Translations under genes and position numbers: made by a program
Shown here: piece after piece, positions 1-54,934 of the stretch
Position numbering within the stretch: position 1 is the first letter of the stretch
Layout: the number at the start of each line of letters is the position of its first letter
Notes under the pieces: generated by a model
Databases searched by the model: none
The model's input: only the letters and a program-made list of their open reading frames with translations
What the model was told of the DNA's origin: nothing
Source: Gammaproteobacteria bacterium
GTDB taxonomy: Bacteria; Pseudomonadota; Gammaproteobacteria; SG8-11
Length of the DNA stretch: 54,934 bases
Direction: 5' to 3'
NCBI GenBank assembly: GCA_030610155.1
Contig: JAUWSG010000003.1
Coordinates: 1 to 54,934 of the forward strand

Positions 1-549
1 CGCGAACTAGGTCTGGTAGCGGATGATAGATGGGCGGCATTCTGCATTAAACGTGACGCTATTGAGCATGAAAATCATCGAATAAGCTCTAATTTCGTCG
101 ATCCTGTGAGACTGGAAAAGACGGATATGGAGCGCGTTTTGGGCCAGGTCTTGAGCCGTGAATACAGTCTGCTGGATCTGCTGCGGCGCCCGGAAGTCAA
201 TTATGCCAGCTTGATGACCCTGGAAGGGGCGGGTGATGCGGTCGCTGATCCGTTTGTCGCGGAGCAAGTGGAGATTCAGGCCAAATATGCGGGCTATATC
301 GAACGACAGCAGTTGGAAATCGAGCGTCATCGTCGTCATGAGCAAATGTGTCTCCCCGAGTCGCTCGATTACCAGCAAGTACGTGGTTTATCAAATGAGG
401 TGAGTCAAAAGTTGTCTACTTCACGTCCATCGACACTGGGGCAGGCAGGGCGTATACCGGGTGTCACGCCTGCCGCCATCTCCCTGTTGCTGGTGCACAT
501 GAAAAAGCATTATCGATTGGATGCGGATGACCGGATCAGCGTCGCTTGA
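1..549 (+). CDS. mnmG: MnmG (GidA), C-terminal part; 5' end outside the window
   Basis: This is the C-terminal part of the FAD-dependent tRNA uridine 5-carboxymethylaminomethyl modification enzyme. With MnmE it modifies the wobble uridine of several tRNAs. The reading frame is open from the first base, and the residues before the first in-frame GTG (ELGLVADDRWAAF and onward) match the usual MnmG C-terminal helical domain. The gene therefore continues upstream and the GTG at 106 is not its start. The end matches the family, with the conserved segments RRPEVNY and IPGVTPAAISLLL followed by a short tail. rsmG follows after 14 bases, the common gidA-gidB order near the origin. The FAD-binding part lies outside the window, so identification rests on the C-terminal domain and the neighbours. 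Confidence 0.96.
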   Translation, partial: RELGLVADDRWAAFCIKRDAIEHENHRISSNFVDPVRLEKTDMERVLGQVLSREYSLLDLLRRPEVNYASLMTLEGAGDAVADPFVAEQVEIQAKYAGYIERQQLEIERHRRHEQMCLPESLDYQQVRGLSNEVSQKLSTSRPSTLGQAGRIPGVTPAAISLLLVHMKKHYRLDADDRISVA

Positions 550-563
550 GTGTAATCTGAAGA

Positions 564-1283
564 TTGAGTAAATCGTCACAACTATCATTACAGCTACCGT
601 TGCTGGACCAGGGGTTGGCCGCACTGAACCTGGAGTGTGGCGAGCACCAGAAAAAGCAATTGCTCGATTTTGCGGCCTTATTGCTCAAATGGAATCGTGT
701 ATACAATCTCACATCAATCAGTGATCCGCAGCAGATTATTATCAAGCATCTACTCGATAGTTTGACGCTGGTGCCTTTTTTACAGGGACCACGCAGCGGC
801 CCTGAGCCTGTAGGCAGCCCTGAACTTGTGGATGGCCAGCAGGGTGGCAAACGTATTATCGATGTGGGTAGCGGTGCAGGCTTGCCTGGCTTGCCTCTGG
901 CGATCATGTTTCCCGATTATGATTTTCTATTGCTCGACAGTAATAGCAAAAAGACCCGGTTTATCGTGCAGGCTGTCAGTGAGCTGGGATTAAAAAATTG
1001 TCATGTTGAGACCTCGCCAGTGCAGGATTTTCAGCCAGACAGGCGTTTTGATATCGTCACAAGCCGGGCATTGACGTCACTGGTAGAGATGATCGAAAAG
1101 ACAGCGCATTTGTGCGCAAAAAATGGTCTTTTTTTACTCATGAAAGGAACATTTCCGACACAGGAATTGGAAACTCTCCCGGATGAGGTTATTGTTAGAT
1201 CTGTTGACCGGGTAGAGGTGCCGGGTCTGGATGCCGAAAGGCATATAGTTTGTTTGCAAGATAAAGCCTTATTAACAAAATAA
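564..1283 (+). CDS. rsmG: 16S rRNA (guanine-527-N7)-methyltransferase RsmG (GidB)
   Basis: RsmG uses S-adenosylmethionine to methylate G527 of 16S rRNA in the cytoplasm. The class I methyltransferase glycine motif IDVGSGAGLPG is present at about residues 92-102, followed by the acidic-loop segment LLLDSNSKKTRF and the family motif DIVTSRAL. The start is a TTG 14 bases after mnmG. No strong Shine-Dalgarno sequence is seen, so translation may be coupled to mnmG. At 239 residues the protein is longer than the usual 205-215. Most of the excess is a Gly/Pro-rich insertion (about residues 74-90) just before the cofactor motif. Identity is clear; the exact start is less certain. Confidence 0.95.
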   Translation: MSKSSQLSLQLPLLDQGLAALNLECGEHQKKQLLDFAALLLKWNRVYNLTSISDPQQIIIKHLLDSLTLVPFLQGPRSGPEPVGSPELVDGQQGGKRIIDVGSGAGLPGLPLAIMFPDYDFLLLDSNSKKTRFIVQAVSELGLKNCHVETSPVQDFQPDRRFDIVTSRALTSLVEMIEKTAHLCAKNGLFLLMKGTFPTQELETLPDEVIVRSVDRVEVPGLDAERHIVCLQDKALLTK

Positions 1284-1296
1284 GGCCGGGTGATTA

Positions 1297-2172
1297 ATGA
1301 TGGATGAACATGACGATACACAAAGCGAACGGCGCGATCAGCCGCATGATGAAAATCATGTTGAGCAACGTGAAACAGTCGCGCGCAGTAAAGGCAAAGT
1401 GATCGCCATCACCAATCAAAAAGGTGGGGTAGGAAAAACGACAACCTCGGTGAACCTGGCTGCCTCCATCGCGGCCACCCGGCGTAAGGTATTATTAATA
1501 GACCTTGATCCCCAGGGAAATGTCACAATGGGCAGCGGGAGTAATAAAAACACTGTTGAATCATCCAGTTATGATGTGTTGCTCGGCGAGAAAACGATTC
1601 AGGAAGTGATGATTCCGTTGCAGCAGGTAGGTTATTCACTGGTGCCATCTAATGCCGATCTGACGGCCGCCGAGGTTGAGTTACTTAAGGTCACCGAACA
1701 TGAAAGGCGCTTACGTAATGCCCTGGCGCAGGTGCAATATGAATTTGATTATGTGCTGATAGATTGTCCGCCCTCATTGAATATGTTGACGGTCAATGCA
1801 TTGGTCGCGGCCCATTCGGTCATGATCCCGATGCAGTGTGAATATTATGCGCTGGAAGGTTTGTCTGCATTAATCACGACGATAGAGAGTATTCGCCACT
1901 CCCTGAACCCGCAATTACATATTGAAGGTTTACTGCGTACGATGTTTGATCCGCGCAACAATTTATCCATGCAAGTCACGGAACAGTTGGTAGAACATTT
2001 TGGTGATAAGATGTATCGCACTGTTATTCCTAGAAATATTCGGCTCGCCGAAGCGCCGAGTCATGGCTTGCCGATACTTTATTATGACAAGGGGTCGCGT
2101 GGTGCGCAGGCTTATCTGGCGCTGGCCGGGGAAGTTTTGAGGAGGGATGCGATGGCGGGGGGCAGGAACTGA
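1297..2172 (+). CDS. parA: ParA/Soj chromosome-partitioning ATPase
   Basis: ParA is a Walker-type ATPase that acts with ParB in segregating the chromosome origin. The deviant Walker A motif KGGVGKTT lies at about residues 43-50, followed by [10 protein letters not shown] (A') and [10 protein letters not shown] (Walker B), all intact. The protein has 291 residues against about 255-265 for chromosomal Soj. The excess is a charged 32-residue N-terminal extension with no predicted fold, ahead of the usual GKVIAITNQ start. A purine-rich stretch (AAGGCCGGG) precedes the double ATG, so the extended start is kept. It lies 13 bases after rsmG and is followed by parB. Confidence 0.95.
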
Positions 2173-2242
2173 CCATAAACTGATCGCAAGTTAAGTGTTC
2201 CGGGTGTAAAAATTAAAAATACTGGCAATAGAGATAAACAAA

Positions 2243-3127
2243 ATGGGTATCAAGATGGCGACTAGAAAACGAGGTTTGGGAAGGGGGTTGGATGCATTAT
2301 TAGGCGGGTTGGACCCCAATCCCAAAGCATCAGAGCAATCGGCGCATGATGGTGAATTGCGTCAGTTGCCGGTAGATTTGATTCAGCCCGGTAAATATCA
2401 GCCTCGTATTGATATGCATAGCGACACATTGGAAGACCTGGCAAGTTCCATTCGTGTGCAAGGTGTCATCCAGCCGATCGTCGTGCGTGCGACTGGCGAC
2501 AATCAATATGAAATTATCGCCGGAGAACGTCGCTGGCGGGCTGCGCAAATTGCTGAATTGCATGAAATTCCTGCTGTAATACGTGTTGTGCCGGATGAAG
2601 CGGCTATTGCGATGGCGTTGATCGAGAATATTCAGCGGGAAAATCTTAACGCGATGGAAGAAGCGATTGCGTTGCAGCGTTTGATTGATGAGTTTCAAAT
2701 GACACACCAGCAGGCGGCGGATGCAGTGGGGCGCTCGAGAACGGCAGTCTCCAATTTATTGCGTTTGTTGACGCTGGAAGCGGACGTTAAACAATTTGCC
2801 CAGGACGGCAAGCTGGAGATGGGTCATGCACGTGCATTGCTGGCTTTATCGGGTGATAAGCAAATCAGGGCCGCCAGGGATGTGATCGCGCGCCAGCTTT
2901 CGGTGCGTGAAACTGAAAATCTGGTACGTAAGCTGGCCGAACCCCGACAAAAGAGTGCCAAAGCAGCCAATACACTCAGTCCTGACATCAGGAAATTTCA
3001 GGATGATTTATCGGCGCGTCTGGGGGCTAAAGTGGCGATACAGCATAAGGAAAAAGGCGCTGGAAAGCTGATCGTGCATTACAATAATCTTGATGAGCTT
3101 GAAGGGATATTAGGGCACTTAAAATAG
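2243..3127 (+). CDS. parB: ParB/Spo0J chromosome-partitioning protein
   Basis: ParB binds parS sites, spreads on DNA as a CTP-dependent clamp, and stimulates ParA. The N-terminal GLGRGLDALLG motif is followed by the ParB/Srx domain with the nucleotide-binding segment GERRWRAAQ (about residues 93-101). The region II motif ENIQREN is at about 128-134, then comes the helix-turn-helix HQQAADAVGRSRTAVSNLLRLL, and finally a C-terminal dimerisation segment. The ATG at 2243 has a weak upstream GAGA. An internal ATG at 2255 gives the more usual N-terminus MATRKRG and could be the true start. The intergenic space after parA is 70 bases. Confidence 0.95.
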   Translation: MGIKMATRKRGLGRGLDALLGGLDPNPKASEQSAHDGELRQLPVDLIQPGKYQPRIDMHSDTLEDLASSIRVQGVIQPIVVRATGDNQYEIIAGERRWRAAQIAELHEIPAVIRVVPDEAAIAMALIENIQRENLNAMEEAIALQRLIDEFQMTHQQAADAVGRSRTAVSNLLRLLTLEADVKQFAQDGKLEMGHARALLALSGDKQIRAARDVIARQLSVRETENLVRKLAEPRQKSAKAANTLSPDIRKFQDDLSARLGAKVAIQHKEKGAGKLIVHYNNLDELEGILGHLK

Positions 3128-3260
3128 TTTGTCCCCGTTTTTTGTTTATAGTGGGTGTATTTGTCCGTGTTGACTACCCCTTAAGTGATATGGCTTTGTC
3201 GCGGTTGTTTCTGCATGTGAAATAAAGTTCAATTTTAATCGTTTTAACTCCTACTTAAAC

Positions 3261-3290
3261 TTGCGGTGTGGTGAGCATGAACGCTATAAT
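3261..3290 (+). promoter_or_regulatory. Putative sigma70 promoter of the ATP synthase operon
   Basis: A perfect TATAAT at 3285-3290 follows a weak -35 (TTGCGG, 3261-3266) with an 18-base spacer. Transcription would begin near 3297, about 20 bases before the first gene. This also argues against using the TTG at 3261 as a start codon. Assigned by eye. Confidence 0.6.
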
Positions 3291-3317
3291 GCCGCGTCCA
3301 AAATTCTGGTGATTTAC

Positions 3318-3539
3318 ATGGCGAAGGCCAAACCTAAAAGCCCCGGGCTCTTGCTTATCGGGGTGGGGACTATCCTGGCATCAACGGTTATTTCAGGGTT
3401 CATTTTGGGGTTTCTGACGGATATGTGGTTAGAAACGTCGCCTGTTTTTATGTTGTTATTTGGCGGGCTGGGCGTGATAGGCGGGTTTTTGAAAGTCTAC
3501 AAAATGTTAATGGACCCGAAATTAAACAAGGGACTCTAG
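3318..3539 (+). CDS. AtpZ/ATPase_gene1-like small membrane protein
   Basis: This is a 73-residue protein with a basic N-terminus (MAKAKPKSPG) and two transmembrane helices (about residues 10-31 and 38-60) separated by DMWLETSP. That layout matches the AtpZ (ATPase_gene1) family found at the head of many atp operons. The family is proposed to act with AtpI in ATP synthase assembly or divalent-cation transport; its role here is inferred. The ATG at 3318 was chosen because a reading frame extended upstream to 3261 would begin inside the predicted promoter. It ends 11 bases before atpI. Confidence 0.8.
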   Translation: MAKAKPKSPGLLLIGVGTILASTVISGFILGFLTDMWLETSPVFMLLFGGLGVIGGFLKVYKMLMDPKLNKGL

Positions 3540-3550
3540 GTTAATTAACG

Positions 3551-3979
3551 ATGAGTCAATTGAACGACAGGCAGTTGAACAACGGCCCATTGAGCAAGGC
3601 GACCGCGGTTAAACAGGTGCTTGAACAAGGCCGCAAGGTTATAAGCCTGCAATTACTAATGACATTGCTGGCGGCTGCAGGTTTTTTTGCAGGGCAAGGA
3701 TTCGATGCCGCTCAAGCGGCTGTATTTGGTGGGCTGACCAGTGTTTTGTCTACCGTGTTATTGAGTTACGGGGTCAAGCGTGCCACTGAGACAGTGGTGC
3801 AAAGCCCGGCTAAAAGTACCGCGATATTGTACTTCGGTGCGGCGCAAAGATTTTTACTGGTGCTGGTGTGTTTCGCATTCGGCCTGGCAATACTCAAGCT
3901 CTATCCGCTTGGTGTGTTTGCCGGTTTTGCATTAGCCCAGATCGCATACGTCATCAGCATGGCGATGCTTAGAAAGTAA
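3551..3979 (+). CDS. atpI: ATP synthase protein I (AtpI)
   Basis: A 142-residue integral membrane protein with four predicted helices after a polar N-terminus, fitting the ATP_synt_I family. AtpI helps assemble or stabilise the c-ring and is not part of the finished enzyme. Recognition rests on the four-helix layout, the first-helix pattern LLMTLLAAAGFFAGQGFDAA, and its position between an AtpZ-like gene and atpB. The start ATG lies 14 bases after an AGG, and the gene is close to its predecessor, so the two are probably co-transcribed. Sequence conservation in this family is low. Confidence 0.85.
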   Translation: MSQLNDRQLNNGPLSKATAVKQVLEQGRKVISLQLLMTLLAAAGFFAGQGFDAAQAAVFGGLTSVLSTVLLSYGVKRATETVVQSPAKSTAILYFGAAQRFLLVLVCFAFGLAILKLYPLGVFAGFALAQIAYVISMAMLRK

Positions 3980-4007
3980 TATTAGTTTGCTTTTAGTTCG
4001 ACAATGA

Positions 4008-4883
<876 letters not shown>

Positions 4884-4938
4884 TAGTTTGTGTAACAGTT
4901 TTTTAATTTTATAGTTATAAATATCTAAGGAGAAATTT

Positions 4939-5232
4939 ATGGATGCTGATATGTTAGCAACAATCTATGCCTACACTGCAGTAGGAGTGGGTGTCATTCT
5001 TGCCGCTGCGGGCCTGGGGTCAGCGATAGGTTGGGGTCTTATTTGTGCCAAAACGCTGGAAGGCATTGCACGTCAGCCTGAAATGCGTCCTGCGTTAATG
5101 ACTAACATGTTTATTTTCGCTGGTTTGATGGAGTCTTTTCCGTTCATCATTTTAGCGTTCGCAATGTGGTTCCTGTTCGCAAACCCGTTTGTTGGTGCGT
5201 TGGAAGCTGCTGTTAATGCGCTTGCCGGTTAA
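4939..5232 (+). CDS. atpE: F0F1 ATP synthase subunit c
   Basis: This is the proteolipid of the rotating c-ring. It has two transmembrane helices joined by the cytoplasmic RQP loop (residues 45-47). The ion-binding carboxylate is E65 in FAGLMESFPFI, a glutamate where E. coli has D61. The glycine-rich first helix (AAAGLGSAIGWG) is intact. No complete Na+-ligand set is obvious, so H+ coupling is expected. A strong AAGGAG lies just upstream of the ATG. At 97 residues it is somewhat longer than the E. coli protein at both ends. Confidence 0.97.
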   Translation: MDADMLATIYAYTAVGVGVILAAAGLGSAIGWGLICAKTLEGIARQPEMRPALMTNMFIFAGLMESFPFIILAFAMWFLFANPFVGALEAAVNALAG

Positions 5233-5273
5233 TTTAGACTTATTTTTAAGTGAATGATTAGAGGAACTGCATA

Positions 5274-5744
5274 ATGAATATTACTGTCACCCTGATTGGG
5301 CAGATGGTCGCCTTCATTCTATTGATCTGGTTTGTGAATAAAGTCCTTTGGGGCCCAATGTCACAAATGATGGAAGCACGCCAAAAGAAAATCGCTGATG
5401 GTCTGGCTGCAGCAGACAAAGGAAAACATGATCTGGAGCTTGCTGAAAAGCGGGCCACTGATGTTTTGAAGAAGGCAAAGTCACAGGCAGCTGATATCGT
5501 CGCACAAGCCCAAAAGCGCGCGGGCGAAATCGTCGAAGAATCAAAAGATACAGCGCGTGTAGAAGGTGAGCGCCTGGTCACTGCTGCGAAAGCGGAAATT
5601 GACCGGGAAATAAACCAGGCTAAGGAACAGCTTCGTAGTCAGGTTTCAGCAATTGCCTTGCAGGGTGCTGGAAAAATACTAAAACATGAAGTTGACGCCA
5701 GCGCGCACAACGAGCTTTTAAAAGATCTGGCCGCCCAGATTTAG
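5274..5744 (+). CDS. atpF: F0F1 ATP synthase subunit b
   Basis: Subunit b is the peripheral stalk. One N-terminal transmembrane helix (about residues 5-25) is followed by a long charged helix rich in Ala, Lys, Glu and Gln to the end, as expected for the right-handed coiled-coil dimer. The segment [20 protein letters not shown] is typical. Length (156 residues) matches E. coli. A GAGGAAC Shine-Dalgarno precedes the ATG. An unusually long 95-base space containing a hairpin separates it from atpH. Confidence 0.97.
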
Positions 5745-5769
5745 GATCCTTACTTTAGCGCTTATGGAG

Positions 5770-5804
5770 CTGCTCAGGAATGACCGGGCGGGTGACCTGA
5801 GCAG
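5770..5804 (+). repeat. Intraoperonic hairpin between atpF and atpH
   Basis: CTGCTCAGG (5770-5778) pairs perfectly with CCTGAGCAG (5796-5804) around a 17-base loop. Purine-rich near-repeats of AGGAAG follow before atpH. There is no U-run, so it is unlikely to be a simple intrinsic terminator. An mRNA-processing or stability role is possible. Confidence 0.6.
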
Positions 5805-5839
5805 GAAGAAACAGGAAAGAAGCAGGAAGACAGGTAAAA

Positions 5840-6376
5840 ATGGCAGAAATTACAACCGTTGCACGACCATATTCACAAGCTGTGTTTGAGTTCGCGCAAA
5901 GTAAAAACAAGTTTGCAGAATGGTCACAGATGCTGGGCTTTATGTCTGCTGTAGTGTCAGAACCACAAATGCAATCCCTGGTGAATAACACCACCATTAA
6001 AAAAGACAAGTTAACAAAACTCATGGCTGATATTTGTAGTGGCAAGCTGGATGAGCATGGTCTTAATTTTGTTAAGGTGTTAATGGAAAACCGGCGTCTG
6101 GTTTTGTTGCCTGAAATCGCGCTGCAATATGAAACCCTGCGTGCAGAAGCAGAGGGTACCATTGAAGCAGAAATTGTCTCTGCATTTGCAGTGAGTGAAG
6201 CGCAACAGTCAGACATTGCAGCTGCATTGCAAAAAAGGCTGGGTCGAAAAGTCACTTTAAAAACAACAATTAATGAAGATTTAATTGGTGGTGCGGTTGT
6301 GAAGGCGGGTGATCTGGTCATTGATGGCTCTGCATTAGGACGTTTGGATAAATTATCCACCGCCATGAATGTTTAA
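5840..6376 (+). CDS. atpH: F0F1 ATP synthase subunit delta
   Basis: Subunit delta connects the b-dimer to the top of the F1 head. The 178-residue length and the segments TVARPYSQAVFEFA (N-terminus) and GRKVTLKTTINEDLIGGAVVKAGD (C-terminal domain, about 144-167) are diagnostic. The motif VLMENRRLVLLPEI lies between them. Position after atpF and before atpA is canonical. The Shine-Dalgarno sequence is one of several AGGAAG/AGGTAA repeats upstream. Confidence 0.97.
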   Translation: MAEITTVARPYSQAVFEFAQSKNKFAEWSQMLGFMSAVVSEPQMQSLVNNTTIKKDKLTKLMADICSGKLDEHGLNFVKVLMENRRLVLLPEIALQYETLRAEAEGTIEAEIVSAFAVSEAQQSDIAAALQKRLGRKVTLKTTINEDLIGGAVVKAGDLVIDGSALGRLDKLSTAMNV

Positions 6377-6444
6377 TTTTAATAGTTTGAAACGAATTTA
6401 GAAATAACCACCAATCTCTATTTTAAAGGTTAGAGGGAAGCAAA

Positions 6445-7986
6445 ATGCAATTAAATGCTGCAGAAATAAGCGAGTTAATCAAAAAGCAAATCGAGAACTT
6501 CGAGGTCAAAACCGAAGCGCGTAATGAAGGCACAGTAGTCAGTTTGTCTGATGGTATTGTGCGTGTTCATGGCCTGTCAGATGTGATGCAGGGTGAAATG
6601 ATCGAGTTCCCTGGCAATACATTTGGTATGGCACTGAACCTTGAGCGTGATTCTGTAGGTGCGGTGGTATTAGGCCCATATGGACATATCACCGAAGGTG
6701 ATACGGTCAAATGTACCGGTCGAATTCTGGAAGTGCCCGTCGGGGAAGCGATGCTGGGGCGTGTTGTTGATTCCCTGGGTAATCCTATCGACGGTAAAGG
6801 TCCGATCAATACAACGGAAAAATCACCGATTGAAAAAGTAGCGCCGGGTGTGATTGCGCGTAAATCAGTTGACCAACCTGTGCAAACCGGTTTGAAGTCG
6901 ATTGATGCGATGATTCCAGTTGGACGGGGCCAGCGTGAGTTGATTATCGGCGATCGTCAGACAGGTAAAACGGCTGTTGCGATTGATGCGATCATCAACC
7001 AGAAAGGCACCGGTATTAAATGTATATATGTCGCCATTGGCCAAAAGGCATCTTCAGTTTCTGCTGTTGTACGTAAACTGGAAGAACATGGTGCTCTGGA
7101 ACATACGATCATTGTTGCCGCGACAGCATCTGAATCTGCTGCATTACAATTTATTGCGCCTTATGCAGGTTGTGCAATGGGCGAATACTTCCGTGATCGT
7201 GGTGAAGATGCACTGATTGTCTATGATGATCTCACGAAACAGGCATGGGCTTATCGTCAGGTGTCATTATTATTAAGACGTCCACCAGGACGTGAAGCGT
7301 ATCCGGGCGACGTTTTCTATTTGCACTCGCGTTTGCTGGAACGTGCTGCGCGTGTAAATGCTGATTTTGTTGAAAAGGCGACTAATGGCGCTGTGAAAGG
7401 AAAAACAGGTTCTTTGACTGCGTTGCCAATCATTGAAACCCAGGCCGGTGACGTGTCAGCGTTCGTACCCACCAACGTGATCTCTATTACTGACGGCCAG
7501 ATTTTCCTTGAAACGGATTTGTTTAACGCGGGTATTCGACCTGCTGTAAACGCGGGCCTTTCTGTATCGCGTGTAGGTGGTGCGGCACAGACAAAAATTA
7601 TCAAAAAGCTGGGTGGCGGTATTCGTCTCGATCTGGCGCAATATCGTGAGCTGGCGGCTTTTGCTCAGTTTGCTTCTGATCTTGATGAAGCTACTCGTAA
7701 GCAAATCGAACGTGGCCAGCGTGTGACCGAGTTGATGAAGCAGGGGCAATATTCAACCTTGAGTGTTGCTGAAACCGCGTTCTCATTGTTTGCAGCCAAT
7801 GAAGGTTTTCTTGATGATGTTGACGTGAATAAGATCGTCGACTTTGAAGCGGCTTTACATGCTTATCTTCGTTCCAGTCACAGTGGTATGTTAGATCGCA
7901 TCAATGAAAATGGCGATTTTAACGATGAGATCGCGGCTGAAATGAAAGGCATTATTGAAGAATTCAAAGCGAACAATACTTGGTAA
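6445..7986 (+). CDS. atpA: F0F1 ATP synthase subunit alpha
   Basis: Subunit alpha is the non-catalytic nucleotide-binding subunit of F1. The P-loop GDRQTGKTA is at residues 169-177. The alpha signature [14 protein letters not shown] is present, and the segment around it carries the usual arginine finger (SVSRVGG). Length is 513 residues, the same as E. coli. AGAGGGAAG lies just before the ATG. Nothing unusual is seen. Confidence 0.98.
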
Positions 7987-8000
7987 GTAGAGGCTGAATC

Positions 8001-8864
8001 ATGGCTGTTGGAAAAGAAATCAGGACCAAGATCAGGAGTATCCAGAATACGCAGAAGATTACGCGTGCGATGGAAATGGTCGCGGCCAGTAAAATGCGCA
8101 AGGCCCAGGAACGCATGAGCGCTGCAAGGCCTTATGCAGAGAAAATCCGTAATGTTATTCGCCATCTGGCGCATGCTCATCCTGAATACAAACATCCTTA
8201 TCTCATAGATCGAGAAGTGAAGCGCGTCGGTTTTATTGTGATTGCATCGGATCGTGGTTTGTGTGGTGGCCTGAACTCAAACTTGTTCAAAAAATCTGTC
8301 AGGGCAATGAAAGAGTGGCAGGAAAAAAGTATTGAAATTGATTTGTGCGCCATCGGACAAAAAGCAACGACTTTTTTTAATCGTTTTAACGCCAATATGG
8401 TCGCGCAGGCAACTCATTTGGGTGATGCTCCTCGCGCAGAAGACCTGATTGGTACGGTCAAGGTCATGCTGGATGCGTTTGATAAAGGCGAAATTGATCG
8501 ACTGTATATTGTTTACAATGAATTTGTGAACACCATGACGCAAAATCCTGAAGTTGAGCAACTGCTGCCAATTCATAGTGAAGAAGCGGATGATGAGCTG
8601 AAGCATCACTGGGACTATATTTATGAACCAGAAGCGAAAGAAGTTCTGGATGGCTTGCTGATGCGTTATATCGAGTCTTTGGTTTATCAGGGTGTTGTAG
8701 AGAATTTTGCCTGTGAAATGGCTGCGCGTATGGTTGCGATGAAGAGCGCTTCTGATAATGCCGGTGACCTGATTGGAGATCTGCAGCTTGTGTACAACAA
8801 GGCAAGACAGGCAGCAATTACCCAGGAATTGTCAGAAATCGTTGCAGGTGCAGCAGCAGTATAG
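8001..8864 (+). CDS. atpG: F0F1 ATP synthase subunit gamma
   Basis: Subunit gamma is the central rotor shaft. The N-terminal helix ([20 protein letters not shown], residues 4-23) and the C-terminal signature [18 protein letters not shown] are intact. Length is 287 residues. A small charged stretch ([21 protein letters not shown]) occupies the variable middle region. It begins 14 bases after atpA. It is followed by an unusually long 168-base gap that contains tandem repeats. Confidence 0.98.
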
Positions 8865-8947
8865 CGCTGAATAGAACGGCGATGGCGATGCCGGCAACAC
8901 GGGCTACGCTAATTAATGTAGGTTAAAAGTTTTTGCTAACTACTTTT

Positions 8948-8987
8948 GTTAACTACAGGTTGTTAACTACAGGTTGTTAACTACAGG
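8948..8987 (+). repeat. 14-bp tandem repeat, 2.9 copies, between atpG and atpD
   Basis: GTTAACTACAGGTT is repeated perfectly twice (8948-8961, 8962-8975), followed by 12 bases of a third copy. A degenerate copy (GCTAACTACTTTT) lies just upstream. Each unit contains a GTTAAC palindrome. The block lies in the 168-base atpG-atpD gap and is not coding. Confidence 0.85.
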
Positions 8988-9002
8988 CTAGAGCCAGTTT
9001 AA

Positions 9003-10412
<1,410 letters not shown>

Positions 10413-10445
10413 AGATTTCCTGAATAGATTAATGGGAACAAGAAT

Positions 10446-10871
10446 ATGGCGATGACAGTTCATGTTGACATAGTAAGTGCAGAATCTGAAATATTTTCAG
10501 GTTTGGCTGAAATGGTTTTTGCACCGGGTGAAATGGGTGAGCTGGGTATTATGCCCAGACATACGCCTTTGCTCACCAAGCTAAAACCGGGCGAAGTCAG
10601 AGTGGTTTTACCAGGTGACGAGGAAGAAACTTTCTACGTCTCTGGCGGTATGCTGGAAGTTCAACCAAATTCCATCACCATTCTATCGGACACGGCAGTA
10701 CGGGCCAGCGATCTGGATGAAGCGGCTGCGGTGGAAGCCAAAGAACGCGCTGAACAGGCCATGAAAGATCGTAAGGGCGAAGTGGACTACGCGGCGGCCG
10801 AGGTTGAACTGGCCCAGGCGGTTGCCCAGTTAAGAGCAATTCAAGGTATCAGGAAAAAGTTGGGCCGTTAA
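10446..10871 (+). CDS. atpC: F0F1 ATP synthase subunit epsilon
   Basis: Subunit epsilon belongs to the rotor and modulates ATPase activity. The N-terminal beta-sandwich shows [22 protein letters not shown], the family hallmark, at about residues 29-50. The C-terminal helical hairpin is Ala/Glu-rich. Length is 141 residues. It is the last gene of the atp operon, and a strong intrinsic terminator follows 29 bases after the stop codon. Confidence 0.97.
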
Positions 10872-10900
10872 TGGCTGGTTTTTAACAATATTCCTAACGA

Positions 10901-10925
10901 AGGGCAGTTTTTACTGCCCTTTTTT
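10901..10925 (+). terminator. Intrinsic terminator of the atp operon
   Basis: AGGGCAG pairs with CTGCCCT around a six-base loop and is followed by a run of T. Position directly after atpC fits the end of the operon. Confidence 0.9.
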
Positions 10926-10976
10926 ATTTCTTTAATATTGATATTATTATGCCGATAAACTTGATTCAGCAATATA

Positions 10977-11108
10977 TTCACCGCAAAGGCGCATTTGAAC
11001 AGGGAAGTTCTTATGTCGCGAGAGCACATGGATGTGCGGAGCGACAAGAACGCAAAGTTTTTTTAGTAATAATGAATTTCTTTGCGTTCTTTGCGCCTTT
11101 GCGGTGAA
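10977..11108. repeat. 132-bp nested inverted repeat (MITE/REP-like) between atpC and glmU
   Basis: The outer 17-bp arms (TTCACCGCAAAGGCGCA, 10977-10993, and its exact complement at 11092-11108) enclose two further hairpins. GTTCTT(A)TGTCGC at 11008 pairs with GCGACAAGAAC at 11041-11051. GAACGCAAAG (11048-11057) pairs with CTTTGCGTTC (11080-11089). The two inner helices share bases, so alternative folds are possible. No open frame is present. It looks like a dispersed non-autonomous repeat, but only this copy is in the window. Confidence 0.8.
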
Positions 11109-11125
11109 ATGATGTTTTCAGGTGA

Positions 11126-12526
11126 ATGAGTAACATAACTACAATCTTGATTTCTATGACAAATAATCTGACAGTTGTTATTTTGGCAGCAGGACAGGGC
11201 ACCCGGATGAAATCCGATTTACCCAAAGTGCTGCATCGTATTGCCAATAAATCGATTCTGGAACACGTTATCGACACGGCACAACAGTTGGGCGCGGGTT
11301 CTATTTCTGTCGTTTATGGGCATGGTGGTGAACGTGTCCCGCAAACCCTGGCGCATTTACCGGTAAACTGGATAGAGCAAGCCGAGCAATTAGGTACCGG
11401 ACATGCGGTTGCGCAAGCCATTCCGTCCATCCAGGCGGAAGATATTGTCCTGGTTTTATATGGTGATGTGCCGCTGATCAGCAAAGAGACGCTGGTCGAA
11501 TTGATTGCTGCGGCCGGGAAAGATTCTCTGGGTCTGCTGACGGCAAAACTGGACGACCCGACCGGTTATGGTCGTATTGTGCGAGATGAATCGAACAAGG
11601 TGCTCAGAATCGTCGAGCATAAAGACGCCTCAGAAGATGAACGGCAGATCAATGAAATCAATACCGGTCTTTTGGCTGTTGGAAGGAACAAGTTGGCCGG
11701 CTGGCTGGAAAAGCTGGACAATAAAAATGCTCAGGGTGAATATTATTTAACAGATATAATTGCCTTGTCTGTGCAGGACAATACTGACATTAATACAACG
11801 TCTGTTGATAAAATAGCAGAAGTAATGGGGATTAATGACAAGGTACAGTTAGCAGAGATGGAAAGAGAATATCAAATGGATCAAGCTGAAAAATTAATGC
11901 GTCAGGGTGTGACCTTGCGTGACCCGCGCCGCGTGGATATTCGAGGCGATGTCACCGCCGGCAAAGATGTCGAGATTGATGTTAATGTCATATTTGAAGG
12001 TACAGTAAAACTTGGCAACCGGGTAAGTGTGGGCGCGGGTTCGATATTGCGCGATGTTGTGGTGGGCGATGACGTTACCATTAAAGATTATTGTGTGATT
12101 GAAGATGCCAACATCGGTGCGGCCTGTCAAATCGGGCCCTTTGCCAGGATCAGGCCGGAGACCAGGCTGGAAGAAAATGTTCATATTGGTAACTTCGTAG
12201 AAGTTAAAAAATCTCAAATCGACAAGGGCTCCAAGATTAACCACCTGAGTTATATTGGTGATACCACGATGGGATCCAAAGTTAATATTGGTGCCGGTAC
12301 CATTACCTGTAATTATGACGGTGCTAATAAACACCAGACAAAAATTGGTAACGATGTATTTGTTGGTTCAGATACGCAATTTATCGCGCCAGTCGAAATT
12401 GGTGATGGTGCGACGATAGGGGCAGGGTCCACCATTACAAAAGAAGTGCTTGCCGGGGAGTTAACATTGAGTCGCAGTAAGCAAGTGTCTATTAAAGGCT
12501 GGCAGCGTCCCAGGAAGAAAAAGTAA
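11126..12526 (+). CDS. glmU: Bifunctional UDP-N-acetylglucosamine pyrophosphorylase / glucosamine-1-phosphate N-acetyltransferase
   Basis: GlmU performs the last two steps to UDP-GlcNAc for peptidoglycan and lipopolysaccharide: acetylation of GlcN-1-P, then uridylylation. The N-terminal pyrophosphorylase domain has LAAGQGTRMKSDLPK (about residues 20-34). The C-terminal half is a left-handed beta-helix of hexapeptide repeats (from about residue 250), with the acetyltransferase segment NIGAGTITCNYDG. The ATG at 11126 has AGGTGA just upstream; an ATG at 11156 matches the E. coli N-terminus and lacks a Shine-Dalgarno. glmS follows after 60 bases, placing both UDP-GlcNAc synthesis genes together. 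Confidence 0.97.
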   Translation: MSNITTILISMTNNLTVVILAAGQGTRMKSDLPKVLHRIANKSILEHVIDTAQQLGAGSISVVYGHGGERVPQTLAHLPVNWIEQAEQLGTGHAVAQAIPSIQAEDIVLVLYGDVPLISKETLVELIAAAGKDSLGLLTAKLDDPTGYGRIVRDESNKVLRIVEHKDASEDERQINEINTGLLAVGRNKLAGWLEKLDNKNAQGEYYLTDIIALSVQDNTDINTTSVDKIAEVMGINDKVQLAEMEREYQMDQAEKLMRQGVTLRDPRRVDIRGDVTAGKDVEIDVNVIFEGTVKLGNRVSVGAGSILRDVVVGDDVTIKDYCVIEDANIGAACQIGPFARIRPETRLEENVHIGNFVEVKKSQIDKGSKINHLSYIGDTTMGSKVNIGAGTITCNYDGANKHQTKIGNDVFVGSDTQFIAPVEIGDGATIGAGSTITKEVLAGELTLSRSKQVSIKGWQRPRKKK

Positions 12527-12586
12527 AGTCAGTATGGTTTATGCTCAATTCAGTGCTCGATTTATAGAAACAAGAGGTATGAAATA

Positions 12587-14419
12587 ATGTGCGGTATTGT
12601 TGGTGCAGTGGCAAAATACAATGTTGTGCCTGTTCTGGTTGACGGGTTGAAACGCCTCGAATATCGCGGTTATGATTCTGCCGGCATTGCTATATTAAAT
12701 CAAAAAAATGTTTTGGAGCGCATACGTACCAAAGGCAAGGTCGTGGAGCTGGAAAGCAGAATTTCAGACGCGGTTTCGGGTAACCTGGGAATTGCCCACA
12801 CAAGATGGGCCACGCATGGTGAACCGAATGAAGTTAATGCGCATCCTCATGTTTGCAAAAATACAGTGTCAGTAGTGCACAACGGCATCATTGAAAATCA
12901 CGAACAATTACGCGAGCAGCAACAAAAGGCCGGATTTAAATTTACCTCTGGTACAGACACAGAAGTTATTGCCCACGAAGTGTATGCCTGGCATGTTGAT
13001 AAAGACCTGCCTTTATATGATGCGGTACTGGAAACACTGAAAAACCTCGAAGGGGCCTACGCGCTTGGCATCATCAGCGTGAAGGAGCCTGGTCGACTCA
13101 TTGCAGCACGTAGTGGCAGTCCTTTGGTAATTGGCATTAGTGATGAGGGCTATTTTATCGCGTCAGATGTTGCTGCATTGTTGCCGGTGACGCGTCGTTT
13201 TATTTTCCTTGAAGATGGTGATGTCGCGGACATTACAACTGACAGTTACAAAATTTTTGATGCGGATGGAAAGCCTGTCGAACGGCCTGTAACAGAAAGT
13301 AAATTGTCTGCGGATGCGGCTGACAAAGGTCATTATCGGCATTATATGCTGAAAGAAATATTTGAACAGCCCAATGCGGTAACCGACACGCTTGAAGGCC
13401 GGGTGAGTCGTGGTCGTGTGCTGGAAGAAGCATTTGGCACAAAAGCCGGGGAAATTTTTGATAAGGTGCAAGGTGTTCATATTATCGCGTGTGGTACCAG
13501 TTATCATTCCGGACTGATTGCCAAATATTGGCTGGAATCGCTTGCCGGTATTCCCTGTAGTGTTGAAGTGGCCAGTGAGTTTCGTTATAGGAAGCCGATT
13601 GTAAGAAAAAATTCCCTGATAGTGACGATTTCGCAGTCAGGTGAAACGGCGGATACATTGGCGGGTTTACGCGAAGCCAAGCGTCTGGGGTTTGGTCATT
13701 CATTGGCAATTTGTAATGTACCCGAAAGTTCATTGGTCAGGGAGTCTGATTTAACATTGATGACCCATGCCGGCCCCGAAATAGGCGTGGCATCAACCAA
13801 GGCATTCACCACGCAATTGGTTGCGTTGATGCTACTGGTTATTGTACTGGGTCGGCGTCATAATCTGGATGCTGATACCGAAGCAGATCTGGTAAAGCAG
13901 TTATTATCGATACCCAGAAAAATTGATGAAGTATTAAAACTGGATGAGAAGATAAAAGCGATCTCCGAGCAGTTTGCCAATAAACATCATGCTTTGTTTC
14001 TTGGTCGCGGCACCCATTATCCTGTCGCGATGGAAGGCGCGTTAAAGTTAAAGGAAATCTCCTATATTCATGCAGAGGCCTATCCTGCTGGTGAACTAAA
14101 ACATGGGCCGCTTGCCCTGGTGGATGAAGATATGCCTGTTATCGCAGTTGCACCTAATAATGAATTACTGGAAAAATTAAAATCAAATTTGCAGGAAGTG
14201 AGTGCACGTGGCGGCAAGCTTATTGTATTTGCAGATACTGATGTCGATGTAAAAGCGACTGAGAATGTTCAGGTGCTGGAAATGGCGCCGGTAGAAGATG
14301 CCGTGTCACCGATTATTCATACGATACCGTTACAGTTGCTGTCTTATCACGTTGCCGTTTTGAAGGGCACTGATATTGATCAACCGCGAAATCTGGCGAA
14401 GTCCGTTACCGTGGAATAG
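12587..14419 (+). CDS. glmS: Glutamine-fructose-6-phosphate aminotransferase (isomerizing)
   Basis: GlmS makes glucosamine-6-phosphate from fructose-6-phosphate and glutamine, the entry step to amino sugars. The catalytic N-terminal cysteine is Cys2 (MCGIVGAV). The glutaminase domain contains HTRWATHGEPN. Two SIS domains follow, with CGTSYHSG and SQSGETADT, and the C-terminus ends in the conserved DQPRNLAKSVTVE. Length 610 is normal. AGAGG lies upstream of the ATG. No glmS-type ribozyme-like leader is apparent in the 60-base glmU-glmS gap. Confidence 0.98.
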   Translation: MCGIVGAVAKYNVVPVLVDGLKRLEYRGYDSAGIAILNQKNVLERIRTKGKVVELESRISDAVSGNLGIAHTRWATHGEPNEVNAHPHVCKNTVSVVHNGIIENHEQLREQQQKAGFKFTSGTDTEVIAHEVYAWHVDKDLPLYDAVLETLKNLEGAYALGIISVKEPGRLIAARSGSPLVIGISDEGYFIASDVAALLPVTRRFIFLEDGDVADITTDSYKIFDADGKPVERPVTESKLSADAADKGHYRHYMLKEIFEQPNAVTDTLEGRVSRGRVLEEAFGTKAGEIFDKVQGVHIIACGTSYHSGLIAKYWLESLAGIPCSVEVASEFRYRKPIVRKNSLIVTISQSGETADTLAGLREAKRLGFGHSLAICNVPESSLVRESDLTLMTHAGPEIGVASTKAFTTQLVALMLLVIVLGRRHNLDADTEADLVKQLLSIPRKIDEVLKLDEKIKAISEQFANKHHALFLGRGTHYPVAMEGALKLKEISYIHAEAYPAGELKHGPLALVDEDMPVIAVAPNNELLEKLKSNLQEVSARGGKLIVFADTDVDVKATENVQVLEMAPVEDAVSPIIHTIPLQLLSYHVAVLKGTDIDQPRNLAKSVTVE

Positions 14420-14421
14420 GG

Positions 14422-14457
14422 TAAAGCGCTGGCTGAGAGCCAGGCGGTATAGCTTTA
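14422..14457. other. Two-part inverted repeat after glmS
   Basis: TAAAGC (14422-14427) pairs with GCTTTA (14452-14457), and inside it GCTGGCT pairs with AGCCAGGC apart from one bulged base. It lies between the convergent glmS and the next minus-strand gene and may end transcription, although there is no clear T-run. Confidence 0.45.
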
Positions 14458-14495
14458 TAAAACTGCGGAACACTAATAACAAGAAACAAAAATAT

Positions 14496-14726
14496 TTATT
14501 TTTCTTTAACGTTCTTGTTGTCCATAGGCATCCACGCATGAATATGGAGATCCAGCTTGTGCCAGTCCTGGATGCCGATCAAAATAGTATTCCCTTCAAG
14601 GTATTCGATAAGCACTTTATCCAGTTTCCCTGACTCGTAATCCAGCATTCGTACTTTCACCAGCTTGCCAGTCTGGTTTACATACCATGCATTAACAATA
14701 GGTTTTTGTGTTGTCATTATGGTCAC
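14496..14726 (-). CDS. Conserved-type small protein of unknown function
   Basis: A 76-residue soluble protein with no signal peptide or membrane helix. The composition and alternating pattern (KPIVNAWYVNQTGKLVKVRM, then KVLIEYLEGN, then IGIQDWHKLDL) suggest a small beta-rich, SH3-like barrel. I do not recognise the family with confidence; short proteins of this type are common in gammaproteobacteria as uncharacterised families. It is convergent with glmS. An internal Met at residue 4 could also be the start. The coding frame is better supported than the overlapping plus-strand frame because its residue pattern is protein-like. Confidence 0.6.
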   Translation of the reverse strand: MTIMTTQKPIVNAWYVNQTGKLVKVRMLDYESGKLDKVLIEYLEGNTILIGIQDWHKLDLHIHAWMPMDNKNVKEK

Positions 14727-14959
14727 TTACCCGGTTGTGATCTAATTTAAAGTTACCCTCAGGCTCATTATAACTTTAAAAATTTTATTCACAAACCACA
14801 AAGATAATGATTTAAAGATAAGAGGAAACTATGGCGCCTGAATTGATATAACAAATAGATATAGATCGCGCGGCTAATATATTTAGAGTATATATTGCTG
14901 CAAAAAAATGAGCACTTATGGTGTTTTTTTAAGCGCGGGAACTCGACCAGCAGGTTTGC

Positions 14960-15700
14960 CTAGTGCTGGTGGTCGTGACTATTTGTTGACGCTGGTGGGT
15001 GGGATTGTGCATGCTCATGTTTGCCGTGCAGAATAGGCGGTGCCATTGTCCAGATTCCGAAACCGATAATCATTAGCGCAGCCAACACACGTATTGTCTT
15101 TTTCTGAATCCAGCTTTTAACCTGATGTGCGAATGTACCCGTTAACATCATGACCGGCAATGTGCCCAAACCAAAACAGGCCATCACTAAAGCTGATTGT
15201 TGCCAGTTGCCAGAGGTGGCCGCCAGGGTCAGCGTGCTATAAACCAGGCCACACGGCAACCAGCCCCATACCGCGCCTAGTATTAATGCTTGCCAGCTGC
15301 GAGTGACTGGCATCAATTTTTTACTGACGGGTTGTATTCGTTGCCATAGTTTTCCTCCGAGTTTTTCCAGCATTGCCAGGCCTCGCCACCAGCCAGCCAG
15401 GTACAAACCCATAGCAATTAACATCAATCCGGCAAAAATTCGTAAGGACGGCCCTGCTAATGGCGTGCTGCCTTGTAACCACCAACCAAGACTACCGATC
15501 AGCGCGCCGGCGATACTGTAGCTGAGAATTCGGCCCAGGTTATATAACAAAAGAATGGAAGTGACTTGTGTCGAGGATTTTTGATCAGCGGGGATTGCGA
15601 AGCTCAAGGCGTTCATAATACCACCGCACATACCAATACAATGGACGCCACCCAGCAAACCTATGATAAATGCAGAGGTTAAAGTGATGGGATCATTCAT
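14960..15700 (-). CDS. Sulfite exporter TauE/SafE-type (DsbD_2-like) membrane protein of the cbb3 cluster
   Basis: A 246-residue polytopic membrane protein with about six helices. C21 and C25 in HCIGMCGG lie in the first helix, and a matching LPCGLVYS motif lies in the fourth, the hallmark of the DsbD/CcdA-like transporter fold. Proteins of this type are regularly found next to ccoS/ccoI and are thought to serve metal or redox supply for cbb3 oxidase; no substrate can be read from the sequence. The C-terminal 22 residues are very His-rich (HGKHEHAQSH and SHDHQH), which suggests metal binding. One plus-strand gene separates it from ccoS, so it may have its own promoter. Confidence 0.8.
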   Translation of the reverse strand: MNDPITLTSAFIIGLLGGVHCIGMCGGIMNALSFAIPADQKSSTQVTSILLLYNLGRILSYSIAGALIGSLGWWLQGSTPLAGPSLRIFAGLMLIAMGLYLAGWWRGLAMLEKLGGKLWQRIQPVSKKLMPVTRSWQALILGAVWGWLPCGLVYSTLTLAATSGNWQQSALVMACFGLGTLPVMMLTGTFAHQVKSWIQKKTIRVLAALMIIGFGIWTMAPPILHGKHEHAQSHPPASTNSHDHQH

Positions 15701-15789
15701 GTTGTTTTAAATGTTCAGAATTATTTATAGTTAGGCCCGACTGAGGGTACAATATCATGACTATCCTGCTGCGAAGTAACTGATAACTA

Positions 15790-16464
15790 ATGGACTTGAA
15801 AATAATTGCCGGCATTATTGTTTTTAGCATCATTGCCATCGCAGTGGGGATATTAATCCCTGTTGATGATGTAATACAGAAGCAGACATTACCCTGGCAA
15901 GTTGAGCGGACGGCGCAGGGCTTAACAAAGGTGTTTGGTGTGACACCTGGCCAGAGTACGTTACAACAGGCAGAGCAACAATTAAACTCCGGGGCAAAGG
16001 TCAGTTTGTTCGCGACAAACGAGGGAGAATATGTCGTTGAGGCGTATTTTGATAAAGTCATTCTCGGCGGCCTCAGTGCAAAAATGATTATGGTTGCAGA
16101 TTTGTCCCGGCAACAACTTGAATCCATGTATGAGCGAGGTACTCGTATAAGCACGCTTGGGAGTGGTGTCAGGAAAGTTGCGTTGCAACAACAGGATATT
16201 GCTGTAGTCCGTAACACACCCATCATGAATATCACTTATCTTCCTTATACCCGTCTGGATGAAGCCTTGATAAGAAAGCGTTTTGGTGAGCCGCAAGAGA
16301 AACTGAAAGAAACCGAAACAGAAATGACCCACTGGTTATACCCTGATCTGGGTCTGGATATCGCTTTAAATAAAAATGGCACGGCCGTATTTCAATATAC
16401 ATCGCCTGAATTATTTTCTACTCTGTCCTTGCCGTTGACTCAACGGACCACATCTGAAAATTAA
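15790..16464 (+). CDS. Uncharacterised membrane-anchored protein inside the cbb3 cluster
   Basis: A 224-residue protein with one N-terminal transmembrane helix (about residues 5-25) and a soluble domain expected in the periplasm. I do not recognise a named family. The soluble part contains two similar-looking regions, FGVTPGQSTLQQAEQQLNSG and RLDEALIRKRFGEPQEKLKE. Both resemble the short 'G-x-S-x-x-x-V/A-x-x-x-L-G-x-P' pattern of small lipoprotein repeats. It is the only plus-strand gene in the cluster and overlaps the 3' end of ccoS by four bases. A TACAAT box lies about 40 bases upstream and the Shine-Dalgarno is weak. Confidence 0.7.
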   Translation: MDLKIIAGIIVFSIIAIAVGILIPVDDVIQKQTLPWQVERTAQGLTKVFGVTPGQSTLQQAEQQLNSGAKVSLFATNEGEYVVEAYFDKVILGGLSAKMIMVADLSRQQLESMYERGTRISTLGSGVRKVALQQQDIAVVRNTPIMNITYLPYTRLDEALIRKRFGEPQEKLKETETEMTHWLYPDLGLDIALNKNGTAVFQYTSPELFSTLSLPLTQRTTSEN

Positions 16465-16682
16465 GGCTCGGCATCAGGCCAGTTTTTTCCGGGTTCTTTT
16501 TTTTCTTTATTGTCCTTCTTTGCCTCACCAGGGAGCAGGGGGTCATCATCATCCATCAAGATACGACTGGCATCGCCGTCCATGTCTTCATATTGACCAT
16601 TTTTGATGGCCCAGACCAGAATGCCTACCATTACCAGCCCAAGAAAAATCATGCCGGGGATAAGGAGATAAATTACTTCCAT
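16461..16682 (-). CDS. ccoS: Cbb3-type cytochrome oxidase assembly protein CcoS
   Basis: CcoS is needed for cofactor (haem and copper) insertion into cbb3 oxidase. This 73-residue protein has one N-terminal helix followed by the family motif VWAIKNGQYEDMDGDASRIL (residues 23-42) and an acidic DDDDP segment. The tail is Lys/Glu-rich. It overlaps the 3' end of ccoI by ten bases, which implies translational coupling. Confidence 0.93.
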   Translation of the reverse strand: MEVIYLLIPGMIFLGLVMVGILVWAIKNGQYEDMDGDASRILMDDDDPLLPGEAKKDNKEKKEPGKNWPDAEP

Positions 16683-19192
16683 TTATTGTCCTGATGATTG
16701 TTGCCGGGTGTTTCTTTTTTAAATAGTGTCCGTATTCGACCGGCATTGGCGATGACCAGTAAGGAGCTGACAGGCATGGAAATGGCTGCAACCAGCGGTG
16801 TAATCAAGGCCGCGATGGCCAGAGGTACCATAATAATGTTATAGGTAATGGATATACCGATGTTTTGTCGTATGGTTTTGAGTGTGCGTTGTGATAATTT
16901 TGTTGCCAATAGCACTTTATTTAATTCATTGCTCATTAATATAATGTCGGCGCTGTCACATGATATATCGGTACCGGAACCGAGTGCGATGCCTACATCA
17001 GCACGCACCAGGGCTGGTGCATCATTGACGCCATCTCCGACCATTGCCACTTTTTCGTTATTTTTTTGTAGCTGCCGTATAATACGTTCTTTATCCTCCG
17101 GCAACACTTCCGCAATTGTTTCCATGCCGCCCAGTTGCTCTGCAATGGCTTTCACGACTGGCTTGCGATCTCCGCTGAGTAAAGTGGTGCGAATTCCGCT
17201 GGATTTTAATGCGTCGATCAATGCTTTTGCCCCTGGCCGTAGCCGGTCCGCGATGGCGATAAGCCCCGCCTCGCGACCCTCTATCGCAATATGTACGCAG
17301 GTGGTGCCTTCGCGTTCCCATAACAAGCTTTGTTCTTCAAAATCCTGGTTGGGTATTATGTTGTTTTGCTTTAACCACAGAGACGTACCAATCACAATGT
17401 GAGTATCGTTGACTTTTCCTGTGATGCCATGACCTGGTTTGTTTGAGACATTTTTGGCAGCAGGTAGATTCAGCTCTCGTGATGTTGCTTTTTCGATAAT
17501 GGCCCTGGCAATATTATGTTCGGAATATTTTTCAATCGCGGCAGCGAAGCTAATAAGTTCATCTTCATCAATTCCGTCTGCCGTAATAATATTATTTACC
17601 TGCATGCGGCCCTCGGTAAGAGTGCCGGTCTTATCAAATACAAAATGATCTATTTGTGAAAGTGATTCCAGTACGCCACCACTCTTCACAAGAATACCGT
17701 GTCTTGCGCCCAGGCCGGAAGCGGATGCAATGGCCATGGGGGTGGCCAGCCCGAATGCGCAGGGGCAAGTGATAATCAAAACCGCAGTTGCAGCCATTAG
17801 CGCTATTTCAAAGTCGGTGTTTATCCAGAACATGAACGTAAATGTCGCCAGCAAAAGTGTTATGGCGACAAACCATGGAACAACCCGGTCTGCGATACAT
17901 TGTACGGGGGCTTTTGAAGCCTGCGCATCTTCGACCAGGTGGATAATGCGGCCCAGTGAGGTATTGCGTAATATGCCTTTTACCTGGACAGTGAGCGGGC
18001 TATCGTTGTTGATTGTGCCGGCGAAGACTTTGTCATTGTGGTTTTTGCTGACAGGTGTAGATTCACCGCTGAGCATGGATTCATCAATCGTGCTATGCCC
18101 ATCCAGAATAATGCCATCGACAGGGACATGCTCGCCAGGTTTGACCAATACAATGTCATTATTTTTCACTGCACGAACAGGCAGCAAGATTTCCTTGTTA
18201 TCGCGCAGTACTATTGCGCCACGTGGCTGCAGGTCGAGTAATCGTTGAGTGGATGCAATGGCCTGGCGTTTGGACATGGCTTCCAGATAGCGGCCAACCA
18301 GGATGACGAAAAGGAAATTAACAACGGTATCGTAATAGACCTCACCGGTTGTGGATTGTGTGAGTGTAATGTTAAGCGAATACAGGTAGGTTACCGTCGC
18401 GCCAATGGCAATGGGTAGGTCCATGGTCAGATGTAGCCGTCGCAGTCCGGTCCATGCGCCATGCAAAAAAGGGTACCCGGAATAAAGCAAAGTGGGCGTG
18501 GCGAGCATGAACCCCACCCAGTGAAACAGACTGCGGTATTCACTGTCTGCTGCACCACTATAAAGGGCGATTGAAATCCATAGCAGATTCATCATGGCGA
18601 ACCCGGCAAAGGCCATGCGGAACAATAAAGCACGATTTTGTTTTTTAAGTTTTCCCTCCGCTACTTCCGGATCATATGGTATGGCAGCATAACCGATATT
18701 GCTTAGTTGTGAGAGAATATGGGACAGTTTGGTTAGCTGGTTGTCCCAGCGTAATAAGAGGCGTTTCCCCGAAAGATTGACCCGCGCATCAAGTACTCCC
18801 TGCATTTTCCCCAGTGAACGTTCGATCAGCCAGACACAGGCCGCACAATGAATGCCTTCTACCAATAAGTGGATTTCACGTTCCCGGGCCAATGATGATA
18901 CAAATTCTTCCTGTACCTCATCAAGATCATAGAGCGCCAGGTTCTTCGGGGTTTCTGGTGGAGGTGCAAGTTTTCCGTCTGCGGGTGTGCGTTGGTAGAA
19001 ACCTTCCAGTCCTGCATCGTAAATGGCGGAACACACCATCTGGCATGCCGGGCAGCAAAATGATCTGCTGTCCCCGTCGATGATTTGTTCAAAGTCGCTG
19101 TTTGCCGGTACAGGCAGGCTGCAATGAAAACAACTTTCCGCGATATGATCGCGATTGATATAGTTGTCATCCAATGGTTGCACTGAACTCAT
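16673..19192 (-). CDS. ccoI: Copper-translocating P1B-type ATPase CcoI (FixI)
   Basis: CcoI pumps copper across the inner membrane for the CuB site of cbb3 oxidase. Order of domains: an N-terminal Cys cluster (CFHC and CCPAC, typical of FixI), an HMA domain with HCAACVW, eight helices with the metal motif TCPCAFGLATP, the actuator SGES, the phosphorylation site FDKTGT, and the hinge MVGDGVNDAP. The length of 839 is normal for FixI/CcoI. One oddity: the N-domain His-Pro pair of P1B ATPases reads SEHN near residue 557, so the proline is replaced. ccoH lies four bases upstream. Confidence 0.95.
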   Translation of the reverse strand: MSSVQPLDDNYINRDHIAESCFHCSLPVPANSDFEQIIDGDSRSFCCPACQMVCSAIYDAGLEGFYQRTPADGKLAPPPETPKNLALYDLDEVQEEFVSSLAREREIHLLVEGIHCAACVWLIERSLGKMQGVLDARVNLSGKRLLLRWDNQLTKLSHILSQLSNIGYAAIPYDPEVAEGKLKKQNRALLFRMAFAGFAMMNLLWISIALYSGAADSEYRSLFHWVGFMLATPTLLYSGYPFLHGAWTGLRRLHLTMDLPIAIGATVTYLYSLNITLTQSTTGEVYYDTVVNFLFVILVGRYLEAMSKRQAIASTQRLLDLQPRGAIVLRDNKEILLPVRAVKNNDIVLVKPGEHVPVDGIILDGHSTIDESMLSGESTPVSKNHNDKVFAGTINNDSPLTVQVKGILRNTSLGRIIHLVEDAQASKAPVQCIADRVVPWFVAITLLLATFTFMFWINTDFEIALMAATAVLIITCPCAFGLATPMAIASASGLGARHGILVKSGGVLESLSQIDHFVFDKTGTLTEGRMQVNNIITADGIDEDELISFAAAIEKYSEHNIARAIIEKATSRELNLPAAKNVSNKPGHGITGKVNDTHIVIGTSLWLKQNNIIPNQDFEEQSLLWEREGTTCVHIAIEGREAGLIAIADRLRPGAKALIDALKSSGIRTTLLSGDRKPVVKAIAEQLGGMETIAEVLPEDKERIIRQLQKNNEKVAMVGDGVNDAPALVRADVGIALGSGTDISCDSADIILMSNELNKVLLATKLSQRTLKTIRQNIGISITYNIIMVPLAIAALITPLVAAISMPVSSLLVIANAGRIRTLFKKETPGNNHQDNKWK

Positions 19193-19196
19193 ATTG

Positions 19197-19739
19197 TTAA
19201 CGTCGTTTGACCATTATACGCTGGCTTAGCTCATACTGGTCGTCATCACGTTGCACCTTGATGTTAATGTCCCATATGCCCGGCAAGGAGAAACTGGCTT
19301 TTGCTTGATATAGTCCAGGGGCGATTTGTTGAAATGGGACAGTAAAGTCAGCATTGGCATCAGAAGGGCGGTAAGCGACAAGTGTCACGTTGGCATTTTT
19401 AACAGGCAGGCCGCGTATGTCTGTTGCACTGAACCGATAGATGTCCAGGGTGTGGCTCGTGATTATTTCCGGTATATACAGTTTGGTGTCCCATGTGAGG
19501 CTGTTACGTTTACTCAGCAGTCTGATGGCGTTTCTCTCATACTTGCGGCCCTGTTCATAGTAATCTTCTGTCACCAGTCCGGGACTGTTTGTCAGTGACA
19601 GAAAAACGAGACCCGCATTGACTATTAGAAATGTTGCAATTATCGCAATCCAGCCTATGACCCAGGGATTACGCATTGCCTGGCGATTATCCTGGGAGTA
19701 ACGGTTTTTTATCTGGTTGAAATGCTGAATCATATTCAT
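19197..19739 (-). CDS. ccoH: FixH/CcoH cbb3 oxidase maturation protein
   Basis: A 180-residue protein with one transmembrane helix (about residues 27-49) and a periplasmic Ig-like beta domain. The segment NPWVIGWIAIIATFLIVNAG followed by DYYEQGRKYE is characteristic of FixH. In other bacteria the protein is required for assembly and stability of cbb3 oxidase and contacts CcoI. It lies between ccoG and ccoI with 18 and four bases of spacing. Confidence 0.92.
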   Translation of the reverse strand: MNMIQHFNQIKNRYSQDNRQAMRNPWVIGWIAIIATFLIVNAGLVFLSLTNSPGLVTEDYYEQGRKYERNAIRLLSKRNSLTWDTKLYIPEIITSHTLDIYRFSATDIRGLPVKNANVTLVAYRPSDANADFTVPFQQIAPGLYQAKASFSLPGIWDINIKVQRDDDQYELSQRIMVKRR

Positions 19740-19757
19740 GACGATATCCTGATCAAG

Positions 19758-21182
19758 TTATTTTTTCGGCCCAAAGAATATGCTTTTATACTCGGAGTAA
19801 AATTCCGGGTTCAGGGTGTATTCTATGCGCAATGTGACCGGCAGTGTTTCCTGTAATAGTTTATCTCCCGGGATGCGTAGAAAGATCGTGTAGGCAGTTA
19901 CCCGCTTTTCCGGGGCTTCCAGTGGTTTCTCTGCACCGATCATTTGTATGTCATTATGGCCGGCGACGGTCAATTTCACCATTATATCATTTTTGGTTTT
20001 GTTGAGAATTTTAAGTACGTATTTGTTTTGTACTGAGCCATCACTGCGCATGACAAACAAAGGTTGGCGTTCATGAAGTACCTTTAGTTCAAGTGTCGCG
20101 AGTGTTGACAGGCCGTAAATGATGCCTGCCACGGCCAATATCATGATGCTGGAATAGACGATGACACGTGGCCGTTTGTAAAGTGTCACTTCAGGTTTTC
20201 CCTGCATCTCATCCAGTGAAGTGTATTTTATCAATCCATGTGGTCGTTTTATTTTGTCCATAACAGCATCGCAGGCATCCAGGCACAATGCGCATGTAAT
20301 GCAGCCTTCCTGTTGGCCGTTGCGAATATCAATCCCGGTGGGACAGACAGCGACACATTGTTTGCAGTCAATGCAGTCGCCCTTATCTGTAACATCACTC
20401 TGGCTGGTTTTTTTTAATTTTCCGCGTGGTTCACCGCGTCGGAAGTCATAGGTCGGTAAAACAGTTTCACTATCAACCATGACCCCCTGTATACGCGCAT
20501 AGGGACAAAGCCAGAAACAGACCTGTTCACGCATGTGGCCGGCAAACAGATGAGTGAAGAATGCAAAGACACCGACAGGCGCCCATTCGGCCAGTGTGGC
20601 TTGTAGTGTAAAATAGTCAATCCAGAGCTGATAAGCATCGGTAAACCAGGCGGTGAAACTGATGCCGGTCAATATGCCGATGAGTATCCAGAAAAAATGT
20701 TTCAGAAATTTTGTGCGAATTTTACTGAAAGTCCAGGGTGCTTCATCCATTTTCTTGCGTTTCCCGGGGTGGCCTTCCAGTTTTTCTTCAATCCAGGTGA
20801 AAATATCGGTCCACACAGTTTGAAAACAAAAATAACCACAATAAACGCGGCCGGCAACAGAGGTAACGGCCGCCAATAGCAGGGCGAAAAATAACAGCAC
20901 CAATGCCAGCATCCAGATGTCTTGCGGTAGAATGGTGATGCCAAAGATATGGAATTGACGATTGGGAATGTCCCACAATATGGCTTGTCGATCTCCCCAG
21001 CGCAGGTAAGGCCCAAGGAAGAAGGGTAGCCAGACCAGCATCGAGACCCATTTCAGACTACGAAAAAACCCTGGCATACGTTTGGCGTGAATTGTTTTAT
21101 CGCCAAGATTGACGTGCCAGTATTCCGCTTCGCGGTAGAGCGCTTCCAGGTCTTGATTGTCCTGTTCGGTTTGATCACTCAC
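19758..21182 (-). CDS. ccoG: CcoG (FixG/RdxA) iron-sulfur protein for cbb3 assembly
   Basis: CcoG is a membrane protein with two [4Fe-4S] sites, described as a cupric reductase during cbb3 biogenesis. Ferredoxin cysteines are at 270, 273, 276 and 280 and at 294, 297, 300 and 304. Membrane cysteines appear in YCGYFCFQTVW (about residue 115) and FWLCPYARIQG (about residue 226). Roughly five helices are predicted, and the C-terminal third is an Ig-like periplasmic domain. The 474-residue length is normal. Confidence 0.95.
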   Translation of the reverse strand: MSDQTEQDNQDLEALYREAEYWHVNLGDKTIHAKRMPGFFRSLKWVSMLVWLPFFLGPYLRWGDRQAILWDIPNRQFHIFGITILPQDIWMLALVLLFFALLLAAVTSVAGRVYCGYFCFQTVWTDIFTWIEEKLEGHPGKRKKMDEAPWTFSKIRTKFLKHFFWILIGILTGISFTAWFTDAYQLWIDYFTLQATLAEWAPVGVFAFFTHLFAGHMREQVCFWLCPYARIQGVMVDSETVLPTYDFRRGEPRGKLKKTSQSDVTDKGDCIDCKQCVAVCPTGIDIRNGQQEGCITCALCLDACDAVMDKIKRPHGLIKYTSLDEMQGKPEVTLYKRPRVIVYSSIMILAVAGIIYGLSTLATLELKVLHERQPLFVMRSDGSVQNKYVLKILNKTKNDIMVKLTVAGHNDIQMIGAEKPLEAPEKRVTAYTIFLRIPGDKLLQETLPVTLRIEYTLNPEFYSEYKSIFFGPKK

Positions 21183-21214
21183 CAGGCTATTATTTATCCC
21201 TGTTTACCAGAGGA

Positions 21215-21328
21215 CTAGTCTTCGGAGTGGGTGTGATTGATGAGGTAGCCAATTCGAACGGCCAGAACAACAACAATGACGATTGTGATGCCCACTGCGA
21301 GAAGAGAACCCCAGACGACTGCATCCAT
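21215..21328 (-). CDS. 37-residue single-helix membrane peptide, possible CcoM-like cbb3 subunit
   Basis: A short frame with an AGGAG Shine-Dalgarno seven bases before ATG. The product starts MDAVVWGSLLAVG, has one strongly hydrophobic helix (about residues 5-26), and ends in HTHSED. It sits between ccoP and ccoG on the same strand, with 31 bases to ccoP and 32 to ccoG. Size and topology resemble CcoM, the small single-helix subunit of Pseudomonas stutzeri cbb3 oxidase. Assignment to CcoM rests on size, topology and position, not on a matched sequence. It is too short for most gene finders. Confidence 0.75.
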   Translation of the reverse strand: MDAVVWGSLLAVGITIVIVVVLAVRIGYLINHTHSED

Positions 21329-21359
21329 AATTTATCTCCTCTGTTGAAGGTCGGCCGCT

Positions 21360-22214
21360 TTATTGGCCGCCGCCCAGTTTGTGCACATAAACAGCTAATT
21401 TTTTAATTTCTGTTTCAGTTAACTGCTCCTTGAATACAGGCATGATGGCGATACGTGTCGCGTCATTGCCCGGTGCATTAACACCATTTGTGATCGTATA
21501 CTTAATGCTTTCTTCCGTGCCGGGAGCGAAGCGCCAGATGGTATCAGTAAAATTTGCGCCACCCATCATTTCTACACCTTTGGCTTCCATGCCATGGCAA
21601 CCAAAACAGCCTTTACTGTTATATAATTCTTTGCCAGCCGCATGTTCACTGCCCTGGCTTAATGCCAGTATATGTTTGGCCAGGTCATCGAGTTCCTGTT
21701 CTGATACATTGTCTTTAAAGGCGGGCATTAAACCCGTGCGGCCGTTAGTGATAGTTTGCTGGATAGTGTCAATATTGCCGCCATATAACCAGTCATCATC
21801 GGCCAGTATCGGGTAACCGGGGTTACCGGCGCCGCCCGTTCCATGGCAAGCCGCGCAGCGGTCACCAAACAGGACTTTGGCAGATCGTACAACATAATTG
21901 GACAGCTCCCGGTCATCGAGTACGGCCTGGGCAGACATGCCTTTGAGTTTGTCTTCAAATGGTTTGCGTATGGCGTCGAGTTCTTCGACGCTTGCCTGCA
22001 GGCGTTTCATTTGGGTCCATCCCAGCACGCCTTTGGTTGATCCGTTTACAAGGGGAATTGAAGGATAAAGTACAAGGTAGCCAATAATAAAGACGGCGCC
22101 CAGATAAAAAGTGATTATCCACCATCTCGGTGGTTGATTGGTTAACTCGCGCAGATTGTCGTCCCATACATGTCCTGTATCGGGCGCATCAGTGCTGTTT
22201 TTATTATCACTCAT
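21360..22214 (-). CDS. ccoP: Cbb3 oxidase dihaem subunit CcoP
   Basis: CcoP is the dihaem cytochrome c subunit that passes electrons to CcoO and CcoN. An N-terminal cytoplasmic stretch with HVWDDNLRELTNQPPRWW precedes one helix (about residues 33-51). Two class I cytochrome domains follow, with CAACH (120-124) and CFGCH (203-207). Methionine ligands are likely in GLMPAF and IMPVFKEQL. The start overlaps ccoQ by four bases. Confidence 0.96.
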   Translation of the reverse strand: MSDNKNSTDAPDTGHVWDDNLRELTNQPPRWWIITFYLGAVFIIGYLVLYPSIPLVNGSTKGVLGWTQMKRLQASVEELDAIRKPFEDKLKGMSAQAVLDDRELSNYVVRSAKVLFGDRCAACHGTGGAGNPGYPILADDDWLYGGNIDTIQQTITNGRTGLMPAFKDNVSEQELDDLAKHILALSQGSEHAAGKELYNSKGCFGCHGMEAKGVEMMGGANFTDTIWRFAPGTEESIKYTITNGVNAPGNDATRIAIMPVFKEQLTETEIKKLAVYVHKLGGGQ

Positions 22215-22417
22215 TTTTTATCCTCCGTGTTGACACGGTCTTCATCGAAAGGAATGTTACGCATGGCTTCAAGCCGTTTCTTGTTAGCAGGATGGAAGAT
22301 GTAGGAATAAATCGCGATCATCACAATGAAGACGACGATGGTAATGCCAAGGCCGAGCCAGTCATGCAATGTCATGGATGCCCAGTCTGTTTGAAAATAT
22401 TCTTTGATACTATTCAC
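22211..22417 (-). CDS. ccoQ: Cbb3 oxidase subunit CcoQ
   Basis: A 68-residue protein with one helix (about residues 20-43) and the CcoQ-like stretch [20 protein letters not shown] followed by an acidic tail. CcoQ stabilises the interaction of CcoP with the core in other bacteria. It overlaps ccoO by eight bases at its start and ccoP by four at its end, so the genes are translated as a coupled set. At 68 residues it is slightly long for the family. Confidence 0.92.
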
Positions 22418-23123
22418 GGTATACGATCCCGTAATCGAGTTTGGCCATGGTGCCGAGTATTTGCAAATAAGCTACCATGGCATCCATTTCAGTTTTACCG
22501 TCCGCTGCTGCGGAGCTGGCATCAATATCGGCATCGGTATAAGGCACGCCGACAGTTTTCATGGCTTTCATATGGCGTTTGACCATTGCGCCATCGAGTA
22601 CGTTTTCCAGTAACCAGGGATAATTGGGCATCACAGATTCCGGCACCACGGAGCGGGGCGCTATCATGTGTTTGATATGCCATTCATCAGAGTATTTTCC
22701 ACCAACGCGCGCGAGGTCAGGTCCGGTACGTTTGGAGCCCCACTGGAACGGGTGGTCATAGATAGACTCGGTTGCCAATGAATAATGTCCATAACGTTCT
22801 TTTTCGTCCCGGAACGGCCGGATCATTTGTGAGTGGCACAGATAACAACCTTCCCGGATATAAACATTACGACCCATCAGCTCCAGGCCGGTGTAAGGAC
22901 GAATACCATCACCGGGCTTCCAGTTTGCCAATGTCTGTCCTTCTTTTTGTTGCCAGAGAATTTCCGGTCGGGCGTTATGTTCCATCGTATCGTCCAGATA
23001 ATACAGTGGGACAATCTCAACGATGCCGCCTACCGAGAGGATTAACAAGAGCATCAGTAACAAGGCCCAGACGTTACGTTCCAGTTTGTCCTGAAATTTT
23101 GTTGAATAAATTTTGTCAGCCAT
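22410..23123 (-). CDS. ccoO: Cbb3 oxidase monohaem subunit CcoO
   Basis: CcoO is the membrane-anchored monohaem cytochrome c subunit. One N-terminal helix (about residues 18-40) is followed by the haem motif CYLCH (residues 93-97) in [20 protein letters not shown]. The usual [19 protein letters not shown] segment is present. Methionine M164 or a neighbour in [11 protein letters not shown] is the probable axial ligand. ccoN lies ten bases upstream. Confidence 0.97.
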
Positions 23124-23133
23124 TTTTCTCTCC

Positions 23134-24567
23134 CTACGCCTTTACCGGTTCGGCGCTGATGCGCGGTTCAGTACCTGCCTGGCGAATCGTCATGATCACG
23201 TTATAGAGCATGACCAGGCCACCGAGCGAATAGATGAAGCCACCAACAAAACGCATGACGTAATATGGGTGCATCGCGGCAACTGACTCGGCAAATGTGT
23301 ATGTCAACGCGCCAAACTCATCATAGTCGCGCCACATCAAGGCCTGCATAATGCCCGATATCCACATGGCAACGATGTAAATGACGATGCCAATCGTGGC
23401 CATCCAGAAATGCATATTAACCAGCTTGACGGAATACATTTCTGTTTTCCACAAGCGGGTCACCAGATGATACAGCGCGCCTGCCGCGACCATCCCGACC
23501 CAGCCCAGCGCGCCTGAATGAACATGGCCAATGGTCCAGTCGGTATAATGGGACAGTGCATTGACGACTCTAATCGACATGATCGGGCCTTCGAAGGTCG
23601 ACATGGCGTAGAAGGCCAGCGATATGATGAGGAAGCGCAAGACATAGTCGGTACGTAATTTGTCCCAGGCGCCACTTAAGGTGAGCATGCCATTTACCGC
23701 ACCACCCCAGGAAGGCACGATCATCGCGATCGAAATGGCGGCACCCAGTGAGCCGGCCCAGTCAGGTAAGGCGGTGTAGTGCAAATGATGCGAACCGAGC
23801 CAGACATAACCGAACATCAGGGACCAGAAATGCAATACTGACAGTCGATATGAAAAAATAGGCCGGTCTGCCTGTTTGGGAACAAAATAGTACATGATAC
23901 CGAGGAAACCCGCCGTGAGATAAAAGCCCACCGCATTGTGGCCCCACCACCATTGAATCATCGCATCCTGCACGCTGGAGAAGATGGAATAAGATTTAAA
24001 AAGCTCAACCGGGATGGCCAGACTGTTGACAACATGCAGGTAGGTAATCATGACCATCATGCCCAGAAAGAACCAGTTAGACACATAGATATGGGAACTT
24101 TTGCGAGTGGCAATCGTCATGATGAAATTAAAGGTGTAGCTTATCCATACAATGGCGATCAGTATGTCGATGGGCCATTCCAGCTCGGCATATTCTTTGC
24201 CCTGGGTGAAACCTAATGGCAGGGTAATGACCGCAAGGACAATGATCAGGTTCCAGCCCCAGAAGGTAAACCATGCCATCTTGTCGCTCCAGAGCCTCAC
24301 ACCGCATGTTCGTTGCACACTATAGAAAGCGGTGGCCATTAAAACACAGCCACCAAAGGCAAAAATCACAGCATTGGTATGTAGTGGTCGTATGCGACCA
24401 AAGCTCAGATACGGGCTATCAAAATTAAGGGCGGGCCAGGCCAGTTCGGCCGCGGCATAAGCGCCGACAAAGGTGCCGACCACCAGGTAGATAACGGAAG
24501 CGACGGAAAACCATCTGACTATTTCGAAATTATACTTTTGTTCCAGATCTGTGCTGGCCACAGTCAT
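23134..24567 (-). CDS. ccoN: Cbb3 oxidase catalytic subunit CcoN
   Basis: CcoN is the haem-copper catalytic subunit with low-spin haem b and the b3-CuB centre. About twelve helices are predicted. Conserved histidine segments include [37 protein letters not shown], and the C-terminal [11 protein letters not shown]. The start at 24567 was chosen because CGGGAGGGA immediately precedes it. An ATG 18 bases further upstream has no Shine-Dalgarno. It is the first gene of the cco operon and is followed by ccoO. Confidence 0.96.
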
Positions 24568-25052
24568 TCCCTCCCGAAAGTTCATGTTGTTTAATTATTA
24601 AAAACTTATAATGAAAGACAGGCAAACATCAAACTACAATTAAAACCTAAATATGAGAATCCGCCTATATTCTTATATTGTCAATACTTCTACGGTATTT
24701 TTTAAAATAAAAAAATTCATTTTTGCGGCGGTTTGTTTATGGATTGAAAATTTATAATTAATGGCTGTACATATGATTTATTGGTATGCCGCATCATATA
24801 GGGTGGTCGCAATTTGTAAATTATAGTTGAGCAACAGTCATGGTTATTACAGGACTGCATAAACTCAGGTCCGGGATCCCGGAAATAAAAAGATCTTCTA
24901 ATAATTATAGTCCAGATCTATTTATATAAAGATCATGCGTTATTTTTATGACCTTTTTTATTTTTTATATAGTAATAAAAGTAGGGTTTATCAAGCAGGC
25001 TGTGTAGCGTTTTACCAGGTGGGTGGGTGATCAGGTGCAGGCGTATAAATCT
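24568..25052. other. AT-rich intergenic region upstream of ccoN
   Basis: No convincing gene is seen on either strand. It must hold the ccoN promoter and the end of the mgtC-like gene, both transcribed leftward. I looked for an FNR/Anr box (TTGAT-N4-ATCAA) and found none that matches well. A perfect 14-bp palindrome lies at 24870-24883, and a TATAAT-like hexamer on the minus strand lies at 24820-24825. Confidence 0.6.
24870..24883. repeat. Perfect 14-bp palindrome TCCGGGATCCCGGA
   Basis: A GC-rich self-complementary site inside an otherwise AT-rich region upstream of ccoN. It may be a regulator-binding site or a hairpin; nothing in the sequence identifies the protein. Confidence 0.6.
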
Positions 25053-25745
25053 TTATGTGCCGATGGGAATAACACTGAATTCGTGGATGTTTTCCTTGCT
25101 TCTTAATGTTTCAGCCAGTTCGCTGAATTTTGTTGCATCTTTAGTGCTAATTGTCATTTTGTATTCAAACATTTTTCCGTCAGAGTTCAGCGTAAAGCTG
25201 GGTGGAAAAGATTTAATAGCATGTTCTTCTATTATTTTTTTTATCTGGTTCTCATTTAAATAATTCTCTCTGGGCATGCGAACAGTCAGCTTGCCATAAC
25301 TGATATTAGGCATGATAGATTCGATTCTATGGAACACAGCCAGTGTGCCCAGTGTGATCACTCCGGCAATCGCGGCAGCGAAGAAAAATCCCATGCCGAC
25401 GGCTATGCCAATCGATGCGGTCATCCAGATTGACGCAGCTGTTGTCAAACCTCTGACCGCGAGTTGTTCTTTCATGATGACGCCGGCACCCAGAAAGCCA
25501 ATGCCGGTCATAATGCCCTGGGCCATTCTGGTCGGATCAATGCGGATTGTATCGATAGGCACATCCGGAATGAGTTTCCACTGGAATACAGTGAACAACA
25601 TCAACAGGCTTGAAGAGAGGCAGACCAGGGAGTGTGTTCGAAATCCGGCAGGCCGGCCATGATATGTCCTTTCCAGGCCAATAATGCCACCAATAAGTAA
25701 CGCCAGTAATAAACGAGTGATGATTGTTATTTGATCGGCGTCCAT
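25053..25745 (-). CDS. MgtC/SapB-family membrane protein
   Basis: A 230-residue protein. Five N-terminal helices carry the MgtC signatures LIGGIIGLERTYHGRPAGFRTH (about residues 17-38) and GIMTGIGFLGAGVI. A C-terminal cytoplasmic ACT-like domain follows (about residues 150-230). MgtC proteins inhibit F-type ATP synthase and support survival at low Mg2+ in pathogens; the role in other bacteria is unclear. AGGGACA precedes the ATG. It is a single gene, co-directional with the cco operon but 485 bases from it. Confidence 0.88.
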   Translation of the reverse strand: MDADQITIITRLLLALLIGGIIGLERTYHGRPAGFRTHSLVCLSSSLLMLFTVFQWKLIPDVPIDTIRIDPTRMAQGIMTGIGFLGAGVIMKEQLAVRGLTTAASIWMTASIGIAVGMGFFFAAAIAGVITLGTLAVFHRIESIMPNISYGKLTVRMPRENYLNENQIKKIIEEHAIKSFPPSFTLNSDGKMFEYKMTISTKDATKFSELAETLRSKENIHEFSVIPIGT

Positions 25746-25885
25746 TTATTGTCCCTGGTTGTATTTATGATTATTTTTGATTTTATCTCGTAGCTTAAAA
25801 ACACTATAAAATCAGAGGTGTCCTTTAATATTACGGCGAAAAAATACAAGACTTTAAAAGGGAAGCAGAAAAGCAGTTAAATCAT

Positions 25886-25915
25886 TGTAGCGAGAACAAA
25901 TGTAGCGAGAACAAA
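25886..25915 (+). repeat. 15-bp perfect tandem duplication
   Basis: TGTAGCGAGAACAAA occurs twice in direct succession in the intergenic space upstream of the mgtC-like gene. It looks like a recent slippage duplication and has no evident function. Confidence 0.8.
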
Positions 25916-26019
25916 TGCGGTGCCATATGAGAACGCGCTGTCAACAGGACTACACCGGAACGTAAAATATAACCAGCCACTTTATATTTAAAGAAAAAGC
26001 GGCTGGTTGAATAACGGGG

Positions 26020-26550
26020 TTAAATAGCGGTAATACTACTTGCCTGTGGGCCTTCATCACCTGTTTCTTCAACGTATTTAACAGGTGTCCCCACTTTGAG
26101 TTTGTCGAAACGATTATTTAAAACACTGTTCTGGTGGAAATAAATTTCCCTGCCTTCATGTGTCACAATAAAGCCATAGCCTTCGTTTGGTTTGAGATCC
26201 TGAATAATGGCATGGGTGGGAAAGTCATGCAGCTTTACTTCGCCACGTTGCTTGCGGGTGTAGTTTTTTAATTGACGTTTTGCGGCATCGAATGCATCCC
26301 GAATAGAAATGTACAAGTCTTCTCGCGGCTCCCTTTTGACGATGATTTCTGTGTTCGGTACTTTAATGTTTATATTAATATTGAATGTGTTGCCTTTGTG
26401 GTGATGCCGGGTTGGGGAACAGACGACGACCCGACAATTGATAATACGATCACTGAATGTTGCGAGTTTTTCTGCTTTTTCTCTTATTGTTGTTTCAATT
26501 GCTTTTGTTAATGTGATATCACGTGAAGTTATTAGTAAAGGAAATTTCAT
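26020..26550 (-). CDS. RaiA/HPF domain fused to a cold-shock domain
   Basis: A 176-residue protein of two parts. Residues 1-105 resemble the ribosome-hibernation fold (RaiA/HPF, sigma54-modulation), with TLTKAIETTIREKAEKLATF and EDLYISIRDAFDAAKRQLKN. Residues 112-176 form a cold-shock domain with the RNA-binding motifs GYGFIV and IYFHQNSV. The fusion suggests a ribosome- or RNA-binding stress factor. The ATG at 26550 was chosen over an earlier GTG because GAGG lies eight bases upstream. It is a single gene. Confidence 0.88.
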   Translation of the reverse strand: MKFPLLITSRDITLTKAIETTIREKAEKLATFSDRIINCRVVVCSPTRHHHKGNTFNININIKVPNTEIIVKREPREDLYISIRDAFDAAKRQLKNYTRKQRGEVKLHDFPTHAIIQDLKPNEGYGFIVTHEGREIYFHQNSVLNNRFDKLKVGTPVKYVEETGDEGPQASSITAI

Positions 26551-27034
26551 GTATCGCACCTCAACTTATTTTTGCAAGATGAAAAAGGGGAGAGGAACTG
26601 CCAGATACAACCATAAATGTATCACCTCCGATTGAGCGTTACGGGACAGGCTACAATTACAAGGGTTAATTCGTGTCTCCGGAATGGAATGCTTGAGTTG
26701 ATTGCTCGTATTATCCGGGGCAGACATTATTTTTATGTAGCTTCCATAACTAGATTACCATAATAATGTTCATCGGCAAGTTGTATATTTGTCTTCTAAT
26801 ATTATTATATTGTTTATAAAAATATTTATAAGGTATAAGGGACCGTTATTAACGACAGTACTTGACCAGTAAGCTGGCCTTTTTTAAAAAAAGGGAATGT
26901 GTTTGACTGAGTCTGAAATGGCGATGAGAATACTGCGTTAATTTAAAATAGATCTACTAATGCAGATGCCCGGGATTGGGCAGAAGGAAGATGATTGCCT
27001 GTTTGCTTATTCGACATTAAGAAATTCAAAAATG
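26551..27034. other. AT-rich intergenic region with no gene seen
   Basis: No frame longer than a few codons with a plausible Shine-Dalgarno was found. A short hairpin (CCTTTTTTTAAAAAAAGG type, around 26879-26896) is present and could act as a weak terminator. Confidence 0.5.
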
Positions 27035-27541
27035 CTATATCAATGGAAAGATGTTATTGAAATGCAAAATGTGAATTTCATAGAAAATCAAGACGATATA
27101 AATCATCAGTAAACCAGAGAGAATATGGGAGACTGTAAATCGATGATGAAATACTTTGAAATTACGATGTGCGACCAGGAAAATCAGGCTGCCTGCGGTC
27201 ATTAAATATTTACCGAGAATAAACACGAAGACACTCTCATTGATTAACATCTCCATCACTACATTCAGTTCTTCCCCGCCACTGGCAATGATTTTGAGCG
27301 TCATATATGAATCTGCCAGACAAAGGATCAGGATGCCCAGAATCGTCAGTAGTAATTTTGGTTCATACCAGTCGATGTAATAGCCGCCACTTGTATGGTC
27401 GTCGGCTCGTCTGGCATGACGTCGGCCGCCACTGTGACTATGTCGGCTAAGGGGGGAAGTTGAGCGATTGCGTCGATCAGAGTCTGAACGACGGTCAATC
27501 ATTCCAAATGAATTTGCGGTTTGTTGCTGTACGTCAGGCAT
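27035..27541 (-). CDS. DUF5658-type membrane protein
   Basis: A 168-residue protein. The first 55 residues are polar and rich in Arg, Ser and His (MIDRRSDSDRRNRSTS and GGRRHARRADDH). The rest forms four helices with the DUF5658 pattern: an Asp in the first helix (LADSYMTLKI), then GGEELNVVMEMLI, then a Lys-containing helix (GKYLMTAGSLIFLV). The role of the family is unknown. The His/Arg-rich N-terminus is predicted cytoplasmic. No Shine-Dalgarno is obvious, and a TATAAT lies about 35 bases upstream on the minus strand. Confidence 0.75.
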   Translation of the reverse strand: MPDVQQQTANSFGMIDRRSDSDRRNRSTSPLSRHSHSGGRRHARRADDHTSGGYYIDWYEPKLLLTILGILILCLADSYMTLKIIASGGEELNVVMEMLINESVFVFILGKYLMTAGSLIFLVAHRNFKVFHHRFTVSHILSGLLMIYIVLIFYEIHILHFNNIFPLI

Positions 27542-27707
27542 GATTATTATTAATATCCGCTATTTGTTTGAATTATAACCACTTTCTTGACTGAAAGTAT
27601 TATGTTAAGCGCACAGTGTATAAATATTTATGTTAAATTTCCATTAAAATATGCGCTATTGCGGTAAATCAATACTAATCATAAGATAAAGGCCAGTTAT
27701 GTCTGTT

Positions 27708-28334
27708 TTATATCCACTTCCCCTTCAATATTTGTGTCAATTGATTCCATAAGTTGTTGTTATTTTCGAAAATGGATGCCTTGTCAGCCTCAGCGATCAA
27801 CCAGTCACCCCGGGCAAGTTCGGCATCCAGCTGGCCGGGCGCCCAGCCAGCGTAACCTGCATAGGCGCGAATAACGTCATTTGACTGCGCTTTTTCCAAA
27901 ACGGGTATGAGGTTTTTTTGACCGCCACCCAGATGGATGCCCTCAATGACCGGCAAAGTGTTTTTAGAATCTGACTTATTCATTAGATAGACAAAGGAAG
28001 AGGCGTGAACGGGCCCGCCGAGAAATACCTTGTCATGTATCCTGGCTGATTTGATCGTTGGAAAAACATCCTGAATGGTAAATCTGGATGGCCGGTTGAT
28101 GACCACACCAAATGCCCCATATTTACTGTATTTCGTGACCAGAATGACAGTTTTTTCAAAGCTCGAGCCGGCCAGGTGATCCGATGCAACCAGAAAAACA
28201 CCTTGTTTCAGTGTTTGATTGGCTGGCGATGCGGCAAGTGAAGCAGGGATGGCAAGGCATAAAAGCACCAGAATAATTGCCTGGTTAATACGACCAGGTT
28301 TGAACTTCTGTCTTGTCGGTATGTTAAAAATCAT
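27708..28334 (-). CDS. YqgE/AlgH (UPF0301) protein with an N-terminal signal peptide
   Basis: The body (from about residue 40) is a clear AlgH/UPF0301 domain, with GVFLVASDHLAGSSFEKTV, VINRPS, FLGGPV and the signature GYAGWAPGQLDAELARGDWL. Members are normally cytoplasmic and start directly at the domain. Here about 40 extra residues form a basic n-region, a hydrophobic core (AIILVLLCLAIPASL) and a likely AxA cleavage site, so export is predicted. The start overlaps an upstream small gene by four bases (ATGA), implying coupled translation. Function of the family is unknown. Confidence 0.88.
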   Translation of the reverse strand: MIFNIPTRQKFKPGRINQAIILVLLCLAIPASLAASPANQTLKQGVFLVASDHLAGSSFEKTVILVTKYSKYGAFGVVINRPSRFTIQDVFPTIKSARIHDKVFLGGPVHASSFVYLMNKSDSKNTLPVIEGIHLGGGQKNLIPVLEKAQSNDVIRAYAGYAGWAPGQLDAELARGDWLIAEADKASIFENNNNLWNQLTQILKGKWI

Positions 28335-28609
28335 GAATTGATATCCGGACTAGCCATTTTTTTGACGGCAGCGTGAATCTCGGCCGGGCAAACGTATTTA
28401 TATTGAAGCAAGAGAGCCTGTTTAAATTCTAGCAGACATTTTATGCCCGCTTTACTTCTATCGCCCTGGGCATGACTCCCACGTAATCTAAGAATAAATA
28501 GCTGATATAACAGTAGGTTACATTTATCCGGGTTATCTGGACCGTCTTCTCCAGGTGTAAGACTCTGCATGGCATAAAATTCGCAAGGAATTGGGTGCAG
28601 TTTACGCAT
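28331..28609 (-). CDS. Small cysteine-containing protein translated with the AlgH-like gene
   Basis: A 92-residue protein of no recognised family, soluble, with four cysteines (at CEFY, KCN, KCLL and VCPAE) and an Ala/Lys-rich C-terminal helix. The stop overlaps the start of the exported AlgH-like gene by four bases, the best sign that it is real. An upstream in-frame extension is possible but not needed. It is divergent from the PilZ gene. Confidence 0.5.
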   Translation of the reverse strand: MRKLHPIPCEFYAMQSLTPGEDGPDNPDKCNLLLYQLFILRLRGSHAQGDRSKAGIKCLLEFKQALLLQYKYVCPAEIHAAVKKMASPDINS

Positions 28610-28670
28610 GGGGTTGATGCGAATAAATTAATCAAGACACATTATCTTATGGGAGATATGGGAGGAGTAT

Positions 28671-29039
28671 ATGTTTGCTGAATCAAGGGGCGTTGCCAGA
28701 CAGAATATTCAACTTGAGGAAATCTCAGGTGGTTTTGAGCTGGACGCAGGGAATAAGCATTTCGATGACACGTTTGTAAATGATGTTTCTGTATCAGGCG
28801 CCGGTATTGAGTTATCGACACCACTCGAGGTGGGGTCCTCTATCGATCTGACCTTCAAGGCTGGTGACTGGAATATTAGCGTTCAGGGCAAAGTTATGTG
28901 GTGTAGCCTGGATGCAAAATCATCCGACACATTAGAATTAGAAAATTATCGTGTAGGGGTTAAATTTAATCCGAAAAATGCCAATAACAACGTGATATTT
29001 TTTATGGCTTCAAGATCAATGGTCAGACCGGCCAACTAA
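28671..29039 (+). CDS. PilZ-domain protein
   Basis: A 122-residue single-domain PilZ protein. The c-di-GMP-binding residues appear intact: RxxxR at R6-R10 (RGVAR) and D/N-x-S-x-x-G in NDVSVSGAG (about residues 38-46). PilZ proteins bind cyclic di-GMP and relay it to motility, adhesion or envelope targets. GGAGGAG precedes the ATG. It is transcribed divergently from the AlgH-like operon. No enzymatic domain is attached, so its output must be through a partner. Confidence 0.82.
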   Translation: MFAESRGVARQNIQLEEISGGFELDAGNKHFDDTFVNDVSVSGAGIELSTPLEVGSSIDLTFKAGDWNISVQGKVMWCSLDAKSSDTLELENYRVGVKFNPKNANNNVIFFMASRSMVRPAN

Positions 29040-29095
29040 AGTACGTTGCTACCATTGTCTGCGACACGAGAAATACGCAGTATTCACATTACGGG

Positions 29096-29557
29096 TCAGG
29101 GCATGATGCGATAGCGAATGCCCAGCATGATATCAAGCTCGAAATCCGTTTCGGGTGCAACATCGATGCGTGGCCCTAATTCCCCAAAAAAATCGATGGG
29201 TGCAGTTTCCATTAAATAGCTGATGCCCAGAGGGATGCGCAAACCCGTTTTTGTACTCGAGCCTTTCTTGGATTCAACCCGGATACCGACGCCGTAATAA
29301 AAGGGTAATGAGCCGGGCTCCACTTCAAAAGCTTTGAAATCATGTGTCAGGTAATCTGCCTGGAAGGTATATTTACTGCTGCTGGTAGACCATTCGGCAA
29401 AAAGATCGATGGCATGTGTATCGGATGTCCAGTATTTAATCGTGACACCGGAATCACTGCCGGTTGCAATCCCGAACGAAAATTCATTATCTAACGCCAT
29501 AGCCGTATTGCACGACAGTGCCAGCCCTAGAGTTATCATTATTATGATTGAGCGCAT
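29096..29557 (-). CDS. Small outer-membrane beta-barrel protein
   Basis: A 153-residue protein with a signal peptide (hydrophobic core IIIMITLGLALSC, cleavage near AMA-LD) followed by alternating amphipathic strands ending in ELDIMLGIRYRIMP. This fits a small eight-stranded barrel. It resembles short outer-membrane proteins annotated as DUF3996, but that label is tentative. It is convergent with the PilZ gene, and I see no operon partner. Confidence 0.65.
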   Translation of the reverse strand: MRSIIIMITLGLALSCNTAMALDNEFSFGIATGSDSGVTIKYWTSDTHAIDLFAEWSTSSSKYTFQADYLTHDFKAFEVEPGSLPFYYGVGIRVESKKGSSTKTGLRIPLGISYLMETAPIDFFGELGPRIDVAPETDFELDIMLGIRYRIMP

Positions 29558-29763
29558 TTTTCAACCTGATCCCATATAAGTACAAATAACTAAAGTGCGG
29601 CATTTTACGGTATAGTTTTTGGTACATAAAGCTAATATTAATTTAATTTATTTGTCATAATATCGCTGACAGAGTTTTGGCCTGAGTTGGCGACGAATAC
29701 CGGCGTTGATGGGTAGAGGCAACGTCATTTTTACAAATTTACTTATAGAGGAGAGAGTTAATA

Positions 29764-30663
29764 TTGTTAATTATGATAAAAACAATTATGGGCAAGCAAT
29801 GGGTATCGTCTGGAGCTGATCGGCTAATCAGGCAAAACCGATTATTAATGACGCGCTTTGCCTGTCGTGGCTTGTTATTTGCGGCGTTATTTTTCGCCGT
29901 CAACGCCAGTGTGGTGGCAGAAGCTCAGCAGGCTGATATACAGAAAGTCACACTTTCGATACTGAACGATTTGGGTATTGCTGATCTGGTGAATAATATT
30001 CCGAAAACAATGCAGGACGGCCTGGTTCAAAAGCAGCAAGAGCAGGGCATCAAGCGCAGTGATTACAACAAGAAGATAAGCCGTGCAGTGGAGACGTATT
30101 TTGCACGCGACAAAATTTTAGATTTTATATCCACCGATCTGCAGTCCCAGTTCAAGGTGAGTCGTTTGATGACAATCAGGCGCCTGCTGGATTCACCCGC
30201 CTCCAGCGAATTGATTAAGCTGAAAATCAAGGCCAGGTCGCCACAAGGTATTGAAGCTATCAGGGAGTTGGCGGTGCTGCATGAAGATAGCAATCTCGAA
30301 AAAGAACGTTTGAGTTTATATGAAGCATTCGATAATGCCACGGCGGACACCGAGTTTTATATCGCCACACAGGCCTTGTCGATTGATTCTATTTACAGAA
30401 TTAATAATGCGATTAATAAACAGCAAGCTGCTCCGGGTACTGATTTGCTCGGTTCGACTTATGGATTATTATTGCGGCCCAGTAAATACACGACGATGAT
30501 GACGTATCAATATATGTTTGCAAACAGCAGCCTCGAGAAAATAAAACAATACACGCTTATATACCGGCAAAAACAAATGCAGGTGTTGTTGGGGCGCATC
30601 ATGACCGGTTTGTCTGCTGCCATGCAGGATGCTAGCGAGAAGGCGATAAAGGACATTAACTAA
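29764..30663 (+). CDS. Exported helical protein of unknown function
   Basis: A 299-residue protein. A hydrophobic segment (GLLFAALFFAVNASVVAEA, about residues 36-54) looks like a signal peptide, and the rest is mainly helical and charged. The last two-thirds recall DUF2059-like helical proteins (FISTDLQSQFKVSRLMTI, RLLDSPASSELIKL), but no motif is decisive. AGGAGAG lies upstream of a TTG at 29764. ATGs at 29773 and 29848 are alternatives, and the latter gives a more ordinary signal peptide. It is a single gene. Confidence 0.65.
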   Translation: MLIMIKTIMGKQWVSSGADRLIRQNRLLMTRFACRGLLFAALFFAVNASVVAEAQQADIQKVTLSILNDLGIADLVNNIPKTMQDGLVQKQQEQGIKRSDYNKKISRAVETYFARDKILDFISTDLQSQFKVSRLMTIRRLLDSPASSELIKLKIKARSPQGIEAIRELAVLHEDSNLEKERLSLYEAFDNATADTEFYIATQALSIDSIYRINNAINKQQAAPGTDLLGSTYGLLLRPSKYTTMMTYQYMFANSSLEKIKQYTLIYRQKQMQVLLGRIMTGLSAAMQDASEKAIKDIN

Positions 30664-30695
30664 ACGGATGCAACAGTATCTGAAAGAAGAATCAA

Positions 30696-30771
30696 TTTTA
30701 CCACGGAGCTCACGGAGAAAAGAAAGAACTTAGACAAGAAAAGGTTTTTCTCCGTGACCTCCGTGGTAAAA
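30696..30771. repeat. 76-bp inverted repeat with 26-bp arms
   Basis: The arm at 30696-30721 (TTTTACCACGGAGCTCACGG and onward) and the arm at 30746-30771 are complementary over 26 bases with one mismatch, around a 24-base loop. It contains repeated CACGGAG units. A decayed relative lies at 35531-35615. It could act as a bidirectional terminator for the flanking convergent genes. Confidence 0.85.
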
Positions 30772-30853
30772 CTGATCTTGAACTAATAATAGGGAGTTAT
30801 GCGTATTTACGATTAAATTATTGCATCCAGTTTATTATCAGCAGGATAGACTG

Positions 30854-31708
30854 TTAGTACTTGAAGACACCATAAATTTGAATACCATCGTATGACCATC
30901 CTATAGAATTGGCTAGCAGTACACCGGTTATATCAACGTTCAGGTCCACATATTCGAGAGATGCCCCCAGTCCCCAGTTGCGATTGAAGTAATATTCCGT
31001 ACCGATATCGACAGTGAATATTTCACCTTCTATGTTATCGACAGTCACGGTCAAATAACGAAATGCAGCTCGTGTTCGCCATGAAGGTGTTATTGCATAA
31101 TCGGCACTGATGCCGAATAATGGCAAGGGTGCCTGCAGTTTTTGTTTGGACTCAAAATCTGATTTAAAAACCGGTGTGTCATCACCTTCGGCTTGTATCT
31201 CGCCGGCAGCCAGTATCGTGCTGTCGGTACTCAGCCAGTACAATCCGGCTGATAAGCCCACTTCAAGATTTGGTTTTTTATAGACGCTGTAAATATAACT
31301 GATATCAAAGATATTATTGTTGGCTTCTGATGCCATCACAGCGCCTGCTTTGATAGTGGTATTGTCAACAATGATATCTTTATCTATCTGTCTGAATGCT
31401 GTTCTACGTATCGGTATATAAGTTAATTTCAGCCGATGATTATCACCGACTCTGTACGAACCACTGATCCAGGCGGTTCTGACATCAGAATCAAAACCGG
31501 CATCATCTTCAAAGTCAATTTCTTCATCGATCGAGCCATCCTGGGAATTGATCGTAATATGTGAATTAAAGCGCGTGAGGGTAGTCCCGATCGATAGTTT
31601 ATAAATTTCATCGAAAGCGGCCTGAGCAGGCAGGATAATAGCAAGCCAGGCTAAACTGCCTGCCAGGAATTGTATTACGCATTTTTTGTTACGTGTATCA
31701 GAATGCAT
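30854..31708 (-). CDS. Outer-membrane beta-barrel protein
   Basis: A 284-residue protein with a signal peptide (AGSLAWLAIILPAQA, cleavage before AF). Many amphipathic strands follow, with aromatic girdle residues, ending in GIQIYGVFKY. An acidic loop DGSIDEEIDFEDDAGFDSD lies near the first strands. It looks like a barrel of 10-12 strands. It is last in a three-gene set with another barrel (start overlap 11 bases) and a lipoprotein upstream. Cargo or partner is not evident. Confidence 0.75.
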   Translation of the reverse strand: MHSDTRNKKCVIQFLAGSLAWLAIILPAQAAFDEIYKLSIGTTLTRFNSHITINSQDGSIDEEIDFEDDAGFDSDVRTAWISGSYRVGDNHRLKLTYIPIRRTAFRQIDKDIIVDNTTIKAGAVMASEANNNIFDISYIYSVYKKPNLEVGLSAGLYWLSTDSTILAAGEIQAEGDDTPVFKSDFESKQKLQAPLPLFGISADYAITPSWRTRAAFRYLTVTVDNIEGEIFTVDIGTEYYFNRNWGLGASLEYVDLNVDITGVLLANSIGWSYDGIQIYGVFKY

Positions 31709-32300
31709 AACCCAGTCCCAGGCTAACGCCGGTATTGCTTAAATCAAATGGGCGTGTTGTTTCACCTTTGAACAGATCAAGCTGGGTCATGTTGCTCAGT
31801 TCGAGTTGAAAACTAATTCGTTTGGTGAAGGAATGTGCCCATGCAATAGCAATAAAATATCCTTGTCCGTCTGTTGTGTCAGAGCTGCTGCCAGATGGCA
31901 CGCCTGGTGAGAAAAACTCATCCACGGTTAGTTTACTTTTGTAAAGCAATAGCCCGGCGCGGCCATAGATTCTGTTGCGCTTGGAGAACTGGTAGTCTGA
32001 TCGCAATCCAAATGTAATACCCTCTGATTCGATCGTTGCCTGGTAAGTTCCCACCACGTCAGTGATGGGATCCGTGCTAATTTCTTCGCTAATAAACACA
32101 CCGGCTGTGGCGGCCAGCCATGACAAAAAATAATAATTGTAATTGACCGATAATGTTTTGCCGGTGTGAAAATCATCGGAACTGCCTGCATCCGGGACGG
32201 CAAAAAGCACATTCACATCAATTAGCATGTCTTTAGCATAGCCTGAAGTAGATACTGGCAGGCAGACAGCAATAAAAATGATCTTCAGAAAATTTCGCAT
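31698..32300 (-). CDS. OmpW/OmpA-type outer-membrane barrel protein
   Basis: A 200-residue protein with a signal peptide (FLKIIFIAVCLPVSTSGYA) and a mature part of about eight strands, ending in SNTGVSLGLGYAF with the terminal phenylalanine typical of Bam substrates. Its 3' end overlaps the next gene by 11 bases, and the upstream lipoprotein gene ends 15 bases before it. All three are likely co-transcribed. Glycine-rich turns and the MTQLDLFKGETT loop carry no known motif. Confidence 0.75.
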   Translation of the reverse strand: MRNFLKIIFIAVCLPVSTSGYAKDMLIDVNVLFAVPDAGSSDDFHTGKTLSVNYNYYFLSWLAATAGVFISEEISTDPITDVVGTYQATIESEGITFGLRSDYQFSKRNRIYGRAGLLLYKSKLTVDEFFSPGVPSGSSSDTTDGQGYFIAIAWAHSFTKRISFQLELSNMTQLDLFKGETTRPFDLSNTGVSLGLGYAF

Positions 32301-32315
32301 TAAACAATCTGGTTT

Positions 32316-33269
32316 TTAATTGGGGTTGTAAGTAATGGTGACTTCTGCGCTTCGGCTACCAAAGATAGTGCCGTTAGTCGTTGCTGATGCAAAACTCCCG
32401 GGACGCTGACGGAACAAAAATAATCGTATTTCACATTCGCTGGTGATCGGGTTGACTGGCGCAATATTCGCCAGAAAGGTTTCATCTATCACGCCATTGC
32501 TCAGTTGTGACAGTAATGCTGCAAGCATTGCTCGTGCTTCGCCGATAATAAAGTCAATTTGTGGATCGCTGCTGGTAAAGTCATAAATAAACTGGTCGAG
32601 ACTGAGGCCTTCAGATCCGTCATCGGACTCGTCTGCAAGAGTGGCTACCGTACCATAGGTGCTGGTTTTGAAGCCGTCGTCGCAGGTGATTGCAGAGCGG
32701 ACTTTTATGATGTCGCCTGCAGGCAGGGGGTCCCAGTTGATATCAAAGATATCGTCGATACTGGTGAAAATGCCGCCCGGGGGTGTCGTAATCACCGGTT
32801 CTGGCGGCAGCTCTATGATGGCCGAACCACCCACCAGGTCGCCGGGTCCGGGATCGATATTGATGAGGTCAACGGGATACCAGCGATTCTGCCGGGCTTC
32901 GATGGGTTCATGAACGATGGTGAATTCAATCTGGTCAAGGTTCGCGCTTATAGGTAAATTTGCGGCGTAACTGCCGTTGAAAAATCCACGCTCCAGTAGC
33001 AAGATACTATCATTGACAGTACTCGCTTGAACAACATCACCGCCCACTAAATCAATCGGTTCTCCCTCCGAGAATATGGCGGTTGCCACCTGGGCGGTAT
33101 CTTCACCACTGTGTTGGTTGGCGCCTACCGCGGCAAACAGACCGGTAGGGGGAACACCGGGCACATTGTTATCGACTTCTACTTCACACGCAGTGAGACT
33201 ACCCGCGAGGAATACGCCTGCAATAAGGCGTGGTAGTAATCTGCTGATACTAATCGTGTTCATCATCAT
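32316..33269 (-). CDS. Predicted lipoprotein heading a two-barrel operon
   Basis: A 317-residue protein with a lipobox, SLTAC, at about residues 24-28. The mature part is acidic, rich in Asp, Gly and Pro, and mostly beta. It has repeated bulky pairs with hydrophobic spacers (LINIDPGPGDLVGGSAIIEL). Two cysteines outside the lipobox (AITCDDG and TSECEIRLF) could form a disulfide. No family was recognised. It is the first gene of the operon with the two barrels; a lipoprotein plus barrels suggests a surface or export complex, but this is inference. Confidence 0.7.
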   Translation of the reverse strand: MMMNTISISRLLPRLIAGVFLAGSLTACEVEVDNNVPGVPPTGLFAAVGANQHSGEDTAQVATAIFSEGEPIDLVGGDVVQASTVNDSILLLERGFFNGSYAANLPISANLDQIEFTIVHEPIEARQNRWYPVDLINIDPGPGDLVGGSAIIELPPEPVITTPPGGIFTSIDDIFDINWDPLPAGDIIKVRSAITCDDGFKTSTYGTVATLADESDDGSEGLSLDQFIYDFTSSDPQIDFIIGEARAMLAALLSQLSNGVIDETFLANIAPVNPITSECEIRLFLFRQRPGSFASATTNGTIFGSRSAEVTITYNPN

Positions 33270-33512
33270 ATTATCATCCGATAGCTTCTGAACGTCAAAA
33301 AATACTTTGTTAAGTTAAGTAGACAAACTGCTGACAAAAAACATTTGTGCTATTCAGGTTTTGGCCTTGAAATGAATGGCTTAATGTAGTGTCCATAGCC
33401 AGAATAGGCAGACCTATTATAGTTGATCTTGAAGAAGAATCGCTTGTCTTTATGCGCCAAAGAGTGTTCCACTAAACTGAAATTGCAGGCACCGTTAGCA
33501 TTGAAATGTCGA

Positions 33513-34775
33513 TCACATTAACCAGGCCGTGGCCAGTCCTGCTATGGCCGCAGCCAACAATGGCGCCAGGACTCTTATTCCGAGGCCGGGGCCACCGACA
33601 AACATGGCTAGCCCTGCCTTAAGCAGTGTGTTCGAGGAAGAAGCAATTACGATGCCCATCACGGCGACGTCCAGGGACAGTTCAGCAATGCTCATTCTGG
33701 ACAGGGTCAGGTTAATGGGGTCAACATCGGCAATGCCTGATACAGCTGCAAGCATGTAAATGCCCGCATCACCGAAAAAATGTATCGCCGCTTTGCCCAG
33801 GAGGATCACCAGTACCAATAACGCCCCGAAAAACAGTGCTGGTTTCAACTCCAAAGGGTTGATCAAGTGAGCTAGCTCGCTGGGTGGGTGATCAATACTT
33901 TTATGCCAAATGACAGCCGCTGAAAAGAAAGTCAACAAGGTCATCACCGCCATAGGCGCAATTAAATAATTAAACAGCACCGGGTTGATCAGGCTTGCGA
34001 TCAATACAACGCGTGGGAACATCGTGCCACATGCCACCAGAATACCTGAGGCAAACAGGTTATTCATACCCTCCTGTTTTTGAGACAGGCGTGAGAAATG
34101 CAATGTTAAAGCAGTGGATGAAGCCATTCCTGCGGTCAGTGCAGTCAATATCACACCTTTTTCCGGTCCGGCGATTTTCATCGTGAAATAACCGATGAAC
34201 GAGATGCCCGCGATGAGGACAACCATCCACCAGATTTCATAAGGGTTTAATACCTGCCAGGGACCGTAACCGTGGTCAGGGAGGACGGGCAGTAACACAA
34301 CAGAGATTAGCAGCAGCTGCAAGGCCGCATGCAATTCTTTTCGCTCCAGCTTTCTTAACCAGCCGTGTAATACATCCTTGAATCGCAGCAACAAGGCGGT
34401 GACTACCGCGGCAGAAGCCGCGAGATTTACATGATCAAGTGTCGCCAACGCACCCAATACAAATGTGAGCAGTAACGAAACCAGGCCAGTGATGCTGACA
34501 TCTTCGCTGGTTTTGCGTCGCATAATATAGGCCACGGTTACTGCGGCAGTGAAACTCAGAAAGACCAATCCAAATGCTACCGCGCCAAGGTATTGTGAAA
34601 GTATGCCGGCACCGCCGCCCAAAAGTCCGGTGAGGCCGTAGGTACGCAGGCCCGCAATTCGCTCACCTTCTTTTGCCTCGCGGGACCTCCAGCCTCGTTC
34701 GACACCAATCAACAGACCGATGGCAAGCGCGATACCCAGCAGGATGATTTGTTCAGTATCAGCAAATTCGTTCAA
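33513..34775 (-). CDS. MgtC/SapB N-domain fused to DUF4010 membrane protein
   Basis: A 420-residue protein with about 11-12 helices. Residues 1-140 show the MgtC pattern (LLIGVERGWRSRE, then GLRTYGLTGLLGGGAG). The remainder matches DUF4010 (ALTAGMASSTALTLHFSRLS and the terminal glycine-rich helices). This two-part architecture is common in proteobacteria. Transport function is likely but the substrate is unknown. It is the second MgtC-type protein in the window and has no close partner gene. Confidence 0.85.
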   Translation of the reverse strand: MNEFADTEQIILLGIALAIGLLIGVERGWRSREAKEGERIAGLRTYGLTGLLGGGAGILSQYLGAVAFGLVFLSFTAAVTVAYIMRRKTSEDVSITGLVSLLLTFVLGALATLDHVNLAASAAVVTALLLRFKDVLHGWLRKLERKELHAALQLLLISVVLLPVLPDHGYGPWQVLNPYEIWWMVVLIAGISFIGYFTMKIAGPEKGVILTALTAGMASSTALTLHFSRLSQKQEGMNNLFASGILVACGTMFPRVVLIASLINPVLFNYLIAPMAVMTLLTFFSAAVIWHKSIDHPPSELAHLINPLELKPALFFGALLVLVILLGKAAIHFFGDAGIYMLAAVSGIADVDPINLTLSRMSIAELSLDVAVMGIVIASSSNTLLKAGLAMFVGGPGLGIRVLAPLLAAAIAGLATAWLM

Positions 34776-34941
34776 GACAGAGCTCCATTATTTTGAGTAG
34801 ATAAATCTGTTTTATGTGTGTTGCATTATGTATCATCTTGGCGCTGACTGAGATCATCTGCTCCTTTAAGTATAAGCTTGACCCTATTTCTATGCATGTT
34901 TAAAATATTGTACTCTGATCACAAACAGGCAGGAAGCATCT

Positions 34942-35520
34942 ATGAATAAGGTGAAATTTATCGGGTATATATTTTTACTGGCGAGCATCATGATGTTGTC
35001 TGCGTGTTCGGGTATCAGCATCAGTCAGGATTATGATCAGGCTTATGATTTTTCGACGCTGAAAACATTTGCCTGGAAGCCAAATGAAAATAATGAATAC
35101 GGCCTTAAAGACAATGACCTGGTTGATAAACGTATTCGAACGGCAATAGTTAACGCACTGTCGGCAAAACAATATACGCTCGTTGATTCTGGTACTCCGG
35201 ATTTTTATATTAGCTATTATGTTACAGTCGAGAAAAAAGTCAGTGCCAGTAATGTCAGTGGTGGTATTTCAATGGGGCGGGGTTCACGTGGTCGTTATGG
35301 CAGTGTTGGTATTAGTTCAGGCTCGCAGGCGTATGTTTATGATCAGGGAACGCTTTTAATTGATGTAACCGATACAGCTGACAATAAGTTAATCTGGCGT
35401 GGCGCCAGTTCACAGGAAGTTTCCGGAAAATCAGATCCGGAGAAGTCAACCAGGATGATTAATGAAACTGTTGAGAAGATTATGACGCAGTTTCCACCGG
35501 GTTTAAAAAAGACTAAATAA
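34942..35520 (+). CDS. DUF4136 lipoprotein
   Basis: A 192-residue protein with the lipobox MLSAC (about residues 18-22) and Ser at +2, so outer-membrane sorting is expected. The DUF4136 body has YDFSTLKTFAWKP near the start and LLIDVTDTADNKLIWRGASS in the C-terminal half, with a Gly/Ser/Arg-rich insertion (GGISMGRGSRGRYGSVGISS) in the middle. Members are widespread envelope lipoproteins of unknown role. AGGAAGC lies upstream of the ATG. It is a single gene. Confidence 0.88.
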   Translation: MNKVKFIGYIFLLASIMMLSACSGISISQDYDQAYDFSTLKTFAWKPNENNEYGLKDNDLVDKRIRTAIVNALSAKQYTLVDSGTPDFYISYYVTVEKKVSASNVSGGISMGRGSRGRYGSVGISSGSQAYVYDQGTLLIDVTDTADNKLIWRGASSQEVSGKSDPEKSTRMINETVEKIMTQFPPGLKKTK

Positions 35521-35530
35521 CACCTTGAAA

Positions 35531-35615
35531 AATTTACCATGGGGGAGCGCGGGGAAAAACATTAATTTTTGTTTTTAAACTGGAAATCCTTCCCCCTATT
35601 CTTCGTGGTTAAACC
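35531..35615. repeat. Degenerate inverted repeat, relative of the 30696-30771 element
   Basis: The left arm (ATTTACCATGGGGGAGCGCG, then GGGAAAAA) and the right arm (CCTTCCCCCTATTCTTCGTG, then GTTAAACC) are partly complementary. The right arm resembles the right arm of the intact element. It lies after the DUF4136 gene and looks like a decayed copy. Confidence 0.5.
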
Positions 35616-35692
35616 TGCCTTAACCATGCCTGGAATCGCCATAGCTCAGCCAGGTCATACACCCATAAATTCTCCTCTTAACCAGGAATAAG

Positions 35693-35718
35693 GAGCGTCC
35701 GGTATTTACCGAACGCTC
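35693..35718. terminator. Bidirectional-type hairpin terminator
   Basis: GAGCGTCCGGTA and ACCGAACGCTC pair with one bulge around a TTT loop. It is 3' of both the plus-strand DUF4136 gene and the minus-strand small secreted protein gene. T-runs are short on both sides. Confidence 0.6.
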
Positions 35719-35741
35719 AATGTTTCTCAGTTGGCCGTTTT

Positions 35742-35999
35742 TTAGTAGGCGTAGGAAAATTCCAGTTCCCGTTCGAGTTGGCTTGAGTCGATGCTTTTCG
35801 TGACGGGCAGTCCGGTATAGTCGCTATGATTTTGATTGATGCTTGTTTGAGTGTCTTGTGCGGTGACATTTGTGGGTTGTGTTGCCTGTTTGACAGGAAT
35901 ACCCAGGTAATCATATGTTTCAAGGGGTTTGTTCATTGCCATTGAGGGCGATGTGAGCAGAACCGTGAGAATGCCGATAGCCGCAAGTTTGATTTTCAT
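35742..35999 (-). CDS. Small secreted protein with a duplicated DYxGxPV motif
   Basis: An 85-residue protein with a clear signal peptide (LAAIGILTVLLTSPSMA). The mature part of about 63 residues contains two copies of one motif: YDYLGIPVKQ and SDYTGLPVTK, separated by a Thr/Gln/Asn-rich linker. The end is ERELEFSYAY. I know no family with this motif. AAGGAG lies directly upstream of the ATG and a hairpin terminator follows, so it is well delimited. Confidence 0.7.
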   Translation of the reverse strand: MKIKLAAIGILTVLLTSPSMAMNKPLETYDYLGIPVKQATQPTNVTAQDTQTSINQNHSDYTGLPVTKSIDSSQLERELEFSYAY

Positions 36000-36269
36000 T
36001 GTCTTCTCCTTAATTAATGAAATGCCATACGGATAACTGTTTCATAATTTTAAGACAGACAGATTTTGGAAAGGTTACATATTTTTTCATCCGTAGATGC
36101 GAACGGGAGGGGTTAAGCTCGGGGGATAAATACTGTTTATGTGATGCGCCGTGTTGATTGGCCAGGCACGGAAGTGTATTTAACTACGTCTATAAAGATG
36201 TTCTATGGGGTGTCGGCGACGTAACACTAATCGCCTGGTCATCGATTTAAATTTTCTTTAAAAGATACC

Positions 36270-36905
36270 TTAGGACTTGAAGCGGAATATTGGCAGGCTG
36301 ATATTGAAATATAGCGCCAGCAAACGGGCGGTAAAGATACTTGATCCGGCAATGGCCGCTGCCAGTGTAACGTCCATCTGTAGAAATAACAGGCCAATAA
36401 ACATCAATGAGCCACCCCATGACACGGTGGCATAGAGTGGGCTTTGAAACACGACGGGTGGCTCGTTGCATAATATATCCCGAAAAATACCGCCCATCGT
36501 ACCCGTCATGACACCCATGAAACTGGCAACCAGCCAGGGCGCACCCACCATCAGTGATACCAGTGTGCCGGCAATACCGAACGTTGCCAGGCCGGCAGCA
36601 TCAGGTATCAGGAAAAATTTGGGTGAGATCACTATCAGGCGCGCAGTGATAAAGATGACAATAGCGCTGCCAAGTGATGCAAAAAAGAATATCTGATCGC
36701 TAATCCAGAATACTTCTATATCCAGCAACACATCACGTAACGAGCCACCCCCCAGTCCTGTGGCAATCGCAATAATGATGACGCCAAACAGGTCAAACTG
36801 CTTGAACCCGGCCTTGAGGACCGCAGAGGCTGACGAAACAATCACCGCAAACAAGGTGATCCAGTACAGAATGTCCAGCAGGGCCGGGGTTGGGTTTAGA
36901 GTCAT
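36270..36905 (-). CDS. TRIC-type cation channel family protein (UPF0126)
   Basis: A 211-residue protein of about seven helices, with the internally repeated UPF0126 domain: GVIIIAIATGLGGGSLRDVL in the first half and GVMTGTMGGIFRDIL in the second. These glycine-rich kinked helices followed by RD are the signature of prokaryotic TRIC channels, which conduct monovalent cations in structural studies. The physiological role is unclear. It is a single gene, downstream of the hexahaem cytochrome on the same strand with 34 bases between them, so co-transcription is possible. Confidence 0.9.
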   Translation of the reverse strand: MTLNPTPALLDILYWITLFAVIVSSASAVLKAGFKQFDLFGVIIIAIATGLGGGSLRDVLLDIEVFWISDQIFFFASLGSAIVIFITARLIVISPKFFLIPDAAGLATFGIAGTLVSLMVGAPWLVASFMGVMTGTMGGIFRDILCNEPPVVFQSPLYATVSWGGSLMFIGLLFLQMDVTLAAAIAGSSIFTARLLALYFNISLPIFRFKS

Positions 36906-36939
36906 GTGAATCGCTTTTTCAGGTTTATCCAGATGCTCG

Positions 36940-38709
36940 TTACTTTAGTTGTGCAAAATATTTTGCGATGGCCTTCTGTTCCAGTGGGCTTAAGCTGGCT
37001 GACATCGCGTGCATGGTCGTTTGTTTGCGGGTTTCATCACTGTATTGTTTTAATGCGCTAAAAAGATAAGATTCCAATTGACCGGCAAGACGAGGTATTT
37101 TGTTGTCGGTGCTAATTCCATTGTCGCCGTGGCAACGATAACATTTTTCTGCCAGTACTTCGGGCGCTTCCGGAATGCGTATTTCGGGTTTGATGCGGGT
37201 TTGTTTGGCAAAATAGGCCGCATAGTTCTTTATGTCCGCATTGCTTAATTCAGTCACGGCTTTTTGCATATTTTCATCTTCGCGTTTGCCGCCCTTATAA
37301 TCATTCATGGCCGAGACGATGTACCCGGGTTCCTGGCCGGCGATGGAAGGAGTGTTGGCTTGACTGCTATTGCCCAGATCACCATGGCAGGCAGTACAGG
37401 CGCTGGCATTGGATTCACCTGCGGCGGCGTCAGCTTTCAGGGTGTTGGGCATGGCGGTTGGTTCTTGTGAGGCATAATAAAGGCTGACCTTTTCCACGTC
37501 TGTTTCGCTCAGGCTTGTAACAAAGCTTTTCATCATCTCGTGTTTGCGTTGCCCGCTTTTATAGGCGTTAATGGCTGCCGCGAGATATTGTGGGTTGAGC
37601 CCTGCTAAACCGGGTGTGCCGGGTAGCGTGCTATTGCCATTTTTACCATGACAGCCGTTGCAGGCCGCGGCAATGCTGCCACCCTGTCCGATGGGATCAA
37701 ACCCTTTGCTCTGACTGGTCTTGCCGGAGCTTATCTTTTTGGGTGTTTGTTTGGCGTAATGCGCGGCGAGATTCACTATTTGGCTGCTTTTTAAGGTCGC
37801 CACCGCATCGTTCATCATTTTATTTTTTCGCGAACGTTTTTTGTAGGCATTGAGGGCCTTAACCAGGTATTCGGCGTTATGTCCGGTCAAGCTGGGAATG
37901 CTTGTGCTTCCACTGTTACCGTTCATGCCGTGACAACTATCGCATGCTTTAGTGCCGAGTTTCTTGCCAGCATTGGCGTTACCTTTGGCGGGGTGCAGGG
38001 ATTTTTTGGGGGTTTGCGTAGAAAAATATGCCGCCAGGTGATCTATGTCGCTTTTGCTTACGGAGTGCTTGAAATTTTTCATTATGACCTTTTGTTCACG
38101 GCGGCCCCCTTTGAAATAATCCAGAACTGCGGATCTGAAATACTCAGGAGGTAATCCCGCCAACGCGGGGACACCATCTTTAGGTGCATTGCCATTTTCG
38201 CCGTGACAACCGATGCATTCCCGGGCTGTCTTTTTACCCTTCGCAATAGTCCTTTTGTTCACGACGATGGCCCTGGTTTTTTTGACTTCTTTAAGCTGTT
38301 TCCAGTCCGCGGTCTGGGCATTATAAAAAGACGCAAGGTTTAGCATGTCTGTTTCCGTAAGGGATTGTAAGGCATTACTCATGTCCTCATGTTTGCGTTC
38401 GCCGCTGATGTAGAACAACATAGCCGATAGCATATAGTCGGTTTGCTGGCCGGCAAGATAAGGGCTGCCCTCTACGGTTTTATTACCATCGTCACCATGA
38501 CATTCCACGCACTTTTGCGCCAGTTGCATGCCGGTTTCTTTGTCGCCAACAGGTGTTTGCGGTGCAGTTTCCGGGGAAGGTTCCTGGTCTTTCTCTGTGG
38601 TAGTAGCTGTCGCTGTGTCAGGGGTGGGAGTTTCCATTTCCGGGTCTTTGTCGCATGCACTGATAAAAAATACGGCTAGCGTGCAAACAAGTAAAATACG
38701 ACGCGTCAT
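36940..38709 (-). CDS. Hexahaem c-type cytochrome lipoprotein with six tandem class I domains
   Basis: A 589-residue exported protein. The lipobox ISAC puts the lipid on C19, and Asp at +2 suggests inner-membrane retention under the E. coli rule. A Thr/Pro/Glu linker (20-55) follows. Six haem motifs are present: C67-H71, C165-H169, C256-H260, C350-H354, C438-H442 and C523-H527, spaced 85-98 residues apart. Each repeat resembles cytochrome c4/c553 (CHG-x-x-GN and a PxLAG segment) and keeps a likely axial Met (for example M110, M210, M481, M566). The ATG at 38709 has AGGAGAA upstream. An electron relay in the periplasm is likely. Confidence 0.92.
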   Translation of the reverse strand: MTRRILLVCTLAVFFISACDKDPEMETPTPDTATATTTEKDQEPSPETAPQTPVGDKETGMQLAQKCVECHGDDGNKTVEGSPYLAGQQTDYMLSAMLFYISGERKHEDMSNALQSLTETDMLNLASFYNAQTADWKQLKEVKKTRAIVVNKRTIAKGKKTARECIGCHGENGNAPKDGVPALAGLPPEYFRSAVLDYFKGGRREQKVIMKNFKHSVSKSDIDHLAAYFSTQTPKKSLHPAKGNANAGKKLGTKACDSCHGMNGNSGSTSIPSLTGHNAEYLVKALNAYKKRSRKNKMMNDAVATLKSSQIVNLAAHYAKQTPKKISSGKTSQSKGFDPIGQGGSIAAACNGCHGKNGNSTLPGTPGLAGLNPQYLAAAINAYKSGQRKHEMMKSFVTSLSETDVEKVSLYYASQEPTAMPNTLKADAAAGESNASACTACHGDLGNSSQANTPSIAGQEPGYIVSAMNDYKGGKREDENMQKAVTELSNADIKNYAAYFAKQTRIKPEIRIPEAPEVLAEKCYRCHGDNGISTDNKIPRLAGQLESYLFSALKQYSDETRKQTTMHAMSASLSPLEQKAIAKYFAQLK

Positions 38710-39075
38710 GATGTTGGTTCTCCTGTTTATGCTTCGACCTTTTAACGAATTGTTCATTTAGACTAGTTGAATTCAAGTGCCGGGCTGTGGTTTTCGTTTT
38801 TTAAATTTTTAATGCGTGACTTAGCGAGTTTGATAGATGAAGGAGGCAAGTTGATTTTCAAATGTATAGTAACCTATCTGTTTTCTAAAATCATAAGGGC
38901 TGACCTGCTGTTGTCCTGGTCACGAGGGCTGCGTAAAAAAGCATTTGTTATTTAAACCGGTCTTCTTTGCGACCCCTGCGCTGTAAATATTTCAATAAGA
39001 TAACCCTCGTATTTTCATGGTTAAACAGTTTTGCATTAGTTCGAATTTTGCCCCGGAAAAAAATGTAAAAAAGAC

Positions 39076-39104
39076 TAGACAGACTTGTCTGTATGGCCTA
39101 GTAT
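39076..39104 (+). promoter_or_regulatory. Predicted sigma70 promoter of tetR, start at or beside the ATG
   Basis: TAGACA (39076-39081) and TAGTAT (39099-39104) are 17 bases apart. Initiation would fall about 39111, next to the ATG at 39112. No Shine-Dalgarno precedes the ATG, so the tetR mRNA is predicted to be leaderless. Confidence 0.6.
39079..39092. promoter_or_regulatory. TetR operator 1, ACAGAC-TT-GTCTGT
   Basis: A perfect inverted repeat overlapping the -35 box and spacer of the tetR promoter, as expected for autorepression. The same half-sites recur in front of the next gene. Confidence 0.75.
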
Positions 39105-39111
39105 TTACTCT

Positions 39112-39708
39112 ATGAACAAACAAGCGACAGTACCAAAGGGCTCGGCCCGCGAGAGAATTATGCAGGTTGCATCTGTACTGTTCTATCAGCAGGGCTATCG
39201 AGCTACTGGTATAAATGAGGTTATACAAAAATCGGGTGTGGCCAAGGCTACATTTTATAGCCATTTTCCGAGTAAGGATGACCTTGGAATGGTCTATCTG
39301 GAGGAAGTGCATAAAAATGAATTGCTCGTACTGGATAAAGCGCTCCATGCTGCTAAAGGCCCGGTAAATAGATTTTTATCCGTTATTGCCTCGCTGGAGC
39401 CATGGTTAATAGAGACCCGGTTTCGAGGTTGTCCCTATTTGAATATGGCCTCGGAGATCCCTGATCCGCGGAGCCCATTAAGAAAGGAAGGCACCAGGCT
39501 CTATAATGGTATTCGTTCAAGGATAGAAAAATTGACTATTGAACTGATTAGCGCTGATTCGAAGAAATACGGGCATCTCGATGCCAGCGATATAATCAAC
39601 AACTATATGTTGTTATTCAGTGGAGCGATTTCACTGGCTGAACTCTACAATGCAATTTGGCCTGTTGAGCATGCGTTAGTGACCTTGCGACGTTTGATAG
39701 GAGAATAA
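39112..39708 (+). CDS. TetR-family transcriptional regulator
   Basis: A 198-residue repressor-type regulator. The N-terminal helix-turn-helix is typical of TetR: RERIMQVASVLFYQQGYRAT, then INEVIQKSGVAKATFYSHFP. The ligand domain has the segment RFRGCPYLNMASEIPDP, found in TetR proteins related to the YxaF/AcuR type. The ligand cannot be inferred. The start at 39112 was preferred to a GTG at 39085 because the latter lies inside the operator. Two matching palindromes, one in its own promoter and one before the downstream diiron gene, indicate it controls both. Confidence 0.9.
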   Translation: MNKQATVPKGSARERIMQVASVLFYQQGYRATGINEVIQKSGVAKATFYSHFPSKDDLGMVYLEEVHKNELLVLDKALHAAKGPVNRFLSVIASLEPWLIETRFRGCPYLNMASEIPDPRSPLRKEGTRLYNGIRSRIEKLTIELISADSKKYGHLDASDIINNYMLLFSGAISLAELYNAIWPVEHALVTLRRLIGE

Positions 39709-39735
39709 TCGGGCAAATTTTTTTGCCTCTATAAC

Positions 39736-39753
39736 AGACAGACTGGTCTGTCT
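39736..39753. promoter_or_regulatory. TetR operator 2, AGACAGAC-TG-GTCTGTCT
   Basis: A perfect 18-bp inverted repeat that contains the same ACAGAC...GTCTGT core as operator 1. It lies 27 bases after tetR and 25 bases before the diiron gene, directly after a TATAAC hexamer (39730-39735) that could be a -10 box. Confidence 0.78.
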
Positions 39754-39778
39754 TTTTGGTAAACATGAAAGGAGAAAA

Positions 39779-40717
39779 ATGATGACGCAACAACAGACTT
39801 TTGCAGTAGACACAAATCGTTACGCCAGATGTATTGCGGTATCCAAACGTATTCGTTGGGATATTGATGAAGATGTGATTCGCGGGCGCAGATTTGATTT
39901 CGATAAGAAGTTCCTGCCCGATGGTTTGTCCAAAGTGAACGAAATTGATTTTCTTGGCGACAGTGAAAAACGTTTCCTGAGCCAAATTCAGGGACGCACT
40001 TATGCCAATATTTTTGGTCTCGTTGAACGTTTCATTTGCGCCAAAGTACTTGAAGTTAGCCAGGAGCATTTTTTAGGAGATCAGGTTGCGCTGGAGGCGT
40101 TGATTCGGTTTAGCGATGAGGAACTCAAGCATCAGGAACTTTTCCGTCGTCTGGAACATATGGCCGGTGAACAGATGCCGGAAGGTTATCAATTTGTTCC
40201 GCAGCCTAATGAAGTGGCAAGGGCAGTCCTGGGTAAGTCGTCCTGGGCAGTATTGGGGCTGACGCTGCATATCGAGTTGTTTACACAGTTGCATTACAAG
40301 CAAAGCATTGAGGCTGACAGTGATCTCTCCGAACTTTGGAAGGACGTGTTTCTTTATCATTGGCGGGAAGAATCACAGCACGCAATTATGGACGAGCTTG
40401 AATGGCAGCGTGAAGATGAAAAGCTCTCTGCTGATGAACGTGACCAGGCAGTAACGGACCTTATTGATTTAGTGGCTGCAATAGATGGGATCCTGCAGTT
40501 GCAGGCTAAACACGATGCGGAATACTTTGTTAGTAATGGTGGTCGTGCTTTCACCACTGATGAGATGGAAACAATTCATCAAAAGGTCCTTGAGGCATAT
40601 CGTTGGCAATACATCATCTCTGGTGTGCAGGCGCCACGTTTTAGCGAAGTGTTGTCGAGATTTATTTCAACTGACCAGGGTAAACGTATATCGGAAGCGT
40701 TGGCTACTTTCGTATAA
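39779..40717 (+). CDS. Ferritin-like diiron protein, putative oxygenase/oxidase
   Basis: A 312-residue soluble, helical protein. The four-helix ligand pattern of ferritin-like diiron carboxylate proteins is visible: E83 (GLVERFI), E115xxH118 (EELKH), E166 (TLHIELF) and E198xxH201 (EESQH). The surroundings recall AurF-type N-oxygenases, but I cannot assign a substrate. GGAG precedes a double ATG, and the second ATG has better spacing. The gene lies after operator 2 and before an ArsM-like methyltransferase (26 bases), so a small oxidation-methylation pathway is inferred. Confidence 0.85.
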   Translation: MMTQQQTFAVDTNRYARCIAVSKRIRWDIDEDVIRGRRFDFDKKFLPDGLSKVNEIDFLGDSEKRFLSQIQGRTYANIFGLVERFICAKVLEVSQEHFLGDQVALEALIRFSDEELKHQELFRRLEHMAGEQMPEGYQFVPQPNEVARAVLGKSSWAVLGLTLHIELFTQLHYKQSIEADSDLSELWKDVFLYHWREESQHAIMDELEWQREDEKLSADERDQAVTDLIDLVAAIDGILQLQAKHDAEYFVSNGGRAFTTDEMETIHQKVLEAYRWQYIISGVQAPRFSEVLSRFISTDQGKRISEALATFV

Positions 40718-40743
40718 ATCTGATTTTAAAAAGGAGAAACATT

Positions 40744-41559
40744 ATGGCTATAGTCTGTCCCAGTAATTTTGATAAAGGGTTTCTTCGGGAGCAGGTGCGT
40801 GCAACCTATGAAGAGGTTGCGCGGAATCCCGAGGGTGATTTTCATTTCCATCGAGGATCTGATTATGCTGCACAATATCTTGATTATGATTTTAATGAAC
40901 TTAAACAATTACCCCATTCTGCTACCGCACGGTTTGCAGGCGTTGGTAATCCGATCCAAATTGGCGATGTGGATCCAACTCTGGGTGCGATCCGTCCAGG
41001 CCAGGTTGTTGTGGACCATGCTTGCGGTGCTGGTATGGATCTGATGCTCGCAGCCCGACGTGTAGGTAAAACAGGTAAGGCTATTGGGGTCGATATGACG
41101 CCAGGAATGTGCGAGGCAGCAAGAATGGCCATTGAGCAGGCTGGGTTGAGCGATGTTATGGAAATACGCGAAGGGATGTTTGAAGCGCTGCCGGTTGAGG
41201 ACAACAGTGTAGACGTGGTGATTTCAAATGGTGTGGTCAATCTCGCTACGGACAAGAAGCGTGTTTTTCAGGAGATATATCGTGTGCTTAAACCAGGTGG
41301 CCATTTATTTTTGGCTGATGTCGTTGTGCAACGGGAATTAACCCTGGATGCGCGCAGTAACCCGGTGTTATGGGCCGCCTGTGTCGGTGGTGCGTTAGTT
41401 GAGTCCGAGCTTACTAAATTGGCAGAGGAAACCGGCTTGCAAAATGGTGAGGTGGTGAAACGCTTTAACTGTTTTTACAACACTGCAGCAGAGGCCAAGG
41501 TAGCTAAAGACCTGTTTGTGCATGCTGTAAATTTCAAGGCAAGCAAGCCAGTTAACTGA
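40744..41559 (+). CDS. ArsM-like class I methyltransferase lacking two arsenic-binding cysteines
   Basis: A 271-residue SAM-dependent methyltransferase with the cofactor motif VVDHACGAGMDL (89-100), acidic GVDMTP (115-120), and the ArsM-type layout: YLDYDFNELKQLPHSATARF before the GxGNP motif and VISNGVVNL after it. In arsenite methyltransferases the corresponding positions carry Cys (GCGNP and SNCVINL); here they are V67 and G163. The third Cys equivalent (C213 in WAACVGGAL) is kept. Arsenite is thus an unlikely substrate. AAGGAG lies before the ATG. Confidence 0.85.
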   Translation: MAIVCPSNFDKGFLREQVRATYEEVARNPEGDFHFHRGSDYAAQYLDYDFNELKQLPHSATARFAGVGNPIQIGDVDPTLGAIRPGQVVVDHACGAGMDLMLAARRVGKTGKAIGVDMTPGMCEAARMAIEQAGLSDVMEIREGMFEALPVEDNSVDVVISNGVVNLATDKKRVFQEIYRVLKPGGHLFLADVVVQRELTLDARSNPVLWAACVGGALVESELTKLAEETGLQNGEVVKRFNCFYNTAAEAKVAKDLFVHAVNFKASKPVN

Positions 41560-41617
41560 TGCGATGTGCAGGTGTTTTGTTGAAATTAACTATTAAATAT
41601 TTTTGAGGAGATTAATA

Positions 41618-41851
41618 ATGAAAACGAATATAGTTGATGTGTTTATTTACATTCAGTCAAAAGGTATTCCGGAAGTCGTTTCAAGTCTGGCTGATCATAT
41701 AAGTCAGGTTGCAGGTGTTGCCAAAGTCAGGCCACATCCGGATGTGAGGCAACTTATCGTTGTTGAATATGATCTGGAGCAGACCTCCGGGAAAAAGCTT
41801 ATAGATATTATAAAGCAGAATGGGTGTTCAGGCTTTTTGGTTGGAATGTGA
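41618..41851 (+). CDS. Small HMA-fold-like protein without a CxxC metal site
   Basis: A 77-residue protein with the beta-alpha-beta-beta-alpha-beta pattern of heavy-metal-associated domains (VAGVAKVRPHPDVRQLIVVEYD, then GKKLIDIIKQNG). The loop that normally holds GMxCxxC reads SKGIPEVV, with no cysteine. The only Cys is near the end (NGCSGFLVG). It may bind a partner or a small molecule rather than a metal. The ATG at 41618 has GAGGAG upstream; an upstream in-frame start is less likely. It is the last gene of the TetR-linked unit and a terminator follows. Confidence 0.7.
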   Translation: MKTNIVDVFIYIQSKGIPEVVSSLADHISQVAGVAKVRPHPDVRQLIVVEYDLEQTSGKKLIDIIKQNGCSGFLVGM

Positions 41852-41866
41852 TATGTGGTACTTATG

Positions 41867-41894
41867 AAAAGGGGGTCCTGAATTTCCCCCTTTT
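41867..41894 (+). terminator. Intrinsic terminator of the diiron-methyltransferase operon
   Basis: AAAAGGGGG pairs with CCCCCTTTT around a ten-base loop, followed by ATTAAAAA. It lies 16 bases after the last gene. Confidence 0.88.
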
Positions 41895-41987
41895 ATTAAA
41901 AATCGTGTTTTAAATATTTCCCTTGCGATGTTGCTCTGTCTTCTACATTACTCTGTGGTCAGATTTCGAAGTGTTTATTATGTGGTT

Positions 41988-42602
41988 TTACATGCCGTTG
42001 GAAAACTTTTTATGGTGAACCTGCGTGTTCTCTCTCATCGTTTTTAAAGCTGTTCCGTATCCAATCAATATGTCCAGGCACCAATCAAGCCTGTCTTTAT
42101 AGAAAGTATCGGATCTTTGATCATTGTCTTGTGGGTTTTCATTAAACACTTTCTCTACATCTCTAATGATTAAATGTTCAGGGATGTAACATAGCCGGTT
42201 ATTTTTATAACTGCTCATGCGTAACTCCGCGACTGGATACGCGCCGCCAGCAGCAGAAGAAACCGCAACGATTAAAGCCGGCTTATGGCCCAGTTCAAAC
42301 CGACTAAACATGAGAAAGAAATTTTTTAGCCCGGCAGGGACTTGCCCATGCCATTCGGGAGAAATAATGACAAACGCATCACTGTTTGCAAGCTGTTCTT
42401 TTAAAGGCGCAAGTCGCTCAATCCATTTTTCATCGGATTCCCAGATAGATTGGTCCCAAAGGGGCAGGGGATTATCCGCCAGTAAATACAAAAAGGGATC
42501 TATGTCAGTATGTTTTTCCTGTAAAAGGGTGTTTATATAGCGTCCGATTTTTTCACTCTGGGAAGGGTTGCGGTGACTGCCGCTTATAATAGTGATCTTC
42601 AT
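41988..42602 (-). CDS. NADPH-dependent FMN reductase family protein
   Basis: A 204-residue flavodoxin-like protein. The phosphate-binding loop GSHRNPSQSEKIG (8-20) follows the first strand, and ISPEWHGQVPAGLKNFFL (about 80-97) is the FMN_red signature near the isoalloxazine ring. It should reduce flavin or quinone-like acceptors with NAD(P)H. It is last in a leftward operon, five bases after a nitrobindin-like gene. Its usual size is about 180-190, slightly exceeded here by a C-terminal tail. Confidence 0.85.
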   Translation of the reverse strand: MKITIISGSHRNPSQSEKIGRYINTLLQEKHTDIDPFLYLLADNPLPLWDQSIWESDEKWIERLAPLKEQLANSDAFVIISPEWHGQVPAGLKNFFLMFSRFELGHKPALIVAVSSAAGGAYPVAELRMSSYKNNRLCYIPEHLIIRDVEKVFNENPQDNDQRSDTFYKDRLDWCLDILIGYGTALKTMRENTQVHHKKFSNGM

Positions 42603-42607
42603 AAAGA

Positions 42608-43165
42608 TTAAACCTTTTCCAGGGTATTTTGATCAGTGTGATGGAAGATGGCGTCATTTACCGGTATCCATAACTGTGTATCTTCTTTATAGCTGAATTT
42701 CCCGTCATCATGCAGGGTGACATCCAGGGTGTACTTCATTGTTTTGTAGGACTCATCCAGGTATTTATTTGATAATATTCCATATGTTTCAGATCCAACC
42801 TCGGCGGATAAATGAAAACTTTTGCTGTCAGCTTCAGCGTCACCACCTGCGTTTACCAGCACCCCACGGGGCACCATAAAGCAACGCATTACCTGTTTAC
42901 GACCTTCATCCCACAACCAGTAACCCACTTCTTCATGAAATCCATCGTCTTCTCCCAAACGCCAGGCCGTCATTGAATAACGCAGGCCATACAATACTTG
43001 AGGGCCATTTGTAACTGGCCCAATTGGTACAAAAACAATTTTTTCGCGGTATTTTGTTTCTTTTTCTTCGCTGTGGATTCTGGAAAAGTCGGTACCTTTA
43101 TCGCCTTCCCATGTTCCTGCTAATGAAGCTAATGGTCCAAGGTTTTTAATAATATCGTCAGTCAT
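42608..43165 (-). CDS. Nitrobindin-like haem-binding beta-barrel (FABP family)
   Basis: A 185-residue all-beta protein. The N-terminal motif GTWEGDKG (17-24) matches the GxWxGxG signature of the nitrobindin/THAP4-like group, and the histidine in IFHHTDQNTLEKV near the end is the probable haem ligand. The family binds ferric haem and handles nitric oxide or peroxynitrite. A strong AGGAGGTAAC precedes the ATG. It lies between a cupin and an FMN reductase, suggesting a common redox or NO-stress function. Confidence 0.8.
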   Translation of the reverse strand: MTDDIIKNLGPLASLAGTWEGDKGTDFSRIHSEEKETKYREKIVFVPIGPVTNGPQVLYGLRYSMTAWRLGEDDGFHEEVGYWLWDEGRKQVMRCFMVPRGVLVNAGGDAEADSKSFHLSAEVGSETYGILSNKYLDESYKTMKYTLDVTLHDDGKFSYKEDTQLWIPVNDAIFHHTDQNTLEKV

Positions 43166-43223
43166 GTTACCTCCTGTGGGGTGGAGCTTTTACGCCAGGT
43201 CTCACAATTATCGTTTATAATGA

Positions 43224-43628
43224 TTAATTGCTTTCGTCAGTGAAACCGAAGGCTTTGTCATGCACATATACCAGTTTACATTCTTCTATGTATTTGGCAT
43301 CGTGAATTCGACCCGCTTTAATATATCCTGTGTCGCCTTTGTTAAGATAAATCTTCTCGCCATCGGGAACAAGCCCGCTGGTTGATTTGCTGTAGAACTG
43401 GATTGACATTTTTCCTTCAACAACAATTGTCATATCGTCGCCTGGATGTGAATGCGGTGGTTCTTCTGAGTCTGCCTCCCAACGCTCCAGCATTACTTCA
43501 GCGCCGAGCGGGTTGGTAGGGTAAGTTGTTCTCAGGGTAAAACCATGAGGTGTGTCTGGAACGGACACATGATTTTGCCAAATTGCACTGGTATTGCTGG
43601 ATACTTCTTTTGTCGTATCGACACTCAT
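43224..43628 (-). CDS. Cupin-domain protein
   Basis: A 134-residue single cupin. Metal ligands are expected from PPHSHPGDDMTIVVEGKM (about 56-73) and from the later GRIHDAKY. The start at 43628 has GGAG upstream. A much longer frame would overlap the DUF805 gene and is not credible. Function within the cupin superfamily (dioxygenase, isomerase or sensor) cannot be told. It is followed after 58 bases by the nitrobindin-like gene. Confidence 0.8.
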   Translation of the reverse strand: MSVDTTKEVSSNTSAIWQNHVSVPDTPHGFTLRTTYPTNPLGAEVMLERWEADSEEPPHSHPGDDMTIVVEGKMSIQFYSKSTSGLVPDGEKIYLNKGDTGYIKAGRIHDAKYIEECKLVYVHDKAFGFTDESN

Positions 43629-43659
43629 AATTGTCTCCGTTGGATTTTTTGTCAGGCGA

Positions 43660-44046
43660 TTATGCTGTAGTTGCTTTTGCTGCAGTCGCTTTTGGATTTG
43701 GCCCATATTGGTTTTCTTCGGGATTACTGTCAGATGCCAGGAAAACAATGAGTATAATGGCGCCTATTAACGGTATAAAGGAAATTAACAGCCACCAACC
43801 ACTACGATTAGTATCGTGAAGCCTTCTTACACCCACCGCAATGCTTGGTACAAGAATGAATAGCGAATATATTCCACTAAAAAGCCCTACTCCAGTTTCA
43901 ATACTGTAAAGGCCTGTTACGCCATCAATGATGGTAAATGCTATGCTGATGAGTATATTAAATAATATAAAGAACCAATATTCTTTTCGTCTCGCGCGTC
44001 CGCTAAATTCGATATAGTTTGTTAAGGCTTTAAGGTACCAATTCAT
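43660..44046 (-). CDS. DUF805 membrane protein
   Basis: A 128-residue inner-membrane protein with three to four helices. The DUF805 hallmarks are YIEFSGRARRKEYWFFILFN near the N-terminus and VGVRRLHDTNRSGWWLLI in the middle. The end is a short Ala/Lys tail. AAGGAG precedes the ATG. Members are common, and their function is unknown. It is the first gene of the leftward four-gene operon and diverges from yheS. Confidence 0.9.
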   Translation of the reverse strand: MNWYLKALTNYIEFSGRARRKEYWFFILFNILISIAFTIIDGVTGLYSIETGVGLFSGIYSLFILVPSIAVGVRRLHDTNRSGWWLLISFIPLIGAIILIVFLASDSNPEENQYGPNPKATAAKATTA

Positions 44047-44179
44047 GTTTTTCTCCTTGCTTATTTTGTCCTTATTTTTTATTAATTAGACAATTGTACG
44101 CTTTGAGGGTCGGATCTCCCACTCTTCGTTATTGTATTTTATGGGGCTGGTCTTATCCAGCTCCGACCTGTTACAACAA

Positions 44180-44188
44180 TGGTATACT
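44180..44188 (+). promoter_or_regulatory. Extended -10 promoter of yheS (TGG-TATACT)
   Basis: TGG directly before TATACT forms an extended -10 element with no clear -35. Initiation is predicted about 44195, the first base of the yheS ATG, so the mRNA would be leaderless. Confidence 0.55.
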
Positions 44189-44194
44189 ACGCCC

Positions 44195-46093
44195 ATGCTG
44201 AATTTTAAAAATTTGTCTTTGCGTCGCGCTACCCGTGTACTTCTACGTGATGTCACCTGCACGATCCACCAGGGTCAAAAAGTCGGCATAACTGGCGCCA
44301 ATGGTACTGGCAAGTCCAGTCTGTTTGCCCTCATCCTCAATGAGTTACATGCGGATACCGGCGAGTTTTCATTGCCGCCAAAAACCATCATTGCCCATGT
44401 CGCACAAGAAGTGTCCGCTGTCGATACCCCTGCTATTGAATACGTTATGGACGGCGATATAGAAATGCGCGCACTGGAAGAACAAATCGCCCTCGCCGAG
44501 CAGCAGGATGCGGGAGAGCGCATGGCGACGTTATATGCACAAATGGAGAGTATTGATGGTTATCGTGCGCGTAGTCGCGCCGCGGTTTTGATGCATGGTT
44601 TGGGGTTTACCACCGCGCAGGAGATGAATTCAGTACGCAGTTTTTCTGGTGGCTGGCGTATGCGCCTTAACCTGGCGAAAGCCCTGATGTGCCGTTCAGA
44701 CTTGTTATTGCTTGATGAGCCGACCAATCACCTGGATCTCGAAGCCGTGATCTGGCTGGAGGACTGGTTACGCAGTTATCCTGGCACCTTGTTGCTTATT
44801 TCTCATGACCGTGATTTTCTAGATAAAATTGCCACGTACATTGGCCATATCGAGCAATCCGGGCTAACACTCTATAAAGGTAACTATACGTCTTTTGAAG
44901 TGCGGCGCGCCGAAAAGCTGGCGAATCAACAATCTGCTTATGAAAAGCAACAGCGTGAAGTTGCCCATATGCAGTCTTTCATTACGCGTTTTAAAGCAAA
45001 AGCAACCAAGGCAAGGCAGGCGCAGAGCCGTATCAAGGCACTGGAACGTATGGAGTTGATTGCGCAGGCGCACGTCGATTCGCCCTTTGATTTTGCCTTC
45101 AAGCAGCCGGATAAAATACCGGATATGTTGCTGAAGCTGGAGCAGGCGGCGGCAGGTTATGATGGAAAACGCCTGTTAGATAATCTCGATTTGTTAATTA
45201 CCGCGGGCGATCGTATTGGTTTGTTGGGACATAACGGTGCTGGTAAATCAACGTTGATTAAACTGCTTGCGGGTGAATTATCGTTACAGGCCGGCGAACG
45301 GATTGATGCCAAAGATTTAAAAGTTGGTTATTTCGCGCAGCACCAATTGGAACAGCTGGATCTCGAGGCGAGTCCGCTATTGCACTTGCAGCGTCTTGAC
45401 CCGCGTGCAACGGAATCGGTGTTGCGTAATTTTCTGGGGGGGTTTGCCTTTGTCGGTGATGTTGCGACTTCACCTGTGGCGCCGATGTCCGGTGGTGAAA
45501 AAGCGCGCCTGGTGTTGGCAATTCTGGTATATCAAAAACCCAATTTACTTTTGCTTGATGAGCCGACCAATCATCTTGATCTGGATATGCGTCATGCGCT
45601 GAGTGTCGCACTTCAAGACTATGTTGGTGCGATGGTGATTGTTTCCCATGATCGGCATTTGTTGCGCACCGTCACTGACACCTTGTTGCTTGTCGATGCC
45701 GGAAAAGTCGAGCCGTTTGATGGTGATCTTGAGGATTATCGGCAATGGGTAAAAGAATCTCTGAAAGAACAAAACAGCGCTGATGCCAATATTTCAAGTG
45801 GCGTGGTCAATGGTGCGTTAAATAAGAAGCAGCAGCGACAGGATGCTGCCGTAAATCGTAAATTATTACAGCCTTTGCGCAATAAGTTAAAAAAACTGGA
45901 AAAACAGATCGATAAACTAAGTCATGAACGGGATACAATTCAGGCCAAATTGGTGGATAACTCACTTTACGATGAAGGTAATAAACTGCAATTAAAAACA
46001 TTGTTAGCGCAGCAAAACACTGTGTCGCAAACGTTAGCGGGAGTTGAGGAAGACTGGATGATGGCAAGTGAAGAAATAGAGAAGCTGCAGTAG
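44195..46093 (+). CDS. yheS: YheS-type ABC-F ATPase
   Basis: A 632-residue ABC-F protein with two ATP-binding cassettes. The first has GANGTGKSS, SFSGGWRMRLNLAKAL and LLLLDEPTNHLDLEAVIWLE. The second has GHNGAGKST, MSGGEKARLVLAILV and DEPTNHLDLDMRHAL. A charged linker (KATKARQAQSRIKALERMEL) lies between them and a C-terminal coiled coil follows. The whole matches E. coli YheS. ABC-F proteins act on ribosomes, and YheS resolves certain stalls. The ATG at 44195 is the family start; upstream in-frame starts would lie before the promoter -10. No Shine-Dalgarno is present. Confidence 0.95.
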   Translation: MLNFKNLSLRRATRVLLRDVTCTIHQGQKVGITGANGTGKSSLFALILNELHADTGEFSLPPKTIIAHVAQEVSAVDTPAIEYVMDGDIEMRALEEQIALAEQQDAGERMATLYAQMESIDGYRARSRAAVLMHGLGFTTAQEMNSVRSFSGGWRMRLNLAKALMCRSDLLLLDEPTNHLDLEAVIWLEDWLRSYPGTLLLISHDRDFLDKIATYIGHIEQSGLTLYKGNYTSFEVRRAEKLANQQSAYEKQQREVAHMQSFITRFKAKATKARQAQSRIKALERMELIAQAHVDSPFDFAFKQPDKIPDMLLKLEQAAAGYDGKRLLDNLDLLITAGDRIGLLGHNGAGKSTLIKLLAGELSLQAGERIDAKDLKVGYFAQHQLEQLDLEASPLLHLQRLDPRATESVLRNFLGGFAFVGDVATSPVAPMSGGEKARLVLAILVYQKPNLLLLDEPTNHLDLDMRHALSVALQDYVGAMVIVSHDRHLLRTVTDTLLLVDAGKVEPFDGDLEDYRQWVKESLKEQNSADANISSGVVNGALNKKQQRQDAAVNRKLLQPLRNKLKKLEKQIDKLSHERDTIQAKLVDNSLYDEGNKLQLKTLLAQQNTVSQTLAGVEEDWMMASEEIEKLQ

Positions 46094-46150
46094 GAAATTT
46101 AAATATTATTTTATCGTGATACAGGAGTAGAGGTGTTCAATTTTCTATGC

Positions 46151-46528
46151 TTATTTTGGTTCGACTCTATTGCTTTCATTGAGTCTGTCGGCTATTACAT
46201 TGCAGCCTTCTAGAATTTTGTTTATTTGCTGTGCTGTCATGATCTTCAGATTGTTTTTAAATTTCTCAAGCTCATTGGCGTAAGCGGTACCATTTTCTAT
46301 CTCTTGAATGACAGAGCTATGTTTTTCCCTCCAGCTCGTGTAATTTTTTATAGTGTTAAAATAATAATCAGGTACATGCAGGTCACACGCTTTTTTTATG
46401 ATTAATATGTAGTTAATCTGACGTATCTCTTCGTCGCTATATGATTCGCTATTTCCAGATTCTCCAAATATTACTTGAGGTAGAATAATTAAAAAAATGC
46501 TAAGTATTAAATATTGCGCTAACTTCAT
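46151..46528 (-). CDS. Small exported protein of unknown function
   Basis: A 125-residue protein with a signal peptide (KLAQYLILSIFLIILPQVIFG). The mature part is acidic and helical, with two cysteines (ACDLHVP and EGCNVIA) that could form a disulfide. No family was recognised. The ATG at 46528 is preferred to the TTG at 46531. No Shine-Dalgarno is strong. It is convergent with yheS and lies downstream of the SpoIIAA-like gene on the same strand. Confidence 0.6.
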   Translation of the reverse strand: MKLAQYLILSIFLIILPQVIFGESGNSESYSDEEIRQINYILIIKKACDLHVPDYYFNTIKNYTSWREKHSSVIQEIENGTAYANELEKFKNNLKIMTAQQINKILEGCNVIADRLNESNRVEPK

Positions 46529-46581
46529 CAACCGTTTCTCTGTATTTTGTTAAGTTATATAATATCCGTGTTTCATAAGTG

Positions 46582-46956
46582 CTATTTGTTGTCGCCGCCC
46601 GATATCCATTTAATTGACTTTTCTAATTCATCGAAGGAAAAATTTTTAATTTCCGCGCTGACAAAGTGACTTGCAACATGCTCAGCAAACGCAGCTATCG
46701 GTGAATCAGTGACAAAGGCGATATGAGACACTTTTTTATGATGTTCTTTGATAAATTTTAAATGTGTTATTAATGCTGAAAATGAATCCCATCCGGGGAA
46801 TGCTTTTGTGTGAATTATGATGCCATTTAATTTTCCTGAAGTTTCAATATAGGGGTCAATTATCGCCGCGGCAGATATGAAGTCTTTTTCAGATAATTCT
46901 CCATCAGGCTCGAGGACGGCAATACTTTCAAGTTCGTTCAATTTTACAGTTAACAT
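46582..46956 (-). CDS. SpoIIAA-like (STAS/SEC14-type) domain protein
   Basis: A 124-residue soluble protein of the SpoIIAA-like family. It starts with a beta strand (LESIAVLEPDGELSEKDF), then has GIIIHTKAFPGWDSFSALI and HIAFVTDSPIAAFAEHVAS, and ends in a basic KWISGGDNK. Members are short alpha/beta proteins of unknown role that sit near stress or signalling genes. GGGAGA precedes the ATG. A second member of this family lies at 50374. Confidence 0.8.
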   Translation of the reverse strand: MLTVKLNELESIAVLEPDGELSEKDFISAAAIIDPYIETSGKLNGIIIHTKAFPGWDSFSALITHLKFIKEHHKKVSHIAFVTDSPIAAFAEHVASHFVSAEIKNFSFDELEKSIKWISGGDNK

Positions 46957-47030
46957 TAATCACTCTCCCTGGTTTTTGTGGTTCACTAAATGTTTAAGTG
47001 TGTTTTAGTTTTTTACGTAAATATTCGGGG

Positions 47031-47489
47031 TCAGGCCAGGGATCGATATATCCATGAAAAGGTCTGTTCGGCGATGATTATAACAACGACCACGATGATG
47101 AATGCGACCAGGCCATGTATAGGGCCGCTGAATACAACACTGGAGCCAAAGGAAAAATTTATCGCCTCGAGAATGACCAGTTTTGAGCTGAAGAGTATGC
47201 CCCAGGTTGACAGGCCTCGCAGTATCCTGGCCCTTAAACCGGGTCTTTGTTTAAAGTAGTTGGCAACACGGTGCTCAATTTTGATTGTTACCTGCAACAA
47301 GAACTGAAGTAGTAGTGCGGCGAGCAATGAAATTGTAAAGAATTCTATAAAGACATAATCCCAATATTCATTGAACAGATTGAGCACGGTTAGGTCAATC
47401 AGCACTGCAAGGGTATATTTGAAAAAGAGATGCTGGCGTTTCGACAATGACCTTGCATACTCATTTTCTGAATTTTCGTTTACCGACAA
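47031..47489 (-). CDS. Uncharacterised membrane protein
   Basis: A 152-residue protein with about four helices and a polar, charged N-terminus (MSVNENSENEYARSLSKRQH). The helices are interrupted by a basic loop (YFKQRPGLRARILRG). I do not recognise the family. The start is a TTG with GGGAGA upstream. It is on the same strand as the SpoIIAA-like gene, 74 bases away, so they could be co-transcribed. Confidence 0.65.
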   Translation of the reverse strand: MSVNENSENEYARSLSKRQHLFFKYTLAVLIDLTVLNLFNEYWDYVFIEFFTISLLAALLLQFLLQVTIKIEHRVANYFKQRPGLRARILRGLSTWGILFSSKLVILEAINFSFGSSVVFSGPIHGLVAFIIVVVVIIIAEQTFSWIYRSLA

Positions 47490-47541
47490 CTAAGTTTCTC
47501 CCTGAACCATCTTGTGACGCATTTACGTATATTTAGAATTT

Positions 47542-47759
47542 AACGGGGTCTGACCCGAGCAAAAATATAACATATTGATTAAAGAATATATTCAGAAAAC
47601 GATAAGCTAAAAATAAGCCCTGGGGTATTGAAATCAAAGGGTAAATAATCGCTTCAAGGTAAATCATTTGTGTCAGAAATGGATGCAATAATTCATTTCT
47701 CTGGCTTAAAACACCTGACAATCTACTGCCTGCGGGTTTTATTCAGGCCCGACTCCGTT
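47542..47759. mobile_element. MITE-like 218-bp element with imperfect terminal inverted repeats
   Basis: The left end (AACGGGGTCTGACCCGAGCA) and the complement of the right end (AACGGAGTCGGGCCTGAATA) match at most positions over 24 bases (about 17 of 24). The right part (47687-47762) is about three-quarters identical to 52919-52995. No intact protein is encoded; a 62-codon minus-strand frame is present but not convincing. Confidence 0.5.
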
Positions 47760-47819
47760 CATGCTCCATATATATTTATTAATTTAATCATATACTTAAT
47801 CTTCAAATCTCACTTAGTT

Positions 47820-47833
47820 CAACCTTATGGTTG
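47820..47833. promoter_or_regulatory. ArsR operator 1, CAACC-TTAT-GGTTG
   Basis: Five-base inverted arms around a four-base centre, overlapping the -35 box. The second operator is 41 bases downstream, about four helical turns, so both would lie on the same DNA face. Confidence 0.72.
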
Positions 47834-47859
47834 ACAATGTGTGAATGCGCATCTATATT
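47831..47859 (+). promoter_or_regulatory. Near-consensus sigma70 promoter of arsR
   Basis: TTGACA (47831-47836) and TATATT (47854-47859) are separated by exactly 17 bases. Initiation is predicted about 47866, beside the ATG at 47867, so the transcript should be leaderless. No Shine-Dalgarno is present. Confidence 0.8.
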
Positions 47860-47860
47860 A

Positions 47861-47872
47861 AACCATATGGTT
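47861..47872. promoter_or_regulatory. ArsR operator 2, AACCATATGGTT
   Basis: A perfect 12-bp palindrome that overlaps the predicted transcription start and contains the start codon of arsR. It shares AACC...GGTT half-sites with operator 1. Confidence 0.75.
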
Positions 47873-48214
47873 GAATTAATAGACAAGAGAGTCCTTTCTG
47901 AGATTTTAAAGGCGGTAAGCGATACAACACGTCGCTCGTTGTTAACACAACTCTGCCAGCAAGGACCAAGCCGTGTCACCGACCTGGCTAATTATTACGA
48001 CATGTCACTTAATGCAGTCTCGAAGCATATAAAGATTCTTGAAAAAGCAGGGTTAATCAAAAGAAGAAAAATAGGTAGAGCGCATTGGATTGAAGCAGAT
48101 TTAGAACTACTGGCTGAAGTAGAAGGTTGGTTTGCAGAGCTTAAATCTATATGGGAACTACGGCTGAACAAGCTGGATGAAATGCTAAATAATGGAGATC
48201 AACATCATGACTGA
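47867..48214 (+). CDS. ArsR-family transcriptional regulator
   Basis: A 115-residue winged-helix repressor: EILKAVSDTTRRSLLTQL, DLANYYDMSLNAVSKHIKIL (recognition helix) and KAGLIKRRKIGRAHWIEADL (wing). No cysteine or histidine motif of metal sensors is visible, so it is of the non-metal group that is often paired with SRPBCC proteins. The ATG at 47867 is used because the family starts there and because upstream in-frame starts lie in the -35 region. The stop overlaps the next gene by eight bases. Autoregulation by the two palindromes is likely. Confidence 0.9.
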   Translation: MVELIDKRVLSEILKAVSDTTRRSLLTQLCQQGPSRVTDLANYYDMSLNAVSKHIKILEKAGLIKRRKIGRAHWIEADLELLAEVEGWFAELKSIWELRLNKLDEMLNNGDQHHD

Positions 48215-48632
48215 TTTAAAAATAAATGTATCAAAAATCATAAATGCACCTATTGAAAAAGTATTTAATGCATGGCTGAACACCAACACATTGTCTAGAT
48301 TTATGCTGCCTATGCCTGGTATGCCTAATCCGAGAACAGAAAGCGACCCCTGTGTAGGCGGGCGTTTTACGATTTATATGCAGGTAGGTGAAGAAGAGAT
48401 TCCGCACACTGGAAAATACCTTGAAATAGAACATCCAACTAAATTGGTGTTCACCTGGATATCACCATTTTCGACTGATGGTAGTACAGTCACCATACAT
48501 TTTAAATCTATCGATGAAAGTACTACTGGTATCGAACTCACACATGTGAAATTTCCTGATGAGGAAAGTCGCGCTAATCATGAAGGTGGCTGGGGTAATA
48601 TTTTAGCTATGCTTGATACAATACTCGGCTAG
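48207..48632 (+). CDS. SRPBCC (AHSA1-like) domain protein
   Basis: A 141-residue protein of the SRPBCC fold: KIINAPIEKVFNAWLNTNTL at the start, GGRFTIYM, and the C-terminal helix HEGGWGNILAMLDTIL. AHSA1-like members bind hydrophobic ligands, and many are co-transcribed with an ArsR regulator as here. The ATG at 48207 has GGAG upstream. Overlap of eight bases with arsR implies coupling. The ligand is unknown. Confidence 0.88.
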   Translation: MTDLKINVSKIINAPIEKVFNAWLNTNTLSRFMLPMPGMPNPRTESDPCVGGRFTIYMQVGEEEIPHTGKYLEIEHPTKLVFTWISPFSTDGSTVTIHFKSIDESTTGIELTHVKFPDEESRANHEGGWGNILAMLDTILG

Positions 48633-48747
48633 TCAGGGCTATTTTACTTCATATTATTAAATAATTGAGATAAGGTCGCGAGATTCCCATTCAGGTTACT
48701 TTGTTTGTGGGAAACGGGCGGCTTGATCCCGACACTTTCCAGCTTTC

Positions 48748-49302
48748 CTACCACATTAAATCATCAGGTACATTATAGTCGGCATATTCATGGTCTTCAT
48801 CGCTAACTTGTGCTGCCTCATTGCAGAGAACAACAAAGCGGTTGTCACGTTGCATAATTTTATCAGCGACAATTTTTGGAATGAGTTCATATTTTTCGTC
48901 TAGTCTCACTATCGCCAATCGACCATTGACGATCTGTTTATGCAAATCATCGGTCACATAAATCCGTTCGATCTTGTTATCAACTTCAAAGTTATAAGCT
49001 ACTTCATCTTCATCAATAGCATCCTCACCGCCAGATAGTCGATTCATCTCTATCAGTTGCTTGATTTGCATCGCGATGGCCTTTTTATTATCTGCTTCGA
49101 CCTTTTTACGGTTTAATTCCCGGTCATGCTCCGTCTTTGTTAATGTGGTCTGTTTTACCTGCTGTTTTATTTTATCAGCCTCGGAGTTTCTGTTCTTAGG
49201 TTGTTGTTTCGCCTGCTTGTACCTGGACTTGTTGCTCTTATTCACCTTGTCTTTGGACACCAGCCCGGCTTTGAGTAACTGTTCCTGAAAAGCATTTGCC
49301 AT
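48748..49302 (-). CDS. DUF2058 (YaiL-type) protein
   Basis: A 184-residue cytoplasmic protein. The N-terminal half is highly charged and coiled (MANAFQEQLLKAGLVSKDK, then a Lys/Gln-rich stretch), and the C-terminal half is beta-rich (AYNFEVDNKIERIYVTDDLH, NGRLAIVRLDEKYELIP). This is the DUF2058 layout; some members are annotated as nucleic-acid-associated, without a known activity. GGAG precedes the ATG. DUF1456 follows upstream on the same strand (41 bases away). Confidence 0.9.
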   Translation of the reverse strand: MANAFQEQLLKAGLVSKDKVNKSNKSRYKQAKQQPKNRNSEADKIKQQVKQTTLTKTEHDRELNRKKVEADNKKAIAMQIKQLIEMNRLSGGEDAIDEDEVAYNFEVDNKIERIYVTDDLHKQIVNGRLAIVRLDEKYELIPKIVADKIMQRDNRFVVLCNEAAQVSDEDHEYADYNVPDDLMW

Positions 49303-49343
49303 TATTCAATCTCCAGATGTGGGGGTAGCTCAGTTTGACCCCA

Positions 49344-49826
49344 TCATTTATCCCATACTGTTTTCGTTTTACCGCGATATTTATCCTGCAAGCCATGTAG
49401 AAAATTACGTAAAATCTGGTCTTTACAAACACGGTAGTGTTTATGGCCAGACTTGCGGAAAAAAGCGCTTAATTCGTGTTTGCTGATACTCATATCACTC
49501 AGTTCCAGAATCTCCAATACATCTTCAGCTTTCAGGTCTAAGGCGATTTTTAGTTTCCTGAAAATGATATTGTTATTTAATTGATCCTCCGGTTCGGGTT
49601 GTGCTCCCTCTTTCTTGCCTCGTCGGTCATTAATCAAACCATTAAGGAAGATCGCCAGCTGATTGTCGTTACATTCCTGAAACTCGGGGTCATCGTCCTT
49701 TTTTAACCAGTTACTGATTTGTTCCCGACTTACCTCATGATCAGCGAGACCAAAAATGGTAATCATTTTCGCATCGTTAAAGTCGAAGGCATATCGGATA
49801 CGGCGTAATATATCGTTATTGTCCAT
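49344..49826 (-). CDS. yehS: DUF1456 (YehS-type) protein
   Basis: A 160-residue protein made of two similar halves of about 70 residues. Each half has the pattern ILRRIRYAFDFND / IFRKLKIALDLKAED, then a regulatory-looking helix and the segment ISNWLKKDDDPEF or LSAFFRKSGHKHY, ending in a hydrophobic repeat (LAIFLNGLI, LRNFLHGLQ). This duplicated helical layout is DUF1456. Function is unknown. The start has no clear Shine-Dalgarno. Confidence 0.9.
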   Translation of the reverse strand: MDNNDILRRIRYAFDFNDAKMITIFGLADHEVSREQISNWLKKDDDPEFQECNDNQLAIFLNGLINDRRGKKEGAQPEPEDQLNNNIIFRKLKIALDLKAEDVLEILELSDMSISKHELSAFFRKSGHKHYRVCKDQILRNFLHGLQDKYRGKTKTVWDK

Positions 49827-49893
49827 AAATATTATTTACTCTAAATTTTCTTGTATTATAGCGAATTGAGGTCTGTCTTATCATTTTTTATTA

Positions 49894-50193
49894 CTAATTG
49901 GGCAAAAGAGTGGCGGTTCGTATGGAAATACACTCATCTTCTCCCATTTCCAACTCACGGCAAATCTTCGGTCGTTTTTCATAAATTGTGCATAATAGGG
50001 TGTTTCGGTCCAGTGCTGCACACCACCCGTCTTCCAGTCGCGCCATACTCATCCCTCCCCATTTGTCTCTCGCAATAAAATTATCGGGCACACCGGTATC
50101 GGTTATGAGTAATACTTCTAAACGGCAGCAGCAGGCCTCACAGTTTGCGCAGGTTACTTTGGTATCAGGCGGGCTAGTCGTTTGTGTTGTCAT
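49894..50193 (-). CDS. YkgJ-type cysteine-cluster protein
   Basis: A 99-residue protein with a dense cysteine set: CANCEACCC (15-23) and later WCAALD, LLCTIYEKRPKICRELE and ECISI. The order matches the CxxC...C...C pattern of the YkgJ family, thought to bind Zn or Fe-S. The segment YEKRPKICREL near residue 76 is the family signature. A second member lies at 51991. Start support is weak (GAAAAG). Confidence 0.85.
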   Translation of the reverse strand: MTTQTTSPPDTKVTCANCEACCCRLEVLLITDTGVPDNFIARDKWGGMSMARLEDGWCAALDRNTLLCTIYEKRPKICRELEMGEDECISIRTATLLPN

Positions 50194-50373
50194 AAATTAC
50201 TTTTCATCTTTGGTGATGCCCGGGGAGGCAGCCATTGCTATTGTAGTATCGAAACCAGTTGATTATCAATTGCTTATTGGGCTTGTTTGAGTTCGACCCG
50301 CTACAAGCCGTTAATATAGGTGCTATGATTAATCCGTATTGCAAAAAAAGTATAACTTAATAGAGGTGGTGTT

Positions 50374-50757
50374 ATGTCGATAGAATGGAAACTTGAAAAT
50401 AACAATCTGATTTTAATCCATGTTTCGGGCAAGCTCGGTATAGAGGAACATCGGCGGGTACTTTCAGAAATAGAATCCATCATACAGAAGGCAGGGAAAG
50501 TAAAACTCCTGATATTGTTAAATGATTTTGAAGGTTGGAAGAACCCTGAGGATTGGGAAAAGGTTGATGAGCTGGAAGGTGGTTCTGCAATGGATCGTAT
50601 GGATCCCCATATAACAAAATTTGCTATTGTCGGCGAAGAGCAATGGCGTGACAGGGTATCATTCTTTACTTTAAAAGGTTTGCGTCCGGTCCCTATTGAA
50701 TATTTCACAGAAGATCAGGAAGAGGCAGCCCGTCAGTGGCTGGATAGTGATTCATAA
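50374..50757 (+). CDS. SpoIIAA-like (STAS/SEC14-type) domain protein
   Basis: A 127-residue soluble protein of the SpoIIAA-like family, with LILIHVSGKLGIEEHRRVLS (11-30), LLILLNDFEGWKNPEDWEKV in the middle, and ITKFAIVGEEQWRDRVSFF before the C-terminal helix. The core NDFEGW resembles HTKAFPGW of the other member at 46582. AGAGGTGG precedes the ATG. It is a single gene between unrelated neighbours. Confidence 0.82.
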   Translation: MSIEWKLENNNLILIHVSGKLGIEEHRRVLSEIESIIQKAGKVKLLILLNDFEGWKNPEDWEKVDELEGGSAMDRMDPHITKFAIVGEEQWRDRVSFFTLKGLRPVPIEYFTEDQEEAARQWLDSDS

Positions 50758-50868
50758 AGGGCATGGCACTCATAGAGCTAAAACTTACTTATTAATTTTA
50801 TATTGGATTTGTTCGGGGTGGATTGCTATTGCCTGATATGGGGATCAATAAATCGCCTGGGCCTTAAG

Positions 50869-51891
50869 TCAGGATCCGGTTCTTTTTTTCTTACGAAATC
50901 GTTTTCTTTCAGGATAAATTGGAGGCTCACCTTCCGGTCTGGTCTTGAACCGGGTATGCGCCCATAAATACTGCTCAGGTACTTTTTTGACTTGCGTTTC
51001 AATGACCTCATTGATCCGCATGGCATCCTGCACTTCATCACCGACAGGATAATTTTCCAGCGCTGGCAGGATAGTCAGTTTATACCCTTTGTTATTATCC
51101 AGCCGCTGTGTGAAGAAGGGGACCACGAGTGACCCGGACATTTTTGCTATTCTTGCTGGCGCCGTTAAGGTTGCGGCCATGACGCCCATAAAAGGCGCGA
51201 ATACACTATAGCTCAAACCGAAGTCCCGATCTGGCGCATACCATACCGCATTGTTTTCTTTTAAGATTTTTAAAAAGGATCGTATGTCTTCCCGTTTAAT
51301 GGCGCGCGTTATATGTAGTTCACGGGAGCGCTTAAGCATCCTCTCGTATAGAGGATTTTTACTGCTTTTATATATCGCACAATAGGGTTGGTGCATCGTT
51401 AATAAACGTCCACCGATTTCCAGGCAGGTGAAGTGAGCGCTTAACAATATGACACCCTTGCCTTTGTCCAGTGCATTATGCAGGTTCTCCAGACCGTCAA
51501 TATGACACAGTGGTGCCAACTGTTTGTCCGAGCCCCACCAGCATAACGATGTTTCGAAAAAGGTTTTCCCCAGAGAGCGAAAATTTTGCTTCACAAATCG
51601 GCGTTTCTTTTCAGCGGACCATTCCGGGAAAATCAGGTCGGTATTTGTTTCAATCACCGTCCTGTTCCACGGCATTATATAATATAGCAGGCGACCGAGT
51701 GCTGAACCGATATGCATTTGCATTGCGTAAGGCAGCTTTGATACCAGCCACAACAGGGACAAGCTAAATAACACAAGCCAGTAGCGGGGATGCAGGTAAT
51801 TTTTAAACCAAAAAATGTCAGACTGTTTGTTTTTTTCGGAACTCAAGATAGTAAGCTCATTCGTTATTATATCGTTGAAGCTGGACGACAC
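50869..51891 (-). CDS. LpxL/HtrB-type lysophospholipid acyltransferase
   Basis: A 340-residue membrane-associated acyltransferase. One N-terminal helix (about 33-56) precedes the catalytic motif HFTCLE (H-x4-E, about residue 154), the usual HX4D/E of the LpxL/LpxM group. FFTQRLDNNKGYKLTI and YLWAHTRFKTRPEGEPPIY also match. It probably adds a secondary acyl chain to lipid A or to a related glycolipid. The long polar N-terminus (MSSSFNDIITNELTIL) is not typical and could be trimmed to a later start. Confidence 0.88.
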   Translation of the reverse strand: MSSSFNDIITNELTILSSEKNKQSDIFWFKNYLHPRYWLVLFSLSLLWLVSKLPYAMQMHIGSALGRLLYYIMPWNRTVIETNTDLIFPEWSAEKKRRFVKQNFRSLGKTFFETSLCWWGSDKQLAPLCHIDGLENLHNALDKGKGVILLSAHFTCLEIGGRLLTMHQPYCAIYKSSKNPLYERMLKRSRELHITRAIKREDIRSFLKILKENNAVWYAPDRDFGLSYSVFAPFMGVMAATLTAPARIAKMSGSLVVPFFTQRLDNNKGYKLTILPALENYPVGDEVQDAMRINEVIETQVKKVPEQYLWAHTRFKTRPEGEPPIYPERKRFRKKKRTGS

Positions 51892-51990
51892 ATTTTGGAG
51901 GATCAGACAATATTACTATATATGCGACTACAATGATGGGGTTAAATCTTAACTTTATTCAAATAATGGGAGGGGCTTAACGGTGTCCTT

Positions 51991-52383
51991 CTAATCCTCT
52001 GGCTCAAAAGGGGGTCGGCTATCAGCCATGAGCTTATCCAGGGTCTTCTGCGCCAGCTTCGGTTTGACCAGGTCCTGCGCTTCCAGCATCTCGCACTCAT
52101 CTTTTATCATTTGCTCGATAGTGACAGGGTAATATTTGCAGTCGTCAGGACGGTCGTGATAGATATCGCAAATATACTTATTTTGATTGGGTAGTTTTTT
52201 CAGCCACGGACACAGCTCCAGTTTCTTGCCCGTGTCGGGGCTCATCCAGATATCCCCATTGCTAACATAACGGTATATGTCAGGCCTGAATACCTCCCAA
52301 AATTCTATTTCGCTTGCCGATGCAGATAGGCCGCCGTCACTATATTTCGTGCAACATTTTCCGCACTGGTTACATTCTTTCAC
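51991..52383 (-). CDS. YkgJ-type cysteine-cluster protein
   Basis: A 130-residue protein with cysteines in ECNQCGKCC near the start, CPWLKK, YICDIYHDRPDDCKYYP, and ECEMLEA. The final portion is helical and charged. This is the zinc/iron-chelating YkgJ family. The GTG at 52383 was chosen because it begins three residues before the cysteine cluster, as is common in the family. A TTG at 52461 would add 26 residues that read through an inverted repeat. A weak purine stretch precedes the GTG. Confidence 0.78.
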   Translation of the reverse strand: MKECNQCGKCCTKYSDGGLSASASEIEFWEVFRPDIYRYVSNGDIWMSPDTGKKLELCPWLKKLPNQNKYICDIYHDRPDDCKYYPVTIEQMIKDECEMLEAQDLVKPKLAQKTLDKLMADSRPPFEPED

Positions 52384-52427
52384 GTTATTTTTTTGTCCCG
52401 GGTCATCGGCTAAGGAGTTGAATAATT

Positions 52428-52449
52428 GGAGTAAGATTGATCTTACTCC
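52428..52449. repeat. 22-bp hairpin GGAGTAAGA-TTGA-TCTTACTCC
   Basis: Perfect nine-base arms around TTGA, just upstream of the YkgJ-type gene on the minus strand. It may be a regulatory or repeat element, and it argues against a start codon upstream of it. Confidence 0.7.
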
Positions 52450-52588
52450 ATCACTTCTCAAATTGTCAGTGCTGCCTGAATTTCATTTGAAAAGTATCTT
52501 TGGCCAGACGTACCAAAAAAGTGTATTTTAAGGTAAGTATTGTTTATTGACAGATTTAACAACGAATAGAAAAAATCAGGGAAGTCGA

Positions 52589-52834
52589 ATGTCTTACACA
52601 CAAGAAAATCTCGCAGAGCTGCATGTGCTGATGCTTTATAATCTTTCTACTAGCCAGGAAGGTATAAAGATCCATAAAACGGCTGAGTCCACTGCGATAT
52701 CGGCGGCGCAACGCCTGTTTGAACGAGGTTTTATTACCCAGGCTGATGGTGGTTACCTTACTGCGCGTGGCAGCAAAGCGGCTGAGCATGCACAGACTCT
52801 CTTTACTATGCTTAACGCACACAGTGAGGTTTAG
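52589..52834 (+). CDS. TIGR02647-family small protein
   Basis: An 81-residue soluble protein with MSYTQENLAELHVLMLYNLS at the start, SQEGIKIHKTAESTAISAAQ, and RGFITQADGGYLTARGSKAA, matching TIGR02647, annotated as a DNA-binding protein of unknown role. The last part is a winged-helix-like tail. AGGGAAG lies upstream of the ATG at 52589; a longer frame is unlikely. No partner gene is evident. Confidence 0.85.
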   Translation: MSYTQENLAELHVLMLYNLSTSQEGIKIHKTAESTAISAAQRLFERGFITQADGGYLTARGSKAAEHAQTLFTMLNAHSEV

Positions 52835-52918
52835 GTTGCTGGGGATTAGAGTTTGGGCCTCAGAAAAAACAATGTGCTTATATAGCGATTTTATACCAGA
52901 GTGGATGCTGTAAGGGTT

Positions 52919-52995
52919 AATAATTCTTGTTCTTGGTTTGAAAACATCTAACAATCAACTGTTTGTGTGTCTTGCTTAGGCCCGACCCCATTCAT
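52919..52995. repeat. Second, partial copy of the 47687-47762 repeat
   Basis: About three-quarters of positions match by eye over 77 bases, including AATAATTC, ACAATC and GGCCCGAC. It ends exactly at the stop codon of the AT-rich membrane protein gene. The left part of the MITE-like element is not present here. Confidence 0.65.
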
Positions 52996-53648
52996 CACTC
53001 TTGTTGCGTTTGAGTGAAGCATATTCTTAAAAAAAATATTGTCCAAGTTACTATACCAAATAGTTTAAACCCATCCTCAAGAAGGAATTCAAGACCTCTT
53101 TGAGGTAAGAAAATATCACTTAATATTGATAAACTAAAGAAAATGCAGGCGATTAATAGGATTACATAATTTGCTCGTAATATTTCACTCCTGAACTTTA
53201 TAAAATATATTAAAACTAAAACTAAATATCCTAAATAAGTTACATATTGCGGGATATGCAATAATTTTGGGAGCACATATTCGTGAAACATAAATAAATC
53301 ATCAAATAATAGCGCTGAAGTTAAAAGGCCAGAAAACAATAGAAACCTCCCTGCTGCAATATTTCCTTTTTTAAATTGAAGTGCTGATACAAAAAAACAA
53401 ACCGCCGATGTTGAGCACCAAAATAAAATACCAATATTAGAAATTACACCAGTAAAGGGATGAGCATTGAATATTGCGGCTGGATCACGGGTAAATCTAG
53501 CTATCGGAATATCAAATTGCCTACTAATTATAAAAACAAGAATCAGCAGGCCCAATAATGCTGCATAAACAATCAGCAGGATGGGGGCGGCTATTTTAGC
53601 CTGTTTTAATGAATCATTAATTATTGGCATAGGCAATCTTGTAATCAT
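52995..53648 (-). CDS. Uncharacterised seven-helix membrane protein, AT-rich gene
   Basis: A 217-residue protein of about seven helices. Charged residues inside helices stand out: FDDLFMFHEYVLPK (about 113-127) and LLEDGFKLFGIV (about 188-199), an Asp/His/Glu set that could form a metal site. This recalls CREST-type intramembrane hydrolases, but the full motif set is not present. The gene is visibly more AT-rich than its neighbours and lies between two repeats. No Shine-Dalgarno was seen. Confidence 0.65.
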   Translation of the reverse strand: MITRLPMPIINDSLKQAKIAAPILLIVYAALLGLLILVFIISRQFDIPIARFTRDPAAIFNAHPFTGVISNIGILFWCSTSAVCFFVSALQFKKGNIAAGRFLLFSGLLTSALLFDDLFMFHEYVLPKLLHIPQYVTYLGYLVLVLIYFIKFRSEILRANYVILLIACIFFSLSILSDIFLPQRGLEFLLEDGFKLFGIVTWTIFFLRICFTQTQQE

Positions 53649-53684
53649 ATAATCTATATTTAACCCTTTTAGAGCTTAGTGAGT

Positions 53685-53782
53685 AAAAGGGGGCAAGTCT
53701 ATATATTAATGAATAAGCGTTCATTAATTGGAGTTCGCTTACAATGAAGGTCAAATATTATAAAATAAACTTGACCCCTTTT
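53685..53782. repeat. 98-bp nested inverted repeat, MITE-like or terminator-like
   Basis: The ends AAAAGGGGGCAAGTC and AACTTGACCCCTTTT are complementary at 13 of 15 positions. A perfect inner hairpin TTAATGAA-TAAGCG-TTCATTAA lies at 53706-53727. It is directly 3' of the bicupin gene and 5' of the seven-helix protein gene. Confidence 0.7.
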
Positions 53783-53788
53783 CGTGTC

Positions 53789-54460
53789 TTATTTATTTGA
53801 GTTCAAATGGCCAACTTTTACTAAGATCAGTGTTTCCTCTTTAACATATGGAAAATGCTTGCTCAGATGCGGGCTGCGCAACCAGCTGCCAGCAGGGTAT
53901 TCTCCGTGCTCATCGATGAAGGTGCCTTTTATAACGATAATTTCTTCCCCGCCAAAGTGAGTGTGGGGCTGGAAAACTTCGTTTTCAGGCCACCAGACTA
54001 AAGCCGTGCTTTCAGTGTTGTGGGTATGAAGCGAGGTCACTTTTAGATTTCCAATGCCGGGTTGCCACTGTTGCTCCCCGGGCTTTATAACAATGTGTTG
54101 ATTGTCATCATGTTGAAACTGGTCCAGTTTCACAAATAGCGTACATCCTTCTTTGGTGAAAGGGCGATGGCTTGAACCGGGAGGGTTTCGAATGTAGGTG
54201 CCCGCAGGATAATCACCATTTTCATCGGAAAATACGCCATCAAGCACATACAGCTCTTCGCCCCGGGGATGTTGGTGTGGCGGGAAAAATGAGTCTGGTT
54301 CAAATTTTACGAAACTGGTGGTATGTCCGGATTCTGTATCTTCACGTTCCAGGTGGATGCGAGACACACCGTCAGCCGGGCTTTTTACCCATTGTTGTTC
54401 ATTCGGAAGAAGACAGGCAGTCTTCGAAAAATCCATGTTTAACAGTATATTTTTAGTCAT
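53789..54460 (-). CDS. Double-cupin (ChrR-like) protein
   Basis: A 223-residue protein of two cupin domains. The first has HQHPRGEELYVLDGVF (about 62-77), then SSHRPF. The second has HTHFGGEEIIVIKGTF (about 166-181), then SKHFPY. Both keep the H-x-H...E pattern and a later His, so both should bind metal. Double ChrR-like cupins occur as anti-sigma or acetylacetone dioxygenase-type proteins, and here no sigma factor is next to it. No Shine-Dalgarno is seen; a TATATT lies just before the ATG. Confidence 0.85.
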   Translation of the reverse strand: MTKNILLNMDFSKTACLLPNEQQWVKSPADGVSRIHLEREDTESGHTTSFVKFEPDSFFPPHQHPRGEELYVLDGVFSDENGDYPAGTYIRNPPGSSHRPFTKEGCTLFVKLDQFQHDDNQHIVIKPGEQQWQPGIGNLKVTSLHTHNTESTALVWWPENEVFQPHTHFGGEEIIVIKGTFIDEHGEYPAGSWLRSPHLSKHFPYVKEETLILVKVGHLNSNK

Positions 54461-54516
54461 AAAATATAAACGCTAATTGGAGCAGGTTCACATATTTGAT
54501 TACACACGGTGAAACA

Positions 54517-54918
54517 TTACTTGAATGTATACGACTCAGACCTTTCAGTATCATTACCGCGAATGGTGATCGAATAGGTGTTTCCAGTCGGGTCAGCAGA
54601 CAATCTGCGCCTGTACATCGTCTTACCATCTGGTCCGGTCTTGAGCTTGAATGCATTTCCAGGCCACCAGAATTTCATCTTCAGCTCCGCGTTGGGCATG
54701 ATTTGACCGGCACACTTGACTTCAACTATTACTCTCATATTCCATTGGCTTCCCGAGCTCGACGTCTTGCTGGATGTAACTGACATTGTTATATCATCCG
54801 CTGGGCAATTAGTAGCCTCAAGGATAATTTCCGGTTGGCTTGAGCCACTACAAGCAACAAGAAGGAGTGATAGATACAAGATGGGTGTATTGAATAAAAG
54901 TTTAATTTTTGTCTTCAA
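54517..54918 (-). CDS. Predicted lipoprotein with Ig-like beta domain
   Basis: A 133-residue protein with a signal peptide and lipobox LLVAC (about residues 19-23) and Ser at +2, consistent with outer-membrane sorting. The mature part is beta-rich (MRVIVEVKCAGQIMPNAELK, then FWWPGNAFKLKTGPDGKTMY), with two further cysteines that could pair. The start is a TTG near the window edge. No family was recognised. Confidence 0.7.
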   Translation of the reverse strand: MKTKIKLLFNTPILYLSLLLVACSGSSQPEIILEATNCPADDITMSVTSSKTSSSGSQWNMRVIVEVKCAGQIMPNAELKMKFWWPGNAFKLKTGPDGKTMYRRRLSADPTGNTYSITIRGNDTERSESYTFK

Positions 54919-54934
54919 TTTTGATGTTTCTCTC

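Follow-up and report, generated by a model that had tools for sequence, protein, structure and literature searches.

A TetR-linked operon encoding an AurF-like diiron protein and its possible relation to MddA-type sulfur stress operons

Organisation of the operon and its predicted repressor

The operon lies between positions 39076 and 41894 of the window, by which we mean the whole stretch of 54,934 nucleotides that was analysed. The host is represented by a draft metagenome-type assembly of 2.89 Mb in 238 contigs, which is 85% complete. All the elements that the original prediction had listed were found in this region, namely a tetR gene, two operators, a gene for a diiron protein (DI), a gene for a methyltransferase (MT), a gene for a protein with the HMA fold (HMA-like) and a terminator (Table 1). 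The DI, MT and HMA-like genes are co-directional, with short gaps between them, and run as far as the terminator. As had been noted, the Shine-Dalgarno sequences are good everywhere but at tetR, being of the GGAG type at DI, MT and HMA and absent at tetR. The paired operators, the common strand, the short gaps and the terminator support the earlier proposal that the genes form a single unit under putative TetR control.

Table 1. Features of the operon and their positions in the window.
Feature	Position	Strand	Sequence or signal	Remarks
Operator 1	39077..39094		AGACAGACTTGTCTGTAT	7/8 arm pairs; in the tetR promoter, between -35 and -10
tetR promoter	39076..39104	+	TAGACA-17-TAGTAT	9/12 matches; at background level when the scan is taken alone
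tetR	39112..39708	+	ATG at 39112	TetR/AcrR-family repressor
Inverted repeat	39710..39728		GGGCAAATTTTTTTGCC	Terminator-like; 3' of tetR
Operator 2	39736..39753		AGACAGACTGGTCTGTCT	8/8 arm pairs; upstream of DI
DI	39779..40717	+		312-aa ferritin-like diiron protein (predicted)
MT	40744..41559	+		SAM-dependent methyltransferase, ArsM/UbiE-like, without ArsM Cys72 and Cys174
HMA-like	41618..41851	+		77-aa protein, predicted ferredoxin-like fold, no CxxC, C-terminus LVGM
Terminator-like hairpin	41871..41888	+		Closes the operon

The tetR product matched the TetR_N model with 51.3 bits (cut-off 24) and TetR_C_13 with 26 bits (cut-off 27). The paired operators, at the tetR promoter and before DI, share the consensus AGACAGAC-NN-GTCTGTCT, and the only two copies of the exact core ACAGACNNGTCTGT in the draft genome (2.89 Mb) are those at the operon. 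Genome-wide, operator sites with one mismatch were no commoner than in the reversed control, and therefore a wider TetR regulon was rejected and the regulon is regarded as local only.

The presence of an operator in the tetR promoter and of a second one with the same half-sites before DI, as proposed before, is borne out by comparison, as both operators are kept in sequence and position in four other TetR-DI loci (L077, L078, L083 and L099). In the same four loci a tetR orthologue lies on the same strand, 66-79 bp upstream of DI, and is followed by an inverted repeat that reads (G)GGCAAA...TTTGCC(C) or differs from it only slightly. A fifth locus (L111) encodes a more diverged TetR and has another palindrome, TTGACTAATTAGTTAGTTAA-like, at both operator places. 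This operator change, matched to the diverged TetR, is strong sequence evidence that the palindromes are the sites of the repressor. The conserved operator also makes a reporter-based search for the ligand straightforward.

In the window and in the four conserved loci, the tetR promoter consists of TAGACA, a spacer of 17 bases and a -10-like hexamer (TAGTAT/TATAGT-like), with the ATG 7-10 nt further on. Because this spacing is conserved in five loci, the tetR message is probably leaderless, with the operator filling the spacer between -35 and -10, and this would account for the lack of a Shine-Dalgarno sequence at tetR.

Predicted properties of the three proteins

Neither Pfam nor NCBIfam has a model for the family to which DI belongs. 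DI scored 15.7 bits against the Pfam AurF model PF11583, below the gathering score of 29.6, and had no match in NCBIfam. In an alignment of 36 homologues the residues E83, E115, H118, E166, H194, E198 and H201 are invariant. Assigned by motif and not by structure superposition, they make up a 3-His/4-carboxylate (3-His/4-Glu) ligand set that includes HxxxExxH. AurF and CmlI are N-oxygenases with such a 3H/4C diiron set (PMC13108848). The AlphaFold model of DI (pLDDT 91) had CmlI as its best PDB match (E 6.5e-4) and matched AurF with a TM up to 0.65; the scores of the top matches 5hyh, 2jcd and 3chu were moderate (TM 0.51-0.65). No PDB sequence was matched in a profile search with DI, and the link to AurF and CmlI is therefore one of fold and ligands only. 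By its anatomy DI appears to resemble a diiron oxygenase, and we do not assign it to the AurF family. The earlier description as a ferritin-like diiron gene of the oxygenase type agrees with the predicted fold and the invariant ligand set. DI was not found in viral and phage collections.

MT (METHYLTRANSFERASE) scored 201.7 bits against the ArsM subfamily model PRK11873, under the cut-off of 263. ArsM has three conserved cysteines, which are Cys72, Cys174 and Cys224 in CmArsM (PMC7248198). Aligned to ArsM structures, MT has SNGVxNL in place of SNCVxNL and GVG in place of GCG, and keeps the cysteine of ECxxGA; the equivalents of Cys72, Cys174 and Cys224 are V67, G163 and C213, of which only the last is retained. 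The first two are missing family-wide among the relatives of MT, with Val and Gly instead. The label 'ArsM-like' in the original prediction thus holds for the fold and fails for the cysteines, two of the three being absent. The MddA model NF045656 was not among the best 25 of the 60 profile matches of the window MT. In a phylum-wide search with MT, 1e-70 was reached by its own genome only, which has a second MT close to oleate hydratase and DsrE.

For the HMA-like protein a ferredoxin-like fold (beta-alpha-beta-beta-alpha-beta) was predicted with confidence, with ATP7B and MerP as the nearest structures (TM about 0.8). CxxC is absent from all the homologues seen, and nearly all of them end in G followed by M or L; the model and the family alignment together confirm the earlier reading of a CxxC-less HMA protein. 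The family is present in 18 of 274 genomes of the class, and its relatives outside the module have no neighbour in common.

Recurrence of the module and its sulfur neighbourhood

A single scan covering 84,980 species genomes gave 463 relatives of DI, and the best 79 of the 463 loci were read, with gene calls that were mostly unannotated open reading frames. Cultured, non-pathogenic bacteria with a DI homologue include Marinobacter sp. ATCH36 (L093) and Sedimenticola hydrogenitrophicus (L107). Among these 79, the order RR-HK-HMA-DI-MT, where RR and HK are the response regulator and kinase of a two-component system, was found in L080 and L082, and RR-HK-DI-MT in L154. TetR-DI-HMA occurs in L077, L078 and L083, TetR-DI in L099 and L111, and HMA-DI in L084, L106, L117 and L136, again within the best 79 loci. 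Pairs of the three genes were seen in about ten further genomes besides L080 and L082. Within 1.5 kb of DI there were 9 HMA matches in 302 kb, whereas the rest of these loci, 566 kb in length, had none. The original prediction depended on the three structural genes being found together elsewhere, and they were observed as complete sets in L080 and L082 and as pairs in other genomes. Some of the matches to MT and to SMP, a small membrane protein described below, were reported with internal stops.

Most DI genes in the best 79 of the 463 loci lack both MT and HMA, and a regulator stands beside DI in 60 of the 79. These regulators are of seven kinds, including TetR, AraC-cupin, alpha/beta-hydrolase-LuxR and two-component systems; an alpha/beta hydrolase adjoins DI in 7 loci of this set. 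Judged from these gene orders, DI is the core of the module and mostly travels with a regulator alone. It represents an AurF-like diiron family, not covered by any Pfam or NCBIfam model, that is present at no fewer than 463 genome loci and mostly beside its own sensor. In the DI tree the window forms one clade with L077, L078, L083 and L099 (support 0.98), and this TetR clade is nested among loci controlled by two-component systems, with L080 close by. TetR therefore probably took over an older HMA-DI-MT operon under two-component control. A literature search for the gene combination returned no matching report, in line with the earlier view that it is not a described system, and to our knowledge the module is undescribed.

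MddA is a methanethiol S-methyltransferase. It stands in tandem with relatives of MT (~65% identity) in L046 (340 bits) and L047 (332 bits), and in L160 (371 bits) the order is HMA-MddA-SMP; the cut-off of NF045656 is 270. SMP also follows DI or MT in L080, L084, L088, L136 and L154. The response regulators at MddA (L046, L047 and L160) are ~60-68% identical to most of those in DI operons, the next paralogue in the loci being at 31-32%. In a separate search of 274 genomes, the four closest orthologues of the regulator had 66-68% identity and three of the four lay by MddA; the fourth (G487) had no module gene nearby. None of the loci read contained both DI and MddA. Since the same two-component system flanks MddA together with MT or HMA and SMP, MddA appears to take the slot of DI beside the same partners. 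This swap is drawn from a small sample, because only three loci have MddA in the DI slot. The genome of the window has no MddA above the cut-off, and the two-component system of the module is absent from it at E 1e-60. In the orders of G631 and G435 there was one extra MT locus (L210), which had neither MddA nor DI within the sequence covered.

Additional neighbours include DsrE or TusA, which adjoin relatives of SMP, HMA or MT. OsmC lies beside DI in Novosphingobium, Nostoc, L084 and L136, and a redoxin is found in the DI loci L107 and L115. Taken with MddA, this wider neighbourhood points to sulfur or thiol stress over biosynthesis.

Possible function and comparison with known systems

We tentatively favour a self-contained, inducible detoxification operon for small thiols or sulfide, and hold this reading, drawn from sequences and structure models, to have somewhat less than an even chance. 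Both promoters would be repressed by TetR, and a small metabolite that is toxic or linked to stress would release it. DI, with its AurF/CmlI-type diiron site, would then activate O2 and oxygenate the compound, and MT would methylate the compound or the DI product, sulfur or a similar soft heteroatom being the most likely site. The HMA-fold protein, which lacks CxxC, may be a small accessory that either acts as an adaptor between proteins or binds a ligand in a non-classical way. The most likely class of substrates would be methanethiol-like compounds, namely sulfide and small thiols that are volatile or reactive, because in other genomes MddA sits in the position of DI with the same partners and two-component system. 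The common two-component system and partners offer a concrete handle on the substrate of DI, as they tie it to MddA and thereby to methanethiol and sulfide chemistry. MddA-type enzymes serve in the detoxification of H2S and methanethiol, either of which can induce the mdd genes (PMC12904073).

A further-reaching proposal would make DI the founder of a new diiron oxygenase family whose task is to destroy small toxic thiols or sulfide (methanethiol-like). DI would then stand in functionally for MddA in a conserved, signal-regulated module against volatile-sulfur stress that consists of a regulator, the HMA-like protein, either DI or MddA, MT and SMP; we regard this proposal as rather unlikely. 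If true, oxidation would be an alternative to methylation for disposing of volatile thiols, which otherwise would become dimethylsulfide, a climate-active gas.

Several observations speak against the thiol reading. AurF and CmlI act on amines, not thiols. Only the three loci above have MddA in the DI slot, and most DI genes stand without MT and HMA. The genome of the window lacks both an above-cut-off MddA and the two-component system of the module, G487 and L210 are exceptions, and the second MT of this genome is near oleate hydratase as well as DsrE.

The operon could instead serve the inducible detoxification of an amine, an aryl compound or another non-sulfur xenobiotic, which would be the TetR ligand, with DI N-oxygenating the amine and MT N- or O-methylating the product. 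Regulators typical for small-molecule sensing (TetR, AraC-cupin and alpha/beta-hydrolase-LuxR) and the alpha/beta hydrolases beside DI would fit this possible but rather doubtful reading; however, it leaves unexplained both the two-component system and partners common with MddA and the DsrE, TusA and OsmC neighbours, and the similarity of DI to AurF is under the Pfam cut-off. An oxidative, peroxide or lipid stress response, in which DI, partnered by OsmC and redoxin, would repair or scavenge an oxidised lipid or thiol, is suggested by the OsmC and redoxin loci and by the oleate hydratase close to the second MT. We consider it unlikely, as OsmC and redoxin occur in only a minority of the loci and the association with MddA is not accounted for.

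The original prediction had also allowed for biosynthesis of a small molecule. Oxygenase and methyltransferase pairs are common in biosynthesis, and such a pair with dedicated regulators would be consistent with a small diffusible metabolite or signal whose precursor DI oxidises and MT methylates, while TetR senses the product. However, a scaffold-forming enzyme or exporter is absent in and beside the operon, MT is missing from most DI loci, and TetR is only one of the seven regulator types and nested in a two-component clade. Because DI is mostly found with a regulator alone and in a sulfur or thiol stress neighbourhood, biosynthesis is not supported, and we think it quite unlikely. An arsenic, metal or metalloid methylation operon, made of ArsM and a metal chaperone as the MT profile score and the HMA fold might indicate, was rejected as very improbable because the two MT cysteines are missing and the scores are below the cut-offs, and moreover no HMA-like member seen has CxxC and neither ArsR nor arsenic genes were recognised in the gene list of the window.

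Compared with known systems, MT is of the same Rossmann methyltransferase subclass as ArsM and has the Cys224 equivalent, but differs by the loss of Cys72 and Cys174, by its sub-cut-off score and by neighbours that are not arsenic genes. The 77-aa protein shares its predicted fold with the HMA domains of MerP, ATP7B and CopZ, whereas it stands alone, is without CxxC and has a conserved C-terminal GM or GL. DI has the predicted helical-bundle fold and the ligand set of AurF and CmlI; it differs in its low identity (12-16%), its score under the Pfam cut-off, the lack of a PDB profile match, and its occurrence in regulated units of one to four genes rather than in antibiotic clusters. With local repressor systems of the TetR/AcrR type the operon has in common a predicted autoregulatory operator and target operator, whereas here tetR is probably leaderless and its operator lies between -35 and -10. 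Finally, DI operons resemble those of MddA (NF045656) in having MT, the HMA-like protein, SMP and an orthologous PAS/GAF kinase-OmpR pair, the window having DI in place of MddA and TetR in place of the two-component system.

Enzymes and operators at the diiron gene

A methyltransferase of another subfamily lies within 1 kb of the ferritin-like diiron protein gene (DI) at six loci (L092, L113, L118, L122, L125 and L128), indicating that DI is associated with methyltransferases in more than one instance. An alpha/beta hydrolase was found within the same distance of DI at seven loci. At L111, encoding a diverged TetR, a palindrome unlike that of the other loci is present at both the TetR's own promoter and the DI promoter, and repressor and operator have apparently co-evolved.

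Small membrane protein family

The small membrane protein (SMP) carries the signature WWYWLxT..FPVQVR..YCxxAR..PWNR, and the one member tested had no Pfam match. Its neighbours repeatedly include genes for DI, the ArsM/UbiE-like methyltransferase (MT), the HMA-like protein, MddA, DsrE and TusA. In the genome search a single TGA was observed within SMP matches L181, L182 and L184 (genomes G657, G550, G582), which may be either a plain gene end or a recoded codon.

Further loci of the own genome

The second MT, 64% identical to the window MT, is accompanied by DsrE and by a protein of 251 aa that matches no Pfam family, with an oleate hydratase-like ORF close by; the locus also has a third, divergent methyltransferase. 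Divergent from the tetR unit in orientation is the gene for a multi-cytochrome c protein, in which the CxxCH cytochrome domain is repeated five to six times.

Coordinates of the features
Feature	Locus	Position	Strand
Multi-cytochrome c protein, 605 aa	window	36940-38757	-
Diverged TetR and palindromes	L111	5190-5850	
SMP	L080	7771-8080	
SMP	L084	6969-7430	
SMP	L088	6956-7471	
SMP	L154	7553-8158	
SMP	L160	4208-4690	
SMP	L177	5610-6023	
SMP	L178	5957-6400	
Second MT paralogue and neighbours	L045 (own genome, contig 41)	1955-5919

Follow-up and report, generated by a model that had tools for sequence, protein, structure and literature searches.

A predicted leaderless, autorepressed arsR-AHSA1 operon with an operator apparently fused to the start codon of the regulator gene

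The window, the whole stretch of 54,934 nucleotides that was analysed, contains an ArsR/SmtB-family regulator gene followed directly by an AHSA1/SRPBCC gene (Table 1). The regulator scores 66.5 bits against the ArsR profile NF033788 (cut-off 55) and 40 bits against PF01022 (cut-off 22), which places it in the ArsR/SmtB winged-helix family; its solved relatives by profile are 3f6o and 7r22. Metal-sensing ArsR/SmtB regulators carry a cysteine pair in a sensor helix, within an ELCVCDL-type motif. This pair is absent from the regulator encoded here, in which the sensor-helix stretch reads RVTDLANYYDM and the sole cysteine is C30. With 50.5 bits against NF033789 (cut-off 100), the protein falls outside the SdpR subfamily as that profile defines it. 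Two ORFs of 124 and 127 amino acids (46582-46956, minus strand, and 50374-50757, plus strand) flank the locus on opposite strands, and by eye both resemble SpoIIAA/STAS-type proteins of one family.

Table 1. Positions of the genes and predicted regulatory features of the arsR-AHSA1 locus within the window
Feature	Position	Strand	Basis and remarks
Predicted operator O1, TTCAACCTTATGGTTGA	47818..47834	+	Dyad between 47826 and 47827; right half-site GGTTGACA forms the -35
-35 element TTGACA	47831..47836	+	Promoter scan
-10 element TATATT	47854..47859	+	Promoter scan; last base 7 nt ahead of the ATG
Predicted operator O2, TTAAACCATATGGTTGA	47858..47874	+	Sequence comparison; holds the start codon and codons 2-3
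Predicted transcription start, at the A of the ATG (leaderless mRNA)	47867	+	From the -10 distance and the absence of an SD motif
arsR, ArsR/SmtB-family regulator without metal-sensor cysteine pair, 115 aa	47867..48214	+	Profile matches, sequence reading
SD-like GGAG of the AHSA1 gene	48194..48197	+	Sequence reading; arsR has no such motif
AHSA1/SRPBCC gene, 141 aa	48207..48632	+	PF08327, 78.5 bits; 8-nt overlap with the end of arsR

The initial annotation described a TTGACA-17-TATATT promoter, a palindrome overlapping its -35 element and a second palindrome containing the start codon, and each of these was borne out. The promoter matches 11 of 12 consensus bases and is the best of 13 promoter-like sites in the 7 kb scanned; O1 runs into the TTGACA; and the ATG (47867-47869) lies inside O2. 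The spacing of the two palindromes, given there as 41 bp, measures 40 bp. O1 and O2 are direct copies with 88% identity, and O2 has its dyad axis exactly at the boundary of positions -1 and +1 relative to the ATG (47866/47867, AACCAT/ATGGTT, where the slash marks the axis). ATG has CAT as its reverse complement, which allows a start codon to form the core of its own operator. The pattern AACCN4GGTT occurs in the 55-kb window at O1 and O2 and at no other site. When three mismatches are allowed the motif is not significant in the window, giving four matches, a number reached by 13 of 100 shuffles; as the motif at a single locus is not rare in 55 kb, we claim significance from its conservation across homologues. 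O1 itself holds an ATG opening a five-codon ORF (ATG GTT GAC AAT GTG TGA, 47827-47844 in the window), and this mini-ORF was rejected as a feature, its ATG being missing from most homologues.

A protein search of the genome collection identified 16 loci in gammaproteobacterial assemblies. Fifteen of these close homologues have a complete start region, and all of the 15 show O1, a -35 built from the O1 right half-site, a -10 resembling TATAAT, O2 and the ATG in almost identical register, with varying spacer and flanks. O1 is kept in all 23 close relatives. A gene-blind DNA pattern search of 369 genomes of the class returned eight sites, against none for the reversed pattern, and all eight are the start of an ArsR gene followed by AHSA1.

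A regulator profile run over 369 genomes of the class and 398 of the phylum gave 162 distinct homologous ArsR genes, 150 of which have AHSA1 downstream and 160 of which have a usable start. The start was fixed as the ATG nearest the domain, a rule that undercounts if anything (84 of 160 genes are palindromic when any in-frame start is allowed), and the search profile included rows beginning MVE, which biases it slightly towards such members. At least seven of ten complementary pairs centred on the ATG (offset 0) are present in 70 of the 160 genes, compared with 0 to 12 genes at other offsets from -50 to +15; the second dyad peak, at -39/-40, is O1. An outer-pair test left out the three pairs involving the ATG and scored a dyad as strong when at least five of the seven outer pairs were complementary. 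By this measure, 79 of 160 ArsR starts are strong, made up of 20 of the 23 in close relatives and 59 of the 137 in distant ones. The corresponding figures are 2 of 139 for the AHSA1 starts at these loci, 2.1% for 5981 further ATGs and none of 18 for more distant ArsR genes. A motif search at other ArsR/SRPBCC pairs had been suggested in the initial annotation, and its outcome supports, as a prediction and for much of the family, the proposal made there that the same bases serve DNA recognition and translation start, with the dyad at the first base of the start codon.

The half-sites of these operators are of many types, including GGTTGA, GGTTAA, GGCTAA, GGTTCA, GCTTGA, GCCTAA, GGATAA and GGGTAA, and the upstream arm changes together with the coding arm across them. 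Covariation between the arms exceeds the expectation from column composition at pairs 4-12 in the full set of 160 genes, and at most of these pairs it still does so in 56 sequences thinned to below 60% identity. Where codon 2 encodes valine it is GTT in 70 of 71 genes; at the other positions of these genes, GTT accounts for 70 of 361 valine codons. O1 and O2 lie 39-41 bp apart in most double-operator members. Mapped onto a tree of poor resolution, the centred state requires 18 changes, eight of them forced, and has thus been gained or lost repeatedly.

The promoter stands in an equally regular relation to the ATG. With the best -35/-10 pair, the gap between the -10 and the ATG is exactly 7 nt in 62 of the 79 palindromic starts and 5-9 nt in 70 of them. 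The -10 ends 5-9 nt before the ATG in 102 of 160 ArsR genes overall, whereas this is true of only 7 of 139 AHSA1 starts. SD-like motifs precede 6 of 160 ArsR starts (2 of 79 palindromic, 4 of 81 other) and 111 of 139 AHSA1 starts. At the locus itself, the 7-nt gap fits transcription starting at the ATG and arsR lacks an SD motif. On the basis of the -10 gaps and the SD counts, the regulator gene is predicted to be leaderless, as the initial annotation had supposed, and its AHSA1 partner to be initiated in the ordinary way.

Were arsR instead an ordinary leadered gene, transcribed from further upstream or translated from the in-frame ATG at 47837 or TTG at 47831, the palindrome would hold an internal Met codon by chance. 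The longer frame is indeed open in the window, with no in-frame stop between 47831 and 47867. Translation from an upstream start codon had been named at the outset as evidence against a leaderless gene and was checked by sequence. Both upstream starts are unconserved, eight of 23 close relatives have an in-frame stop within 15 codons ahead of the ATG, and the upstream TTG is the -35 itself; the two starts were therefore rejected. Given also the family-wide position of the -10 at 7 nt from the ATG and the absence of SD-like motifs, a leadered arsR is highly unlikely.

Only about half of the family has the operator centred on the ATG, so fusion of operator and start codon is not essential to autoregulation. 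Many of the non-centred members carry a similar palindrome upstream, its left arm still over the -10 (TATATTTAACCAAATGGTTAAATATA in L089), and there the ATG follows about 10-28 nt downstream of the dyad. Two Rhizobium loci (L055 and L056) retain the operator with the ArsR start moved further downstream, and the operator is therefore separable from any translational role of those bases. This bears on the possibility that ATGGTTGAA is kept for leaderless initiation or RNA structure, its symmetry being a by-product. The early codons are AT-rich, and published work describes leaderless mRNAs as relying on a 5' AUG, both of which speak for a constraint at the level of translation. Such a constraint is nevertheless exceedingly unlikely to account for the palindrome: the upstream arm, which would be untranscribed in a leaderless gene, changes in step with the coding arm across several types of half-site; the palindrome is kept in L055, L056, L082 and L089 even though the gene starts elsewhere; and O1 repeats the sequence without being a start codon site. 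Folding of the dyad into an RNA hairpin was likewise rejected, since the absence of a spacer allows no stable loop and the left arm would not be transcribed if the mRNA is leaderless.

The half-sites also vary with the regulator. Counting the A of the ATG as 0, a lysine in the recognition helix occurs with G at +3 and C at -4 in 75 palindromic genes, with arginine in its place in two more, and a glutamine occurs with C at +3 and G at -4 in five of five palindromic genes. Lysine hence goes with ATGG half-sites and glutamine with ATGC half-sites; the single other combination, in L112, appears to be palindromic by coincidence. Residues four to six positions ahead of the recognition-helix lysine covary with +4, +6 and +7. 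The Lys/Gln and G/C changes coincide on the tree in about two events, one of them on well-supported branches, a comparison of low power with one to five independent pairs. The co-change of helix and half-site is only suggestive of ArsR as the binder of its own operator.

A search of the organism's own genome for the operator with one mismatch allowed gave 41 sites per strand, where the reversed pattern gave 16. More sites of some regulator could therefore exist, and the palindromes could belong to a regulator other than ArsR. The one-mismatch search, though, revealed no clear second regulon target in this genome, and the only exact match was O1. The motif moreover accompanies the gene pair across classes, phyla and domains, and its half-site bases covary with ArsR recognition-helix residues, which makes another regulator very unlikely. 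Autoregulation by ArsR, proposed from the outset, is supported as a prediction: the palindrome travels with the regulator gene, its arms covary, and residues of the helix follow the bases of the half-site.

We consider it highly probable that the locus is a leaderless, autorepressed arsR-AHSA1 operon in which the operator is fused to the start codon, with ArsR binding and the 5' ends predicted from sequence comparison. RNA polymerase carrying the housekeeping sigma factor would use TTGACA-17-TATATT and start at the A of the ATG, giving a leaderless mRNA. An ArsR dimer would bind the two copies of the AACCNNNNGGTT site, of which O1 covers the -35 and O2 adjoins the -10, its centre coinciding with the putative transcription start and the start codon. 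Bound ArsR would thus extend from the -35 to +1, blocking the core promoter elements and promoter opening and keeping expression of the operon low. Some signal, which may be a ligand that the SRPBCC partner handles, would lower the affinity of ArsR and bring about its release. Codons 2-4 largely mirror the -10/discriminator strand and change with recognition-helix specificity, and this specificity may be what causes their covariation.

Many bacteria appear to share the layout, and haloarchaea to share at least part of it. S. sojae, S. meliloti 1021 (on pSymA) and the actinobacterium Georgenia have both operators, with the ATG placed at the dyad of O2; the S. meliloti 1021 homologue (L213; NC_003037 position 106652, minus strand) reads GGTTGACA...CAATACTAAACCAT/ATGGTTGACGAA. 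Among nine haloarchaeal plasmid loci the start ATGGTTGA is invariant and the O2 left arm is clearly retained in five. The centre of haloarchaeal O1 (around ATTTAACTNNNAGGTTAAATA) is mostly at -35/-36. The right arm of this O1, TTAAATA or TTTAATA, occupies about -31 to -25, where transcription from the ATG would call for an archaeal TATA box. In bacteria the O1 right half-site may thus act as the -35 (GGTTGACA), and in haloarchaea as the TATA box (GGTTAAATA). We give an even chance to the broader reading, in which the operator pair and the start codon are one portable cassette spread across domains. O2 would lie on the start codon and transcription start, the O1 right half-site would supply the -35 or TATA box, and the spacing, about 40 bp in bacteria, would have been readjusted to 35-36 bp in haloarchaea. 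The regulator's first amino acids would then be set by the specificity of its own helix, a self-referential constraint on coding sequence and operator.

Rv2034 of M. tuberculosis is an ArsR autorepressor encoded in an operon with the polyketide_cyc2 gene Rv2035 and is insensitive to the metals tested (PMC3338718). The operon described here similarly has arsR directly followed by an SRPBCC-superfamily gene, with AHSA1 overlapping the end of arsR. The Rv2034 operator, CCGTAAGT-N4-ACTTACGG, is palindromic and lies near the start codon, though mostly upstream of it (footprint -30 to +3), and neither a second operator on the -35 nor a dyad at the start codon is reported (PMC3338718). The sites here are instead AACC-N4-GGTT, pointing to the same kind of system with another specificity. 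The nearest named ArsR subfamily is SdpR (NF033789), described as an autorepressor, and the one staphylococcal SdpR gene examined is preceded by an SD-like leader and lacks a dyad at the ATG.

Leaderless first genes are known from other autorepressed operons. In the acuR-acuI-dddL operon of Rhodobacter sphaeroides, the autorepressed first gene was demonstrated experimentally to yield a leaderless mRNA exactly from the AUG; SD motifs occur on the downstream genes only, the operator lies over the promoter, and the arrangement is conserved in other lineages (PMC3017554). The predicted leaderless arsR, the SD motif on its partner and the operator over the promoter resemble this organisation. AcuR, however, is a TetR-family protein, and its operator (TAATAGAC-N6-GTCTATTA) lies over the promoter, upstream of the start codon (PMC3017554). 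NreA of Mesorhizobium (nreAXY) is autorepressed from a compact promoter/operator of about 39 bp and its mRNA was shown to be leaderless, but it is a CsoR/RcnR-family protein with its operator in the -35/-10 spacer (PMC12724321). Lambda cI and Tn1721 tetR are further leaderless repressor genes (named in PMC3017554). Both belong to families unrelated to ArsR. To our knowledge, a start codon at the operator dyad has not been reported for either. A literature search covering few subscription journals, so that an earlier description is possible, found no publication on start-codon-centred ArsR operators, and most literature matches to the literal sequence appear to be primers carrying NdeI sites.

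Operators that overlap a start codon are usually known as single anecdotes. In this family the overlap recurs as a rule, in about half of 160 ArsR genes, and its geometry is exact: the dyad axis coincides with the predicted transcription start and the first base of the ATG. The early codons appear to read out the DNA specificity of the regulator, so that operators and starts of a large, mostly uncharacterised family should be predictable from sequence. Co-evolution of recognition helix and operator thereby becomes directly testable, start-codon annotation can be corrected via the conserved MV[EK], and the family offers a large number of candidate leaderless genes from Pseudomonadota.

Several members show further variations in the placement of the start. 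In L143 and L056 the operator ATG opens a tiny frame that ends at the real ArsR start (ATG GTT GAA TAA TG and ATG GGT GAA TAA ATG, respectively), possibly a leaderless three-codon ORF followed by re-initiation. A subfamily comprising L010, L099, L101, L102 and L103 has the palindrome centre about 6 nt ahead of the ATG, with outer inverted arms (e.g. TATAACC...GGTTATA around GTTATGGAAC) and a half-site overlapping the start codon. In L128 and L130 the dyad lies one base into the start codon (TTATGGTAAGTCA/TGACTTACCAATT) and the half-site is of a different type. Finally, in L079, L080 and L087 the start codon is the centre of a very long palindrome that is perfect or nearly so, such as ACTACTATTGTTAACCAT/ATGGTTAACAATAGTAGT in L080; four to six codons mirror the promoter in these genes, and the start codon of L079 is GTG.
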